Positions 1-62,340 of a DNA stretch of 62,340 nt are shown piece by piece (within the stretch, counting starts at the first letter, position 1; the number at the start of each line of letters is the position of its first letter). Origin of the DNA: Magnetococcales bacterium (lineage in GTDB: Bacteria; Pseudomonadota; Magnetococcia; Magnetococcales; UBA8363); NCBI GenBank assembly GCA_002753515.1, contig PEAK01000021.1:1-62340 (forward strand). Direction: 5' to 3'. The translations under genes and the position numbers were made by a program. The notes under the pieces were generated by a model. The model was not told where the DNA came from. It did no database searches and saw nothing but the letters and a program-made list of their open reading frames with translations.

Positions 1-79
1 GAAGGAAAAAGTTATCGAATGAAAGAAAAAATAAAAGAATAAATGAAGAAAATGGGAAGAAAAGGCGGGAAGAACAATT

Positions 80-235
80 TCAAACCGCTGCTTTTATGAC
101 ATTTCCAGGCCGATGTCCGCAATCTGGAATATTCTTGCCTGTAAAATATTCTTGAATTAGCCAATTATTTATTTTTGCAGGGAGTTTTGCTCTATCGCAA
201 CTCCTGACAAAAGTCACGTACTGCTCATATGTCAT
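80..235 (-). CDS. Small hypothetical protein (51 aa)
   Basis: An open frame of 51 codons begins with ATG at 235, five bases after a strong Shine-Dalgarno (AAGGAGAGG), and ends with TGA at 80-82. The product starts MTYEQYVTFVRSCDR and contains NNWLIQEYF; it is basic, with two cysteines and no membrane segment or signal peptide. I do not recognise a family. The quality of the ribosome site is the main reason to call it. It stands alone next to non-coding sequence at the window edge. Confidence 0.45.
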   Translation of the reverse strand: MTYEQYVTFVRSCDRAKLPAKINNWLIQEYFTGKNIPDCGHRPGNVIKAAV

Positions 236-918
236 TTTAGCCTCTCCTTAACAATCATGACAACAGGTGACGCCAACCTGAATCGCATTTCCGAATTCCG
301 GGGACAGCGAATTCCGGGATCAATATGTCCATCCCCCCCCTTTATGAAAATTCCAAGCACCATAGATCAACCCGGCCCCACTTCCGAATCCTCCCCCCAT
401 TCTCCGCAACCAAGTTTCACATCGAGCCAGTCCAATATTAGGAGTCAATGATATTCTCAAAATATCACAGCGTTAAGTGAGTCCGAGATTTTCGGACCCG
501 CATGGGGCGTGTCCACAGGTTTTGGAGAATAGCGCCGTGGAGATAATATTATCCGCCCATTTAAAATATTGCAAGTCCGAAATTTAACCAAATACATTTT
601 CGAACCATCCTGTGTAACCATTGAAAATATTGGTACTATTCTTATCGCTAAAAAATCCGCCCCGAAAGGCGGCAAAGACGAGAAAAACCTTAAAATTCAA
701 ATTGGTGGACCGGTCGTTACCCAAAACGGAAAATTCTCTGTTTTTGTTGCGGTACAGTATGGAGAAATTCCGAATCCTCTTCGGTAGCAAGTTTTATATG
801 TATAGTGCTGTAATAGAACAATATTTTCTCTACTTATAAAATGCCCGGGAAGATAAGGTTCGCTTTGGGTATCGATTGGGTACCAGATGGTTTTGGAAAA
901 CCTTCTCCGAAGGCAACG
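236..918. other. Stretch without convincing gene
   Basis: About 680 bases with only short overlapping frames on both strands and no ribosome site that singles one out. Near 293-322 the motif GAATTCCGGG(GA) occurs twice, 19 bases apart, of a kind often seen at the edges of degraded mobile elements. A run of eight or more C follows at about 332. Around 457-800 the sequence is A+T-richer than the rest of the window. I see no promoter or structured RNA that I can support. Confidence 0.4.
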
Positions 919-1200
919 TCATACCTTGTCCGAGAAAACGTCATCCAGTGACTGGGCGTCGAAGATGCGAAGACTCCACTCTTCCAGGGACGACAGGTCC
1001 GCTTTGGCGATCTTTTCGCTGGCCCAGTCGGGTACGGTGCCGAAGCGGCGTTGCAACTGACGGGTCAAGATTTTGGCTTCGCCTTCCTTGCGTCCTTTTT
1101 GTTCGCCTCGCCGTTCGCCGATCTGCTCACTATCCATCTGTGCCTTCATGATTATTGGCCGGAATACATCGTTTTCCATTAAGTTGAAGGTCAGTGACAT
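919..1200 (-). CDS. Possible internally started short form of the Rpn protein
   Basis: Inside the 919-1800 gene and in the same frame, a perfect AAGGAGG (1209-1215) stands 8 nt before ATG 1200 (product begins MSLTFNLMENDVF, 93 aa). The short form would lack the nuclease core and keep the helical linker plus DUF4351. Internal starts producing a C-terminal protein that restrains the full-length nuclease have been reported for Rpn genes (established knowledge). That this start is used here is inference. The AAGGAGG also encodes part of the long protein (KEAEE), so chance is possible, but the other Rpn gene has the same arrangement with identical spacing. Confidence 0.5.
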   Translation of the reverse strand: MSLTFNLMENDVFRPIIMKAQMDSEQIGERRGEQKGRKEGEAKILTRQLQRRFGTVPDWASEKIAKADLSSLEEWSLRIFDAQSLDDVFSDKV

Positions 1201-1800
1201 TTCTTCAGCCTCCTTTTTAACGAACGTTTCCAGTCGACGCAACCTGGACAAAATGACCAATTTTGTCAGGGCATCAGCCCTGGCTTTTATCGGCAGTTCG
1301 GTTATTCGATACAAAATTTCCTGGATCACCTCTTTCTGGTTGTCGATCCGACAAAGGATAGCCAGGATGTTTTCCTCCAAAGACGGGCTGTTCAGAAGCT
1401 CCCGACAATCAATGCTGCGGATATCAATCACCTCGTAGTGAAAGGATAAATTCGGCTCTTCGATAGCCGATCCGCTTTGCCACTCTTGCAGCCCAACGTA
1501 CAGCACCTTCTGAACCAAAACCCTGTTCGGATAACGCTGGCGTATGACCGTGTAATACATCAACATGCGCCAGTCCATGACCTCAGATCTGCCGTGCAAC
1601 TCCAGATGAAAGATCGAATCATCCTTCATCAAGAACACCAGATCAGGAATACGCTTTTGGGTGGAAGCGAACTCCACTGACAAAAGTTCTACGGCTTCCC
1701 GTCCGATCAAAATCTGCAGCAAGCGTTGCGGCGGCTTTTCAAACAAATCCTTGAGGGTGGTATCGTACTGGGATCGGTTCTTTTCTTTCTGATCATCCAT
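919..1800 (-). CDS. Rpn family nuclease / putative transposase with C-terminal DUF4351
   Basis: The product (about 293 aa from ATG 1800; 1815 and 1854 are possible upstream starts) opens with SQYDTTLKDLFEKPPQRLL, the usual start of this PD-(D/E)XK family. The nuclease core is visible as RIPDLVF, then HLELHGR about ten residues later; the position normally written ExK/ExQ is ELH here. The last 60 residues (LTRQLQRRFG to the end, with LRIFDAQSLDDVF) are a DUF4351 tail. Members of the family are DNA endonucleases that promote recombination, and some act against phage (established knowledge). It stands alone, without an operon partner. A strong internal start lies at 1200 (separate entry). A second, more distant paralogue sits at 53462-54538. 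Confidence 0.8.
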   Translation of the reverse strand: MDDQKEKNRSQYDTTLKDLFEKPPQRLLQILIGREAVELLSVEFASTQKRIPDLVFLMKDDSIFHLELHGRSEVMDWRMLMYYTVIRQRYPNRVLVQKVLYVGLQEWQSGSAIEEPNLSFHYEVIDIRSIDCRELLNSPSLEENILAILCRIDNQKEVIQEILYRITELPIKARADALTKLVILSRLRRLETFVKKEAEEMSLTFNLMENDVFRPIIMKAQMDSEQIGERRGEQKGRKEGEAKILTRQLQRRFGTVPDWASEKIAKADLSSLEEWSLRIFDAQSLDDVFSDKV

Positions 1801-2025
1801 AATTCTTGTTGACATCAAGGTGATACGACAGCCATTTCCTATGCGCAAACGCAATATCTGAAACCTGACGACGAGACGTTGGGCTACGGTGAAAAGATTC
1901 TTCCACGGTTAGATTGTCCAGGATTTCAGCCTTGCGGTCCACTGGAATTTGTCAAGTTTGGCTTCAATCACGGCCAAAATCTTTCCGGATGGGCCAAGGA
2001 GAGTAGACCGGGTCCTCCCGTTGCT

Positions 2026-2640
2026 TCAGGTCGATGTTTGTGTTCTCGTTATCCGCCTGGTTTCCCGGCGGTGCCACATTATCTCAACCATACACAGGTT
2101 CGGCCCCGGCCCCTCGCAGAACCAGACAAGGAGCGTTACACCATCCGGCTCCCAGTTTAGGGCATCCACAAAGGTTTGGGATAGAGAATTATGAACAATT
2201 CTCGGGCGAGGGATTTGATTTCCTATCACCCTGAAAAATTGCCCCCATGTCATAGACCGTTTCTGGCTTCGCCGGTTGAGCCATTTATACAGGGTTCTCG
2301 TAGCCACTCTGATGTACCTACTGACCCAGCGAGAATTCCAACTCACTCCATAATATTGTATATGGCCCATCAGATGGCGTTGGAGATATGCAACCATTGC
2401 CTTTCCGCCTTCGACTCTCATTTCCCGGAGTGTTTGATTCAACAAGTGCAGTTTCTTGATGAACCTCTTCCCCTCTGTCTTCCGCCCTACCACGAAACGA
2501 CCACGGCGACTTTGGGCTACAAAGTGCGTAAATCCAAGGAAATTGAATGTCTCGGGTCGGCGCAGCCCATTCCGATGACAATTCGGGTGGGATTCGCCCC
2601 CACTGAACTACGCGACCTTGCCAGGCCGCAACTCGGAAGG
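2026..2640 (-). pseudogene. Group II intron reverse transcriptase/maturase, C-terminal remnant
   Basis: The minus strand keeps an open frame from about 2607 to 2026 reading GLRRPETFNFLGFTHF, then VVGRKTEGKR. These are the hallmark of the RT thumb/maturase junction of LtrA-type intron proteins. Further on it reads HIQYYGVSWNS and IPRPRIVHN, the usual C-terminal end. Just upstream the frame reads ELRPGKVA and then an in-frame TAG at 2608-2610, and nothing upstream resembles the RT palm (no YADD box). The tail after PRIVHN is not typical, and I see no domain V/VI RNA hairpin. This is a 5'-truncated remnant. Sequence between it and the Rpn gene (1880-2010) can be read as ILDNLTVEESF, which looks like the tail of another degraded DUF4351 gene. 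Confidence 0.7.
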
Positions 2641-2764
2641 GACAGGCCAATCCAGCAGCACTTCATGACCAAAATATTCTTGAAAAGCGAAACACAGGGG
2701 CAAGGCTTCCAAACGATTACACAACCCAGCGAACAGGATTGAATAGACTTTTTTTTGCAATAGA

Positions 2765-3940
2765 TCAGGCATGACGCCGACTCTGGGCCAATTGCATGGC
2801 CACACGATAGCTTTCTTCCAAGGAGGCCACACAGGTATCCATGGTGAATCGCTCGGCAATCGTCGCCTGTCCCGCCCGGGAGATCCTGGCTGTCAATCCG
2901 GGATCGCTGACCAGACGCGCAATGGCCCGGGCCAATGCCTGCGGGCTGGATTCGTCAATCAGGAGGCCGTTGACGCCATCCTCGACGACTTCGGGAATGC
3001 CACTATGTCGCGTCGCGATGCTGGGGATGCCCCAGGCCATGGCCTCCAGCAAGGAATTGGGAATGCCCTCCCGGTCTTTTCCCGATGTTGTCCGGCTGGG
3101 ATGGAGAAAAATATCGTAGTGCATGAAACCATCCAGCAAGGTTTGATTATCGACAAAACCGGGGAAATGCACCCATTGTTCCAGGTGTAAATCTTGAACC
3201 AACTTGCGCAATTCCTGTTCCCGCGGACCCGAACCCATCAACGTCAATTCGGCGGGAATACCCGCCTCGCGGACCAATCCCAAGGCGGTGATGGTCACAT
3301 CCAAACCTTTTTTCTCGACAAAGCGACAGGCTTGGAGCAGACGCAACGGATGTTCCGCCGAATATTCCCGGGACTGGCGCACGCCAAAGGACTCGGGCAT
3401 GGGGACGCCGGTACGGTTCATACGGATACGTTCCCCGGGACATCCCCGCTTTAACAATTCCTCCTTCAGGGAATCGCTACGCACCAAAAACAAGTCCGTA
3501 TGCCGTAATAATTGCTGAAACTCATCTTCTTTCAAGTCATCCGACAGGTCGGCACCATGAAAAGAGACCACTTTAGGGCGTTGTTCCCGTTCGAGATAGG
3601 GCAACACCCGCACCGCTTCCGTCCCCAGATACACATGGACCACCTGCGCCCGAAGCTGCTCAACCATCCGCAACATCTGCCGGGTCTCGTAGCCACTCAT
3701 GGGGACGCGCCGTTTTTGCAGCCGGTGCCACAAACGGGTCACAAACCGCCAGGGACTTTTTCGCAAAATCAGGAGACGATCAAAGGGGAAGCGTTCAGGA
3801 TGCCTGCGACTGCGCGTGATCACCCACACGGCAAATGATTGCACAGAGGTCACCTGGCGGTAGACGTGCAACATTTCCGGCCTGAGGAAAGTCGCCAGGA
3901 ACGAAACGGCAACAGCTCGATCATTCGCCACCTCAGTCAT
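2765..3940 (-). CDS. Glycosyltransferase family 4 (WcaL-like)
   Basis: About 391 aa, GT-B fold, probably adding a sugar to a surface polysaccharide or lipid-linked intermediate on the cytoplasmic side of the membrane. The N-terminal half has VVSFHGADLSDDL near residue 130. The C-terminal half has the nucleotide-sugar site: RLLQACRFVEKKGLD, the EGIPNSLLE block (E-x7-E) and HSGIPEVVEDGVNGLL. The layout resembles colanic-acid-type WcaL/AmsK enzymes. ATG 3940 (MTEVAND) is preferred over GTG 3952 because an AAGGG lies upstream at better spacing. It follows the amidotransferase gene with a 24-bp gap, so the two are likely co-transcribed with the GT9 gene. Acceptor and donor cannot be told from sequence. 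Confidence 0.85.
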   Translation of the reverse strand: MTEVANDRAVAVSFLATFLRPEMLHVYRQVTSVQSFAVWVITRSRRHPERFPFDRLLILRKSPWRFVTRLWHRLQKRRVPMSGYETRQMLRMVEQLRAQVVHVYLGTEAVRVLPYLEREQRPKVVSFHGADLSDDLKEDEFQQLLRHTDLFLVRSDSLKEELLKRGCPGERIRMNRTGVPMPESFGVRQSREYSAEHPLRLLQACRFVEKKGLDVTITALGLVREAGIPAELTLMGSGPREQELRKLVQDLHLEQWVHFPGFVDNQTLLDGFMHYDIFLHPSRTTSGKDREGIPNSLLEAMAWGIPSIATRHSGIPEVVEDGVNGLLIDESSPQALARAIARLVSDPGLTARISRAGQATIAERFTMDTCVASLEESYRVAMQLAQSRRHA

Positions 3941-3964
3941 GATCCAAGACACCCTTTTTATCCA

Positions 3965-5839
3965 TTAATCGATAAATTCCTGTAACCAAAGCTCCAACAT
4001 TAACAAAGCCCACAACTGCCGCCCGCGATTGTGGCGCCCTGTCAGTTGCTCATCCACCATCCGTTTTAAATAGACTGGATCGAACAAACAACGCCCAAGC
4101 GCACGTTCCGACAATAATACGTCACGCAACATCTGGCCATGGGCCTCCTGGAACCAAGCATTCAAGGGGATGCCAAAGCCGGTTTTAGATTTGGCCAAGA
4201 CTTCCGCCGGCAACAATTCCGCCACCGCCTCGCGCACAATTTTCTTGCCCATCCGGCCGTCATGTTTGCATCCCGCTGGCAACGCCGCAGCGAATTCCAC
4301 CAGGGTATGATCCAACATCGGGGCACGCAATTCCAAACCATGGGCCATGGATGCCACATCGGTCTTGACCATCAGGCAATCGGGGAGATAATGGCTTTGA
4401 TCGTGGCGCATCATCCATTCCCAACCATCCAGGGCGTCATCCCAGGCCGGGTATAATCCGGGCGTGGTTGCATGGGACTGGCTCAAGTGCTGCCACAAGC
4501 CCGGCCCATACAACCTTTTTTTATCCCACGGGTTGAAAATGGCCATACGCGATAAAAACCGCCCGGGGATGCCGCCACTGAGGCGCACTCCGTGTTTTTC
4601 CAGGGCGGCGGCCAACGATCCGTTGCCCATTCGGGCACCCAGCCATCCCGACATCCGCCCCAAGGTTTGCCGTATTCCCTCAAATCCTGTCCCATGGCCA
4701 CGCATCACTTTGGCATAGTTGGCATAGCCGGCGAAGGATTCATCGGCCCCATCGCCGGTCAAGGCCACCGTCACCCGCCCCCTGGCAAGCTTGGAGACGT
4801 ACCAGGTTGGCAAGGCGGAAGGGTCGGCGAACGGTTCGTTATAATGGCGCACCAGTTCGGGTAATGCCGTCATGCTGGAGGAGTCCAGGATCATTTCATG
4901 ATGGTCCGTACCGAAGCGTTCGGCCACCATCCGAGCAAAAGGCAACTCACTCGCCCCTTGCCCGGCAAACCCCAACGAAAAGGTTTGTACCGGTCGCGAA
5001 CTCGCTTCCGCCATCAGCGCCACCACCGTCCCCGAATCGATGCCGCCACTCAAAAGGGCACCCAAGGGGACATCCGCCACCATGCGCAAGCGCACCGATT
5101 CCCGGATCCGCCGCAGCAATTCTGCGCGCAATTCCGTGATTGTCGCCCCGGAGGGTACACGTGGCTCCGGCGACCAATAACGCCGAATGGTCAGCGTACC
5201 GTTCCCCTCCAGCAGCAGCAGGTGTCCCGGCGGGAGCTTGGCGATCCCCTGAAAGGCGCTCAGCGGACTGGGAACATATTGGTGGGTCAGATAATGGTCG
5301 ATCGCCGACCAATCGGGACTGACGGTGATGCCGCCGTGTGCCGTGATCGCCCGGATCGCGGAGCCGAACAGGAAAAAACGGGGATTATGGTGATAAAAGA
5401 AAGGCTTTTCCCCGAATCGATCCCGGGCGGCGAATAAAACGCGCTGTTTTTGATCCCACAAGGCGAATGCGAACATACCTTGCAGATGGTGAACCATCTC
5501 CATCCCGTACTCTTCATACAGGTGCAGCAAGACTTCGGTATCGCACTGGGTGGAGAAATGGTGGCCACGAGTTTTCAATTCTCCGGTCAACTGCTTGAAA
5601 TTGTATATCTCACCATTAAATACCACCCACAGCGTGCGATCTTCGTTGGTCAACGGCGGTACCGCCGCATCGCTCAGATCGATCACCGCCAGACGGGTCT
5701 GTCCCAAGCCGATGCCGGCATCCACATGGATCCCCTCGGCATCGGGTCCCCGATGGGCAATGGCGCGACACATGGCCCGCAGGTTGGTTGACACCACAGG
5801 CTCGCCATTAAAGACCACCTTACCGCAAATACCGCACAT
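3965..5839 (-). CDS. asnB: Asparagine synthase (glutamine-hydrolysing) type amidotransferase
   Basis: A full-length 624-aa class II amidotransferase. It starts MCGICGKVVF, so Cys2 is the glutaminase nucleophile; RGPDAEG and FNGEIYNF are its substrate loops. The second half carries the ATP-pyrophosphatase PP-loop LSGGIDSGTVVALMAE and the LTGDGADESFAGY block typical of asparagine synthetase. Inside polysaccharide clusters such enzymes may make asparagine or amidate a sugar acid or modified sugar. Its place between glycosyltransferases favours envelope modification, but this is inference. Upstream (31 bp) is the GT9 gene, downstream a GT4 gene, all on the same strand. Confidence 0.9.
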   Translation of the reverse strand: MCGICGKVVFNGEPVVSTNLRAMCRAIAHRGPDAEGIHVDAGIGLGQTRLAVIDLSDAAVPPLTNEDRTLWVVFNGEIYNFKQLTGELKTRGHHFSTQCDTEVLLHLYEEYGMEMVHHLQGMFAFALWDQKQRVLFAARDRFGEKPFFYHHNPRFFLFGSAIRAITAHGGITVSPDWSAIDHYLTHQYVPSPLSAFQGIAKLPPGHLLLLEGNGTLTIRRYWSPEPRVPSGATITELRAELLRRIRESVRLRMVADVPLGALLSGGIDSGTVVALMAEASSRPVQTFSLGFAGQGASELPFARMVAERFGTDHHEMILDSSSMTALPELVRHYNEPFADPSALPTWYVSKLARGRVTVALTGDGADESFAGYANYAKVMRGHGTGFEGIRQTLGRMSGWLGARMGNGSLAAALEKHGVRLSGGIPGRFLSRMAIFNPWDKKRLYGPGLWQHLSQSHATTPGLYPAWDDALDGWEWMMRHDQSHYLPDCLMVKTDVASMAHGLELRAPMLDHTLVEFAAALPAGCKHDGRMGKKIVREAVAELLPAEVLAKSKTGFGIPLNAWFQEAHGQMLRDVLLSERALGRCLFDPVYLKRMVDEQLTGRHNRGRQLWALLMLELWLQEFID

Positions 5840-5870
5840 AATCCCGTTCGCACCCTGTCACCGTGAAGAG

Positions 5871-7004
5871 TTAATGAAACGCTTCTCTTTGTTGGGCCAT
5901 GTTTTCCATAATATACTCCGGGGAGATTTCCACCAGGCAACGGCTGACCTTGCTGCCATCGCATCCCGCACGGTCACAGGGGATACACGACCAATCGAGG
6001 CGACAGACCCGATGTTGGCCCGCCTGGTGCGCCCCACCCGCACGGGGATAGGGCTGCCGCAGGGTACCATTGGGCCAGGGCCCCCACAAATGGGGTTTGG
6101 TTGGCCCGAAAATGACCAGGGATGGGATATCCAATGCCGCCGCCATGTGGCTGGGCGCGGTATCGACCCCGATGTACCATGCCGCCCGTTTCAGCAAGGC
6201 GGCCATTTCCTGAAGGTTCAATCGCCCCCCGAGTACAACCGGGGCGGTGTCAACGTTTGCCATCATTTCCGATACATAACGAATTTCCCCCGGCACGTCG
6301 GCACAGGTCAGAACCACCCGTAACCCATAGGTTCGCACGATGGCATCCGCCACCTTGGCCATGGTAGCGGGAGGGGGGCACTTGAACATCCAACGTGACG
6401 TGGCGTGCATAACACAGATTGGTGTGTTGGAATCAACACCCTCCTGAGCCAACAAGCCGGAAACCGTGTGCATCGCAACCTCGTCCACGGGCAGGGTGAC
6501 GTGCAACCCCTCATAGTGTAGCTGCAACGGGGCCACCATTTTCAGATCCCGTAAAATGGTGTGTCCCTCATGGTCCGGCTCCGGTTGCATGCGGTTGTAG
6601 GCCAAACGATTGCTCAGATTGCGCTGCCAGGGCACCCGGGTCAGGAGATGACCGAAACGATCCCTCGCCCGGGTAACCCAGGTACAAATGGCCCCCCGAT
6701 CACCCCCACCCGACAGATCGATGACCAGATCGAAGCGGGAACGATACAGCCAGAGATACAACCTGGCCAAATCGACAACACCACTACCCCGTTCATAACA
6801 CCGGACCGTATCGATCCAGGGATTTCCCTCCAGAACAGCCCCGGTGGCGCCGAAAACCAGGAGGGACAGCGTGGCTTCGGGGTAGTTTTCACGCAATACC
6901 CGAACGAGTGGTGTCACCAGCAGGACATCGCCGATATGCTTGAATTTGATCAGCAAGATACGCCGGGGTGTTTCAGCCAAGTGACACACGCAGACCTCAT
7001 TCAT
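5871..7004 (-). CDS. Glycosyltransferase family 9 (LPS heptosyltransferase-like)
   Basis: About 377 aa from ATG 7004, which has CAGGGACG upstream and is preferred over GTG 7043. The N-terminus reads RRILLIKFKHIGDVLLVTPL, the classical start of the ADP-heptose:LPS heptosyltransferase fold. The C-terminal half has YIGVDTAPSHMAAALDIPSL and IFGPTKPHLWGPW, which form the nucleotide-sugar pocket. The role is transfer of heptose (or a related sugar) to the LPS core in the cytoplasm. A cysteine-rich tail (VCRLDWSCIPCDRAGCDG) is common in RfaQ/RfaF-like members. It is first in the run GT9-asnB-GT4, and the 150 bp before it are shared with the oppositely oriented nuclease gene. Confidence 0.88.
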   Translation of the reverse strand: MNEVCVCHLAETPRRILLIKFKHIGDVLLVTPLVRVLRENYPEATLSLLVFGATGAVLEGNPWIDTVRCYERGSGVVDLARLYLWLYRSRFDLVIDLSGGGDRGAICTWVTRARDRFGHLLTRVPWQRNLSNRLAYNRMQPEPDHEGHTILRDLKMVAPLQLHYEGLHVTLPVDEVAMHTVSGLLAQEGVDSNTPICVMHATSRWMFKCPPPATMAKVADAIVRTYGLRVVLTCADVPGEIRYVSEMMANVDTAPVVLGGRLNLQEMAALLKRAAWYIGVDTAPSHMAAALDIPSLVIFGPTKPHLWGPWPNGTLRQPYPRAGGAHQAGQHRVCRLDWSCIPCDRAGCDGSKVSRCLVEISPEYIMENMAQQREAFH

Positions 7005-7195
7005 GATCCAACGTCCCTGCAATGCTGTAAATTCCCGGGTCACGGTATCGTATCATGATGACTCTCTCCCAAAAAAATCCAGCCAATATATCAAACTGGT
7101 GAAAATATTCCCGGAATATTTGGCTTGGGAATTTCCCGACATGATAGACTAACCGTGTTGAGTACACTATGACCGGTACCGGATGGGGAAAGATC

Positions 7196-7765
7196 ATGCC
7201 TCAAGAAATAACTCTCGACGATATTTGGAAACTGTTCCAGGAAACCGACCGACAGATGAAGGAAACCGACCAGCGGATGAAGGAAACTGACCGGCAGATG
7301 AAGGAAACTGACCGCAAAATAAAAGAAATTTCCATGCAAATTGGAAAATTGGGTGGGCGCTTGGGAGAATTTGTTGAAAGCATGATCGCTCCGGCTTGCG
7401 AGACCCTTTTTGCCGAGAGGGGTATCCCGATCCACAGGGTCAGCCCTCGCGTCAAGGCCAAGCTCGACGGTGGACGGCACATGGAAATCGACCTGCTCGT
7501 CGTGAATTCCGATACCGTGTCGCTGGTGGAAGTCAAAAGCAAGCTGACGGTGGAAGATGTTCAGGATCACATCAGAAAAATGGAAGAGTTCAAAGAATTC
7601 TTCCCGGAATATGCCAACAGGAAAGTGATTGGGGCAGTTGCCGGCATGGTGGTTGATGAAAACGTCATCCGTTTCGCCATTAAAAGGGGATTGTTCGTCA
7701 TGGTACAGTCTGGCGACTCGGTGCATATTGCCAACGAGGCAAGCTTTGTGCCCCACACGTGGTAA
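7196..7765 (+). CDS. Coiled-coil PD-(D/E)XK nuclease-like protein (DUF3782-like), copy A
   Basis: 189 aa from ATG 7196, which has GGGGA just upstream (7169 would add nine unlikely residues). Residues 1-12 are MPQEITLDDIWK. Then come four heptads of the type DRQMKET, KLGGRLGEFVESM, and a nuclease core in which MEIDLLVV gives the Asp and LVEVKSKL the ExK of a PD-(D/E)XK site. Related proteins are annotated DUF3782; substrate and role are unknown. The heptads predict a parallel coiled coil that probably sets the oligomer. It is antisense to the flanking glycosyltransferase genes and is duplicated immediately downstream as copy B. Confidence 0.75.
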   Translation: MPQEITLDDIWKLFQETDRQMKETDQRMKETDRQMKETDRKIKEISMQIGKLGGRLGEFVESMIAPACETLFAERGIPIHRVSPRVKAKLDGGRHMEIDLLVVNSDTVSLVEVKSKLTVEDVQDHIRKMEEFKEFFPEYANRKVIGAVAGMVVDENVIRFAIKRGLFVMVQSGDSVHIANEASFVPHTW

Positions 7766-7943
7766 AGGCAGTCTGGTCAACCATGAACACACTACCGTAT
7801 CAATGATGACTCTCTCCCAAAAACAATCTACAAAAATATCAAGCCTGTGAAAATATTCCCGGAATGTTTGGCATGGGAATTTCTCGGCATGGTAAACTGG
7901 CAGTGATTTGCAAAATATGACCGAGACCTGATGGAGAAGGGCC

Positions 7944-8555
7944 ATGCCTCAAGAAATAACGATCGACGATATTTGGAAATTATTCCAGGAAACTGACCGG
8001 CAGATGAAGGAAACTGACCGGCAGATGAAGGAAACTGACCGTAGAATTCAGGAAACTGACCGGCAGATGAAGGAAACCGACCAGCGGATGAAGGAAACTG
8101 ACCGCATAATAAAAGAAGTTTCCATGCAAATTGGAAAATTGGGTGGCCGATTGGGAGAATTTGTTGAAAGCATGGTCGCTCCGGCTTGCGAGACCCTTTT
8201 TGCCGAGAGGGGTATCCCGATCCACAGGGTCAGCCCTCGCGTCAAGGCCAAACTCGACGGTGGACGGCACATGGAAATCGACCTGCTCGTCGTGAACTCC
8301 GATATCGTGTCTCTGGTGGAAGTCAAAAGCAAGCTGACGGTGGAAGATGTTCAGGATCACATCAAGAAAATGGAAGAGTTCAAGGAATTCTTCCCGGAAT
8401 ATGCCAACAGGAAAGTGATTGGGGCTGTCGCAGGCATGGTGGTTGATGAAAACGTCGTCCGTTTTGCCATTAAAAAGGGGTTGTTCGTCATGGTACAGTC
8501 TGGCGACGCGGTACGCATTGCCAACGACAAAACCTTCGTGCCCCACACGTGGTAA
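7944..8555 (+). CDS. Coiled-coil PD-(D/E)XK nuclease-like protein, copy B
   Basis: 203 aa, starting MPQEITIDDIWK after GGAGAAGGG. Its body is nearly identical to copy A from the end of the heptads onward, with the same MEIDLLVV and LVEVKSKL site. It carries six heptads instead of four and one variant unit, DRRIQET. The 150 bp upstream also match those of copy A (ATGACTCTCTCCCAAAAA and GAAAATATTCCCGGAAT), so the duplicated unit included the promoter region. The duplication is recent and in direct tandem. The copy ends 50 bp from the convergent GT4 gene. Confidence 0.75.
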   Translation: MPQEITIDDIWKLFQETDRQMKETDRQMKETDRRIQETDRQMKETDQRMKETDRIIKEVSMQIGKLGGRLGEFVESMVAPACETLFAERGIPIHRVSPRVKAKLDGGRHMEIDLLVVNSDIVSLVEVKSKLTVEDVQDHIKKMEEFKEFFPEYANRKVIGAVAGMVVDENVVRFAIKKGLFVMVQSGDAVRIANDKTFVPHTW

Positions 8556-8607
8556 AGGCTGGCTGGTCAACAATGGGCCCAGTGAGCGTCTTCATCAAGG
8601 GTTCCGT

Positions 8608-9735
8608 TCAACACACGCCTGGTCGGGCAATACGCCGCAACACATCTTCCATCGCCTGAGCCATCCGTTCCACGTCAAAACGTTGCCGGGCGGTTTGCAT
8701 GGCGGCCTGGCGCAAGGTTTCCCCGAGATCATTATCCCGCAACAGACGTTTTAAGGCCATTGCCAGAGCGGCGCTATCCTTGGGAGCCACCAGCAAACCC
8801 GTCACCCCGTCTTGAATGATTTCCGGAATGGAGCCCACGGGTGTGCTGACGATGGGCAGTCCGCATGCCATGGCTTGCATCAAGGCCTGGGGCACCCCTT
8901 CATGACCATAGGAAGGGAGGCAGAACACATCCATGGCCTGCAACCAAGGGACGGGATCGGCTTGATATCCGGCGAAATGAACCCGATCGGCGATTGCCAA
9001 TTCCCTGGCCAAACGGTGCAGATTTTGTTCCCCGGGGCCATCCCCCACCACGAGCAGACGGGGTGTGTGGGTATCACCCTCATTCAGGAGCCCCCGGAAC
9101 GCCTGGAAAAGATACACATGTCCCTTCCAACTGCGCAATGTGGCGACAATTCCAATGATCGGGGCATCGTCAGGTAATTGAAGTTGGCTGCGCGCCTGCA
9201 CACGATCCCCTGGACAAAAGCGCTCCAGATCGATGCCGGTGGGGATGGAGGTCATCTGGCTGGCGGGATAACGATTGACGGTGATCAGTTGCTCGCGTAT
9301 GGCCACACCGGTGGTCACAATATGACGGCTGGCACGGGTATAGAGCCAGCGGGTCGGCCAATTGTCGGGAACGGCTGTGGAGATATGTCGTAAACGGACG
9401 ATGGGTGGCGGTTTGGCCATGGTTTGCGCCGCCAGGGCCACCAGCCAACTGTCGGTGGAACTGTGTGTCACCACCACGTCGGGCCGAAGGGCAACGAGCT
9501 GGGCGCGCATCGCCAACAGCCCGGTGACATTTTTGCGTCCTATGGGGATAAGCGTCACCGGAACCCGATACCGGCCCGCAGCAGCGGCAATGCGTGCTTC
9601 ACCGGGACACAACAGGTGGACACGGTGCCCCCGGTCCATCATGACCTGGCTTTCCGTGAGGACACGGATCTCCTGCCCGCCCCATCCCAGGGAGGACTCG
9701 GTATGCACCATCGAGAGGGGGGCAGCGTTCGTCAT
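8608..9735 (-). CDS. Glycosyltransferase family 4
   Basis: 375 aa with GT-B layout. The start is SLGWGGQEIRVLTES (acceptor-side glycine-rich loop); residues 160-200 read PTGIDLERFCPGD, the usual inter-domain linker. The donor site has GIVATLRSWKGHVYLF and HEGVPQALMQAMACGLP (E-x7-Q instead of E-x7-E, common in this subgroup), then GSIPEIIQDGVTGLLV. It probably elongates the LPS core or O-chain on the inner face of the inner membrane. Its ATG overlaps the msbA stop by four bases (start 9735, msbA ends 9732), so translation is coupled to the lipid exporter, which supports a role in LPS assembly. The exact sugar cannot be inferred. Confidence 0.87.
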   Translation of the reverse strand: MTNAAPLSMVHTESSLGWGGQEIRVLTESQVMMDRGHRVHLLCPGEARIAAAAGRYRVPVTLIPIGRKNVTGLLAMRAQLVALRPDVVVTHSSTDSWLVALAAQTMAKPPPIVRLRHISTAVPDNWPTRWLYTRASRHIVTTGVAIREQLITVNRYPASQMTSIPTGIDLERFCPGDRVQARSQLQLPDDAPIIGIVATLRSWKGHVYLFQAFRGLLNEGDTHTPRLLVVGDGPGEQNLHRLARELAIADRVHFAGYQADPVPWLQAMDVFCLPSYGHEGVPQALMQAMACGLPIVSTPVGSIPEIIQDGVTGLLVAPKDSAALAMALKRLLRDNDLGETLRQAAMQTARQRFDVERMAQAMEDVLRRIARPGVC

Positions 9736-11510
9736 GATGGGGATGGCTGATCAGTTTTTAAAAATTGCAGGGCGTGCAGGCGGGCATACTCGCCATCCTG
9801 TTGCAACAGTTGCGCGTGCGTCCCCTGTTCCACGATCCTCCCCTGACTCAAAACAACGATACGATCCGCATTGCGCACCGTGGACAGGCGATGGGCGATC
9901 ACCAACGTGGTATAGGCTTCGATCAAACGATCGAGGGCGGCCTGTACCGAACGTTCATTTTCCGAATCCAAGGCGCTGGTGGCCTCGTCCAGGATCAGGA
10001 TCGACGCCGGCTTCAACAAGGCGCGGGCAATGGCGATACGCTGCCGCTGGCCTCCGGAGAGCATGACACCGCGATTACCCACCCGGGTATTCAGCCCTTC
10101 GGGCAAGGCCTGGATGAAGTCCCAGGCATTGGCCATACGCGCCACCCGCTCCACCTCGCGATCATCGGCATCCATGCGCCCGTAGGCGATATTGTTGCGG
10201 ATGGTGTCGTTGAACAATTGGCTATCCTGGTTGACGATGGCGATCTGGCCACGCAACCCGTCGAGGGTCATGTCGCGCAAGTCCACCCCGTCGATGCTGA
10301 TCCCACCCGTCTGCACCTCGAACAGACGTGGCAAAAGATTGACCAAGGTGGTTTTGCCACTGCCGCTCTGACCCACCAGCGCCACTTTTTCCCCCCGGCG
10401 CACAACCAGGTTGATGCCGGTCAACACATCCTGATCCGTGTTGTCGTAACGGAAGCCGACATCGCTGTAGCGAATGCAATCCTGGATGGGTGGGGGAACG
10501 ATCGCCCCCTGGCGTTCCAGAATGGCCGCCCGGGTGTCCATCAATTCAAACACCCGCTGCGCCGCCGCCATTCCCCCCTGAAGGTTGTTGTACAACATGG
10601 TGATCCGTTTGAGGGGGCTGTAAGCCATCATCAGGGCGGTCAGGAAGGAGAACAAGGTTCCCGGAGTCGTTTCCCCGCCGACGATGCTCTTGGCCGAGAC
10701 CAGAACCACGGCGCTGATGGCGATACCGGCCACCATGTCCACGGCGGGTTTGGCGATGGAATCGACCCGGGTTGCGCGAATCTGGTTCTCCAGGACATGG
10801 CCGGTAATTTTGGCAAAGGTTTGACTTTCATGCCGCTCCATGGAGAATGTTTTCACCACATGCATGCCAGAGATGGTCTCTTCCAGGTGCGCGGTGACCT
10901 CTTCCATCAGCTCCTGGCGGTTGCGGCTGAGACGGCGCATCATCAACCCAAAACGAAAGATCATGTACCCGACCAGCGGGATACCCATCACTGACACCAG
11001 GGCCAGATCAACCGCCTGGAAAATAACGACGCCAAACAAAAAGATCACCGTGGCGATTTCCCGGATGATATCGGCGATGGTCGTAGAAACCACAGCGCGA
11101 ATCATGTTGATATCGAAGATCAAGCGGGAAATGTAACCGCCGGTGGAGCGGCTGAGGAAATGGGCCAGGTCCAGATGCAGCAACTTGTCGTAGAGTTGCA
11201 TCTGCAAGGTTTGCACGAACCGATGGCCGACAGCGGTGATCAGGAAGGATTGGAAAAAGAAGGCAATGCCGCGCAAGACGAAGAGGACCATGACCAGGAG
11301 GGGGATCCACATGACCAGTTCGGCGTTCCTGCGGATGAACACATCATCCACCAAGGGTTGCACCATATAGGCGATGGCACCCGAACTGGCGGCCATGAAC
11401 AGCATGCAGAACAGGGCAATGGCGAGCTGCCCGTAATAGGGGCGGATCATCCCCCAGAGACGTTTGAGCAACATCATGTCCCGAGAATGTTTCATGAACT
11501 TCGACATCAT
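9732..11510 (-). CDS. msbA: Lipid A export ABC transporter (MsbA-like), fused permease/ATPase
   Basis: About 592 aa if it starts at ATG 11510, after AAGG; 11507, 11495 and 11477 are alternatives, and the open frame reaches 11597. An N-terminal six-helix exporter domain (from LWGMIRPYYGQLAIALF) is followed by the ATPase: GQSGSGKTTLVNLLPRL (Walker A), LSGGQRQRIAIARA (signature), ILILDEATSALD (Walker B) and VIAHRLSTV (H-loop). Length and order match MsbA homodimers that flip lipid A-core across the inner membrane. Its gene lies between the K+ channel gene (upstream) and a GT4 gene (4-bp overlap downstream). Export of another lipid-linked sugar is possible. Confidence 0.88.
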   Translation of the reverse strand: MMSKFMKHSRDMMLLKRLWGMIRPYYGQLAIALFCMLFMAASSGAIAYMVQPLVDDVFIRRNAELVMWIPLLVMVLFVLRGIAFFFQSFLITAVGHRFVQTLQMQLYDKLLHLDLAHFLSRSTGGYISRLIFDINMIRAVVSTTIADIIREIATVIFLFGVVIFQAVDLALVSVMGIPLVGYMIFRFGLMMRRLSRNRQELMEEVTAHLEETISGMHVVKTFSMERHESQTFAKITGHVLENQIRATRVDSIAKPAVDMVAGIAISAVVLVSAKSIVGGETTPGTLFSFLTALMMAYSPLKRITMLYNNLQGGMAAAQRVFELMDTRAAILERQGAIVPPPIQDCIRYSDVGFRYDNTDQDVLTGINLVVRRGEKVALVGQSGSGKTTLVNLLPRLFEVQTGGISIDGVDLRDMTLDGLRGQIAIVNQDSQLFNDTIRNNIAYGRMDADDREVERVARMANAWDFIQALPEGLNTRVGNRGVMLSGGQRQRIAIARALLKPASILILDEATSALDSENERSVQAALDRLIEAYTTLVIAHRLSTVRNADRIVVLSQGRIVEQGTHAQLLQQDGEYARLHALQFLKTDQPSPS

Positions 11511-11593
11511 CCTTGACAAAAAGTACAAACGACACTGAAATGACTGGATACTCTCATTCCAACCCTGTGTTTCTGAGCGACAAAAGAAAGCGG

Positions 11594-12937
11594 TCAACTG
11601 TGATTAAGCGATGGGTAGCGCTCGCGAACCACCGCATCAAGCTGACTGGCGAAATCGGGGTAACTGGCCATAACCCGGGAAAACTCGGCCCGACTGAGTA
11701 CATACAGGTCGCAAAAAGTCAATGCCCGCACCGTGGCCACCCGTTCCACCTGGCGCAACAGGGCGATTTCGCCAAAGAATGAGCCGGCCCGCAGCCGGAC
11801 CAAAGGACGGTTTTGCGCATCCAGGACTTCCACTTCCCCGTGGAAAAGGAAATACATTTCATTGCCCTTGTCCCCGGCCCGGATGATGATTTCCTTGGGG
11901 GTACAGATGGTGGTGGTCAGGCAGCCCACCATGTCCATCAAACATTCGTGGGAGGCGTGTTGGAAAAACGGCACGCTGCGCAGCATGAACAAGTTGACAT
12001 ATTTGTCAATTTCCCGGCGCAACTCCTCAGGCAGTTCCTGAAGGATTTCCGTGGCCATGGTCATCCGATCACGCAAAAAATGATCATAAAAACTGAAAAT
12101 GTCATTTTGTGTCGCCAGGGGTATTTCGTAACGTTGCATGAACTCGGCGAGGGCGGAAAATTTTTCGTGGCGCCGTTGTTTCTGGGCGTTGGCGTTGGCT
12201 ATGGTGGTGGAAACGGTACCGATGATAGTACCGTACATACCGATCCCCACCATCATGACCAAAACGGCATAAATTCGGGCCAGGTCGGTTTGCGGGGTGA
12301 TATCCCCGTAGCCAACGGTCGCAACCGTGACGATCAACCAATAAAACGCCTGGATATAGATGGACAGGGGATCCTTGTTCGCTGTGTCGTTGAGCAGGAT
12401 CCAACCGCAGGCGATGGCGTTCAAAATGACCAACACCCAGAACAACAGCATGAAAACGCGGATTTTTTGATTTGTTTCCAGATAGATGGCATCGACAAGG
12501 GCATTGCCCGTTGTCGAGCGCAGGTTGGCGACGATACTGGGGAAACGCAACATGCGCAGCAGACGCAACATTTGGATCGCATTGACATAATGCGAATCCT
12601 GCGCAAGCCACACCATCAGGATCATGTCCCAGGGAATGGTGGCGATCAAGTCCAGTGTGAACCGTTTTTTCAGGTAATGTTCACGTATGAGGCGGGGATC
12701 GGTGATCAGTTCGTTATTCCTGAGAAAGGGCGTATGGAACATGATCAGGATATCGATCAGGAACAATGCTGTCAGAATGAAATCCAATTCTCGAAACCAG
12801 AATGGCGTTTCTATTTTCAGGGCGATGACGATGGGAACGGAAAAGCCATACCAGGCGATCCCGAGCAACATGATATAACTCCATAATATATTCAATCTCT
12901 TAATTAAAGGTCTGCGTTTTTGCTGCTTCATGGCCAT
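11594..12937 (-). CDS. Voltage-gated-type K+ channel with C-terminal cyclic-nucleotide-binding domain
   Basis: 447 aa. Six transmembrane segments lie between residues 15 and 245. A positively charged S4 (MLRLLRMLRF, 133-142) precedes the pore loop with filter TVATVGYGD (214-222), diagnostic of K+ selectivity. A C-linker leads to a cyclic-nucleotide-binding domain (about 320-440) with FFGEIALLRQVERVATVRA, the phosphate-binding cassette. The family includes bacterial CNG/HCN-like channels that open with cAMP or voltage. ATG 12937 has AGGTG six bases upstream. Its stop lies three bases inside the longest msbA frame, which suggests co-transcription with msbA; why a K+ channel would be co-expressed with LPS export is unclear. 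Confidence 0.9.
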   Translation of the reverse strand: MAMKQQKRRPLIKRLNILWSYIMLLGIAWYGFSVPIVIALKIETPFWFRELDFILTALFLIDILIMFHTPFLRNNELITDPRLIREHYLKKRFTLDLIATIPWDMILMVWLAQDSHYVNAIQMLRLLRMLRFPSIVANLRSTTGNALVDAIYLETNQKIRVFMLLFWVLVILNAIACGWILLNDTANKDPLSIYIQAFYWLIVTVATVGYGDITPQTDLARIYAVLVMMVGIGMYGTIIGTVSTTIANANAQKQRRHEKFSALAEFMQRYEIPLATQNDIFSFYDHFLRDRMTMATEILQELPEELRREIDKYVNLFMLRSVPFFQHASHECLMDMVGCLTTTICTPKEIIIRAGDKGNEMYFLFHGEVEVLDAQNRPLVRLRAGSFFGEIALLRQVERVATVRALTFCDLYVLSRAEFSRVMASYPDFASQLDAVVRERYPSLNHS

Positions 12938-12970
12938 TGGATCACCTGGTCATATTTTTGACGGTTCTAT

Positions 12971-13121
12971 TAAACCGCAGCCATCTTGGAATGTGTAGTT
13001 ATTGTCATCCCCGCGAAAGCGGGGATCCAGGAAACCTACACACCATTCCCTAGCTTTTTGGATTCCCGCTTTCGCGGGAATGACGCTGAAAAACTACATA
13101 TCCCGTACTGGTTGCGGTTTA
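12971..13121. repeat. Dispersed element with terminal inverted repeats, copy 1
   Basis: A 151-bp non-coding unit bounded by TAAACCGCAGCC at the left and GGTTGCGGTTTA at the right, an imperfect terminal inverted repeat. Between them are ATGTGTAGTTATTGTCAT, a CCCCGCGAAAGCGGGG palindrome, a spacer, the palindrome ATTCCCGCTTTCGCGGGAAT and AACTACATATCCCGT. Three more copies lie at 19582-19787, 28781-28978 and 50239-50463. No protein is encoded, so it is MITE-like. It lies between the K+ channel gene and DUF1538. Confidence 0.85.
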
Positions 13122-13177
13122 ATAAAATATTAACAACATATCCCCTTATTGACTATTGGATGCAACTGGATTCCCCG

Positions 13178-13196
13178 GGCATGAATGTTTCATGCC
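13178..13196. promoter_or_regulatory. Perfect hairpin upstream of DUF1538 gene
   Basis: GGCATGAA-TGT-TTCATGCC forms an 8-bp perfect stem with a 3-nt loop, followed by AAAA. It could be an operator, or a weak terminator read in one direction. It lies 150 bases before the DUF1538 start codon. No further evidence supports a function. Confidence 0.3.
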
Positions 13197-13347
13197 AAAA
13201 TGAGTGGTGCGAACCTTGCAGAGCATTGCCAATGGGTTCCCGCAAGCGGAAGTCCCGTGCTTTTCCCCGGGTCACACACACAATCAAGGCAACAGGATTC
13301 ACAGGACGGCGAAAGACCCCGGGATCGCCCCTTGAAAGAAGCGACAC

Positions 13348-15051
13348 ATGCCTCAGGACAACACACCAGCCCCCTCCCCGAATACCGCTCCCGTGACCTC
13401 CAGGCAGGTCAGCTACAACCTGTTGACGCCAAAAATTAAACGTAATATCAGAGGTGAGATCGTACCGCATCGCACCCCGCCCGTCAAACTCACGTTTCAG
13501 GACAAATACCGTCTCCTCAAGAACTACACCCTGGGACGCTTCCTGAAACCATTTCGCGTCATCCTGCCGTTGTCGCTATTTCTCGGATCATCCCAATGGC
13601 TGGTCCTGCAACACCCACCGCATGGAGCCGGCTCCCTGTTGTTGGGATCGCTCATCGTTTCCCTGGGTCTGATGCTTTTGTTGGAGGGGGTGCGAACGGG
13701 GATGATCCCCTTTGGGGAAATCATTGGCCAAGCGTTGCCGCAACAATTCCCCCTGCCCCTGGTCACCACGATCCTCTTTCTCTTCGGCACCGGATTGACC
13801 CTTTTCGAACCCTCCTGGAAGCCGTTGCTCGCCGCCGCCAGTCGGCTACCCGTGGCAACGGCCCCCCATGTCACGTATCTGGCCAACGCCAAAGCGCTCT
13901 GGCTGGAAGGGGTCACCGGCGTCGCCGTGGGTCTGGCCCTGGTTTTTGGAAACCTGCGTGTGATCCATGCCTGGAACTTGAAACCCGTGGTGATCGGATC
14001 GTTGGCACTGGCCCTGGTATTGACCCTTGTCTCCTGGCTCATGCCCAACCAGGAGGGGATCATCGAGTTGGCATGGGGTATCGGCAGGGCCACCTCGGCT
14101 CCGATTGCCGTCTCCCTGATCCTGGCGCTGGGGACCGGGGTGTTCGTATCGGTCACCCACGGCAACCGGGCGGGTTGGGGGTTGGGTTTGATCGGCCTGT
14201 CGGCCCTGTTCGCCACCATCGGCGTCTTGCTCCTGGCCCTGGCCGTCGCCGTCACCACTCCCACGCAATCCATCATCGCCATGGCGCGGGAAACAGTGGC
14301 CAGCACACGGGCAGCGCAGCCCGCCAGTATCGTGGATGCCATGGACTCGGCGTTGCGCGCCACGCTACCCATCGTGTGTTGCCTGGCCATTTTCTACCTG
14401 TTCGTATTGAAAAAAAACATTCGCAACCCCGGCATGCTGCTCTATGGCATGGCGCTCTCCATCCTGGGGCTGGCTGTTTTCAACATTGGCATGGGATTGG
14501 GACTCTCCACCGCAGGCGTCGAAATGGAACTATGGCTTGCCACCCTCTCCCAGCCCTCCGCAATCCTGTCCGCCCCGACCCCCTCGGGATACCTGGCCTG
14601 CATCCTGTTCGCCGTGCCCCTCGCCTTCGGTGCCACCCTGGGTGAGCCCGGCCTGAACATCTTCGGCAGCGCCGTTGAAAGCCTGTCCAACGGCGTCTTG
14701 AAAAAAAAGCGCCTGATCCTGTTGGTCGCCTCGGGGGCGGCGCTTGGAACCGCGATTGGGGTGATCTCCATGCTCTTCGCCCTCCCCTTCGCCTGGATCT
14801 TGCTACCCGCCTGCCTGCTCGCCATGCTCCTGGCCCTTCTCTCCAGCGAGGAACGGGTCGCCCTCGCCTGGGATAGCGGTGGCGTCACGCCGGGTCCCAT
14901 GGCCATCCCGTTGATCCTGTCCGTGGGAGAGGGGCTCGGAGGAGCGCTGAACGGCCCGGGAATCCTCGCCTTGGCCGCCCTGGGATCCATCATCACCTAC
15001 CTTGCACTCGGATTCTGGGATCGCCCCATCCCGGGTGCGACAGGGGAATGA
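13348..15051 (+). CDS. DUF1538 family integral membrane protein
   Basis: 567 aa with a soluble N-terminus of about 70 residues and then some 12-14 hydrophobic segments, arranged as two similar halves. Each half has the family pattern in which a Leu/Gly-rich helix is followed by EGVRTGMIPFGE (first half) or the related FGATLGEPGLNIFG and LSVGEGLGG (second half). DUF1538 proteins are multi-pass transporters of unknown substrate, often encoded beside P-II-like regulators (from memory). Here two such genes follow at once: stop TGA 15049-15051, next ATG 15055. A P-II-gated uptake or efflux system is the obvious reading, but the substrate is unknown. Confidence 0.8.
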   Translation: MPQDNTPAPSPNTAPVTSRQVSYNLLTPKIKRNIRGEIVPHRTPPVKLTFQDKYRLLKNYTLGRFLKPFRVILPLSLFLGSSQWLVLQHPPHGAGSLLLGSLIVSLGLMLLLEGVRTGMIPFGEIIGQALPQQFPLPLVTTILFLFGTGLTLFEPSWKPLLAAASRLPVATAPHVTYLANAKALWLEGVTGVAVGLALVFGNLRVIHAWNLKPVVIGSLALALVLTLVSWLMPNQEGIIELAWGIGRATSAPIAVSLILALGTGVFVSVTHGNRAGWGLGLIGLSALFATIGVLLLALAVAVTTPTQSIIAMARETVASTRAAQPASIVDAMDSALRATLPIVCCLAIFYLFVLKKNIRNPGMLLYGMALSILGLAVFNIGMGLGLSTAGVEMELWLATLSQPSAILSAPTPSGYLACILFAVPLAFGATLGEPGLNIFGSAVESLSNGVLKKKRLILLVASGAALGTAIGVISMLFALPFAWILLPACLLAMLLALLSSEERVALAWDSGGVTPGPMAIPLILSVGEGLGGALNGPGILALAALGSIITYLALGFWDRPIPGATGE

Positions 15052-15054
15052 ACC

Positions 15055-15411
15055 ATGACCCGCACCATGACCATTCTGACCGATGTCAAATTGATCACCT
15101 GTATCGTGCAACGCGGCATGAGCGACATCATCGTCAAGGCGGCCCGCGAAGCCGGGGCACAGGGGGCCACCGTCACCTATGCCAAGGGCAGCGGGGTCCG
15201 GGAACGACTGGGTCTCCTGGGGGTGGCCGTCGAAGTTGACAAGGAGATCATCACCATCGTCGTGTCCAGCCAACAAATGGATGCCGTTTTTGAACATATC
15301 TATCTGGCCGGCCAGTTGGATGTCCCCGGCATGGGGTTCCTGTACGTCACCCCCCTGGAAAAGGCGGCCACCTTCATACCCAATGACGTCCTGGATAAAA
15401 TCAAGCCATAG
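15055..15411 (+). CDS. P-II family signal-transduction protein
   Basis: 118 aa. The beta-alpha-beta start VKLITCIVQRGMSDIIVKAA and the ending GMGFLYVTPLEKAA match the P-II/GlnB trimer fold. The T-loop region reads YAKGSGVRERLGLLGVAVEV: it is short and lacks the Tyr51 used for uridylylation in GlnB, so control is probably by ligand binding only. An alternative start is Met5. It lies 3 bp after the DUF1538 gene and 11 bp before a second P-II-like gene. Gating of the membrane protein, as GlnK does with AmtB, is inference by analogy. Confidence 0.8.
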   Translation: MTRTMTILTDVKLITCIVQRGMSDIIVKAAREAGAQGATVTYAKGSGVRERLGLLGVAVEVDKEIITIVVSSQQMDAVFEHIYLAGQLDVPGMGFLYVTPLEKAATFIPNDVLDKIKP

Positions 15412-15422
15412 ATCCCCAGACC

Positions 15423-15818
15423 ATGCCGCAAACCGAAACCACACCGTCCCATCATCCCCCCGGGAAATGGATCACCTGCATCATCCCGGCGGAACACGGA
15501 CTGGACATCGACCTGATGACCACCTTGAAGAACGGCAAAGGGGTGATCACCACCAGTTCATCCCGATGTCGAGGTTATTCCGGGTGGACGGTGACAAACC
15601 CGCCGGCAAACGCTATGCCCCCGGCCAATCCGGTCAGTGTGGTCACCGTGGTCGTTGCGGAGGATCGGGCCGAGGAAATTTTTCTTTTCCTGACACAACG
15701 CATCACCCATGCCCTGCAAGAGGGCAACGCCATCCTGTTCCAGGGGGTATTGTCCCATCTTTCCCAATATGAACTCCCCGTTGGCATTCCCGGGGAAGGG
15801 CATATCAATACTTTATGA
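15423..15818 (+). CDS. Divergent P-II-like protein
   Basis: 131 aa. WITCIIPAEHGLDIDLMTTL matches the first strand and helix of a P-II-like ferredoxin fold, and SVVTVVVAEDRAEEIFLFL the second strand and helix. In place of the T-loop it has ITTSSSRCRGYSGWTV. About 15 residues of Pro/His-rich leader (TETTPSHHPP) precede the fold. It is the third gene of the DUF1538 group. The pairing of a normal and a divergent P-II suggests that the two may form mixed trimers or sense different ligands (inference). Confidence 0.6.
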   Translation: MPQTETTPSHHPPGKWITCIIPAEHGLDIDLMTTLKNGKGVITTSSSRCRGYSGWTVTNPPANAMPPANPVSVVTVVVAEDRAEEIFLFLTQRITHALQEGNAILFQGVLSHLSQYELPVGIPGEGHINTL

Positions 15819-15919
15819 TAACGAACCAATCCGCTATCATACCCGCTCGTCCGGTCGCAAATTCACCCTTTTTGCCAGGAAACCCATCCCTTCCCTTCCA
15901 TACATCGGCGGATTGAACC

Positions 15920-16753
15920 ATGCGGAAACCCCGTTGGCTGTTTTTTGTGTGCTGTATCGTCATGCCCCTGCATTTTATCGGATCATCGGCATGGGCTGAG
16001 CCCATTCGTGTCGGTGGTACCGGGGCTTTCATGTCCGCCATCAAACAGGTATCGGACATTTACCGCCAACAGCATCCCGATACGACGTTCCAATTTTTCC
16101 ATCCCCCCATGGGGAGCAGCGGTGCCATCAAAGCGGTATCCACCAACAAACTGGATGTCGCCCTGTCCGGCAGACCCCTGAATAAAGAGGAGGCATCACC
16201 TGAACTGCACCAGGAATGGCTTGGCCGTTCCCCGTTCGTCTTCGTTGTCCACAAAGACTTGCCAGTATCCGATGTCAGCCTTACCCAACTGATCGATATG
16301 GTTGCCGGGCGGCAAAAGGTATGGCGGGATGGCTCCCGAATCCGGGTGGTTCTGCGTCCTGTCGCAGATGCGGATACCACACTGATCAAAAGCATTTCCC
16401 CGGCCATGGATGAGGCGATCACAACCGCCCATGCGAATCGCCCGGCAGGCTCGGCTTTGGCGGATACCGATACGGATCTCGCCGATAAGGTTGAAAAAGT
16501 TCCCGGAGGGCTGGGGTCTGTCGCGCAAGCCATTATTTTAGCGGAACAACGCCCCCTCAAGGGATTAATCCTGAATGGGGTGGAACCCAGTGTCACAACA
16601 TTGGACAATGGCGGCTATCCCTACGCCAAGCCCCTCTACACCATTATCCGAGCGGATGCCCCGCCACCCGTTGTTGCGTTCGTTGCTTTCCTCCGTTCCC
16701 CCGAAGGCCGTTCCCTGCTACCAAAACTCGGGATTTCGGTACAGAATCCCTGA
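15920..16753 (+). CDS. PstS-like periplasmic substrate-binding protein
   Basis: 277 aa with a signal peptide of about 26 residues (hydrophobic core [14 protein letters not shown], cleavage after AWA). The mature part begins [20 protein letters not shown] and has [28 protein letters not shown], the anion-binding loops of PstS-type proteins. No ABC permease or ATPase is nearby. Two bases after its stop begins the hybrid kinase gene, so the protein probably presents its ligand (phosphate or another oxyanion) to the kinase's periplasmic domain rather than to a transporter. This role is inference. Confidence 0.75.
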
Positions 16754-16755
16754 TT

Positions 16756-19566
16756 ATGGGCAACCCCAAATCCCTGCTCAGAATCGTTACCATCACGTCC
16801 GGTATCATTGCCGTGATCGTCACGGTCTTGCCGCCATCCCTGCACCTGTTCCTCAGTTTTGAGTACGCCAACAAGCAGTTGGCTACCGAAATCAAAATTC
16901 ATACCATTTTCTTGAACAAATTCATCAGTAATGACCCGGCGTCATGGACTTCTCAGGCGATTCGTCTGAAAGCGGTCATGGAAGACATTCATTCCCCGGG
17001 CACGTCCGTGCAAGTTTTCCATCCGGTCCCCGGTGGTTTGGAATCCGTTGGGGAAATTGTCGTGCCCCTGTCCTGGCCACGGCTGTCCCATACGGGAATC
17101 CTGCATGATTATGGGGAACCCGTTGGCAGCGTGGAGATCAGCCTTTCCTTGCGACCATTACTGCTACCCATACTGCTCACCGCGATATTCAGTATCGCCG
17201 GCGGTCTGATTGTCTTCTCCCCCCTGCGCAGACTGACGATCAATGCCATGAATCAGGCTGTTTTGACTTTGCAGGAGGCCAAGGAACTGGCGGAAAATGC
17301 CAACCGTTCCAAAAGCGAATTCCTGGCCAACATGAGCCATGAGATTCGCACACCCATGAATGGGGTATTGGGGATGCTCGACCTGGCATTGAATACCCAA
17401 CTCCCCAAGAGAACCCGCGAATATTTGGAACACGCCAAGACCTCATCCAAGTCCCTGTTGGGTATCATCAATGATATCCTTGACTTCTCCAAAATCGAAG
17501 CCGGTAAATTATCCATTGATCCGGTTGAATTTTATCTTGAGGACATCCTGGATGACGCCGTTGCGTTGTTTCGGAAAGATGTCGATAACAAAAATATTGA
17601 GTTGGTGGTATGCACTCCCCCCCGATTCCAGCACCTCCTCATTGGCGATCGACTGCGCTTACGGCAAATTGTGATCAACTTGCTGGGCAATGCGATCAAG
17701 TTCACCAACCAAGGGGAAATCGTCCTCAAGGTTGTGATCATGGAACAAACCCCGGAAAGAATCCGCCTGCACTTTTCGGTCAGGGACACGGGGATCGGAC
17801 TGACAGAAGAACAAATATCCCATTTGTTCATCGCGTTCTCGCAAGCGGATGGCAGTACCACGCGACAATATGGTGGCACGGGTCTGGGGCTGACCATCTG
17901 TAAACGTCTCGTGACCCTGATGGGTGGCACCATCTGGGTTGAAAGCACTGTCGGGAAGGGCAGCGTCTTCCATTTCACCATAGCCATGGGGCACAAAACG
18001 CCAAACGAGCTTGCCGCTGATCTGCACAATTTGGATCTGACCGCCATGAACGCCCTTGTGGTTGATGACAACAACAATGCCAGAATTTCTTTTTCCGAGA
18101 TGCTCGCCTCGTTCAACCTCATGGTTGCAACCGCACCCTCCGGCAGTCATGCGTTGTTGCAAATGGAGGAGGCGTCCACTCGCGGCAAACCTTTCGATTT
18201 GATCCTGCTCGATTGGCGCATGCCGGGTATCAACGGCGTGGAAACGGCCGCTGCCATCCGTCGGGATCCGTTGTTTTTCAATCCCGCCCCACGGATTATT
18301 TTAATGACCGGTTTTGGTCGTGAAGATGTGGAAAAAGAAGCCGGGCAAAATCTCGCGAACGCTTTTCTCGCCAAACCGGTCTCCCCATCCCTGTTGTACA
18401 ATACCATCGTTGACGTCTTTGGTTTGAACGTGCAAAAAAAGTTTTTGAAGAATGAAATAATAATGGACAGGGAATCGTTGATCAGGAGAAAGGGTGGCGC
18501 CAAAATTTTATTGGCCGAGGATCACCCCATCAACCAACAGGTGGCACGGGAAATATTGAAAAACATTGGCATGGACGTGACCATTGCCAACAATGGACAC
18601 GAAGCGGTTGCTGCGGTGCGGCAAACCGATTTTGATCTGGTTTTGATGGATATCCAAATGCCGGTCATGGATGGTTATACAGCAACGCGAACGATTCGCT
18701 CCGACCCCCGCTTTGGAAATCTGCCCATCGTCGCCATGACGGCCCATGCCCTGACCGGGGATCGGGAACAATGTCTGTTGGCTGGTATGAATGAATACGT
18801 GACCAAACCCATTGACCCCGAACAACTTTATAAAGTACTGGAAAAGTTTATAAAAACGACTGGGAGCGGGGTGGATGTCGCCGCCATGGCACCGGGACGG
18901 GCACCGGGGGACCCCCTTCCGTCCTCCCTGGCGGATTTTCCCGGTATCGACGCAGCGTCCGCATTGCATCGATTGGGTGGCAATGTCACGTTGTATCAAT
19001 CCATGCTCGGCGAATTCAACCGCGACCTTTCAACGGCATCGGAAGCGATCCGGGTTGCGATGGATGGAAACGGACCTTTTGAAAACGCGTTGCATCTCGT
19101 CCACGGCATCAAGGGTATGGCGGGAAATCTTGGTGCCCGGGTTTTGTATCAGGCGGCCCGGGATTTGGAGAAAGCCATTGCGGATGGGCAGCGGGATCGG
19201 TGGCAGGAATCATTGGCGCATTTTGCAGCGGCTCTGGGACAAGTACTGGAATCCACGCGCCACCTGTGCCCGAAAGAACAGGCGATCATCCCCTGTGACC
19301 GTGCCGTGATGGCCGCTACCGATGACACCGTGGACCGGGAAAAAGCAGGGGCCATTCTGTTAGAGCTGTCCGGTTGGCTCCAGCATGGCGATATCAGTGC
19401 CCAGGAATGCCTACCCCCTCTCCGGGAACTCCTGCAAGGCACGGCTGTTCTGGCCGAACTTGACGCGTTAACGGAATCCCTGGATGTATTCGATTTCACA
19501 AAGGCCAAACGTCATCTGGATGCCATCGCCACCTTTCTGCGGATTCCCCTGGAAAGCAAATCATGA
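16756..19566 (+). CDS. Hybrid sensor histidine kinase (HisKA-HATPase-REC-REC-HPt)
   Basis: 936 aa. TM1 at 9-33 and TM2 at 135-154 frame a periplasmic domain of about 100 residues. Then come the H-box with His195 ([12 protein letters not shown]), N-box [10 protein letters not shown] (308-317), DTGIG (344-348), GGTGLGL (373-379), a first receiver with Asp486 (LLDWRMP), a second receiver with Asp632 ([10 protein letters not shown]) and an HPt domain with His783 ([10 protein letters not shown]). This is a BarA-type internal phosphorelay. A response regulator to receive the phosphate is not encoded in the window. It is almost surely co-translated with the upstream binding protein (2-bp gap). Confidence 0.92.
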
Positions 19567-19581
19567 ACCAGCCAGCGGAAC

Positions 19582-19787
19582 TAAACCGCAGCCAGCACGG
19601 GATATATAGTTCTCCAGCGTCATTCCCGCCCCCGATTAAAGCATTCGAGGGCAGGCTTCAGCGGGAATCCAGAAAGTCAGGGAATGGTGTGTAGATCCCC
19701 CCCGATTCAGGCATTCGGGGGCAGGCTCTGGATTCCCGCTTTCGCGGGAATGACAAAAACTACACATTCCAAGATAGCTGCGGTTTA
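19582..19787. repeat. Dispersed element with terminal inverted repeats, copy 2
   Basis: A 206-bp element in the opposite orientation to copy 1. It runs from TAAACCGCAGCCAGCACGGG to CAAGATAGCTGCGGTTTA. Between the ends the CGTCATTCCCGC palindrome arms are interspersed with a CCCCGATT(A/C)A(A/G)GCATTCG segment seen also in copy 4. It sits 15 bp after the hybrid kinase stop and 11 bp before rlmD. It encodes nothing and may supply transcript ends for both. Confidence 0.85.
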
Positions 19788-19798
19788 AAGGGTGCAAA

Positions 19799-21085
19799 AT
19801 GTCGGTTATCGATCTCAAGGTGGAAAAACTGGTGACCGGGGGGCGTGGGTTGGCGCGCTGGGACGGCTTGGCCGTATTCATCCCCGGAGCCGCCCCCGGG
19901 GACCATCTCCGGGTTCGCATCACCGGAACCCATCGTAACCATGCCACGGCGGAAATCATCACCATCCTGGAATCCGGTCCCCACCGCACACCACCCCTGT
20001 GTCCCCGATTCGGGGTATGTGGGGGTTGTCAGCTGCAACACCTCACCATGGCTGAGCAACGCCGTCTGAAACGCGATGTGGTCGTTGACAGCCTGGCCCG
20101 CATCGGTCGCTTCGATGCGCCCCCCCCCATCCCCGAGGTGGCAGAGGTCTCCCCCATGTGGGCCTATCGCCGCAAAGCCGCGTTCAAGGTCAGGGTGGTG
20201 CGGGATCGCACCTTGCTGGGTTTTCATCAAACCAGTTCCCATCGCATCGTCGATCTGGAGCAGTGTCCGGTTTTGCGCCCGGAACTCAATGCCCTGATGC
20301 AACCGTTACGCGCCCTGGTCAATACCCTATCGATCCGCGCCCGGGTTCCGCAACTCGATGTCATGGTTGGCGACACCGGGATCGGCGTCATCGTACATAT
20401 CATCGATCCCATGAGCGACCAGGACCGTGATCGTTGCCTTGAATTCGCCCGGATGCACCACCTGGCCCGCCTGGACGTGCAACAAGGGCGCAAGGATCGG
20501 CTGGTTTCCCTGGTGCAGCAGGGGGTGTTGGCGTATCACCTGGAAGGGATGACCCTGAAATTTCTGCCGGTGGATTTCATCCAGATTAACGCGGAAGGCA
20601 ACATCAACCTGGTTGCCAGGGCCATGCACGCGGCAGGAAAGGGAGGCGTGGCCTGGGATCTTTTTTCCGGCATTGGCAATTTCACCCTGCCCCTGGCCAA
20701 ACGTTACGAAGGGGTTGCCGCCGTGGAGGGCAACCGCTCCTCGCTGGACAGGTTGCGTCTTAACAGTCGCAAGGCGGGATTTTTGCACACGCACACGCTT
20801 CAGGCCGATCTTTTTTCCCGGGAGGGCTTGGAAGCCTTGTCGCACCTCCCCACCCCCGAACTCGTGCTGATGGATCCACCGCGTGAGGGGGCGGTGGCAC
20901 TCTGCAAACACATGGGGCAACACCGCCCCCGACGGCTGATCTACGTCTCTTGCGACCCGGCTACGTTCGGTCGTGATGCCGCTATCCTCGGGCACCTGGG
21001 TGGACAACTCGTCGCGGTGACCCCTGTGGACTTGTTCCCCCACACATCGCACGTGGAATTGGTAGCCGTTTTTGATTGGCAATAG
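19799..21085 (+). CDS. rlmD: 23S rRNA (uracil-C5)-methyltransferase RlmD-type
   Basis: 428 aa. An N-terminal TRAM domain (VEKLVTGGRGLARWDGLAVF) is followed by an iron-sulfur cysteine set (CPRFGVCGGCQLQH), then the SAM-dependent methyltransferase: WDLFSGIGNFTLPLAKRY (SAM site), LMDPPREGA and the catalytic cysteine in YVSCDPATFGRDA near the C-terminus. The family makes m5U1939 in 23S rRNA; RlmD and its close relatives RlmC/TrmA differ in details I cannot test. The gene is monocistronic as far as can be seen, with element copy 2 just upstream. Confidence 0.9.
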   Translation: MSVIDLKVEKLVTGGRGLARWDGLAVFIPGAAPGDHLRVRITGTHRNHATAEIITILESGPHRTPPLCPRFGVCGGCQLQHLTMAEQRRLKRDVVVDSLARIGRFDAPPPIPEVAEVSPMWAYRRKAAFKVRVVRDRTLLGFHQTSSHRIVDLEQCPVLRPELNALMQPLRALVNTLSIRARVPQLDVMVGDTGIGVIVHIIDPMSDQDRDRCLEFARMHHLARLDVQQGRKDRLVSLVQQGVLAYHLEGMTLKFLPVDFIQINAEGNINLVARAMHAAGKGGVAWDLFSGIGNFTLPLAKRYEGVAAVEGNRSSLDRLRLNSRKAGFLHTHTLQADLFSREGLEALSHLPTPELVLMDPPREGAVALCKHMGQHRPRRLIYVSCDPATFGRDAAILGHLGGQLVAVTPVDLFPHTSHVELVAVFDWQ

Positions 21086-21216
21086 ATTCTGGCCTTCTTT
21101 TTGCTTGTCTTCCTTATCAAGCAGCTCCAACAGGGACGTTGGGATGTCCCCCACCTCCCGCGCAGGGCTGCACCACTGGGCTATCGAAAAAATCCGATTG
21201 GCAAGAGGAGACGATT

Positions 21217-21408
21217 GTGCGCATCGTCGAACCCGTGGGGCCAGCTTCCCCCATGCCGCCTTCCCACAAGACGGTCGAAGGGCTCATCCGCCCCCAAGAC
21301 AACGCTGGAAATGTCTTCATGACCATTTTCCAGGAGGTCTCCGGTCGCAGCCGTCCAGGTGCCACGCGCATCCCTTTCCTCGGCAGGCGCCGCAATCCCT
21401 CACAATAA
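21217..21408 (+). CDS. Small hypothetical protein (63 aa), GTG start
   Basis: A frame beginning at GTG 21217 has AGGAG six bases upstream and ends with TAA at 21406-21408. It reads RIVEPVGPASPMPPSHKTVE, then VFMTIFQEVSGRSRPGATRI, with no signal peptide or membrane segment. I do not recognise it. The good ribosome site is the main support. It is followed by a run of A and a long palindrome. Confidence 0.35.
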   Translation: MRIVEPVGPASPMPPSHKTVEGLIRPQDNAGNVFMTIFQEVSGRSRPGATRIPFLGRRRNPSQ

Positions 21409-21463
21409 CACTTGGTAAAAAAAAAAAAAAAGAGTGTGTGTGGAAACAATGTTACCATGATGG

Positions 21464-21567
21464 CCAATGTATCCAATGTATCCAATGTATCCAATGTGTC
21501 CAATGTGTCCAATGTGTCCATTTGTCCTGAAATCCCCCCCAAATGGACACATTGGACACATTGGACA
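21464..21567. repeat. 9-bp tandem repeat and perfect 28-bp inverted repeat
   Basis: Six successive TCCAATGT(A/G) units (21464-21519; the first lacks its T) run into a palindrome. Arm 21497-21524 is matched base for base by 21540-21567, separated by 15 nt. The arms contain TCCAATGTGTCCATTTG and its complement. A further ATTGGACAAATGGACACAA relic lies near 21629-21649, and a run of about 14 A is just upstream (21417-21432). The hairpin could act as a bidirectional transcription end between rlmD and the convergent 21684-21938 gene. Confidence 0.8.
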
Positions 21568-21683
21568 TTGTGGGAGATTTCCGTTTGCTGTAAAAATATT
21601 TATTTAAATACAATGCTTTATACTAGATTGGACAAATGGACACAATGGACACGAACATGACATGGAAGTATTGTAACAGAATT

Positions 21684-21938
21684 TCAAGGTGTTTCCGGTT
21701 TCAGGTGACTCTCCCAACCCGGAAAATGCGCTTCCGCCTCCTCAACGCTGATCACCCCGGTTTCCACCGCCTTGTTGACCGCCGCACTCAAATCCTCTGC
21801 TGACAACGCATTGTTGGAACACAACCCTTGGCCGACCTTCTGCAAAAAATAAGAACGGGGTTTTTGTGTCATTTGTTGATTGACCATGGCCCCCACAATG
21901 GCTTGCAGTGCGTTGGCCGAAGTGAAACGAATATCCAT
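21684..21938 (-). CDS. Hypothetical protein (84 aa)
   Basis: ATG 21938 has GGGAGAG five bases upstream and is preferred over the upstream in-frame starts at 22031 and 22010. The protein begins MDIRFTSANALQAIVGAMVN and has a helical body ending NKAVETGVISVEEAEAHFPG. No cysteine pair, signal or membrane segment is present. I do not recognise the family. It lies 82 bp after a longer unknown gene on the same strand, so the two may form an operon. Confidence 0.55.
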   Translation of the reverse strand: MDIRFTSANALQAIVGAMVNQQMTQKPRSYFLQKVGQGLCSNNALSAEDLSAAVNKAVETGVISVEEAEAHFPGWESHLKPETP

Positions 21939-22020
21939 GTTTTCTCTCCCGGGATGAAGCGACAGTGACGTTGATTCCGATTGCATCGGAAAGCAAACAA
22001 GCGTATTCATAAACGCACGT

Positions 22021-22620
22021 TCATGTCTCAAGTGTTGGCAGATTGCGCAACTCTTTGTAGAGCGGGCGCAGGGCGTTTTTCATGTCATTCAGTGGAACCG
22101 GTGTGGCCGGATCCTCCCATGTTTCCTGCCATTGGCTGAGCAACAGCATTTCATCTTTCATCATCGGATGAAGTTGCCGATGAGCGGCACGTTGAATCAT
22201 ATGTTTGCGAATCCTGGCCAGGGCTGGATTTTCATCCTCGGGACCGAGCCATTCCCTGGGCGGTGGTGGCAAAGGTTCCTTAACCACACCATGGCGACTC
22301 CACACAGCCAGGGCTTCGGGGCAAGCGATTTCCGCCCAACTGGCCAGATGGCCGATACGGACGAAACAGAGCGGAAAACGATTCCATGGCTCCCGGGTCA
22401 TGGGCAGGATACCCAGGGCAACGTCGCGAAACATGGTGTCAAGCCACTGAAGATAGGCATTGAAATGCTGGATAATGGACACGGGCGTCCCCCCCGGCGT
22501 CAGGGGATCGGTGGGTTTTTTTTGATTCCCGGGTCCGACATCGTCGGGATCGACGTTAAGCAAAATCCAGGCGCTTTCGCGAAAGGTCAGGGAAGATTTG
22601 TGCAACCATTCCGATTTCAT
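22021..22620 (-). CDS. Hypothetical protein (~199 aa)
   Basis: The long open frame reaches 22758, but the first 46 codons would overlap the divergent sirtuin gene. ATG 22620 (MKSEWLHKSSLTFRESAW) follows AAGGA and is preferred. The body has ARIRKHMIQRAAHRQLHPMM and LLLSQWQETWEDP; it looks soluble and mixed helical. I do not recognise a domain. It is divergent from sir2, with a 125-bp shared upstream region, and is followed by another unknown gene on its own strand. Confidence 0.5.
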   Translation of the reverse strand: MKSEWLHKSSLTFRESAWILLNVDPDDVGPGNQKKPTDPLTPGGTPVSIIQHFNAYLQWLDTMFRDVALGILPMTREPWNRFPLCFVRIGHLASWAEIACPEALAVWSRHGVVKEPLPPPPREWLGPEDENPALARIRKHMIQRAAHRQLHPMMKDEMLLLSQWQETWEDPATPVPLNDMKNALRPLYKELRNLPTLET

Positions 22621-22745
22621 GGGACTTGAGATCCTTGGGAAGGGGGAGAACTGATAAAACACTTTCCTATTAACCATAGCCCGACCGATAAAGCCAAGGA
22701 AAGTCCGGCAGGATTGAACCAACGTACCCGCCGATAGGGAAAAAT

Positions 22746-23609
22746 ATGATACACACAACCCGTCCTGAGGATTGGCAAAAGGCAGCCGACTGGTTGATGG
22801 CGGCGGATGCCTTGATGATTACCGCTGGTGCCGGCATGGGAGTTGATTCCGGCCTGCCCGATTTTCGAGGTGACGAAGGATTTTGGCAAGCCTATCCCCC
22901 CTTGAAACAATTGGGCTTGTCTTTCGTGGAGATGGCCAATCCCCAAGGATTTGCCCGGAATCCGCCCCTGGCCTGGGGATTTTACGGCCATCGCCTGAAT
23001 CTGTATCGCCGCACCCTTCCCCACGCGGGTTACCACCTCCTCAGGGAGTGGGGAATGGCCAAGCCTTTGGGATATTTCGTCTTCACCTCCAATGTCGATG
23101 GTCACTTCCAGAAAGCCGGCTTTGATCACGAACACGTGGAGGAGTGTCACGGCAGTATTCACCGGATGCAATGCACCGCCCCTTGCAACGAAGAGGTGTG
23201 GTCAGCCGAGGGGATCCACGTCGAAGTGGACGAAAAGCAATTTTTGGCAGCTGCCCCATTGCCCCAATGTATCCACTGCCATCGGTTGGCGCGACCGAAT
23301 ATTTTAATGTTTGGCGACGACTCCTGGATTGCCACGCCCACTGGGGAACAAAGCCAACGGCGCCACGCCTGGCTGACGGCATTGCAAACCCGAAAGGGCA
23401 AGCTGGTGATCGTGGAACTGGGCGCTGGCCAGGCCGTCGCCACGGTGCGTTTTTTTTCCGAGCGTTTGGCCCGCCTGCCCGGGGCCAATCTGATCCGCAT
23501 CAATCCCCGGGATTGTGGCATCAACGCAAACAATCATGTGGCGTTGCAAACCGGGGCTTTGGAAGGATTGACCCGTATCGCCACATTGCTGCCCCGACAC
23601 GGGGAATAA
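22746..23609 (+). CDS. SIR2 family NAD-dependent protein deacylase
   Basis: 287 aa. Rossmann-type NAD site GAGMGVDSGLPDFRG (28-42), then TSNVDGHFQKAGF (114-126), catalytic His135 in CHGS, and four zinc-ligand candidates (Cys143, 147, 175, 178). These support a deacylase that removes acyl groups from lysines with NAD. The zinc-binding insertion is longer than in CobB. It starts after TAGGGA, is divergent from a hypothetical gene, and is followed 6 bp later by the sigma factor, so the two are likely one transcript. A partner acetyltransferase is not in the window. Confidence 0.85.
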   Translation: MIHTTRPEDWQKAADWLMAADALMITAGAGMGVDSGLPDFRGDEGFWQAYPPLKQLGLSFVEMANPQGFARNPPLAWGFYGHRLNLYRRTLPHAGYHLLREWGMAKPLGYFVFTSNVDGHFQKAGFDHEHVEECHGSIHRMQCTAPCNEEVWSAEGIHVEVDEKQFLAAAPLPQCIHCHRLARPNILMFGDDSWIATPTGEQSQRRHAWLTALQTRKGKLVIVELGAGQAVATVRFFSERLARLPGANLIRINPRDCGINANNHVALQTGALEGLTRIATLLPRHGE

Positions 23610-23615
23610 CGAAAC

Positions 23616-24572
23616 ATGGTGGCAACGGCCAAACCATCCCAGGACGATGCGACCATCCGGGAATGGGTCAAGCGCGCACAAACCCGCGAGGATCATCAGG
23701 CCATCTCACAGATCATCGCCGCCCTGATGCCGCTGGTGCGACACTTGGCGAGAAAACATTCCCCCACCTTTTATGACGATTTAATCCAGGAGGGATGCCT
23801 GGGCATTCTGCAAAGCGTCCAACGTTTTGACCTCTCCCAACCAACCCGCTTCGCCACGTTCAGCCACCATTACATGCGGGGGAAAATGTTGCAGTATCTG
23901 GCCACAAAAGCCCATGTGGTCCGTCATCCCCGGGGAGAAAAAATCCAGTGTGAATCTTTGGATGTCCCGGTGTTCTACGAAGAGGATTCCATACCCATTG
24001 TCGAACTGCTGCAATCAAACGATCCGTCCCCCGAGGAGTACCTGAGCAAAAAAGAGATCCAAAACCGGCTGTATCGAGCGGTGTCGCAACTGCCTGCGAA
24101 CGAAAGGACCATTATTCTCCATCATTTCTGGAAATCGGCCACCCTGGAAGAGTTGGGAACGACAATGCAAACCAGCCGCGAAACAGTACGCCGGTTGGGG
24201 TTGGAAGCCTTGAAAAAAATTCGCCAGCACCTCCTGAAACGAAAACATTCCAAGGGGGTCATCATCAACGCCATTGTCAAACGCCCGGAAAGCCAGAAAA
24301 AAAAACCGGTTATCATCGTTTCGGGACCGTCAGCGGTTGACCTGAAAGATTTTCCCATCCGGCACTTCATACTCACCACCCATCAGGGCAAACAGCATTT
24401 TTCCAGCCAGGAACTTTTGCAACTCAAACAACGAAGCGATCCCCAAGCCACCTGCCTGGTGCGCGTCTCCCAGGAAATCGCCATTCGTTCCATCGTCAAG
24501 ATGGTGCGCATCCTGGCTTTGTACCTTGGAATCCCCAGGAAAAACATTACGGTAGAACTCACTGCCACCTGA
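23616..24572 (+). CDS. Sigma-70 family RNA polymerase sigma factor with extra C-terminal domain
   Basis: 318 aa. Sigma region 2 spans about 33-105 (YDDLIQEGCLGILQSVQRFD, RFATFSHHYMRGKML). Region 4 spans 146-207, with SQLPANERTIILHHFW and the DNA-recognition helix TSRETVRRLGLEALKKI. Region 1.1 is absent and region 3 is short. A basic linker (KKKPVIIVSGP) leads into about 110 further residues ending CLVRVSQEIAIRSIVKMVRI... which I do not recognise; ordinary sigma factors of this size end after region 4. It begins 6 bp after the sirtuin stop. The tail could be a sensory or anti-sigma-binding part; that is inference. Confidence 0.8.
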   Translation: MVATAKPSQDDATIREWVKRAQTREDHQAISQIIAALMPLVRHLARKHSPTFYDDLIQEGCLGILQSVQRFDLSQPTRFATFSHHYMRGKMLQYLATKAHVVRHPRGEKIQCESLDVPVFYEEDSIPIVELLQSNDPSPEEYLSKKEIQNRLYRAVSQLPANERTIILHHFWKSATLEELGTTMQTSRETVRRLGLEALKKIRQHLLKRKHSKGVIINAIVKRPESQKKKPVIIVSGPSAVDLKDFPIRHFILTTHQGKQHFSSQELLQLKQRSDPQATCLVRVSQEIAIRSIVKMVRILALYLGIPRKNITVELTAT

Positions 24573-24753
24573 ATGAATTCAAGCCTGTAATCCCCTTCCC
24601 ACGCCTACCACCCCTACATTGTCCAGGAAACACATACTCCGAGTCGGCGATTGTACTTGGACCACCGATACAAACATTGAAAAAATGGTTCCACATACCG
24701 GAGTAAGCGGGTAACCTGTAATCAACAATACCGCCATAGCAGGGAAAATCACC

Positions 24754-25380
24754 ATGACACAGGCAGTAACCTTTGACGATGTCTGGAGAATGTTCCAGGA
24801 AATGGTCCGGGAGGATCGTGAGCGGAGAGCGGAACTCGACCGCAAATTCCATGAGACCGACCGGCAAATGAAAGAGACCGACCGTAGAATGCAGGAAACC
24901 GACCGGCAAATGAAAGAAACCGACCGCTTGGTCAAAGAGGTCAGCCGGCAGGTTGGCAATTTGGGCAGCCGGTGGGGTGAGTTCATCGAAGGGATTGTGG
25001 CTCCCGCCTGCGAGACCCTGTTTGCCAAGCGGGGCATCCCGGTGCATCGTGTCTCACCCCGGGTCAAGGCAACAAGCATGGACGGCAGCCGCCGCATGGA
25101 GATCGACCTGATGGTGGTTAACACCGACAGCGTTGTCCTGGTGGAAGTCAAGAGTCGCCTGACTGCGGAAGATGTCCGTGATCATCTGAAACGGGTGCGC
25201 GAGTTCAAAGAATTCTACGAAGGCGCAGACGGTGCGAAGGTGATGGGTGCCGTGGCCGGTATCCTGATTGATAACGATGTCGATAAATTTGCCATGAACG
25301 AGGGATTGTTCGTCATCGTTCAGTCTGGCGACAGCGTCAAGCTGGCCAATGACGATACGTTCGTACCACGCATTTGGTGA
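24754..25380 (+). CDS. Coiled-coil PD-(D/E)XK nuclease-like protein, copy C
   Basis: 208 aa, starting MTQAVTFDDVWRMFQEMV. After a charged REDRERRAELDRKF segment come five heptads (last DRLVKEV), the hinge VGNLGSRWGEF and the nuclease core with MEIDLMVV and LVEVKSRL (the Asp and ExK of the site). It ends in SVKLANDDTFVPRIW. The core is shared with copies D-F at near identity and with A and B more distantly. It is first of a direct array of four, all on the plus strand, separated by short near-identical spacers containing ACCGCCATAG. Confidence 0.75.
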   Translation: MTQAVTFDDVWRMFQEMVREDRERRAELDRKFHETDRQMKETDRRMQETDRQMKETDRLVKEVSRQVGNLGSRWGEFIEGIVAPACETLFAKRGIPVHRVSPRVKATSMDGSRRMEIDLMVVNTDSVVLVEVKSRLTAEDVRDHLKRVREFKEFYEGADGAKVMGAVAGILIDNDVDKFAMNEGLFVIVQSGDSVKLANDDTFVPRIW

Positions 25381-25454
25381 GCGGGTGCGTTTTTGTGAGA
25401 ATGAGCTGTTTCCATAGGCGACCCGGTAACACCGCCATAGCAGGGGAAATCACC

Positions 25455-26144
25455 ATGACACAGGCTGTAACCTTTGACGATGTCTGGAAAATGTTCCAGG
25501 AGATGGTCCGGGAGGATCGTGAGCGGAGAGCGGAACTCGACCGTAGAATGCAGGAAACCGACCGGCAGATGCAGGAGACCGACCGTAGAATGCAGGAAAC
25601 CGACCGGCAAATGCAGGAGACCGACCGTAGAATGCAGGAAACCGACCGGCAGATGCAGGAGACCGACCGAAAATTTCAGGAGACCGACCGCTTGGTCAAG
25701 GAGGTCAGCCGGCAGGTTGGCAACCTGGGCAGCCGGTGGGGTGAGTTCGTCGAAGGCATCGTGGCTCCGGCCTGCGAGACCCTGTTTGCCAAGCGGGGCA
25801 TCCCGGTGCATCGTGTCTCGCCCCGGGTCAAAGCCAAGAGCCTGGACGGCAGCCGCCGCATGGAGATCGACCTGATGGTGGTCAACACCGACAGCGTTGT
25901 CCTGGTGGAAGTCAAGAGTCGCCTGACCGCCGAGGATGTCCGTGATCATCTGAAACGGGTACGCGAGTTCAAAGAGTTCTACGAAGGCGATAGCGGTGCG
26001 AAGGTGATGGGTGCCGTGGCCGGTATCCTGATTGATAACGATGTGGATCGATTCGCCATGAACGAGGGATTGTTCGTCATCGTTCAGTCTGGCGACAGCG
26101 TCAAGCTGGCCAATGACGAAACGTTTGTACCACGCATTTGGTAA
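25455..26144 (+). CDS. Coiled-coil PD-(D/E)XK nuclease-like protein, copy D (longest coil)
   Basis: 229 aa from ATG 25455, which has CAGGGGAAATC upstream; the open frame could begin at 25374, but that stretch is the duplicated spacer. It has eight heptads, the most of the six copies, in strict alternation of DRRMQET and DRQMQET, with a final DRKFQET and DRLVKEV. The nuclease core, with MEIDLMVV and LVEVKSRL, is nearly the same as in copy C. No second domain is present. Expansion by 21-bp units is the simplest account of its length. Confidence 0.75.
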   Translation: MTQAVTFDDVWKMFQEMVREDRERRAELDRRMQETDRQMQETDRRMQETDRQMQETDRRMQETDRQMQETDRKFQETDRLVKEVSRQVGNLGSRWGEFVEGIVAPACETLFAKRGIPVHRVSPRVKAKSLDGSRRMEIDLMVVNTDSVVLVEVKSRLTAEDVRDHLKRVREFKEFYEGDSGAKVMGAVAGILIDNDVDRFAMNEGLFVIVQSGDSVKLANDETFVPRIW

Positions 26145-26217
26145 GCGGGTGCGTGTCTGTAAGACCGATTTGTTTCCAAGGCGACCCGGTAACACCGCCA
26201 TAGTTGGGGGAATAACC

Positions 26218-26886
26218 ATGACACAGGCTGTAACTTTTGAAGATGTCTGGAAAATGTTCCAGGAAATGGTCCGGGAGGACCGTGAGCGGAGAGCGGAACT
26301 CGACCGTAGAATGCAGGAAACCGACCGGCAGATGCAGGAGACCGACCGTAGAATGCAGGAAACCGACCGGCAGATGCAGGAGACCGACCGTAGAATGCAG
26401 GAAACCGACCGGCAGATGCAGGAGACCGACCGCTTGGTCAAGGAGGTCAGCCGGCAGGTTGGCAACCTGGGTAGCCGGTGGGGTGAGTTCGTCGAAGGGA
26501 TCGTGGCTCCCGCCTGCGAGACACTGTTCGCCAAGCGGGGCATCCCGGTACATCGAGTCTCACCCCGGGTCAAAGCCAAGAGCCTGGACAACAGCCGCCG
26601 CATGGAGATCGACCTGATGGTGGTTAACACCGACAGCGTTGTCCTGGTGGAAGTCAAGAGTCGCCTGACCGCCGAGGATGTCCGTGATCATCTGAAACGG
26701 GTACGTGAGTTCAAAGAATTCTACGAAGGCGAAAGTGGTGCGAAGGTGATGGGTGCCGTGGCCGGCATCCTGATTGATAACGATGTGGATCGATTCGCCA
26801 TGAACGAGGGATTGTTCGTCATCGTTCAGTCTGGCGACAGCGTCAAACTGGCCAATGACGATACGTTCGTACCACGCATTTGGTGA
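26218..26886 (+). CDS. Coiled-coil PD-(D/E)XK nuclease-like protein, copy E
   Basis: 222 aa from ATG 26218 (TTGGGGGAATAACC upstream). Seven heptads, again alternating DRRMQET/DRQMQET, end with DRLVKEV. The core is nearly identical to copy D; the clearest difference is KSLDNSRR in place of KSLDGSRR before MEIDLMVV. The spacer to copy F repeats that between C and D. There is no sign of a frameshift, so all four array members appear translatable. Confidence 0.75.
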   Translation: MTQAVTFEDVWKMFQEMVREDRERRAELDRRMQETDRQMQETDRRMQETDRQMQETDRRMQETDRQMQETDRLVKEVSRQVGNLGSRWGEFVEGIVAPACETLFAKRGIPVHRVSPRVKAKSLDNSRRMEIDLMVVNTDSVVLVEVKSRLTAEDVRDHLKRVREFKEFYEGESGAKVMGAVAGILIDNDVDRFAMNEGLFVIVQSGDSVKLANDDTFVPRIW

Positions 26887-26960
26887 GCGGGTGCGTTTTT
26901 GTGAGAATGAGCTGTTTCCATAGGCGACCCGGTAACGCCGCCATAGTTGGGGGAATAACC

Positions 26961-27608
26961 ATGACACAGGCTGTAACTTTTGAAGATGTCTGGAAAATGT
27001 TCCAGGAGATGGTCCGGGAGGATCGTGAGCGGAGAGCGGAACTCGACCGAAAATTTCAGGAAACCGACCGTAGAATGCAGGAAACCGACCGGCAAATGAA
27101 GGAGACCGACCGTAGGATGCAGGAAACCGACCGGCAAATGAAGGAAACCGACCGCTTGGTCAAGGAGGTCAGCCGGCAGGTTGGCAACCTGGGCAGCCGG
27201 TGGGGTGAGTTCGTCGAAGGAATCGTGGCCCCCGCCTGCGAAACACTGTTCGCCAAACGGGGCATCCCGGTGCATCGCGTCTCGCCCCGGGTCAAGGCAA
27301 CAAGCCTGGACGGCAGCCGCCGCATGGAGATTGACCTGATGGTGGTCAACACCGACAGCGTTGTCCTGGTGGAAGTCAAGAGTCGTCTGACCGCCGAGGA
27401 TGTCCGTGATCATCTGAAACGGGTACGCGAGTTCAAGGAGTTCTACGAAGGCGAAAGCGGCGCGAAGGTGATGGGGGCCGTGGCCGGCATCCTGATTGAT
27501 AATGATGTAGACAAATTCGCCATGAACGAGGGATTGTTCGTCATCGTTCAGTCTGGCGACAGCGTCAAACTGGCCAATGACGAATCGTTCGTACCACGCA
27601 TTTGGTGA
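26961..27608 (+). CDS. Coiled-coil PD-(D/E)XK nuclease-like protein, copy F
   Basis: 215 aa from ATG 26961. Six heptads (DRKFQET, DRRMQET, DRQMKET, DRRMQET, DRQMKET, DRLVKEV) are followed by the core with MEIDLMVV and LVEVKSRL and the ending DESFVPRIW. Parts of its coil resemble copy C (KET units) and its upstream spacer resembles that of E, as expected if segments were exchanged between copies. It is the last member of the array; 140 bp of spacer precede a secreted repeat protein. Confidence 0.75.
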   Translation: MTQAVTFEDVWKMFQEMVREDRERRAELDRKFQETDRRMQETDRQMKETDRRMQETDRQMKETDRLVKEVSRQVGNLGSRWGEFVEGIVAPACETLFAKRGIPVHRVSPRVKATSLDGSRRMEIDLMVVNTDSVVLVEVKSRLTAEDVRDHLKRVREFKEFYEGESGAKVMGAVAGILIDNDVDKFAMNEGLFVIVQSGDSVKLANDESFVPRIW

Positions 27609-27748
27609 GCGGGTGCGTGTCTGTGAGACCGAACTATCACCATGGCGACGTGATCCAGGACATCCTGCGCATTTCAGGATGAATTCGTAAGAAAATAATG
27701 TAACAATGTCGAATGAGACTGTGAACCCACTCCATGCATAGGGCGGAC

Positions 27749-28384
27749 ATGATGAAAAAATACTGGATGACAGGTGTACTCCTCGCTTGTTTGTCGATGG
27801 GCTATCCCTTGGCCCTTCTTGGTGAGGAGACGCGTCCGGTCGGTACACTGACAGTTTCTACAGCACCGGCGGCACCAGCAACCTCGACGACCACACCGGC
27901 TCCGACGCCACCGGCTCCACCTCCCGCTTCGACGCCACCCGCTCCGATGCCACCGGCCCCACCACCCGCTTCGACGCCACCGGCCCCACCACCCGCTTCG
28001 ACGCCACCGGCCCCACCACCCGCTTCGACGCCCGCCGCCCCTGCCAGTCAGGCGCCACTGCCGACACCCACAACAACGGCCGCCCTGGGTGATGTTACAG
28101 GCACCTATGACGTCCTGGGTCAGGAGGCCATCAACAAGGATGGCTATCATGGGGTTGCCACCGTCACAAAAAACCGGGATGTCTACACGATAAAATACCA
28201 GGATGATGAAGCGACGGTCTTTGGAGTTGGTTTGACGGACGGCAATCTGTTCAGCATTGCCTATGTTTCTGAGGGGACGCCCGCCATCCTGATCCTAAAA
28301 GGCATGCCCGATGGTACCCTGAAGGGTCCGTGGGCTTACAAAGGGGAAAACGTCCCCAGCCACGAAACCTGGAAACGGCGCTGA
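27749..28384 (+). CDS. Secreted protein with proline-rich repeat
   Basis: 211 aa from ATG 27749 (MMKKYWMTG); the frame could extend to 27734. A signal peptide (WMTGVLLACLSMGYPLALLG) is followed by Thr/Ala-rich sequence and imperfect repeats of the nine-residue unit TPPAPPPAS (about residues 50-90). A C-terminal domain of about 100 residues starts DVTGTYDVLGQEAINKDGYHG and ends in WKRR. It is presumably periplasmic or surface-exposed, with an extended linker. I do not recognise the C-terminal domain; GTYDVLG and GTLKGPWAYKG suggest a beta-rich fold. It follows the nuclease array without an evident link. Confidence 0.6.
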   Translation: MMKKYWMTGVLLACLSMGYPLALLGEETRPVGTLTVSTAPAAPATSTTTPAPTPPAPPPASTPPAPMPPAPPPASTPPAPPPASTPPAPPPASTPAAPASQAPLPTPTTTAALGDVTGTYDVLGQEAINKDGYHGVATVTKNRDVYTIKYQDDEATVFGVGLTDGNLFSIAYVSEGTPAILILKGMPDGTLKGPWAYKGENVPSHETWKRR

Positions 28385-28415
28385 ATCCCATGCTACCAAC
28401 TTTTATGTTCATGTC

Positions 28416-28742
28416 TTAAGTTGATGCTGATTGTCGCACTGAAATGCAGAACCCCGTTTTATAAATTAACGTGATTACATCTTCTACGGGTATCTTTTGG
28501 TCATGCAGTTGGTCCCTGATTTCACCAAGACATTTACCATAAAGGCATTTTCCTTGCAAGCAGTCACTACATCTGTTATCAACAAGGCGTGAATTTTTAA
28601 AATCAGGGAGATGATCAAATAATTTAAAAAGAGTTTGCCTTAGCTGATTTTGGTCGTCTTTCAAACTTGAAATACGATTGATGATGCCAACTTTAATTGA
28701 AATAAGCAGGTTTTGTTCAGCCCTACAGAGCGTTGCGTACAT
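28416..28742 (-). CDS. Hypothetical protein with Cys cluster, G-tract at its start
   Basis: 108 aa from ATG 28742 (MYATLCRAEQNLLISIKVGI). A run of 11 G lies five bases upstream and would serve as, or mask, the ribosome site. A TTG at 28790 in the same frame, through the G tract, is possible. The middle part reads LVDNRCSDCLQGKCLYGKC, four cysteines in a zinc- or disulfide-binding pattern. No family recognised. The open frame is A+T-richer than its neighbours, which suggests transfer. Slippage in the G tract could alter translation. Confidence 0.4.
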   Translation of the reverse strand: MYATLCRAEQNLLISIKVGIINRISSLKDDQNQLRQTLFKLFDHLPDFKNSRLVDNRCSDCLQGKCLYGKCLGEIRDQLHDQKIPVEDVITLIYKTGFCISVRQSAST

Positions 28743-28780
28743 GCTTGCCCCCCCCCCCAAGAACAAGATATTTACAATGG

Positions 28781-28978
28781 TAAACCGCAACCAACACGGG
28801 AAACGTAGTTTTCCAGAGTCATTCCCGCGAAAGCGGGAATCCAGAAAGTCAGGGGAGGTAGGAAAATCCTCTGGATCCCCGCTGAAGCCTCGTCATTCCC
28901 GCGAAAGCGGGAACCTCGAATGCTTTAATCGGGGACGAGGATGACAATAACTACACATCCCAAGATAGCTGCGGTTTA
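28781..28978. repeat. Dispersed element with terminal inverted repeats, copy 3
   Basis: A 198-bp element running from TAAACCGCAACCAACACGGG to CAAGATAGCTGCGGTTTA, in the same orientation as copy 2. It includes ATTCCCGCGAAAGCGGGAAT twice or in part, GGATCCCCGCTGAAGC and ATGCTTTAATCGGGG. It lies just after the G11 tract. No coding content. Confidence 0.85.
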
Positions 28979-29176
28979 GTTAACAATATCTGGCTTTCAA
29001 TATCCCAAAAAACATGTTAGTCTGATGCATTACATAATGACTCAACAAGAAATAACCGTCAAGTATAATTTATGAACAATAATTTATACGGCAGGTAAGG
29101 AGAGCCTCCAGCAAGGCGAAGACGTTAGCCAGAACCTCGGTGTTCTGCGTTTAACCTTTTACTCAGGGGGGGCATC

Positions 29177-30129
29177 ATGTTTAATCTGTTACGACTGGTT
29201 ATTTTTTCCATTCTGGCGTTTTTTTTATTTTCCAAAACCAAATCGTGGAGGTTTCGGCCGATGGCGGTACCAACACCCCATCCGTAGGCGAACAAAGTTT
29301 TTCCAATCGTTTGAAAAGTGTCTCTGCGCTTACTGACGCTTTGGACCGGATTCGTAAAGAAAAAAATAGGGGCAAAGAGGCGGAAAATACCAGTGAGAAA
29401 ATTCACCAGTTAACGCATGAGGCGCGTAACCTGGTCGGTAGAGGCGAAATGAATCAAGGGCGTAGCATTCTTGACAGGGCTTATGCAATGGCTAAAATTG
29501 CCATTGAGGAAATGCGGCGGGGCGATACCCTTGTGAATGAAGCCAAGGGGCATATTTTAATAACGAAAGAAAAAACGGATAGCGATGCCTTTTTCGCATC
29601 CTACGGTGAGCAAGATTTTGAGACACGCTTGAAAAATGTTGATGCGTTAACCGTGTCCCTGGACCGGATTATAAAAGAAAAAAATGCTGGTAAGGAGGTT
29701 CAAGATTCCAGTACACTGGTCCAACAGATGACCGAGGAGGCACGCAAATTGACCCGTGCGGGGGAATTCGACAAGGGTCGTCATGTTCTCGACAAGGCCT
29801 ATGTAATCGTCAGGGCGAGCATGGAACAACTCCGTCGTGGCGATACCCTGGCAGAAACGCGCCACCTCACTTCAAAGGAGGAGGAATATTTTCATGAAAT
29901 GGATCGTAACGATACTTACAGGATGCTTGTAGGAATTTTGATCGCCCAAGAAATAAATTCGTTGGATCCAATGGTTAAAAATTTTATCGTCGAGTCGGCT
30001 GAACTCAGACGTCAAGCCAATCAGCAGGGGGAGTCACGTAAATTTTTGGAAGCCATAAAAAGTCTGGAAAATTCAACCATGGCGTTAATCAGGGCGATTC
30101 GCGAATCCGGGTTAAACATTCCCGGATGA
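29177..30129 (+). pseudogene. Secreted/anchored coiled-coil repeat protein with frameshift in T8 tract
   Basis: ATG 29177 follows a GGGGGG ribosome site and gives MFNLLRLVIFSILAFFLF, a signal-like helix, then runs out of frame after eight T (29219-29226). With one more T the frame joins FFFIFQNQIVEVSADGG and reads on for about 300 residues. These contain two similar units of about 100 residues (SFSNRLKSVSALTDALDRI... and DFETRLKNVDALTVSLDRI..., each ending in MRRGDTL or LRRGDTL), all helical. An alternative, lower-quality start is ATG 29245. Either the gene is inactive or phase-variable, or the base is a sequencing error. The last part is duplicated downstream. Confidence 0.6.
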
Positions 30130-30569
30130 CCAATAGGGGATCAGACCAAATGGAACGAATAAAGAAGCACAATCTTGGCATCCCTACCAAAAACACCATC
30201 CAACCACTTAAGAATTATGGCCTTGATCATCGTTTTGTCCGAGCCAACTCATTCTGGATTCCCGCTTTCGCGGGAATGACGAAAAAAACGCTGAGATTGC
30301 AGTTGTTTGTCATTCCATGGAAAATTCAACCATGGCGTTAATCAGGGCGATTCGCGAATCCGGGTTAAACATTCCCGGATGACCAATAGGGGATCAGACC
30401 AAATGGAACGAATAAAGAAGCACAATCTTGGCATCCCTACCAAAAACACCATCCAACCACTTAAGAATTATGGCCTTGATCATCGTTTTGTCCGAGCCAA
30501 CTCATTCTGGATTCCCGCTTTCGCGGGAATGACGAAAAAAACGCTGAGATTGCAGTTGTTTGTCATTCC
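30065..30569. repeat. Direct tandem duplication of 252 bp (period 253)
   Basis: 30065-30316 and 30318-30569 appear identical. The unit holds the last 65 bases of the preceding gene (NSTMALIRAIRESGLNIPG and its stop), non-coding sequence and one ATTCCCGCTTTCGCGGGAAT palindrome (30258-30277, again 30511-30530). A third palindrome follows at 30565-30584. The junction falls inside CATTCC, the left arm of that palindrome. No ORF of its own. Confidence 0.9.
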
Positions 30570-30726
30570 CGCGAAAGCGGGAATCCAGACGGAACCGAAG
30601 CATCTTCGATGCGCTTTGGCCGAAACGATGATCAAGGCCAGAATTATTTCCAGCAGTCACGTAGCTATGTTTAAATAACCACACAACCTTATCTAAAGTG
30701 ACGCTGAAACTTCGGCGCTGACACCC

Positions 30727-33700
30727 ATGTTCCCGACTTTACTATTCCTGACGTTATTGTTGACCGGATTCCCGGTTATTGCCGCCCCGACTCCGTCCTT
30801 TGACTGCGCCGCTGCCGCATATCCGATTGAAATCATCATCTGCGACCATGAAAAACTGGCGCAGGCCGATAAAACCCTGGGGGAAGCCTATGCCGCCGCC
30901 AGGAAACGTGCCACCGAGGCGCAACGGAATGCCTTGCAAAATGGGCAGCGCCAATGGTTGGCGGAGCGGTTGGAACGCTGTCACATCGGCAACAAAAAGG
31001 GGCAGCGGATCAAGGATCCCAACACCGTCATCACGTGCCTGCTCGACATGTATCAGGCACGGTTGGGGGAATTGACCCCTGGAAGCACCCGGTCATCGAC
31101 CCGGGAAGACCCTGACCTCCCCCCTGGTTCAACTGCCACAAAAGGGCGTACCATCCCCGCGAAAAACCCGACAGGGGCAACACCCCGGTCCCCCGACACC
31201 CCACCCCGTGTGGAATCCACCAGTCCCAAAGGGATGGTCAAAGCGGTACGACAGATCACTGTCCGTTTCAGCAATCCCATGGTTCCCCTGGGGGATCCAC
31301 GGTTGCAGGATCCGTTCACCGTCTCGTGCCCGACACCGGGCAAGGGTCGCTGGGCCGACAACCGCAACTGGCTTTACGATTTTGATGCCGATGTCCCCGC
31401 TGCAACCCAATGCCGGGTCAACTTAAAGGAGGGGGTCACCACCCTGGCGGGCCAACCGCTCGATAAGGGGGGCGATTTCACCTTCACGACCGCCGGTCCG
31501 ACGATCATCACCTCCCAACCCACGGATGGGGACAATACCATTGAAGAAGACCAGGTTTTCCTACTGGGTTTAAACGCCTTGGTCGATCCGGCCACCCTGG
31601 AATCCAAAGTTCATTGTCAAATCCCGGGCATTGGCGAAAAAATCGGCGTACGTATCCTGACCCCCGAAGAACGCAAACCATTGCTCATCAGCGCCGATGG
31701 ACTCATTGATCATTTTCTGGATCGGTTGTCGGGACCAGGCGGACAAAGCCCGGGGATCGACCCGGGTTTGGCATCGGAGGCCGGGACGGAACAACAACGG
31801 TTCCTAAAACGTTTGCACACCCCCGATGTCCCCATCGTTGCCTTGCAATGCAAACGGCATCTGGCACCAGGAAGCGAGGTCAGTCTGATCTGGGGTGCCG
31901 GCATTGCCGCACGCTCCGGGGTGAGTACCGCCACCGATCAGGTCATCCGTTTTAAGGTGCGCGAGGCGTTCCAGGCGCATTTTTATTGTGAACGGGTCAA
32001 CAAAGACGCCGGTTGTGTGCCGGTTCGCCCCCTCAGTCTCGCCTTCAATACCCCGATAGCCCTCAACCTGGCCCAAAAGATCACCCTGAAAGGGCATGGG
32101 GAAACCCGTACGCCACGCATTCAGGAGGACGAAGTACTCGGCCAATGGGTACAGCGGGTCACCTTTCCACAACCGTTCCCGGAAAAAAGTACCTTTCAAT
32201 TGGAGTTGCCCGCGGAACTCCGGGATGATGCGGGTCGCACCCTGGTCAACCAAGGCGAATTCCCCCTGACCGTCGCCATCGACGAATACCCGCCCCTGGC
32301 CAAATTTCCCGCCAGTTTCGGCATCCTCGAAGCCCAAGGGGAACCCGCTCTCCCGGTAACGATCCGCAATCTGGAAACTGTTGTCAGTGCCGACCCCGAT
32401 CATCCCGAAAAAGATCCCGCCGCAGATGAAAACGCACAAGTGCGTGGACGTCTGTTCAAAGTGGACAATCCCCAGGATTTTCCCACCTGGATCAAACGGG
32501 TTCAGGAGGCCCAGAGGGAAAAAAGTCACACCGATCCTGCGAGCAAGGAAACGGTGATCGACCAGTTGATCGGTGAAAGTTCGGTGTTTGGCGCTGCGGA
32601 AATCCCGGCGCTGACCACGTTCACCCTCCCCAAACCCAATGGTGCCAAATCTTTTGATGTCATGGGAATCCCCCTTCCCAAGCCCGGTTTTTACGTTGTG
32701 GAACTCGCCAGTCAGCGCCTGGGGGCCGCATTGCATGGCAAACCCAAGCCCTATTTCGCCCAGGCGGCAGCCCTGGTCACCAATCTGGCCGCCCACTTTT
32801 TCCAGGGACGCGAATCCTCCCTGGTCTGGGTTACGGCCCTTGACAGCGGTCGTCCCGTATCGGGCGCGGACGTCCGCATCACCGATTGCAGTGGCCATCT
32901 CCATGCCCGTGGGCCAAGCGACAAGGATGGGCTGTTCTTCATCCACCAGGAGTTGCCGGCCAACCAGAAACTCGCTGCGTGTCCCAGTGGCGAACGGGCT
33001 TATATCGTCAGCGCCCGCCTGGAAGGGGATGTCACCTTCACCCTATCCTCCTGGAACAATGGCATCGAGCGTTGGGCCTTCAACCTGCCCGGCCCCAGCT
33101 CCAACAAACCCGTTCGGGTCCACACCATTCTGGATCGCAGCCTGTTCCGGACTGGGGAGACCGTCCACATGAAGCATTTGCTGCGGCGGCACGATGCCCA
33201 AGGTTTCAGTTATGTTGACCAGACCCTCTGGCCCAAAAAGGCGATCATTCGCCATGCGGGAGGGGGCAGCGAATATCCTTTGAATCTGACTTGGGATCCC
33301 GCAGGCGTTGCCGAAAGCACCTTGAAACTACCCAAAGAGGCCAAGTTGGGAACCTACGATATTTCCTTGGACGGCATGAACGCGGGTAGCTTTCACGTCG
33401 AGGCCTTCCGGGTTCCGTTGATGAAGGGGGTGGTCAAACCGGTCAAATCCGATCTGGTCCGTGCGACCCGTGCGGAATGGGATCTCCAGGTGAGCTATCT
33501 TGCGGGTGGTGCCGCAAGCCTGGCCCCGGTCAAGGTACGGGGCATCCTCAAACCCAAAACGATTTCTTTCCATAATTATGAAGGATTTACATTCACAAAT
33601 GGCATGGTAGCGGAGGGCAAGGTTGAATTGGGGCGTTCCCGTCATGACGATAGCGAGGAAAGCGGTGGCGCAAGAACCAGGGAAAGCAGCAAAGAACGCC

Positions 33701-36700
33701 CCCTGGCAGTCGTTGCCACCAACCTGGATCAGGCGGGCGGGGCACGGGTGACCGTGAGCGGCTGGAAAGAGGTGCAAGCACCCCAAAGCCTGCACGCCGA
33801 AATGGAATATCGCGATCCCAATGGAGAAACCCTGGTCTCTTCCGCGCAGGCAACCTTATGGCCTTCCGCCGTGGTCCCGGGTATCAAGCCCAACGCCTGG
33901 TTGCCGGGGCAGGACAAAATTCAATTCCAGGTCGTGACGTTGAACACATCCGGCCAAGTCCTATCGGGGATTCCCGTCACCTTGGATATTTTTCAACGAA
34001 AAACCTACAGCCATCGCAAACGGCTGTTGGGCGGGTTTTATTCGTACGACCAGTACGACGAAACCAAGAAGATCAAAGAATTTTGTTCGGGAAAGAGCGA
34101 TGAACGGGGAATGCTGGTTTGCGAGGGCACCCCCCCGATTCCGGGCAATTTGATCGTTCAGGCGCGGGTGACCGACGCCGAGGGGAATGCGGGTTATGCC
34201 CATGCCGAGGTGTGGGTCCCGGAGGAGAAGGATTCCTGGTTTGCCGCCCGGGAAGGGGATCGCATGGATCTTTTGCCGGAAAAGCGTCATTACGAGCCGG
34301 GCGACCAAGCAACCTTGCAAGTGCGCATGCCGTTCCGCGAGGCCACGGGATTGATCGTCATGGAACGGGAAGGGGTTATGGAAACCTATGTGCAACCGCT
34401 TCAGGGGCAATCCCCCCGGGTGACCATCCCCATCCAGGGGCATCATGGCCCCAATGTGTTCGTCGCGGTGCTGGCGGTGCGCGGGCGCAGTGGCGAGGTG
34501 CAACCCACGGCGGTAATCGACATGGGCCGACCCGCCATGCGGTTGGGTATCGCCCAATTGCAGGTGGGTTGGAGCGCATATGCCTTGAAAGTTGGCGTCA
34601 AGGCGGATCGTGAAACCTACAAGACCCGCGAGCAAGCCGACGTGACCGTGATGGTCCATCGTGACAACGGCAAGCCGTTGCCAGGGGGGGGGGAAATCGC
34701 CCTGGCGGCCGTGGACGAAGGGCTCCTGGAACTATTGCCCAACGGCAGTTGGAATCTGCTGGAGGACATGATGACCCAGCGTGGTTTAGAGGTGGAAACG
34801 GCAACCGCCATGGGACGGGTGCTGGGCAAGCGGCATTTTGGCAAAAAGGCGGTATCCCAGGGTGGTGGGGGCGGTCGCAACGCGGCCAGGGAGCTGTTTG
34901 ACACCCTGCTCCTGTGGCAAGGGCGGGTCAAACTGGACGACAAAGGGATGGCTCGCGTCAAGGTGCCGTTGAATGATGCCATCACTTCGTTCCGCATTGT
35001 GGCGGTCGCCACGGCGGGGAGCGACCTGTTCGGCACCGGGGCCACCACCATTCGCGCAACACGGGATATCGTGCTGTTTTCCGGTTTACCACCTGTGGTA
35101 CGCCAGGGGGATCGATTCACGGCAGGGTTCACGGTACGCAACGCCGGGGAAAAACCGTTCACCGGCCAGGTCCGGGCCACACTCGCCCCGACGGAACCCG
35201 GACCATTGGCACCCCGGGAGATCGCCCTGGCCCCTGGTGAAGCCCAAGAGGTGGTTTGGGAAGTCACCGCCCCGGGTGTTGGCAAGCTGCAATGGGATGT
35301 GGAAGTCGCCGGGGGGGCGGCCAGTGATCGCCTCAAGGTCAGCCAGGAGGTCTTGGCAGCGGTCCCGGTTCGGGTGACCCAGGCCACGCTGTCCCAACTC
35401 GACAAAGAGAGCCGTATCCAGATCGCCATGCCCGGGGATGCCCTTCCGGGGAGCGGGGGGGTGGAAGCGGTCCTGGCGTCCCGGGTGACCGACGATCTGA
35501 CGGGCGTCAAGGAGTACATGCAAAACTATCCCTATACCTGCATGGAACAACGGGTGTCCAAAGCGATCACCCTGGAGGACCAGACCCTTTGGGAAGCCCT
35601 GATTTCGGCACTTCCCAGCTATCTGGACAAGGATGGGCTGGTGAACTATTTCCCGCAAACATCCCAGGGTAGCGACACGCTAACCAGCTATCTGCTGGCG
35701 GTAGCCGCCACCGCCGATTGGAAAATTCCAGACAAATCGTTGCAATCGATGAAAAAGGGGCTGAAAGCCTTCGTGGAAGGCAAAATCGTCCGTCATTCCG
35801 CTTTGGCGACTGCTGACCTGACTGTGCGCAAGGTGGCTGCCCTGGCCGCCCTGGCCCGCCACGAACCCGTGGATCCCAAGCTGGCGGGAAACCTCACCAT
35901 CGAACCCAACCTGTGGCCGACTTCGACACTCATCGATTGGATCGACCTGTTGTCGAAGTCCGACAAATGGCCCGACCGCGACAACCGCAAGCGCGAAGCC
36001 CTGGCTTTATTACGTTCCCGTCTGCATTTTTCCGCCACCACCATGACTTTTTCCACCGAAAACAGCGATTATTTATGGTGGTTGATGGTTTCCCCCGATG
36101 TCAACGCCAATCGCGCCTTGCTGGCGGTGCTGAACGAACAGGATTGGCGCGAGGATGCGGTACGCATGCTCAAGGGGAGCTTGCACAATCGGCAGCGCGG
36201 ACATTGGAATACCAGCATTGCCAATGCCTGGGGGACGCTCGCCATGAAAAAGTTCGCCCAAACCTTTGAAGGGGTCAAACTCTCAGGAAGCAGCACCGTT
36301 ACCCTGCAAGGAAAGAAGCGGGAAATCTCCTGGTCGAGCCAACCCAAAGGCGACCGACTCACTTTTCCCTGGCCCAAAGCCCCGGAGGAACTGTTGGTCC
36401 AGCACCAGGGATCCGGCAAACCATGGCTGACGGTCACCACTCGTGCGGCACGCCCCCTGGTGGAGCCTTTCTTTGCCGGATATCGGATTCAACGTACCGT
36501 CACCCCTGTGGAGCAAAAAATGGCCGGGGAATGGCATCGGGGTGATGTGCTGCGGGTTCATTTGGCACTGGAAGCCCTGAGTGATCGGACGTGGGTGGTG
36601 GTGGATGATCCCATTCCCGGGGGCAGTACCCTCCTGGGGGGTGGATTGGGCAAGGATTCAAAAATCATGACCGGGGGCGAAAACAATGCGGAGGATCATG

Positions 36701-36903
36701 TTTGGCCCGCCTTTGTCGAACGCACGTTCGATGCCTATCGGGCCTATTTCGCCCGGGTTGAAAAAGGTTCTTTTTCAGTAGAGTATACGGTGCGTCTGAA
36801 TACACCCGGGGTGTTTCAATTGCCACCCACCCATGTTGAGGCGATGTACGCCCCGGAAACGTTTGGCGAGGCCCCCAACGCGACCATGACGGTGCTGCCT
36901 TAA
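30727..36903 (+). CDS. Alpha-2-macroglobulin family protein with N-terminal LprI-like domain
   Basis: 2058 aa. A signal peptide (LLFLTLLLTGFPVIA) is followed by an LprI/DUF1311-type domain (FDCAAAAYPIEIIICDHEKL...QRQWLAERLERC), then a linker and the long series of macroglobulin (MG) domains and helical thioester domain of YfhM-like bacterial alpha-2-macroglobulins. The thioester motif is C1605-M-E-Q (YTCMEQRVS). Such proteins trap attacking proteases in the periplasm and often work with PBP1C, encoded here about 3.8 kb downstream. LprI is a lysozyme-inhibitor domain, so the fused protein may defend against both enzyme types (inference). No lipobox is seen, unlike many homologues. Confidence 0.92.
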   Translation: MFPTLLFLTLLLTGFPVIAAPTPSFDCAAAAYPIEIIICDHEKLAQADKTLGEAYAAARKRATEAQRNALQNGQRQWLAERLERCHIGNKKGQRIKDPNTVITCLLDMYQARLGELTPGSTRSSTREDPDLPPGSTATKGRTIPAKNPTGATPRSPDTPPRVESTSPKGMVKAVRQITVRFSNPMVPLGDPRLQDPFTVSCPTPGKGRWADNRNWLYDFDADVPAATQCRVNLKEGVTTLAGQPLDKGGDFTFTTAGPTIITSQPTDGDNTIEEDQVFLLGLNALVDPATLESKVHCQIPGIGEKIGVRILTPEERKPLLISADGLIDHFLDRLSGPGGQSPGIDPGLASEAGTEQQRFLKRLHTPDVPIVALQCKRHLAPGSEVSLIWGAGIAARSGVSTATDQVIRFKVREAFQAHFYCERVNKDAGCVPVRPLSLAFNTPIALNLAQKITLKGHGETRTPRIQEDEVLGQWVQRVTFPQPFPEKSTFQLELPAELRDDAGRTLVNQGEFPLTVAIDEYPPLAKFPASFGILEAQGEPALPVTIRNLETVVSADPDHPEKDPAADENAQVRGRLFKVDNPQDFPTWIKRVQEAQREKSHTDPASKETVIDQLIGESSVFGAAEIPALTTFTLPKPNGAKSFDVMGIPLPKPGFYVVELASQRLGAALHGKPKPYFAQAAALVTNLAAHFFQGRESSLVWVTALDSGRPVSGADVRITDCSGHLHARGPSDKDGLFFIHQELPANQKLAACPSGERAYIVSARLEGDVTFTLSSWNNGIERWAFNLPGPSSNKPVRVHTILDRSLFRTGETVHMKHLLRRHDAQGFSYVDQTLWPKKAIIRHAGGGSEYPLNLTWDPAGVAESTLKLPKEAKLGTYDISLDGMNAGSFHVEAFRVPLMKGVVKPVKSDLVRATRAEWDLQVSYLAGGAASLAPVKVRGILKPKTISFHNYEGFTFTNGMVAEGKVELGRSRHDDSEESGGARTRESSKERPLAVVATNLDQAGGARVTVSGWKEVQAPQSLHAEMEYRDPNGETLVSSAQATLWPSAVVPGIKPNAWLPGQDKIQFQVVTLNTSGQVLSGIPVTLDIFQRKTYSHRKRLLGGFYSYDQYDETKKIKEFCSGKSDERGMLVCEGTPPIPGNLIVQARVTDAEGNAGYAHAEVWVPEEKDSWFAAREGDRMDLLPEKRHYEPGDQATLQVRMPFREATGLIVMEREGVMETYVQPLQGQSPRVTIPIQGHHGPNVFVAVLAVRGRSGEVQPTAVIDMGRPAMRLGIAQLQVGWSAYALKVGVKADRETYKTREQADVTVMVHRDNGKPLPGGGEIALAAVDEGLLELLPNGSWNLLEDMMTQRGLEVETATAMGRVLGKRHFGKKAVSQGGGGGRNAARELFDTLLLWQGRVKLDDKGMARVKVPLNDAITSFRIVAVATAGSDLFGTGATTIRATRDIVLFSGLPPVVRQGDRFTAGFTVRNAGEKPFTGQVRATLAPTEPGPLAPREIALAPGEAQEVVWEVTAPGVGKLQWDVEVAGGAASDRLKVSQEVLAAVPVRVTQATLSQLDKESRIQIAMPGDALPGSGGVEAVLASRVTDDLTGVKEYMQNYPYTCMEQRVSKAITLEDQTLWEALISALPSYLDKDGLVNYFPQTSQGSDTLTSYLLAVAATADWKIPDKSLQSMKKGLKAFVEGKIVRHSALATADLTVRKVAALAALARHEPVDPKLAGNLTIEPNLWPTSTLIDWIDLLSKSDKWPDRDNRKREALALLRSRLHFSATTMTFSTENSDYLWWLMVSPDVNANRALLAVLNEQDWREDAVRMLKGSLHNRQRGHWNTSIANAWGTLAMKKFAQTFEGVKLSGSSTVTLQGKKREISWSSQPKGDRLTFPWPKAPEELLVQHQGSGKPWLTVTTRAARPLVEPFFAGYRIQRTVTPVEQKMAGEWHRGDVLRVHLALEALSDRTWVVVDDPIPGGSTLLGGGLGKDSKIMTGGENNAEDHVWPAFVERTFDAYRAYFARVEKGSFSVEYTVRLNTPGVFQLPPTHVEAMYAPETFGEAPNATMTVLP

Positions 36904-36921
36904 AATAGGTTCAGGATAACC

Positions 36922-37314
36922 TCAAGAACCCGCGAGATGCCCATGAAGCCATGAAGCCAATTCTTCCTCTCCCATGGCACCCTGGGCCAGAGAAAGGAAA
37001 ACTCGGTATTTCTCCACGCCCGGCGCGACCAACTGTTTTCCGTTCAGGCGCAGGAACAGCAGACACACCACATAGGCGACCCGCTTGTTGCCATCTATAA
37101 ACGGATGATTGCGGGCCATGCCGAAAGCGTAGCTTGCGGCCAGTTCCGCCAGCGTTGGGGGCGGATCGCCGTAGGCCTGTCGGTTGACCGGGCGGGCCAG
37201 GGCGGATTCCAGCAAGCCTTCATCGCGCAGCCCCTCGCCGCCTCCATGTTCCGCCAACTGGCGTTTGTGGATGGCGAGCGCAACCTCTTTTCCGATCCAG
37301 ATAGGCGTATTCAT
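36922..37314 (-). CDS. Death-on-curing (Doc/Fic) family toxin
   Basis: 130 aa. The Fic motif reads HPFIDGNKRVAYV (normal HxFxDANKR, here with Gly for Ala). The upstream segment EGLRDEGLLESALARPVN is typical of Doc. Doc enzymes phosphorylate EF-Tu, arresting growth. It lies 3 bp after the AbrB/MazE-like gene 37318-37542, its probable antitoxin (a non-Phd partner). The pair separates the alpha-2-macroglobulin gene and the chemoreceptor gene. Confidence 0.88.
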   Translation of the reverse strand: MNTPIWIGKEVALAIHKRQLAEHGGGEGLRDEGLLESALARPVNRQAYGDPPPTLAELAASYAFGMARNHPFIDGNKRVAYVVCLLFLRLNGKQLVAPGVEKYRVFLSLAQGAMGEEELASWLHGHLAGS

Positions 37315-37317
37315 CGG

Positions 37318-37542
37318 TCATTCGGCCAACTTGCGCAGAACGTCACGCTCCTCACGCATGATCTCCTCGGCCAGGTCCATCTGCCGGGCAAACTCCGGAT
37401 TGTAGGGGGTCAGTTCGATCCCTTCCCTGGTTTCCAGAACGTACAGGGCATCACCTTTCTCGACCCGGAGCTTGGCTAGAATCTCCTTGGGAAGCACGAT
37501 ACCCGTGGAATTACCGATGGATGTCAAACGCAACATCGTCAT
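37318..37542 (-). CDS. AbrB/MazE-family antitoxin
   Basis: 74 aa. The swapped-hairpin DNA-binding start reads LRLTSIGNSTGIVLPKEIL with KLRVEKGDALYVLETREG following. The acidic tail (MDLAEEIMREERDVLRKLAE) is the likely toxin-neutralising part. Start ATG 37542 follows GGAGGG. It is probably first in the two-gene operon and probably autoregulated, as is usual for such modules. Confidence 0.85.
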   Translation of the reverse strand: MTMLRLTSIGNSTGIVLPKEILAKLRVEKGDALYVLETREGIELTPYNPEFARQMDLAEEIMREERDVLRKLAE

Positions 37543-37684
37543 TTGAGGCCCTCCTTTTCGCCTTATTATAACGAACGTAAGAACATATCTCCATTTTTTT
37601 TCGAGGAACTGTCGGCAGCAAATTCATTGCCCGGTCTTATAGAGCATGATTTGTCCGGTTTTCATGGGGGTGAGGAGGTGACCT

Positions 37685-37729
37685 ATGAAACGGACTGAAT
37701 GGTTGCAGGAGACACGTAAGATGAGATTC
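37685..37729 (+). pseudogene. ISNCY-type transposase start, remnant
   Basis: ATG 37685, after GAGGAGGTG, gives MKRTEWLQETRKMRF. This closely resembles the start of ISNCY-family transposases as I remember them (MKMTEWLQETRQMRFEE...). The resemblance stops after MRF, and the frame goes on without similarity to a stop near 37856. It is a truncated relic if the match holds; a homology search is decisive. Confidence 0.45.
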
Positions 37730-38400
37730 GGGTCTGGAACCCTATACTCACCCCGTAGGGTCTTCAGCAAAATCCCAAATGCCACCACCGTTGATGACTT
37801 TGAATCCCTGCTCCCCGGGAACGTTCACAAAGATCTGGAAAAAAGCAAGGACACTTGAGAACGGGGTTCGTTCGGCGCTTACCTTTTATTCGACGATAAG
37901 TATACCGAAGGGCTTGGGCGTTATCGAAAAAGCCGCCAAACGATTATTTACAATAATAGATCGTGTAATCGTGTGGACCAGATGTCGGGAATTGATCGTG
38001 TCCAGCAATGGAAGAGGGTCAATTTATTGCGATCCGCAATAAACGGCTTGTTGATCTTTATTGATTCTTGATAGATGATATTTTAAAAGAGAGGTGGAAA
38101 ATGGAATAACCGCTCTGCCCCGCTTGATCTTTGTTTTATCAGTATACCTGTTTCTTCCCTGTCATGCAACTGCCAAATGGTGAGATGGTGACCATCGCCC
38201 CATCTGCACCAATTCTATTGGACTATAAGCCATCGCCCAGATGATGAATAATGGACATGAAATTCCACATATTAACAATTAGTTGATATCAAAACGGCAC
38301 TGTAGCATCTTGTGCCGGTTCGATCAATTCCCTCTTGCCCCCATATTTTTATTTAATGATTGACATTGTGTAAATGAGGGGAGTAGCATGTTTACCTAAT

Positions 38401-38421
38401 ACTTGTGACACCAACACAAGT
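38401..38421. promoter_or_regulatory. Inverted repeat ACTTGTG-N7-CACAAGT
   Basis: A perfect 7-bp inverted repeat with a 7-base centre (21 bp overall, TACTTGTG...CACAAGTTC), about 200 bp before the chemoreceptor start. Size and symmetry fit a dimeric repressor site, but no regulator is identified. Confidence 0.3.
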
Positions 38422-38617
38422 TCCATATATTAATTGAATGCTGACAAATAATTTCAAGTCAGGTGTTTTGGCTGTAACATGATACCGGAAACAGACTTAA
38501 GCATGTCCCAGGATATTTATATTTACAAATTTTGTTCGCCGTCTATAAAGTAGATACCATATTCCGATATGTCTGCCTACTATAAATAGATGGATTCCAT
38601 TCCCGGAGGGCAGATCA

Positions 38618-40645
38618 ATGAAAAATTTGAAACTTGGCATAAAACTTGGTCTTGGATTTGGTGTGGTTTTGTTGTTGACCGTTTTTCTCTCCCTGATCGG
38701 CTACCATAGTATAACCGATTTGGCGGATCGTGTTGGTAAAGTCAAAGATATGACATTAATAAGCGAAATGATTGGCGATGCCATGCAGGCTGAGAAGAAT
38801 TTCTTCCTGCGCAAAGAAATGAAATATGTTGAGGAAAATCAGAAAAAACTTGAGGAAATTAAGAAACAAACAGTGATTGATCGAGATCAAAAACTTTCCG
38901 ATCCATCGGATAAAGCCAAAGCAGATGCCATATTGGCCGATGTTGCCGCATATGACAAAGCCTTCGACAACTATGTTGATACCGAAAAGAAAATTCAAGA
39001 AGGCGTTGCCAGAATGCTCGGTTTGGCGCGTGGCGTCATCTCCGAAGAGTCCAAAGCATTGCAGGTGGACCAGGAGCAAAAACTGAATACCCTTCTCAAT
39101 CAACCTGTCAATGCCCAGGATAATCATGAGGTGACAACAAAAAACGCCAAGATCGGGGAACGCATCAAGAAAGCCCTTGAAACAACCGAAGTTTTGGCCA
39201 ATATCCGGGAAGCCCGAATCGCGGAAAAAGAGATCCTCAACACCTTCGGCAAGGATGAAAAACAGATCAAACGAAACCAGGATAACATGGCGGAAGCCCT
39301 CAAGATCGCCAAAACACTCCTGCCAACTTTCACCGCTCAGAACAATATCGATCAGATCAAGAAAATTATCGCGGCATTGGAGAGCTATCAAAAAGAGATG
39401 TCGGGCATCATCGATATGCTCCATGGCCAGAGCAAATCAGAACAGGAGATGATCGCCAGCCGAAGAACCGCAGACAAAGCAATCCATGAAATCGTCGACA
39501 TCCAGGAAAAGAAAATGGACGAACAAGTCGCATCGGTCCTTCGTCTTGTCACAGGTACCAGCATTACCGCCGTATTGCTGGGCTTGCTGATCGCCATTTC
39601 AATCACACGCGCCATCACGGGAGCCATGAAAAAAGGCGTTGCCTTCGCACAGAGCATTGCCCAGGGCAACTTGACCGCCACCATCCAACTGGATCAGAAG
39701 GATGAAATCGGACAGCTCGCCCATGCCCTGAAAGAAATGGCGGCCAAACTGCGCGAGATCATCGGGGAAATATCTGCCGCAGCATCACAGGTTGCCTTAG
39801 GCAGCAACGAAATCTCCAATACCGCCCAGGTACTCTCCCAAGGGGTTACCGAACAGGCCGCCTCCGTGGAAACCACATCCGCAGCCCTGGCGGCCATTAC
39901 CGGGAGTTGTCAACTCAGTACGGACAGTTCCAATACCACCCAAACCATTGCCCTCAAGGCATCCAACGATGCCTCGCGAGGCGGGGAAGCCGTCATCAAA
40001 GCCGTGACCGCCATGAAGGAAATCGCCTCCAAGATCGGTATTATCGAAGAAATCGCCCGGCAAACCAATCTGTTGGCCTTGAATGCCGCCATCGAAGCCG
40101 CCCGGGCGGGAGAACATGGCAAGGGATTCGCCGTAGTCGCCGCCGAGGTCAGGAAGCTGGCGGAACGCAGTCAAACAGCCGCCGGAGAAATCAGCCACCT
40201 TTCCGCATCCAGCGTTCAGATCTCCGAAGAAGCCGGGACGATCATCGACAAACTGGTCCCGGACATCAAGGAAACCGCCGATCGCATCCAGGGGATTACC
40301 GAATGCAGTCGACAACAACGGGATGGAATCTCCGATATCAGTCAATCGATTCAGCAACTCGAACAGGTGGTTCAGCAAACTGCCGGATCTTCCGAAGAAC
40401 TGGCCGCAACCGCGGAAGAATTGAATTCCCAGGCCGACATGATGGCCCACTCCATCTCTTTCTTCAATGTCGGTTCCAATGGCCATGCCGCCCCTGTCAA
40501 GAATATGATACGCTCACAAAAATCAGCCAAGCCGTCCCAGCACAGGCAACCCAAACGGATAGCCCCTCCTGCGGTACGAGCGGCGGACAACAAACAGCTC
40601 ACAGACCAGCATTCCAGTTCTGACGTTGATTTTGAATCGTTTTGA
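38618..40645 (+). CDS. Methyl-accepting chemotaxis protein (HBM-type sensor)
   Basis: 675 aa. TM1 ([21 protein letters not shown]) is followed by about 260 helical periplasmic residues rich in Lys/Glu. It reads [20 protein letters not shown] and matches a helical bimodular (HBM) sensor in length and pattern. TM2 ([19 protein letters not shown]), a HAMP segment and the signalling hairpin ([24 protein letters not shown]) follow. The C-terminus lacks a CheR-docking pentapeptide. Ligands of HBM receptors include organic acids (established knowledge); none can be assigned here. The cognate che genes are not in the window. Confidence 0.9.
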
Positions 40646-40723
40646 ACCATGTCATGCCACTGAATCCCAGGTCACCCCCGGTTCCAGCACGTTGAAACCG
40701 GGGGTGGTGCCGTCGGTACGCGG

Positions 40724-42841
40724 ATGAGGAGAAGCCTTCGATACATCCTATGGTTTTGCCCCGGACTCTGGATCCTTTGGTTGTGGGGGGAGCCGCAACT
40801 CCCTGATTTTGCCAGGGTTCGCGCCAACTGGCATGCCAGTGACGGCGTTTTGCTCGACCGTCATGGTGCCATCCTGCACGAAATGCGGGTATCGTTCGTG
40901 GGACGGCGTTTGGCCTGGACATCGCTACAAGAGATCGCACCAGCGGCATTGGCCATTATCGTGCGAGCGGAAGACCAGCGCTTCTACAGCCATCATGGTG
41001 TGGATGTTCGGGCCCTGGCGGCAAGCCTGTGGGGCCGATTGACCGGCAAAGGGCGGCGGGGAGGCTCCACCATCAGCATGCAATTGGCGGGTCTCCTGAA
41101 CCCGGAGATGACGGGACGCCCTGGTTTGCGTTCTCTGGTTGGCAAATGGCGGCAGATGCGGGCTGCCTGGAAGTTGGAATCCACCTGGAGCAAAAACGCC
41201 ATTCTGGAAGCCTACGTCAATCGCGTCAGCTTTCGCGGCGAATGGGAGGGTATCGGCACCGCAACGCGAGGATTGTTCAACAAAAGCGTTGGCGGATTAA
41301 CGCCTGCCGAAGGAATCATTCTGGCGGCCTTGCTGCGCGCCCCCAGCGCCACCCTTCCGCAGGTTGCCCAGCGCGCCTGTCAACTCAAAAATCGCCTGGC
41401 AGCCGATATGTCCTGCGCGACCCTGCAGGAAGAAGTGGCCAATGCCCTCACCCGGAACCAGTGGATCGAACCACTCCATGCCGCAGCCCCGCAGTTGGCG
41501 CGTTGGTTATTGCCCGGGGAACATGGAGAGACCATCCGCACCACCATCGACGGCAATTTGCAACATTCTGTACGAGACATCCTCGCCGATCATTTATCCC
41601 ATTTAAAAGCGCAAAACGTCCATCACGGGGCGGCGTTGGTCGTCAACAATGCCCATGGCGACGTCGTGGCCTACGTTGGCAACCACCCCCAAGCCGAAGC
41701 ACTCAGCCAGGTCGATGGCATCAAAGCCTTGCGTCAGGCGGGTTCCACCCTGAAACCATTCCTCTACGGGCTCGCCCTGGAAAAACGCCTGCTGACCGCA
41801 GCCTCCCTGCTGGAAGACGCCCCTCTCGATCTCATGACCCCCGGCGGGGGACTCTATGTGCCCCGCAATTATGAAGAGGACTTCAAAGGCTGGGTCAGCG
41901 TGCGGACCGCGTTGGCCTCGTCACTCAACGTCCCGGCTGTCAAAACCTTGTTGCTGGCGGGTCTTGAACCGGCTGTACAACGGCTGCGTCGCCTGGGATT
42001 TTCCGCCATCGTCAAGGATGGCCTCTACTACGGCCCCGCCCTGGCCTTGGGTTCGGTGGAGGTCAGCCTGTGGCAACTGGTCAACAGCTATCGCACCCTG
42101 GCCAACGAAGGTTTGTATTCCCCCCTGCGGCTCATCCCGGACGAATCCCCCCCTGCCCGGGAACGCGTTTTGCCTCCTGAAGCCAGTTTTCTCATCACCG
42201 ATATCCTCGCCGATCCCTCCGCCAGGGCGTTGACCTTCGGCCTGGACAATCCCTTGAATTTACCCTTTTGGAGCGCCGCCAAAACAGGGACATCCAAAGG
42301 GATGCGGGATAATTGGTGCGTCGGTTTCACCCGGGAATGGAGCGTGGGGGTATGGGTCGGCAATTTTTCCGGGGAATCGATGCACGATGTTTCAGGAATC
42401 ACGGGGGCGGCCCCGGTGTGGCACGCCATCATGACCACACTGCCATCCGCGCATCGCGAACCGGCCCCCCCCCGAGGATTGGTGAAAACACGGACGGTGT
42501 TCGCCGGTAACGAAGAGGCGGAGCGCGACGAATGGTATCTGACCGGAACCGAAATGGAACGGGTGGAACGGGCGGGCAACTGGCAACTGCGGGGACGCAT
42601 CGTCTACCCGGAAACCGGGGTCATCCTGGCCCTCGATCCCGATATTCCCAAAAGTCGGGAACGGGTCTTTTTTCGCATGGAACCGCAGCAACCCGGCTAT
42701 CGTTGGCGACTCAACGGGGTGGAGATGGATACGGAAAACGGTTGGTCACCAACACCGGGACATCATCGGCTGGAATTGTTGAATTCCAGGGGGGAAACCA
42801 TGGATAACACCACCTTTGAAGTGCGTGGCCGCTCTGGCTGA
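40724..42841 (+). CDS. pbpC: Penicillin-binding protein 1C
   Basis: 705 aa. A short N-terminal anchor (YILWFCPGLWILWLWG) is followed by a glycosyltransferase domain (AEDQRFYSHHGVD, GGSTISMQLAGLL), a transpeptidase domain with Ser341 in STLKPFLYG and Lys520 in KTGTSKG, and a beta-rich C-terminal domain of the PBP1C type. Together with alpha-2-macroglobulin it repairs or rebuilds peptidoglycan after damage; the two genes are often adjacent but are separated here by a toxin-antitoxin pair and a chemoreceptor. It ends 21 bp from the convergent uvrA. Confidence 0.93.
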   Translation: MRRSLRYILWFCPGLWILWLWGEPQLPDFARVRANWHASDGVLLDRHGAILHEMRVSFVGRRLAWTSLQEIAPAALAIIVRAEDQRFYSHHGVDVRALAASLWGRLTGKGRRGGSTISMQLAGLLNPEMTGRPGLRSLVGKWRQMRAAWKLESTWSKNAILEAYVNRVSFRGEWEGIGTATRGLFNKSVGGLTPAEGIILAALLRAPSATLPQVAQRACQLKNRLAADMSCATLQEEVANALTRNQWIEPLHAAAPQLARWLLPGEHGETIRTTIDGNLQHSVRDILADHLSHLKAQNVHHGAALVVNNAHGDVVAYVGNHPQAEALSQVDGIKALRQAGSTLKPFLYGLALEKRLLTAASLLEDAPLDLMTPGGGLYVPRNYEEDFKGWVSVRTALASSLNVPAVKTLLLAGLEPAVQRLRRLGFSAIVKDGLYYGPALALGSVEVSLWQLVNSYRTLANEGLYSPLRLIPDESPPARERVLPPEASFLITDILADPSARALTFGLDNPLNLPFWSAAKTGTSKGMRDNWCVGFTREWSVGVWVGNFSGESMHDVSGITGAAPVWHAIMTTLPSAHREPAPPRGLVKTRTVFAGNEEAERDEWYLTGTEMERVERAGNWQLRGRIVYPETGVILALDPDIPKSRERVFFRMEPQQPGYRWRLNGVEMDTENGWSPTPGHHRLELLNSRGETMDNTTFEVRGRSG

Positions 42842-42862
42842 ACGGGAAACGGGGTCGTCGGG

Positions 42863-45727
42863 CTACGGACGTTGCAGCAAAGGTTTGAGGAAGCGGCCGG
42901 TGTAGGAGCCGGGATGGTCGGCGCATTGTTCCGGCGTTCCCTCCATGACAATGGATCCGCCACGGCTTCCCCCTTCCGGTCCCAGATCGATGATCCAGTC
43001 CGCGGTTTTGATGACATCCAGGTTGTGTTCAATGACGATGACGGTATTGCCATCTTGAACCAGGCGTTCCAGGACTTCCACCAGTTTGCGTATATCGTCA
43101 AAGTGCAAACCCGTCGTGGGTTCGTCCAGGATGTAGAGGGTTTTGCCCGTAGCCCTTTTGGCCAGTTCCTTGGCAATCTTAACCCGTTGCGCCTCACCAC
43201 CCGACAAGGTGGTGGCGGATTGCCCCAGGCGAATATAGGACAAGCCGACGTCTTGGAGCGTAAGCAATTTTTGCTGGATCGAGGGAATAGGTTTGAAAAA
43301 GACGGCGGCCTCCTCGACCGTCATTTTAAGCACACCGCTGATGGAATGACCTTTGTAGAGGATTTCCAAGGTTTCCCGACTGTAACGGCTGCCATGGCAC
43401 ACATCGCATTCGACGAAAATGTCGGGCAGGAAGTGCATTTCAATTTTGACCAATCCCTCCCCGGCGCAGGCTTCACAGCGTCCCCCTTTGACATTGAAAC
43501 TGAACCGGCCCGCTTTGTAACCCCGCGCCCGGGCCTCCGGGACTTGGGCGAAGAGGTCGCGAATGGGGGTGAACAGGCCAATATAGGTAGCGGGATTGGA
43601 GCGTGGCGTGCGTCCGATGGGCGATTGATCGATGTGAATCACTTTATCGAGAAATTCAAGGCCGTCGATGGAGGATATCTCGCCCGTGCCGACCTGGGCG
43701 CGATGCAGGTGCTGCTGCAGCGCCGGGTAGAGGGTATCCAATATCAGACTCGATTTGCCCGAACCGGAAACGCCGGTCACACAGGTCAACAAGCCGATGG
43801 GGATATGGGTGGAAACACTCCGGAGATTGTGCGTGCTGACGCCATTCAGGGTCAATTTGCTTTCGGGATTGAAAGGGCGACGTTTGGCGGGCAGGGGTAT
43901 GCTACGCACCCCCGACAGGTATTGCCCGGTGAGCGAATCGGGATTGGCAGTGATTTCGGCGGGAGTCCCAGTTGCCACCACTTGGCCACCATGCTCCCCC
44001 GCCCCCGGTCCCATGTCCACGACATGGTCGGCGGTACGAATGGCTTCTTCATCATGTTCCACCACCACCACGGTATTGCCCAGGTCGCGCAGGCGCTGCA
44101 AGGTGTGCAGGAGCCTTTGGTTGTCGCGCTGGTGCAAGCCGATGCTCGGTTCATCAAGGATGTAGAGAACCCCGGTCAGGCCGGAACCGATTTGGTTGGC
44201 CAGGCGGATACGTTGACTCTCACCCCCCGACAGGGTCGCCGCCGCGCGATCCAGGGTCAGATAATCCAGGCCAACGGCGATGAGGAAATGCAGACGCTCG
44301 TTGATCTCCTTGAGGATGCGTTCGGCGATGGTGGTCTCCCGGGAACTGAGTGGTAACGTTTGGCAGATGGTCAAGGTTTGGTCCAGGGGAATGGCTGAGA
44401 GTTCGGCAATGTTGTAACCGCCAACCTTGATCGACAAGGCTTCGATACGGAGCCGTTTGCCGTGACAGGTGGTACACGGCGAGGTGTTACGAAATTGCCC
44501 CATTTCCTCGCGCATATCATCCGATTCGGTTTCCAGATACCGTCGTTCCAGGTTGTTGAGTACCCCCTCCCATGGTTTGGTCGTGGTAAAACTGCCCCGT
44601 GGTCCACGGAAACGAAAACGGATACGATCCCCCTTCACACCATTCAAAATGATATGTTGCTGTTCCAAGGGGAGTTGGTTCCAGGGGGTGGTGATGGAAA
44701 TATCAAAGTGTTCGGCAACGGCTTGCAGGCTTTGCCGCGCCATGTGGGCGGTGGGTTTGGCCCATGGGGCGATGGCCCCTTGTTCAATGGAAAGGTTGGC
44801 ATCGGGGATGATCAACTCGGGATCGAAAAATTCCCGGGTTCCAAGACCGGTACAGCCGGGACAGGCTCCAAATGGATTGTTGAAGGAAAACAGACGCGGT
44901 TCGATTTCCGGGTAGGAAATACCACAGTCGGGACAGGCATGGCGTTCGGAAAACAACATCTCGGTAGGGGGATCGCCAAGGATTTGAATGTGGGCAATGC
45001 CCCCGGGGACCGATTTCAAGGCCAAGGTTTGCGGCAGGGCCAGGGTGGTTTCCAGGGAGTCGGCCAGACGACCCTCAATACCGGGTTTGATGACGATACG
45101 GTCCACCAGGGCGGAGATGGAGTGTTTGACTTTTTTGTTCAGATCAGCCGCTTCTTCCACCTCCATGGTCTGGCCGTCGATGACCACCCGGGTGAAACCA
45201 TGCCGGACCAGGGCGGCCAATTCCTTTTTGAACTCCCCTTTGCGTCCCATGGCGATGGGGGCCATGATCAACAAACGGGAATTTTCGGGAAGCGTCAGGA
45301 GGGTATCCACCATTTGGCTAACAGTTTGGCTGTCAATGGGTTTGCCGCAGCCATGACAGTGCGGTTTGCCGATGCGGGCGAACAGGAGTCGGAGATAATC
45401 ATGGATCTCGGTGACCGTTCCTACGGTAGATCGGGGATTTTTGCTGGTGCTTTTTTGTTCGATGGAAATGGATGGGGAAAGACCTTCAATGGCATCGCAA
45501 TCGGGTTTGCCTTGCAGGGAAAGGAATTGCCGGGCGTAGGCCGACAAGGATTCCACGTAACGGCGTTGACCCTCGGCGGACAGGGTATCAAACGCCAGGG
45601 ATGATTTTCCCGATCCGGAAACGCCGGTGATGACGGTCAGGGCATTTCTGGGCAATTCCAAATCGATGTTTTTCAGGTTGTGTTCGCGGGCACCGCGTAT
45701 GATGATCTTGTCCGCGTGGGTGTTCAT
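42863..45727 (-). CDS. uvrA: Excinuclease ABC subunit A
   Basis: 954 aa, near the family norm of 940-960. Two ABC ATPase units: first Walker [16 protein letters not shown] (about 34-48), second [15 protein letters not shown]. Zinc fingers: HCHGCGKPI and CPDCG...CPGCTG in the first half and CEACAG...CDVC in the second. The signatures [16 protein letters not shown] and [16 protein letters not shown] are both present. It recognises DNA damage with UvrB in nucleotide excision repair. ATG 45727 is divergent from the siroheme-type gene, with only 33 bp between them. Confidence 0.97.
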
Positions 45728-45760
45728 GGCTGATGCGACTCCTTAGAAAGGCCGGATATC

Positions 45761-46417
45761 ATGCAACATTACATGGCAGAACTGAACCTGCTGGGGCAAC
45801 TGGTGTGGGTGATCGGCGGCGGGGCGGTGGCCCTGCGCAAGGTGCGTGGCTTGTTGGACACGGGCGCACGGATCGTAGTGGTGGCCCCGGCATGGGATCC
45901 GGAGTTGACACGCTGGCGGGATCAGGGGTGTCTGCACATCCACCAGGGGGAATTTTCCGAGGCGGATCTGGACCGGGAACCGCGACCGATGCTGGTTTTC
46001 GCCGCCACGGGTGATGGCGGGTTGAACCAGGAAATTGCCGCCTGCTGTCGCCAGCGGCGGATGTGGTGCAATTCGGCGGACAATCCCGAGGTTTCGGGAT
46101 TTTTGGTTCCAGCGGTAGTCCGACGTGGGGATATGACCGTGGCGGTGGGGACCCGGGGGGCCTCGCCAGCCTTGTCGCGCCTGCTCAAGGAACGTTTGGA
46201 TCATGACCTGGAACCGGGCTGGCAGGGTTTGGTCGCCGTGTTCGGGGCCATGCGCGCCGAAGTCGTCCGTCGTATTCCCAATCGTTTGCATCGGCAAAAA
46301 TTTTGGCGTGACACCGCCCTTGCGGCGGAGGTGCAGGAGCGCTACCGCTTTGACGAGCAAGAAAGCTGGTTTTTGGCGCGCCTTGATGCGGCGACGGCAC
46401 GAGACCATGGATCTTGA
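45761..46417 (+). CDS. Precorrin-2 dehydrogenase / sirohydrochlorin ferrochelatase-like
   Basis: 218 aa. Rossmann start LVWVIGGGAVALRKVRGLLD, then VVVAPAWDPELTRW, CNSADNPEVSGFLVPAVVRR and VGTRGASPALSRLLKERL, the pattern of the N-terminal half of CysG and of Met8. It oxidises precorrin-2 to sirohydrochlorin and may insert Fe2+ (siroheme) or Co2+. It lacks the C-terminal methyltransferase domain of CysG. It stands alone, divergent from uvrA and convergent with gcvH. ATG 45761 follows GCCGGATATC without a strong Shine-Dalgarno; ATG 45773 is an alternative. Confidence 0.85.
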   Translation: MQHYMAELNLLGQLVWVIGGGAVALRKVRGLLDTGARIVVVAPAWDPELTRWRDQGCLHIHQGEFSEADLDREPRPMLVFAATGDGGLNQEIAACCRQRRMWCNSADNPEVSGFLVPAVVRRGDMTVAVGTRGASPALSRLLKERLDHDLEPGWQGLVAVFGAMRAEVVRRIPNRLHRQKFWRDTALAAEVQERYRFDEQESWFLARLDAATARDHGS

Positions 46418-46425
46418 GAGGGGGA

Positions 46426-46827
46426 TTAACCCCCCTGACCCAACTGGGCGGCATAGGCTTGCGGAGTCAGCAGGGTGTCCATCTCCCGGGGATCGGCGGG
46501 TTGGATGCGGATCATCCATCCCTGTCCGTAAGGGTCGCTGTTGACGGCTTCGGGGGAATCCTGCAGGGCAGTATTGACCTCGGCAACCTGGCCGCTGACC
46601 GGGGCGAACAGATCGGAGACCGACTTGACCGATTCAACCACGCCGAAAGGTTGTTTGGCTGTGACTTTGCCCCCTGAAGCAGGGAGTTCCACGAACACGA
46701 CATCTCCCAACTGACTGCTGGCGTAGGCGGTAATGCCAACGGTCACGAGACCATTGCCTTCCCGGCGGATCCATTCATGATCCGAGGTGTAACGCAGATC
46801 GGTGGGGATTTCGGTATGTTCGGACAT
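46426..46827 (-). CDS. gcvH: Glycine cleavage system H protein
   Basis: 133 aa from ATG 46827, which has AAGGAAAA upstream; the open frame would extend 14 codons further. The lipoyl-accepting lysine lies in FGVVESVKSVSDL. YTSDHEWIRREGNGLVTVGI and YGQGWMIRIQP are the other conserved parts. It carries the aminomethyl intermediate among P, T and L proteins of glycine cleavage. The other three genes are not nearby. It lies 67 bp after ftsX on the same strand; they may or may not share a transcript. Confidence 0.95.
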   Translation of the reverse strand: MSEHTEIPTDLRYTSDHEWIRREGNGLVTVGITAYASSQLGDVVFVELPASGGKVTAKQPFGVVESVKSVSDLFAPVSGQVAEVNTALQDSPEAVNSDPYGQGWMIRIQPADPREMDTLLTPQAYAAQLGQGG

Positions 46828-46894
46828 GATCTTTTCCTTGGTAACCTGAGGGATTAATGGATACGGCATGCGGCATCACATGGGCGACAATCTA

Positions 46895-47929
46895 TCAAAC
46901 TTCCAGGAATCGGGACAGGGAAATGAGTGCGCCCACGAGTCCCAATCCGATCCCCAGGGAGAGCAGAAAGAGCAGTTGTGGCCATGAAAGAAAGATCAGA
47001 TCCAGATGGATGCCGAAAGCATGCAACAGTTCGCTGGTCGCCTGTGTGGTGCCACTGTAGAGGAGTACGATCAGGGCGGTCGCACCCAGGGCACCGAGCA
47101 AACCTTGAATGACCCCTTCGTAGATGAAGGGTGTTTTGATGAATAGGTTGGTGGCCCCCATGAAACGCATGACCTCAATTTCATCGCGCCGGGCGATAAT
47201 GGTGAGCTTGATGGTATTGGCTATAATCAGGGCAACGGCAATCAGGAGCAGCACGATCAGGGACATGCCGATCGTGCGAATAAATTGCAGGGTGGCGGCC
47301 AGTTTTTTCGCCCATTCATGGTCGTAGGAGACCGATTCAATGCCGGGCAGGGCGCTGATATCCTGGGCGAGTGTTTTCAGGCGGTCCACATGATTATCCC
47401 GGGCATGAAACTCCAAAGAATAAGGGAGTGGATTTTCCTGAAGATCGTCCAGGAGCGCGGCTTCGGACCCGAGCATGGATTTCAGGCGCGCCATGGCATC
47501 GGCAGGGGAGATGATGGTTAACCCATGGATTTCTGGATTTTTGGCGAGTTGATCGCGGATTTGTGTCAATTGGCTGACAGATGCTGTGGGTTGTAAAAAC
47601 ACCGTAACCAGATTGTCCCCCTTCCATTTTTGCAGGGCGGCATCGGCGTTGGCGAGCATCAGGACAAAACTTCCATGGATGGTCAGGGAGAGGACGATGA
47701 CGATGGTGGTGGCCCAGTGGGACAGGGAGCCACCACGAAACCGTTTCCAGGCCCGGAGCAGGGAGCGCAAATGAAAATTATTGGTATAGGAGGAATAATC
47801 AAAAATTTTGGGGGGGCCGGGACGCCCTTTGCGCGCATTTCCCGAACGGTTACGATTGTGACTGGCGAGAAAGGCTTGCAACTTGTTGCCGGTTTCCCGA
47901 CGCTGACCGGGGGGATTTTCGGTACTCAT
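46895..47929 (-). CDS. ftsX: Cell division protein FtsX
   Basis: 344 aa. About 75 residues of basic, soluble N-terminus (ASHNRNRSGNARKGRPGPPK) come first, longer than usual. Then TM1 (WATTIVIVLSLTIHGSFVL), a periplasmic loop of about 130 residues, and three C-terminal membrane helices (FIRTIGMSLIVLLLIAVAL; GVIQGLLGALGATALIVLL; QLLFLLSLGIGLGLVGALI). RRDEIEVMRFMGAT is the cytoplasmic motif touching FtsE. It relays the division signal to peptidoglycan hydrolases. It follows ftsE with a 51-bp gap. Confidence 0.93.
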   Translation of the reverse strand: MSTENPPGQRRETGNKLQAFLASHNRNRSGNARKGRPGPPKIFDYSSYTNNFHLRSLLRAWKRFRGGSLSHWATTIVIVLSLTIHGSFVLMLANADAALQKWKGDNLVTVFLQPTASVSQLTQIRDQLAKNPEIHGLTIISPADAMARLKSMLGSEAALLDDLQENPLPYSLEFHARDNHVDRLKTLAQDISALPGIESVSYDHEWAKKLAATLQFIRTIGMSLIVLLLIAVALIIANTIKLTIIARRDEIEVMRFMGATNLFIKTPFIYEGVIQGLLGALGATALIVLLYSGTTQATSELLHAFGIHLDLIFLSWPQLLFLLSLGIGLGLVGALISLSRFLEV

Positions 47930-47980
47930 GGGCAGCCCTTTGAACCCGATGGTGGCGTTATGGAACCTGGATTGGAACCA

Positions 47981-48661
47981 TTACAGTTTTGCTGAGTCTG
48001 GTATGTGCGTCAAACATCCGTTGACCATGGTGATTTGCGGATGCCCCAACTCCGTGGCAAGTTCCAAGTCGTGGGTCACCAGGAGGATGGTGATGCCCTG
48101 CTGGTGCAGGTTGTGAAACAAGGCCATGATTTTTCGGCCCATATCGCGATCAAGATTGCCGGTCGGTTCATCCGCGATCACCAGGGGGGGACGGTTGACC
48201 GTGGCCCGGGCTATGGCGACGCGTTGTTGTTCGCCGCCGGATAGGGCGATGGGATTATGGTACATCCGTTCTTTCAATCCCACCGACTCCAGGGTTCGGC
48301 TCACCTGGCCGGGTATCCGTTCGGGATCCTGCCCGGCCACTTCCATGGCAAGGGCAACGTTGTCAAATACCGAGCGATCGTACAGAAGTTTATAATCCTG
48401 AAAAATGACGCCAATTCCGCGACGCAAGGATGGCAGTTGCGCCGGGGTCAGTTGCTCCACGTTGCGCCCCTGGACGATGACCGACCCCTCCGAGGCCAGT
48501 TCGGCGCAATAAATCAATTTAAGTATCGAGGTTTTACCAGCACCTGAGGGACCGCTTAAAAAGTGAAAGGATCCCGGAGCAAGTCGAAAGGATATCCCTT
48601 TGAGGGCTTCGTAGCCGGTGGGATAACGCATGCTGACATTGTGAAAACGAACCATGACCAC
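47981..48661 (-). CDS. ftsE: Cell division ATP-binding protein FtsE
   Basis: 226 aa. Walker [16 protein letters not shown] (about 36-50), Q-loop near VIFQDYKLL, signature [14 protein letters not shown], Walker [15 protein letters not shown]-loop LVTHDLEL. The N-terminus [20 protein letters not shown] is typical. It forms the ATPase half of FtsEX. The 299 bp upstream of ATG 48661 (to the divergent zinc-ribbon gene) carry no other gene; GTTCGAT with GAACTTG repeats appear near 48868-48890. Confidence 0.95.
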
Positions 48662-48960
48662 CTGAGAACGGAGTGGGAATGTTTGTCTTTTCCTCCCTTA
48701 TTGCAAGTATGATAGTGTAACGTGTCCTGGACACCATGACAAGTTGGGTTGGAAGACTGACGGATCCCGGGCCAAGGGATTGCAAAATGATAATAATTCA
48801 TATGGTCCTGGAGTTGCATTGGTTTTGAAATTTGATGGATTTTTAGATCGGATAGGGCTTGAGAGTTCGATGGAACTTGAAAGTTCGATACATAGTGCCA
48901 GTTCGGTTGTCATAGCCTAAGGATACTTCACAAGCTTTCGGTTGAGGGAGTACAGCCAGG

Positions 48961-50241
48961 GTGATCGTTCAATGCACCAATTGCAGCACCCGTTTCGACG
49001 TCGATGAAGAGATGTTGCTGCCGTCGGGACGAAAGCTCAAATGCTCAAACTGCAAAGAAGTCTTCTTCCAAAAACCTCCGATTCACGACCAGAACGAAGA
49101 ACCGGATGCAGAGTCTCAACCTGAGCCTGAGCCCGCCGATGAGGAATCATTGGAAGAAGCCGACTCCTCCGATACCGAAGGGGATGACGACACCGAAACA
49201 GTCCTGGGACCCGATTTAACTCAGGCCATCCATGCTCCTTCCCCTGATGGAATAGACGATTCAATCGCTTCCGAACTCGATTCCTTATTAAACGATGCTT
49301 TGGAGGAATCCGGCAATTCGGGTGGCAAAGAATCGGAAGAGTTACAGGAGGAGTCCGATGACGCTTCCATGGACGATATCCTGATCGACGAGGAAGTGGT
49401 TCAGGAGGAAGTGGTTCAGGAGGAAGTGGTTCAGGAGGAAGTGGTTCAGGAAGAAGAGGTTCAGGAAGAAGAGGTTCAGGAAGAAGAGGTTCAGGAAGAA
49501 GAGGTTCAGGAAGAAGAGGTTCAGGAAGAAGAGGTTCAGGAAGAAGAGGTTCAGGAAGAAGAGGTTCAGGAGCAGGCAGTCGTTCAAGAAAAGATTGTGG
49601 TGAGGAATGAACCTGTGGAAGAAACAATGGGCATGATGGCAACCCGGGGAGATGCTTTTTCATTGGAGAGTGAAGAGGAAAAAGAAGAGGAAGAGAAGGA
49701 AAAGAAAGCGGGATGGACCTTGGCCCTTCCCCAGGCGAAATGGGGATGGTTGGCATCCTTATTAATGTGTTTGTCGCTGGTTGCCGGCGTGGTTGTACCC
49801 ACGGATTGGTGGGAATTCACCTGGCATGATTTACACAGTTCGTTCCGTTTGGCGGAGTTGGGCGGAGAATGGCGGGTTTACCCCTATGGTACGGTGTTGG
49901 TGGTTCAGGGGCGTTTGAACAATTCGGACAAGTCAACGCAGTTGGCACCCAAAATACGTATCTCCCTCTTGGATCAGGAGAATAAAGAATTGTTGGTTAG
50001 CTCCGTGATACCCGGACGGGTTGTGGATGGAAAATTATTGGATGAAAGCTCCGAGGAATCGTTGCGCACCATGATTGGCTTGCAGGGGGATGCCAAAAAG
50101 GTCAAGGTGGAACGGTTGCCACCGGGCCAAGAAGTCGCCTTCCAGGCCATATTCATCAAACCCCCGGAGGCCGCTGCCCGCTATCGCGTGGATTTTGATA
50201 CCATCGATAAAAAAGCAACCGGGACCATCAATAAACCTTAA
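48961..50241 (+). CDS. Zinc-ribbon (MJ0042) protein with EVQEE repeat and DUF3426
   Basis: 426 aa, GTG start. The zinc ribbon CTNCSTRFDV...CSNCKEVF lies at residues 5-34. An acidic region contains 12 five-residue units of type VVQEE/EVQEE (about residues 146-205). After basic KKAGWTLALPQAKWG comes a membrane helix (LASLLMCLSLVAGVVV), then a DUF3426-type beta-rich domain (WRVYPYGTVLVVQGRLNN). It probably spans the inner membrane with the zinc finger in the cytoplasm. Stop TAA 50239-50241 is the first base pairs of element copy 4, so the element sets its end. Confidence 0.8.
   Translation: MIVQCTNCSTRFDVDEEMLLPSGRKLKCSNCKEVFFQKPPIHDQNEEPDAESQPEPEPADEESLEEADSSDTEGDDDTETVLGPDLTQAIHAPSPDGIDDSIASELDSLLNDALEESGNSGGKESEELQEESDDASMDDILIDEEVVQEEVVQEEVVQEEVVQEEEVQEEEVQEEEVQEEEVQEEEVQEEEVQEEEVQEEEVQEQAVVQEKIVVRNEPVEETMGMMATRGDAFSLESEEEKEEEEKEKKAGWTLALPQAKWGWLASLLMCLSLVAGVVVPTDWWEFTWHDLHSSFRLAELGGEWRVYPYGTVLVVQGRLNNSDKSTQLAPKIRISLLDQENKELLVSSVIPGRVVDGKLLDESSEESLRTMIGLQGDAKKVKVERLPPGQEVAFQAIFIKPPEAAARYRVDFDTIDKKATGTINKP
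49396..49575 (+). repeat. 15-bp in-frame tandem repeat (12 units)
   Basis: Twelve units of 15 bp: four of GTGGTTCAGGAGGAA type, then eight of GAGGTTCAGGAAGAA type (the last ending CAG). Within each group the units are almost identical in DNA, which is the mark of recent expansion. They code VVQEE and EVQEE in the acidic linker. Copy number is likely to vary between strains. Confidence 0.9.
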
Positions 50242-50463
50242 ACCGCAGCTATCTTGGAATGTGTAGTTATTGTCATCCCCGCCCCCGATTCAAGCATTCG
50301 AGGTTCCCGCTTTCGCGGGAATGACGAGGCTTCAGCGGGGATCCAGAGAACCTTCCTACTTTCCCTAACTTTCTGGATTCCCGCTGAAGCCTGCCCCCGA
50401 ATGCCTGAATCGGGGGCGGGAATGACGCGGGAAAACTACGTATCCCGCGTTGGTTGCGGTTTA
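50239..50463. repeat. Dispersed element with terminal inverted repeats, copy 4
   Basis: A 225-bp element, oriented like copy 1 (TAAACCGCAGCTATCTTGG ... TTGGTTGCGGTTTA). It has ATGTGTAGTTATTGTCATCC, a CCCCGATTCAAGCATTCGAGG insert, ATTCCCGCTTTCGCGGGAAT and the matching GAATGCCTGAATCGGGGGCGG. The left end gives the stop codon of the zinc-ribbon gene and the right end contains the last nine codons and stop of the convergent cbiO. Confidence 0.88.
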
Positions 50464-51308
50464 GGTGGGCTATTGCCATGCCTAGCGATGATTTTCAGCA
50501 CATCCGCTTTTGTTCTTGGCAAGGGTTCTGTATCATCAAGAAGACCCGCCGCCTTCAGTTGCTGCCCCATCAGGTACAAAAAGGGAGGCACCAAGCGAGC
50601 GGTGACCATCAAGGGGGCATCCCCCAGGATCGGGGTGGCGTCTCCCTGTCCCAATACCCTGCCGGCATTGAATAATGCCACGTCATCGGCGAATTCATAA
50701 GCCAGATCGACATCGTGCGTGGCCAATACCAGCGTTGTACCCGCAGCTTTGAGTTGTCCGAGAACGTGCAACAGGTGCATGGAACCCTGGTGATCAAGCC
50801 CGGCGGTCGGTTCGTCGAGCAGCAGGATCTCCGGTTGCATGGCCACGGCACCCGCGATGGCAACCCGCTTTTTTTGTCCAAAAGAGAGCATGTGCGTGGG
50901 ACGCAATGCCAGATCCGCAATATCCAGGGCTTCCAGAGCTTGCTGCACCCTTTTTTCGCTATCCCGTTCGCTCAACCCCAGATTCGTCGGCCCGAAAGAG
51001 ACGTCTTCCGCCACAGAAGAGGCAAACAATTGGTCGTCGGCATCCTGCAACACCAAGCCGACACGTCGACGCCAGACGGACAATTCGCTGCGGGTATAAC
51101 CGGTCGCCCGACCCTCAAGACGGACATGTCCCGCTTTGGGCTTCAGGGTACCGTTGAGATGCAGCAGCAAGGTGGTTTTGCCCGAACCATTGGGACCGAG
51201 AATGGCCAAACATCGCCCCCGATGGACGGTCAGGTTCAGGTTGGAAAGTCCCACGACGTTGCCCGGATAGGCGTAGGTCAGGTCGCAAGCCTGGAGCAAG
51301 GGAGTCAT
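50436..51308 (-). CDS. cbiO: Cobalt/nickel ECF transporter ATPase
   Basis: 290 aa from ATG 51308, which overlaps the cbiQ stop by four bases (ATGA); 51317 is less likely. Walker A LGPNGSGKTTLLLHLNG, signature LSFGQKKRVAIAGA (FG for GG, normal in CbiO), Walker B ILLLDEPTAGLD, H-loop THDVDL. The last residues (PPKPQPTRDT) read into dispersed-element copy 4, so the natural C-terminus was probably altered. Last gene of the cbiMNQO operon. Confidence 0.92.
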   Translation of the reverse strand: MTPLLQACDLTYAYPGNVVGLSNLNLTVHRGRCLAILGPNGSGKTTLLLHLNGTLKPKAGHVRLEGRATGYTRSELSVWRRRVGLVLQDADDQLFASSVAEDVSFGPTNLGLSERDSEKRVQQALEALDIADLALRPTHMLSFGQKKRVAIAGAVAMQPEILLLDEPTAGLDHQGSMHLLHVLGQLKAAGTTLVLATHDVDLAYEFADDVALFNAGRVLGQGDATPILGDAPLMVTARLVPPFLYLMGQQLKAAGLLDDTEPLPRTKADVLKIIARHGNSPPKPQPTRDT

Positions 51309-52036
51309 CGGTACCATAATCCCAGGGCTGCCGTAACGGCTTCCGTCATCAGGATCAGGGACAATCCCGACACGGAAACAGGGGTGGGGCGTCTGACCAC
51401 CGTGATGGCACCGTTCCAGCCGCGTGCCGCCAATCCCGTTTCCAGACGTTGCGCCCGATCCAGGGCGCGCGCCAGCAGATTGGCAACCAGAGATCCCAGG
51501 GATTGGATGCGCCTGCGCATACCGTCATGACCCAGTCGCGCCGCTTGCGCGGCATGCATGGCGGCAGCGGTTTCCACCAGCAAAAAAAGAAAACGATAAA
51601 TCAACAAGGCTACTTCGAGTATTTCCGAAGGGATTCCCAACCGGCGTAACCCGGAGAGCAGATCGGTGGTCGGCGTGGTCAAAGCCAGGAATTGCAAACA
51701 GGTGAACCCGGCGAGCGCCTGCAATGTCAGACGCACAACGGTTGGCCATTCCTCCGGCATCAGACGGATACCGCCAACATCAACATGCAGCATCAGGGAT
51801 AAGGTACCGGTGAGCAAAAATCCGAGGGTTCCCATCGTGCAAGCCAGCCACAATTTGGCAGGTACCCGGGCTCCCAGGATTGCCGCCCCGGTCATCACCC
51901 CCATGACCACCAGGGCTACCGGTAACGATGGCAAACTGATAGTGATGATCATCATGCCCAAAGCCAACGTGGCTTTTTCTGTAACGGATCGAGAGCGCCA
52001 ACGGTTGAGGTGAGCGACCTTGTCGATGGACAGCAT
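51305..52036 (-). CDS. cbiQ: Cobalt/nickel ECF transporter transmembrane protein CbiQ
   Basis: 243 aa from ATG 52036, after AAGGATAGTC. The longer frame reaches 52291 but would cover all of cbiN. Five to six membrane helices are followed by the two Ala-Arg-Gly coupling motifs: MHAAQAARLG and ETGLAARGWNG. It links the two ATPases to CbiMN. It follows cbiN with a 16-bp gap. Confidence 0.9.
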   Translation of the reverse strand: MLSIDKVAHLNRWRSRSVTEKATLALGMMIITISLPSLPVALVVMGVMTGAAILGARVPAKLWLACTMGTLGFLLTGTLSLMLHVDVGGIRLMPEEWPTVVRLTLQALAGFTCLQFLALTTPTTDLLSGLRRLGIPSEILEVALLIYRFLFLLVETAAAMHAAQAARLGHDGMRRRIQSLGSLVANLLARALDRAQRLETGLAARGWNGAITVVRRPTPVSVSGLSLILMTEAVTAALGLWYR

Positions 52037-52052
52037 GACTATCCTTGATCGA

Positions 52053-52319
52053 TCATTTGCGGCGTCCGATAACGTAACCCAGAATTCCGGCTCCCAAGGC
52101 GGCCTGAACCGCGAACAACAAACTTTCCACTTCAGCGTTCGGCGGCGTCCAAACCGGGGTGAACCAAGGTTTGTAATCGGGTTTGATGGCAAGGATGGCG
52201 TCCGTGGCAAGGTTGTCAGATCCTTTAGACGCTGTTCCCGATTGAGGAAAAAGCAAAGGGACGGCAATGATAGCAACAGCGGTCCCGACAAGCCACCAGG
52301 AGGAACGGGATAGGGCCAT
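52053..52319 (-). CDS. cbiN: Cobalt/nickel ECF transporter CbiN-type subunit
   Basis: 88 aa, two membrane helices: WWLVGTAVAIIAVPLLFP near the start and LLFAVQAALGAGILGYVIG near the end, with the extracytoplasmic loop WFTPVWTPPNAEVESL between them, as in CbiN. The ATG shares a base with the cbiM stop (TAATG). CbiN points to cobalt rather than nickel transport (family knowledge). Confidence 0.85.
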   Translation of the reverse strand: MALSRSSWWLVGTAVAIIAVPLLFPQSGTASKGSDNLATDAILAIKPDYKPWFTPVWTPPNAEVESLLFAVQAALGAGILGYVIGRRK

Positions 52320-52987
52320 TATCGGCTCTCCAAAGAAAATTGCCGGAGTTGATCGAGCAAATCGGTACGCACGGAAAGGGCGTTCATGACGACGACGGTC
52401 AACAAACCTTCGACCACGGCCAATGGTATCTGGGTAACTGCGAAAATACTGCCAAATTTGAGGAATGATCCGGCAATTCCCGTTAAAGGATCCGGGTAAG
52501 CCATGGCCAGTTGCAATGAGGTAACCAAGTAGGTTGTCAGGTCACCCAGGGCAGCGGCGAGGAATACGGTAACGGCGAGTGACAAACCCGTCTTGCCACC
52601 CAGACGCCAAACCGTCCAGCTCACCCAGGGACCGACAACGGCCATGGAGAATACATTGGCTCCCAGTGTTGTCAAACCACCGTGGGCCAGGAGCAAGGCT
52701 TGAAATAGGAGAACAATGGTACCCAAGACCGCCATGACGCTCGGGCCGAAGAGGATGGCACCCAAACCCGTGCCGGTGGGATGCGAACAGGAACCGGTGA
52801 CACTGGGCATTTTCAGGGCGGACATCACGAACGTAAACCCCCCGGCTGCCGCCAGCATCATTTTGGCCTGGGGTTGTTCGCTGACGATGCGTTTGAGTCG
52901 GATTGCCCCGGCGACAACGAAGGGTACGGCGGCTGCGAACCAGCCCATGGCATCAACAACGGGCAGATACCCTTCCATGATATGCAT
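52319..52987 (-). CDS. cbiM: Cobalt/nickel ECF transporter substrate-binding membrane protein CbiM
   Basis: 222 aa, starting [20 protein letters not shown]: the His at position 2 and MEGYLP are the metal-site hallmark of CbiM/NikM. Further on [18 protein letters not shown] carries another conserved His. Seven hydrophobic segments follow. It is the first gene of cbiMNQO and lies downstream of a cobalamin riboswitch, which makes Co2+ for B12 the probable substrate. Confidence 0.93.
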
Positions 52988-53030
52988 GCAATGCCTCCGT
53001 CAGTAGTATCCAGCATGTCAAACGCAAACA

Positions 53031-53060
53031 CCCCGCCCCCGACACCCGATGGGGATGGGG
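53031..53060 (-). terminator. Terminator-like hairpin of the riboswitch
   Basis: Read on the minus strand, CCCCATCCCC-N10-GGGGGCGGGG makes a 10-bp stem with one mismatch and one G-T pair, followed by TGTTTGCGTTTG, a weak U tract. It sits between the riboswitch and cbiM, as an expression platform should. The U tract is poor, so a Rho-dependent or translational switch is possible. Confidence 0.45.
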
Positions 53061-53164
53061 AGAACGTGCGGATCAAAAATGGACGGAAAAGGAATGGCAA
53101 GCTTTGAAGAATCAGGATATTCCTCCCCGCCCGCACTGCCCTCCGCAGTACTTGGCGAACAAGA

Positions 53165-53350
53165 TATCCAGGCCGGTCTCCGGGCTGACGCATGGTCGCG
53201 GGCGTGTACTCCGTGACTTGACCAACTCTCATCCCATGCACGACACGCAGGGTGGTTTTGATCCGTTGGTCCAACTGCGTTTACCGTTGCGGGGGCAGCG
53301 CCGGACTTGTGGCATTGGGAACGGCCACACCGGACTTCCCGTTAACCCCG
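53165..53350 (-). promoter_or_regulatory. Cobalamin riboswitch upstream of cbiMNQO
   Basis: On the minus strand the conserved core is present in order: GTTAACGGGAAGTCCGGTG, then AAGTCCGGCGCTGCCCCCGC directly followed by AACGGTAA (central G+C-rich loop), then GCCCGGAGACCGGCC (3' side). These are the standard B12-element pieces. Spacing of about 180 nt and a position 180 nt before cbiM fit. High B12 should shut off the cobalt importer. Confidence 0.88.
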
Positions 53351-53461
53351 ATTGGGGCAATCCTCAACATCGGGGAACCTGAAATCGGGCGTCATTATGA
53401 AACATATGCCAGATCAAGTCAAGTTTACCACCGTGACGCTCGGCAGGTTTCTTCCGGGCAA

Positions 53462-53800
53462 TCAATCGGAAAAAATATCCTCCACGGTTTTGGCGTCCAG
53501 GATGCGATCCGACCAAATTTCAAGGAGTTTTTTATCGGCGGCGTTAACCTTGGCGGATACCGTCTCCGAACACTTGCCAAATCGGCGCTGCAGTTGGCGA
53601 AGCAGGATCGCAGCCGCTTCCTCCCTTCTTCCTTCCTCCCTTACTTCCGCCCTCACTTCCTCCCTCACTTCCTCCCTCACTTCCTCCCTTACTTTCTTCC
53701 GAGCCAAATCCACTGCCCAGGGAGGGGCCTGCCGAACCAAGTCCACTACCCAGGCAGGGGGATTATCGGAGAGGATTTCCTGTGCAAATTGGGATATCAT
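53462..53800 (-). CDS. Possible internally started short form of the Rpn protein
   Basis: A perfect AAGGAGG (53809-53815) lies 8 nt before ATG 53800 inside the Rpn gene, in frame. The product (112 aa, MISQFAQEILSDNPPAW...) keeps the coil and DUF4351 but no nuclease core. Relative position, motif and spacing match those in the other Rpn gene of the window (ATG 1200). In described Rpn genes an internal short protein blocks the long one. Use of this start is inference. Confidence 0.5.
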   Translation of the reverse strand: MISQFAQEILSDNPPAWVVDLVRQAPPWAVDLARKKVREEVREEVREEVRAEVREEGRREEAAAILLRQLQRRFGKCSETVSAKVNAADKKLLEIWSDRILDAKTVEDIFSD

Positions 53801-54538
53801 TCTGGCTTCCTCCTTGGGGTGAGTCGTCCGGATCAGCTCCCGGATGACCACCTCGTTGACGTTCTCGTAAGTTCCGGCAATATACAACACCACCTGATAC
53901 AGCAGCTCAGGAGCATCCCGTAGTGAAAGCCCAAGCAACCTCATGATACCTCGTTGCTCACCCTTGCGGAAGACGAATTTCAAGGCCAGTAATCCCGCCC
54001 GCAGGCGTGGGTTACCGGACAAAACCTCATTTTCGATCTGCCCCAGGTCTACCACAACGAAACGAAAGTTGGGCAGATAAGGGCGCAAGGCATCGTTGTC
54101 GGACATCAAGGCACGCAGTTCGTCTGGAATCCGCCATGGGATGGCACCGTGGTAGATCACTATCCCGATGATCGGGGGAAGCCGCTCCCAGTCTGGGTGT
54201 TCCCGTTCCCATTGTTCCAGGACGCGGGTCATATAGCGGTGTAGCTGCCAGCCGATCTTGCGGTCTGGCCAACTTTTGTGTTCCAGAAGGGTATAGATGA
54301 AGGTTTCCCCACCATCCTTGAGACGCGACCGGTAGAGACGGTCGGTCAGGTGTTCCCGCAGTTCGTCGTCGATAAAGCTGCCGTCCACCAGCTCGGGAGG
54401 ATCGGGTGCGAGCAGCGCCGCAATCTCGCCCGGTAACCGCTCCCGCAACAACGTCCCCGCTGTTTCGGGATCGGAGAGAACAGCCTTTAACAGGTGGTCA
54501 TGAGGCTGTGCGAGGTCGGTCATGCGTTCCGCTTTCAT
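53462..54538 (-). CDS. Rpn family nuclease with DUF4351, fifth gene of the Zorya operon
   Basis: 358 aa. The N-terminus QPHDHLLKAVLSDPETAGTLLRERLP and LLEHKSWPDRKIGWQLHRYM (PD-(D/E)XK Glu-x-Lys at EHK) match Rpn/YhgA-type nucleases. A coil (KKVREEVREEVREEVRAEV) connects to a DUF4351 tail (RQLQRRFGKCSETV). ATG 54538 overlaps the zorD stop by four bases (ATGA) and has AGGA five bases upstream, which argues for translational coupling. An Rpn gene is not part of the known type I Zorya set (zorA-D). A strong internal start exists at 53800. ATG 54523 is a second possible start. Confidence 0.82.
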   Translation of the reverse strand: MKAERMTDLAQPHDHLLKAVLSDPETAGTLLRERLPGEIAALLAPDPPELVDGSFIDDELREHLTDRLYRSRLKDGGETFIYTLLEHKSWPDRKIGWQLHRYMTRVLEQWEREHPDWERLPPIIGIVIYHGAIPWRIPDELRALMSDNDALRPYLPNFRFVVVDLGQIENEVLSGNPRLRAGLLALKFVFRKGEQRGIMRLLGLSLRDAPELLYQVVLYIAGTYENVNEVVIRELIRTTHPKEEARMISQFAQEILSDNPPAWVVDLVRQAPPWAVDLARKKVREEVREEVREEVRAEVREEGRREEAAAILLRQLQRRFGKCSETVSAKVNAADKKLLEIWSDRILDAKTVEDIFSD

Positions 54539-57500
54539 GGTGTCCTATACGGAAACTGAGTCAAATCACGCCGTGCAACCAATTCTATTTGATGGCGCTT
54601 GGCACGTTCTCGTGCCTGAGTTGTATAATTCCTCGCCGTTGTTACGGCCACCAAGCGCGTGTTTTCCTGCTGATAGGCTACCCGTGCCCGCAAGAGATCA
54701 TCGATGGGAGAAGCATCGCAATAAGGCCCTTGGCGGTGTTTGCATTGGATGATCAGAAATTCACCGGTCTGGGAATGCACAGCAATACCATCGGCACCGC
54801 CATCGCCCGATTGGGGGGTACGTTGCGATCTGTATCCGCTTGCCTGAAGACGATGCAAAACCCAGTTCTCGAATTGTTCCGGTGTCATACGGTCCAGTTC
54901 GTCCAACTCCACATCATTTGCCGGTCTTTCGCGGTTGTCGATGCTGCCAATCGTTTCTCGGAACAGGGTCGATTCATCTTCCCCGCCCAACGTAGGCGGA
55001 ACCAGGAGGTCGCGACCCAAGGCACGTTTCTTTTCCAACAATGCGTTCAGTTTGATGTCGAAACTGTTTTCCCCGATCCCGGGGTGAACCGCCATGGGAT
55101 AATAGACTGTCACCGTTTTGCTTTGTCCAATACGGTAAATGCGGTCGGTGCATTGATCCTCAACGGCGGGATTCCACCAACGGGACAAGTGAATGACGTG
55201 GTTGGCAGCGGTCAGAGTCAGACCAACGCCGCCTGCCTTTGGAGACAAAATCATCACGTCGAACTCGCCATGACGCTTCTGGAATTCGTCCACAGCCTTT
55301 TGGCGCTTCTCGCCACTTATTTTTCCGTTGATGAGCATGGGCACTTTGGGCAAATGGAACTCTCGTTTGATCATGAACGCCAGTGTTTCTTGCATGTCCA
55401 GGCTTTCAACAAACACCAATGCTTTTTCCCGCACGCTCGCCACTTGGCGTAGAATTTCAAACGTGGCCGTCAGTCGGGCAGATCCGGCGATGTACTCGTC
55501 ATGGGGAATACACAGCGCCTGCTGAGGGTCGATCGGATGCAAAGATACCCCACGCAGGTTATGGAGAATTTTCAGCATTGTGCCGGGGCCAGATGCTTCA
55601 CGACCACTCGTGACGACTTCTGCATAGCTGTCCGCTTGTTTTTTAGGCATCGCTTTCTGCAATGGAAACGTTCTTTTTTCCGGTAATCCTTCAAGAATGT
55701 CGGTTTTCATGCGGCGCATCATGACGGGGGGGGCATCACCGACCGGGTCCATCATGATCGAACGCAAGCGTTTCAAATCTGCCATCTCCTCTGGTGGATA
55801 ACTTCCAGAAAATTGTTTCAGGTCACACAAATATCCTGGATAGGTGATATCCATGATGGCCCACAGGTCTTCAAGTCTGTTTTCCACCGGTGTTCCGGTC
55901 ATGGTCAGGTTGAAATCGGCATTGACCGTTTTGGCTGCCCTGGCCAGTTGAGAAGTCGGGTTTTTGATTTTTTGGGCCTCGTCGTAAACAGCTATGGCCA
56001 ATCGTACCTTGGCAAACGAATGGTGGTAATCGCGTAGCGTTTCAAAGGTGGTCAAAATCCAACCCGCTTCCTGAAGGGGGGGGCTGTCGAGCAACGGCTG
56101 ACCAAGGTCCACATCACGCCCGCGCCAGCCATTAATGCGTATTTTTTTCAAATGGTTACCATAGGCGCATAATAGCTTACCCAGTCCCGGCGCACTTAAA
56201 TGCCGTTTGTGTTCCGCCTTCCAGTTCGCCAAAAGACCCGTTGGAGCAATGACCATCATGGGCAGGCGTTCCATGCCAAGCCGGGAACGGATGTCAGTCA
56301 TCCATTTAAGAAATGCCAGTGCCAACAACGTTTTGCCAAGCCCCATGTCATCTGCCAACAAAACCCCTGGAAATCCGGCACGCCATGCGGACTGCAACCA
56401 AATCAATCCTTTTTCCTGGTGCGGTTTGAGTGTCGTCAACAAGGGTAAAGGAATGTCGCCGACACCATCCGGGTCCCGAATGGTCAGGTTGCGATGGTAA
56501 GAGACTTTTTCGTAATTCTCATCGACGATGAGGAAGACTTTACCGGATGGCACAGGATTCTCTGTATCCCCGGGGAGATCCGTACCATCTTCCCTGTTCA
56601 ATCCGGGACCAATCCCATTGACATCTGGCTCAGCGAATCCCATCAACTGATCCAAAACATCCAAACTCGCCTGATTGGCAGGGATATCATGCCCTGCGAT
56701 GTGGGCCGTGGTATCACCACGGGCCATGGACGCTGCCACAACACTCCGCGCTGGTTCGATTTCCTTGGCATCCAGCTCGATGCGAAGATCCCCGATCTGG
56801 ATGCCGAACCGCTCTGGCAGCCAATTGTTTGGTTGTCGCTTCAGCCAGGGGAGAACCACGGGCTGCCATATCCCCAGGTCCACAACACGCTGCGAATATT
56901 GTTCGGTGGCGATAAACAGGTGGTCAACGGCATCGTCGGCATCCCCCAGGGCTTCCCTGAGGTAGGTCTGAGGATTACGCGCAAACCTGCGTCTGGTCTC
57001 AACATCCAAGGTTTGCACTTTTCGAACGATGGTCAGTGCTTTCTGCAATCCCGGTTCGATAAAGACATAAAAATGATTGCCCAAACCATAGCGGTCCCGG
57101 CAGGTATTCCATTGCGTAAACCGATCTTTGGAAAAAATCTCTTGCATAGCCTCTGGCAATAAACTTTCCGCTTCACTGACGGATGTTTCGCCTTCGCTAT
57201 CCACCCAAGCTTCCTTGACACGCCGGGCGAACAGAATGGGATCAAACTGAAAACCATCCACATCGGTTCGCAGGCGCAGGGAAAAGGCGGCGGCGTGAAT
57301 GATTTTTAAGTTCCGAATATAGGTATCGGTATCCACCTTGGCATCGTTTTGGTCGGGAATCAGTTCGCGAAGCGAGGCCAGATGGGCAAACCGTGTGCTG
57401 TCATCTTCCGCTGCCGTTGCATTGAAATGCTCGACGCCATGCCAGATGGAAAACAGTGGTTCCGGGATTCGGTAGACCTGACCTCCATTTGTCAGAAGGC

Positions 57501-57900
57501 AACCCGCAACGGTGGCCCGCCAAGCCGGAACCGAAGTGCTTTCCAACCATTGGGCGGTGATGCTGAAATCCCGCTGTGAAATATTACCCCGTGATTGCAA
57601 ACCGATCATGAGGGAGGTGGAATTGGGCAGGTTGAGGGCCTGAGCGTCCGCGTCAGACAGGCCCGCAATCACGGAATGTTTGACCCACAGACGATCATCC
57701 ATCTGTTTGGCCAGTGGTGATTCATGATATTCATCCAATAATTTTAATACTTTACTTACAGAAAACAGGCGCCTGGGTTCAATGGTATCGATCCATTGAT
57801 CGATGGGGATGATCCGTGTTCCCAGAATTTTTTTCTGTACCAGGCGCAGTGTCATGCCATCACCGACATTCTCCCATGCAAACTGGTATTTTGCCCTCAT
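54535..57900 (-). CDS. zorD: Zorya type I protein ZorD: SNF2 helicase with C-terminal Mrr-like nuclease
   Basis: 1121 aa. About 480 N-terminal residues have no motif I can name. A SNF2-type ATPase follows: Walker A LADDMGLGKTLLALAFL near 517, YDEAQKIKN (DEAQ box) near 637, and HLSRWWNPAVEDQCTDRIYRIGQ with the arginine finger toward 900-920. The C-terminus has SGDGGADGIAVHS (Asp near 1033) and LIIQCKHRQG (QxK near 1053), the Mrr-type PD-(D/E)XK site. ZorD is thought to degrade invading DNA once ZorA-ZorB signals. It overlaps zorC by four bases and the Rpn gene by four. Confidence 0.9.
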   Translation of the reverse strand: MRAKYQFAWENVGDGMTLRLVQKKILGTRIIPIDQWIDTIEPRRLFSVSKVLKLLDEYHESPLAKQMDDRLWVKHSVIAGLSDADAQALNLPNSTSLMIGLQSRGNISQRDFSITAQWLESTSVPAWRATVAGCLLTNGGQVYRIPEPLFSIWHGVEHFNATAAEDDSTRFAHLASLRELIPDQNDAKVDTDTYIRNLKIIHAAAFSLRLRTDVDGFQFDPILFARRVKEAWVDSEGETSVSEAESLLPEAMQEIFSKDRFTQWNTCRDRYGLGNHFYVFIEPGLQKALTIVRKVQTLDVETRRRFARNPQTYLREALGDADDAVDHLFIATEQYSQRVVDLGIWQPVVLPWLKRQPNNWLPERFGIQIGDLRIELDAKEIEPARSVVAASMARGDTTAHIAGHDIPANQASLDVLDQLMGFAEPDVNGIGPGLNREDGTDLPGDTENPVPSGKVFLIVDENYEKVSYHRNLTIRDPDGVGDIPLPLLTTLKPHQEKGLIWLQSAWRAGFPGVLLADDMGLGKTLLALAFLKWMTDIRSRLGMERLPMMVIAPTGLLANWKAEHKRHLSAPGLGKLLCAYGNHLKKIRINGWRGRDVDLGQPLLDSPPLQEAGWILTTFETLRDYHHSFAKVRLAIAVYDEAQKIKNPTSQLARAAKTVNADFNLTMTGTPVENRLEDLWAIMDITYPGYLCDLKQFSGSYPPEEMADLKRLRSIMMDPVGDAPPVMMRRMKTDILEGLPEKRTFPLQKAMPKKQADSYAEVVTSGREASGPGTMLKILHNLRGVSLHPIDPQQALCIPHDEYIAGSARLTATFEILRQVASVREKALVFVESLDMQETLAFMIKREFHLPKVPMLINGKISGEKRQKAVDEFQKRHGEFDVMILSPKAGGVGLTLTAANHVIHLSRWWNPAVEDQCTDRIYRIGQSKTVTVYYPMAVHPGIGENSFDIKLNALLEKKRALGRDLLVPPTLGGEDESTLFRETIGSIDNRERPANDVELDELDRMTPEQFENWVLHRLQASGYRSQRTPQSGDGGADGIAVHSQTGEFLIIQCKHRQGPYCDASPIDDLLRARVAYQQENTRLVAVTTARNYTTQARERAKRHQIELVARRDLTQFPYRTP

Positions 57901-59273
57901 ACAGAGTGCCTTTCAGATAGTGCTATGCCGGTATGTCTCCGAATAAAATCAAGGACATCGCCCTGCCAATTGCGACCATGTACTTTATTGAAATTTGAGC
58001 CGTTGACCAACTCATCCCGATGGTAGGCATGACGATACAGTTTGGGCGCATCTGCATTGTCTGGAAGCCAAATATGGCATTTCCCGTTGTGGCTCCAATC
58101 GGCAACCACGAGATTACCAATGTGCATGATCAAAACAGCATGATCTTTTGATACGCCAGCGGATGCGAGTACTCCAAAATTTCCAATGGCGGGATTTTCC
58201 TTCTCGGCAGCCAAGCGCCTCGCGAGAGTTGCTCCGTCTTTCGCAAAAGCCACCCAAGCTTCAAGCATGAATTTGCGTTCGTAAAAGGCATACCAGAACT
58301 TTCGTCGCGCCGGCCACATGTGAGATTGCGCGGTGCGGTCCACAACATCCAAAAATTGTTCGAGGGATGCCCGGGTCAACCATCGGCGCATGACTTGCTG
58401 GGCCTTCTCATTCACATCGAGCCAACGTGAACGATCGATCCGTAAATCATGCAGCAAAGAGAAGAGATGGGATTCAATGAATAGCCTGACATCATCGGGT
58501 GGTGTCCGATCAATCCATGGCAGCAACAGGGATTCCGCCATGCGGGCCATCGCTTTGGGTGTGGATGCAAAAGCGAATTGATTATCTTTCATTCCCCAGC
58601 TTACGAAACGCTTGATGGTCGGTAGTGACGCGGGGGATTGGGTAAGTATGCTATAGATTTTCTGGGCGCTGAGACTATAGGAATAAGCCGCCAGCCGCGA
58701 ACCATAAAGCGATCCACCGAAACCTGCCTCATCCATGGCTTTGTCCGGTGCATTCGTGGATTGCATCACGTAATTCGCAAGATTTATGGGGGCGGCGGAT
58801 ACGTCAAAAATTCCCAATTTGGCTTGCTTTTCCTTCCATCCCCACTGCCACTGGGGAACGATTTCTTTAAGAAAAACGGCAATTTTGTGAATGCCGGGAT
58901 GGGTTGGCGCAAAATACGTCAGGTAAAAACGAATCAATCGGGAGACCGCCAACCTGGATCGTTGTCCTCTGAGTTGCCCCAAATACTCATCAAGAAAGCC
59001 TTGATCCCCAATCAATGGTTGTTGGCCCATACCGAGGCATTCGGCGGCATAGCGCCAATCACGGGAGGAGATGCTATTCCATGTACCTGTCGCTCTGGCC
59101 TGGAACAACCGTTCCCGCAGATCGTTGAGGTCGATCAGATCAACAGTGGCACTGACATCGCGCAAACGTTTCGCCACGACATGACTGGCGTCAACCATCT
59201 GAGGCGTCAGTGGAAACGTCAACTTTTTTGGTACCCAGACGGATATTTTTTCAAGGGCATCGTCCAGATTCAA
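57897..59273 (-). CDS. zorC: Zorya type I protein ZorC (EH-signature type)
   Basis: 458 aa, mostly helical, with no catalytic motif that I can recognise. Identification rests on size, on its place between zorB and zorD (four-base overlaps on both sides) and on the absence of any other candidate. Conserved-looking parts are PQWQWGWKEKQAKLGIFDVS and SHNGKCHIWLPDNADAPKLY. ZorC binds DNA and is needed with ZorD for defence (family knowledge). I cannot test the EH-signature match by eye. Confidence 0.82.
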   Translation of the reverse strand: MNLDDALEKISVWVPKKLTFPLTPQMVDASHVVAKRLRDVSATVDLIDLNDLRERLFQARATGTWNSISSRDWRYAAECLGMGQQPLIGDQGFLDEYLGQLRGQRSRLAVSRLIRFYLTYFAPTHPGIHKIAVFLKEIVPQWQWGWKEKQAKLGIFDVSAAPINLANYVMQSTNAPDKAMDEAGFGGSLYGSRLAAYSYSLSAQKIYSILTQSPASLPTIKRFVSWGMKDNQFAFASTPKAMARMAESLLLPWIDRTPPDDVRLFIESHLFSLLHDLRIDRSRWLDVNEKAQQVMRRWLTRASLEQFLDVVDRTAQSHMWPARRKFWYAFYERKFMLEAWVAFAKDGATLARRLAAEKENPAIGNFGVLASAGVSKDHAVLIMHIGNLVVADWSHNGKCHIWLPDNADAPKLYRHAYHRDELVNGSNFNKVHGRNWQGDVLDFIRRHTGIALSERHSV

Positions 59274-60025
59274 GGCTTTCGCTCCTGAACCTGCTGTTCG
59301 ACCTGTTCCAGTTGGCTCGCTTTGGGTGTGGTCATGATAAATCGCAAATCAATTCGCCGGTTTTGGCGCTTGTTGTCATCGGAGTCGTTGGGACGGACCG
59401 GGCGTTGTTTGCCATAACCCGAAACACTGAGAATGGCCTGGGCCTTGGTGTTTCGCAACAGAACGAGCTTTGGGTTACCTTCAATCATGGAATGATAGGT
59501 TTGCAGACCCCGCTGAACCGAAAGATTCCAGTTCAATGCCTCATCCCCATCGCTGTCGGTATGTCCCTCGACAAAAACGGCTTCAATGGTATGCGGCGTG
59601 TCTGGACAGGTGCTTGGACGACTTTCCCCTGGTAACGTTGCGAAGCACGGTAATACCGCATTCAAAGACCGACCAAGAACAACAATGGCGTCTCGACCTT
59701 TGCCGTTCAAATCGGCACGATTGCGATCAAAGAGGATGTTTTCCGGAAGCCGGAGAATGCCGTTCTCGATATCGATTTCAACCGTGATACCTTGATCCTT
59801 CAAAGATTTTTGAAAATTTTCAAGCATCTCCCTGCGCGTATCCTCGGCGCTTAGCAAAGTTTTGGCTGTCTTGGTTATTTGCACCGTCGCCTCATTGAAT
59901 TTCAGGGCAAAAAACATCAACATGAGAATGAACAGGAAGAGCATGCCGACCATCATGTCGGTCATGGATGCGAAGAATCCCTCATTTTCCTGGTCGACTG
60001 GTACGTGGCGACGACGAATGGCCAT
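59270..60025 (-). CDS. zorB: Zorya protein ZorB (MotB/OmpA-like)
   Basis: 251 aa. One membrane helix (VGMLFLFILMLMFFAL, about 26-41) is preceded by Asp23 in SMTDMM, the MotB-type proton-site aspartate. A helical linker leads to an OmpA-like peptidoglycan-binding domain: VEGHTDSDGDEALNWNLSVQ, then VSGYGKQRPV and NRRIDLRFI. With ZorA it forms an ion-driven motor anchored to the cell wall. The gene starts 18 bp after the zorA stop. Confidence 0.92.
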   Translation of the reverse strand: MAIRRRHVPVDQENEGFFASMTDMMVGMLFLFILMLMFFALKFNEATVQITKTAKTLLSAEDTRREMLENFQKSLKDQGITVEIDIENGILRLPENILFDRNRADLNGKGRDAIVVLGRSLNAVLPCFATLPGESRPSTCPDTPHTIEAVFVEGHTDSDGDEALNWNLSVQRGLQTYHSMIEGNPKLVLLRNTKAQAILSVSGYGKQRPVRPNDSDDNKRQNRRIDLRFIMTTPKASQLEQVEQQVQERKP

Positions 60026-60043
60026 GGTGTGTATTCCCCCGGT

Positions 60044-62188
60044 TTACCGTAAACCCGGGCGTTGACGAGAGGCTGTGGTGGCCTCTTTCAGGGACTTGGT
60101 CGCTTCGGTAAGCTCTGTCGCTATTTCGTTCAGTTCCTCAATGTTACCGGCGAAAATATTGACTGTTTGCGCCAATGCTCCATCAATTTTTTGGACCTGT
60201 TCTTCGAGTATGGTTGTGTTTTTGTCAGAAATATCCTTAATTTTTATCAATGCGTTACCAAGATTTTCATCCGCCTTGTCAAATCGGTTGGCATGTCGGT
60301 TCCAAATGGTCTGTAGTTCCTGCAACGTGCCGGAAAGTTCTTTGGATAGTGTGGTGCTTTGCCGATGCGTTTCATCCAAAGCCTTGACCGTGGTCTCAAT
60401 GGACCGTGTTGAGTTGTCGATAGCTTCTCTCAATGTTTGGGTCGCCTGCTTCAACGGTTGTCCGGCATCGACCAGTGCCCGCGCCGCTGTGGATAACGAC
60501 CCTTCCGTTTCCCTGGCTGCGCGATTGACACCATCCAACGCCTGGGCGTGCAGGCCAATTTTGCCTTCCACGGCATCCATGGTCGCACGGACCTTGCCGA
60601 TACTCTCTTGAAACCGAGTGAGTACCTGATCTGTACTGGAGACCACTTTGGCGGCTGCTTGACCTACACCTGTTTCCGCTTGACTGCCAGCGGCAATGAT
60701 ACGCTCAACGGCTTCGCCAATGTGGTCGGAATTGCGATGGGATGCCTCCTGCATGGCTTCGGCGGCCTTGACGAGCCGCTCGGTCAACCCGGCCACACCA
60801 TCGACAGCCCCCTGGCGAATCTGGCCTGTGATGGCAGCAACGGATTGGGCCATTTGCTCGGATGTTTCTCTCATCGTCTGGACGACTGTTTGGGTCCTCG
60901 TGGTCATCGCCCCAGTGGCGTTCATTGTGACATCACGCAATTGTCCAAGCGCTTCTTGAATGGCGTTCGCGTTGGCCTGTGTGCCTGTTTCAACACGCGC
61001 AACAGCATCCGCAATCTGTTGGGCGAATAGCGTCCCCGCCTCGTGCGTCGAATTGCGCATGACCCCACCGGCATCCGCCAAACTGCCGCGAATGATTTCG
61101 GCCACTTGGGTGAGTCCATCTGTAGCAGCTCGCAACTGGGCGTCGAGGGTATCGCGGGTTTTGTCCACATCGTTGCGCACGGAGGCCGTAATACCGCTCA
61201 TGCCTTCAGTGATAGCTTTGGCTGCTGCCCGGAGATCACCAGCGGCTTCCGCTATCTGCCCTGACAATCCACTGCCGCTCCCCGCCACAGCTTTCGATGT
61301 CTCCAACAAGGCATCCTTGACCGAGATCAACGCTTCGGACGCGCCACGGATTTCAGAGCCGGCATTGGCGGATACCACCGATCCAAACTCTTGTGTCATC
61401 GTCTGGATGGCGCTCTCATTCATATTGGAGATGTTCTGGGTCACCGAATCCAGTTTTTCCGAGACCGGTAACATCGCCTCATGCATTACTCCGGGCATCG
61501 CGTTGCGCAGCGCCTCTTCAAGTGCTTTGCCCAGATTGAACGCCAGTTGACCAGTGAATTCTTTTAATTGTGTGGACTGTTCACGGAGTTCATTAAGCTG
61601 ACGATTCGCCAGCATTTCAGTCGTGACGGTGCGGGTACAGCGCTCAATTTCACGGCATAATGCGTTTAGTCTTTTATCCAGCCATCGAACTGAAAAGCGA
61701 TAAACCATTCCCAAGACAATGGAACTGCCCAATCCTGCGATAGACGTCCAAAATTTGAACGTGGCTGCGCTCAACAGTTGTGCCAACGCCCCCTGCATCT
61801 TGACGGTCTGCTGGGTGGCATCGATGCCTTCTCCACCTACAGCCTGAATGGCTTGGGAGGCAAAAAACAGAGCCGCAACGAGACCAATGAAGGTGAACAG
61901 AAGGCCAAAGCCAACAAAAGTTCCCGGGATGTTGTGGAACCACTTTAGCTTAAGCCCGGCATGTTCCAACTCCGTCAGGTTGATAAAATCGGACGGCCTG
62001 ATGGTGCTTTCAATGACGTTTGAATTTTTACTCTGTGGAAGCAACGTTTCTTTATATTCCGACCACCCATGACAAAGAAATCTACTTTTATTCATTTTGG
62101 CGTCGAAGTCGTCGAAATTCAGAAAAAATTCTGATCGGTCTTTGCAAGACTTAAAGAAGCGAACACGAGGCGATACTAATCCGTGCAT
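60044..62188 (-). pseudogene. zorA: ZorA (MotA-like), upstream end lost to IS630 insertion
   Basis: 714 aa counting from ATG 62188, which lies close to the insertion. A helical stretch (CHGWSEYKETLLPQ) precedes two membrane helices: FVGFGLLFTFIGLVAALFF (about 90-108) and SIAGLGSSIVLGMVYRF (about 148-165). About 540 residues of coiled-coil tail follow, rich in ALREAID-type repeats. Full-length ZorA has an additional N-terminal helix; here the upstream frame runs straight into the IS630 end. The start, the ribosome site and probably TM1 are missing. Expression from 62188 or 62095 is possible but the motor would be incomplete. Confidence 0.85.
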
Positions 62189-62340
62189 TGGATAGCCGAC
62201 ATATGCTATACTCCAGGGTATGAACGTTACCGATACCGATGGGCGCAAACTGAACCATAAAACTCTGGAAGAGATTCGTATCCGAGCCGTTCGGCGAGTT
62301 GAGGCCGGGGAATCTCCAGAGACGGTCATCCAGGCGTTGG
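62175..62340 (+). mobile_element. IS630-family insertion sequence, left part (runs off the window)
   Basis: ATG 62220 gives MNVTDTDGRKLNHKTLEEIR, continuing RAVRRVEAGESPETVI. The KLxHKTLEEIR and AVxRVxAGESPExVI pattern is the helix-turn-helix start of IS630-family transposases. Only 40 codons are in the window. The left end must lie close to 62175-62195, where the zorA coding pattern stops; the exact terminal inverted repeat and TA target duplication cannot be fixed without the right end. Confidence 0.75.

Follow-up and report, generated by a model that had tools for sequence, protein, structure and literature searches.

In a type I Zorya system studied previously, every component was needed for phage defence (PMC11890865). 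Rpn proteins, in turn, form toxin-antitoxin systems whose genes are found clustered with those for defence; their antitoxin RpnS typically contains four-residue repeats, and the rpn genes of E. coli have internal transcription starts for it (PMC10327210). Within the collection of papers searched, no report of Zorya together with Rpn was found. Here, both known and ordinary families meet in a window (the whole stretch of DNA analysed) of 62,340 nt, which is one entire contig (C55) of a genome assembly (G000) of 4.33 Mb and 134 contigs that break at repeats. Among named organisms, Magnetococcales are its closest relatives. The locus is very probably a type I Zorya operon that an IS630-like element interrupts at the 5' end and to which a one-gene module of the Rpn toxin-antitoxin type has been joined directly behind the zorD stop codon, rpn not being a Zorya component. 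The features are as follows, in the order in which the minus strand is read:

62174..62340, no strand assigned: end of an IS630-like insertion sequence and end of the contig (TA target, terminal inverted repeat TACTAATCCGTGCATTGGATAGCC)
60044..62173, minus: zorA, 5'-truncated, 709 aa readable (PADLOC ZorA1; NF033914, 316.9 bits)
59270..60025, minus: zorB, MotB/OmpA-like (PADLOC ZorB1; OmpA)
57897..59273, minus: zorC, EH_Signature (PADLOC ZorC1; PF15611)
54535..57900, minus: zorD, SNF2 helicase with Mrr_cat nuclease (PADLOC ZorD1; PF00176, PF00271, PF04471)
53462..54523, minus: rpn (RpnL), start at M6 (PF04754 and DUF4351; start shared by relatives)
53808..53815, minus: internal Shine-Dalgarno-like sequence AAGGAGGA for RpnS (SD-like sequence at the same site in homologues)
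53462..53800, minus: rpnS, predicted intragenic antitoxin of 112 aa, MISQFAQ...DUF4351 (conserved internal Met, DUF4351, analogy with PMC10327210)
53632..53694, minus: 12-nt repeat encoding VREE-type four-residue repeats in the long first helix of RpnS (Tandem Repeats Finder)

The Zorya operon and its truncated zorA

The genes zorA, zorB, zorC and zorD, followed by rpn, all lie on the minus strand in the type I order, and the initial annotation of the four-gene set as a type I Zorya in standard order was confirmed by the PADLOC assignments ZorA1, ZorB1, ZorC1 and ZorD1 together with the expected domains (EH_Signature, SNF2/Helicase_C/Mrr_cat and OmpA). ZorD shares 76-82% identity with its counterparts in two other Magnetococcia. 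The zorA start that had been placed at 62188, by contrast, could not be upheld: this position is inside the IS630-like end (62174-62340), and zorA is therefore truncated at its 5' end. These 167 bases are 100% identical at seven contig ends of the genome and contain, on the plus strand, the beginning of a reading frame resembling that of a transposase (MNVTDTDGRKLNHKTLEEIRIRAVRR), which was also seen in another copy (L128); the partner end of the element (TACTAAGGAGTGCATTGGTTAGCC), located on other contigs, adjoins DDE_3 fragments. The N-terminus of ZorA was not encoded at any of the six contig ends carrying this other IS end, and since no partner end is joined to it, the assembly lacks the 5' part of zorA. 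Other members of the population may carry an intact zorA. Alignment of the readable ZorA to NF033914 begins at profile position 35. The cytoplasmic tail is present, whereas the first transmembrane segment (TM1) is absent; homologues whose 5' end is complete have TM1 some 100 residues ahead of the next membrane segment. Given that every component was required in the type I Zorya studied (PMC11890865), the operon, in its assembled form, probably does not function, and it may best be regarded as a member of the type by descent and not as an intact system.

The junction between zorD and rpn

The fifth gene had been described as Rpn-type, which is in accordance with a PF04754 match of 158 bits (cut-off 21) and the presence of DUF4351. 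It retains the PD-(D/E)XK residues D61, which is invariant, and E81-H-K83 of the E81-x-K83 motif; its structure model was of low confidence (pLDDT 66) and showed no significant PDB match. In this genome and the sister genomes, the first residue of the close relatives of rpn is Met, or in rare cases Val, and lies a few positions ahead of (Q/H)PHD. As this position is conserved in all relatives and corresponds to M6, rpn most likely starts at 54523, with 11 nt separating it from the zorD stop codon, and the earlier start at 54538 would merely add five residues upstream of the conserved one. From sequence comparison, zorD and rpn are thus most likely 11 nt apart and do not overlap. The ATGA overlap proposed earlier exists as literal letters at 54538-54535, but as an overlap of the two genes it is unlikely, and the AGGA noted with it is indeed present upstream but not conserved in the two closest Zorya loci (G020 and G029). 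In both of these zorD likewise ends in ATGA, and neither has rpn. ATGA is thus the stop context of zorD itself and, with AGGA not conserved, neither sequence is evidence of evolved coupling; the suggestion that rpn is translationally coupled to zorD was not borne out.

Co-transcription of zorD and rpn is nevertheless plausible, since the 11-nt gap, the shared strand and the lack of any terminator-like site between the two genes make it likely. Alternatively, rpn might be independent, with a promoter of its own at the junction or within zorD, and adjacent only by accident. The mostly solitary position of the rpn copies in the genome and the internal transcription starts of the E. coli genes (PMC10327210) would fit such independence; however, nothing promoter-like was found directly upstream of 54523, the nearest match (9/12) being at 54941-54913 inside zorD, and the DNA upstream of the sister rpn has here been replaced by zorD, so that we consider this explanation unlikely. 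Loss of a native rpn promoter was considered as well and dropped, because no promoter-like consensus was found upstream of rpn in the sister species either. Among upstream regions of rpn copies, a common -10 element was present in 16 of 51 as compared to 12.7 expected from shuffles, which is not significant overall; eight of the -10-like matches are at -12. Several Magnetococcia rpn genes (e.g., L161, L154, L170 and L041) are preceded by TGACTTG and a TGNTATNCT-like pattern, with a -10-like hexamer 12 nt before ATG whose count is not above that of shuffles. This arrangement suggests that several Magnetococcia rpn copies may be transcribed as leaderless mRNAs.

The origin of rpn is indicated by its nearest relatives, which belong to the same genus (89% over 204 aa in G041, 81% in G045 and 78% in G044). 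DNA homology of rpn to G045 and G041 (87%) begins at 54535, i.e., at the zorD stop codon, and in G045 runs to 53469, the end of rpn, while DNA homology of zorD ends at 54572 (G029) and 54546 (G020) in the two closest Zorya loci. Both homologies break at the zorD stop, which argues for two separately evolving modules joined at this point. In the sister species G045 and G041, where zorD gave no hit, rpn sits after a phospholipase-A2-like gene; on its other side, in G045, is a purB-like gene (named from sequence and not by family search). At the purB locus of the genome analysed here (purB-like DNA on contig C18), no other close rpn was found. A cobalamin riboswitch (Rfam, 53154-53397) is located about 65 bases beyond the rpn stop and is followed by cbiMNQO-like genes, named from their sequences and homology in the genus; with these flanks no clean empty site was found in the genus, as the upstream regions differ. 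An assembly or binning artefact at the zorD-rpn junction is extremely improbable: the assembly is fragmented, with 134 contigs and breaks at repeats, but rpn is single-copy at this level of similarity, the next copy in the genome being at 48%, so that there is no repeat able to join contigs falsely, and the break coincides precisely with a stop codon. The locus illustrates how the joining of two defence genes at a stop codon can give the appearance of an operon with an ATGA overlap.

The predicted intragenic antitoxin and the abundance of rpn genes

By its sequence features, rpn has the layout of RpnL/RpnS toxin-antitoxin genes, namely an internal start, VREE repeats and DUF4351. The sequence AAGGAGGA is located 7 nt before the internal ATG at 53800, and all 44 rpn homologues (44/44) have an SD-like sequence ahead of the corresponding internal Met, as compared to 44/243 for other internal Met codons. 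Glutamate-rich coding contributes to this SD-like sequence, and the preference for GAG at this place is only mild (odds ratio of 1.75, p = 0.004).

A profile search of the 4.33 Mb genome yielded 14 matches for PF04754 and 66 matches above the cut-off for DUF4351, the latter corresponding to about one per 65 kb; rpn of the window thus belongs to a large family whose members are scattered over the genome. At this density, an Rpn/DUF4351 gene near any given locus is not rare, and with 66 DUF4351 genes present adjacency to one of them is weak evidence; more generally, where a genome contains dozens of members of one family, gene neighbourhood is a weak basis for inference. For one B. thuringiensis strain, 26 rpn copies have been reported (PMC10327210). 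The size of the DUF4351/Rpn expansion is the striking feature of this genome, rather than the meeting with Zorya. Neighbour distances were determined for 50 DUF4351/Rpn copies using a simple reading-frame scan and not a gene caller: the copies are mostly solitary genes, a few others are also within 60 bp of a reading frame on the same strand, and rpn of the window shows the tightest packing against a verified gene, which counts against a purely incidental pairing with zorD. Near-tandem DUF4351 arrays with a spacing of about 966 bp were also observed, e.g., on contig C88 of the genome (1899-13098, L224). The window itself contains a second Rpn-like gene (919-1854, minus strand, 311 aa) with a DUF4351 C-terminus and no PF04754 match to its N-terminus.

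Further repeats were observed in the window. A 15-nt repeat with 11.9 copies and 98% matches (49393-49571, Tandem Repeats Finder) codes for EEVQE repeats in a protein whose start resembles an MJ0042-type zinc-ribbon protein. A 253-bp unit is present in two exact tandem copies at 30065-30569, and several arrays of closely similar 21/42-bp units of the GAAACCGACCGGCAGATGA type lie apart from one another within 7239-8104 and 24837-27166.

Recurrence of the pairing and comparison with known systems

The presence of rpn within 20 bp of zorD in other genomes, on which the proposed five-gene arrangement depends, was not found: it occurred at 0 of 40 other zorD-like loci, which were searched by tblastn with a panel of Rpn proteins (downstream reading frames were listed for 16; three of the 40 had less than 200 bp after zorD, and two were copies of one plasmid system). 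The rpn-less loci include the two closest Zorya relatives. At greater distance, a type I Zorya locus of an alphaproteobacterial MAG (L012, 4680-6002) has a PDDEXK_2 and DUF4351 gene on the strand of zorD, 342 bp downstream of it, and an rpn gene was found about 1.8 kb upstream of zorA in G037; based on these two cases, some recurrent association of Zorya and Rpn is possible. The gene in L012 resembles rpn of the window in being an Rpn-like nuclease beside a type I Zorya on the same strand, but it belongs to another PD-(D/E)XK family (PF12784) and is separated from zorD by the 342-bp gap, without overlap.

These findings also bear on whether rpn could, in this lineage, be an accessory gene that genuinely forms the fifth part of Zorya; co-translation would then keep RpnL near ZorCD as a second nuclease or, once Zorya has been triggered or broken, as an abortive fallback. 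The same strand, the 11-nt gap without a terminator-like site and the second Zorya-DUF4351 neighbour in L012 are in line with this idea, as is the fact that rpn is not decaying, given that its catalytic residues and internal antitoxin start are intact. Nevertheless, we regard it as very unlikely, since the pairing was absent from all 40 other loci including the two closest relatives, zorD gave no hit in the genomes that carry the nearest relatives of rpn, homology breaks exactly at the zorD stop and zorA is truncated at the locus; the evidence lends no support to rpn as a functional fifth gene of Zorya. A broader version of the idea, in which Rpn/DUF4351 genes would be captured recurrently at Zorya 3' ends in rpn-rich magnetotactic bacteria as a fallback, such that disabling of Zorya or a fall in its mRNA would shift the RpnS:RpnL ratio and kill the cell, appears very doubtful. 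If Rpn did work with Zorya, a sensor-triggered nuclease system would be linked to an intragenic toxin-antitoxin, but the evidence is not in favour of this.

Taken all together, the zorD-rpn pairing looks like chance or defence-island capture and not like a new fifth component. Following the preferred reading of a truncated Zorya operon to which an Rpn module has been joined, we propose that the zor mRNA now includes rpn as its last gene, that translation of rpn begins at a weak site of its own (GCGGAA, ahead of the ATG at 54523), and that RpnL would cut DNA unless restrained by RpnS. A functional link between rpn and ZorABCD, if there is one, would then be incidental, as with hitch-hiking defence genes.

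As compared to type I Zorya, the locus has all four components, the order and the domains, with ZorA above the NF033914 cut-off. It differs in that the zorA 5' end and TM1 are missing via the IS630-like element, in that ZorB and ZorD are under the NCBIfam equivalog cut-offs, consistent with a divergent clade, and in that ZorC has no NCBIfam match. As compared to RpnL/RpnS (PF04754/COG5464, PMC10327210), rpn differs in the position of the repeats, which begin about 36 residues past the Met of the predicted 112-aa RpnS instead of 8-20, whereas it shares the PF04754 domain with the D and ExK motif, the DUF4351 C-terminus, the conserved internal SD-Met, the four-residue repeats and the multi-copy occurrence.
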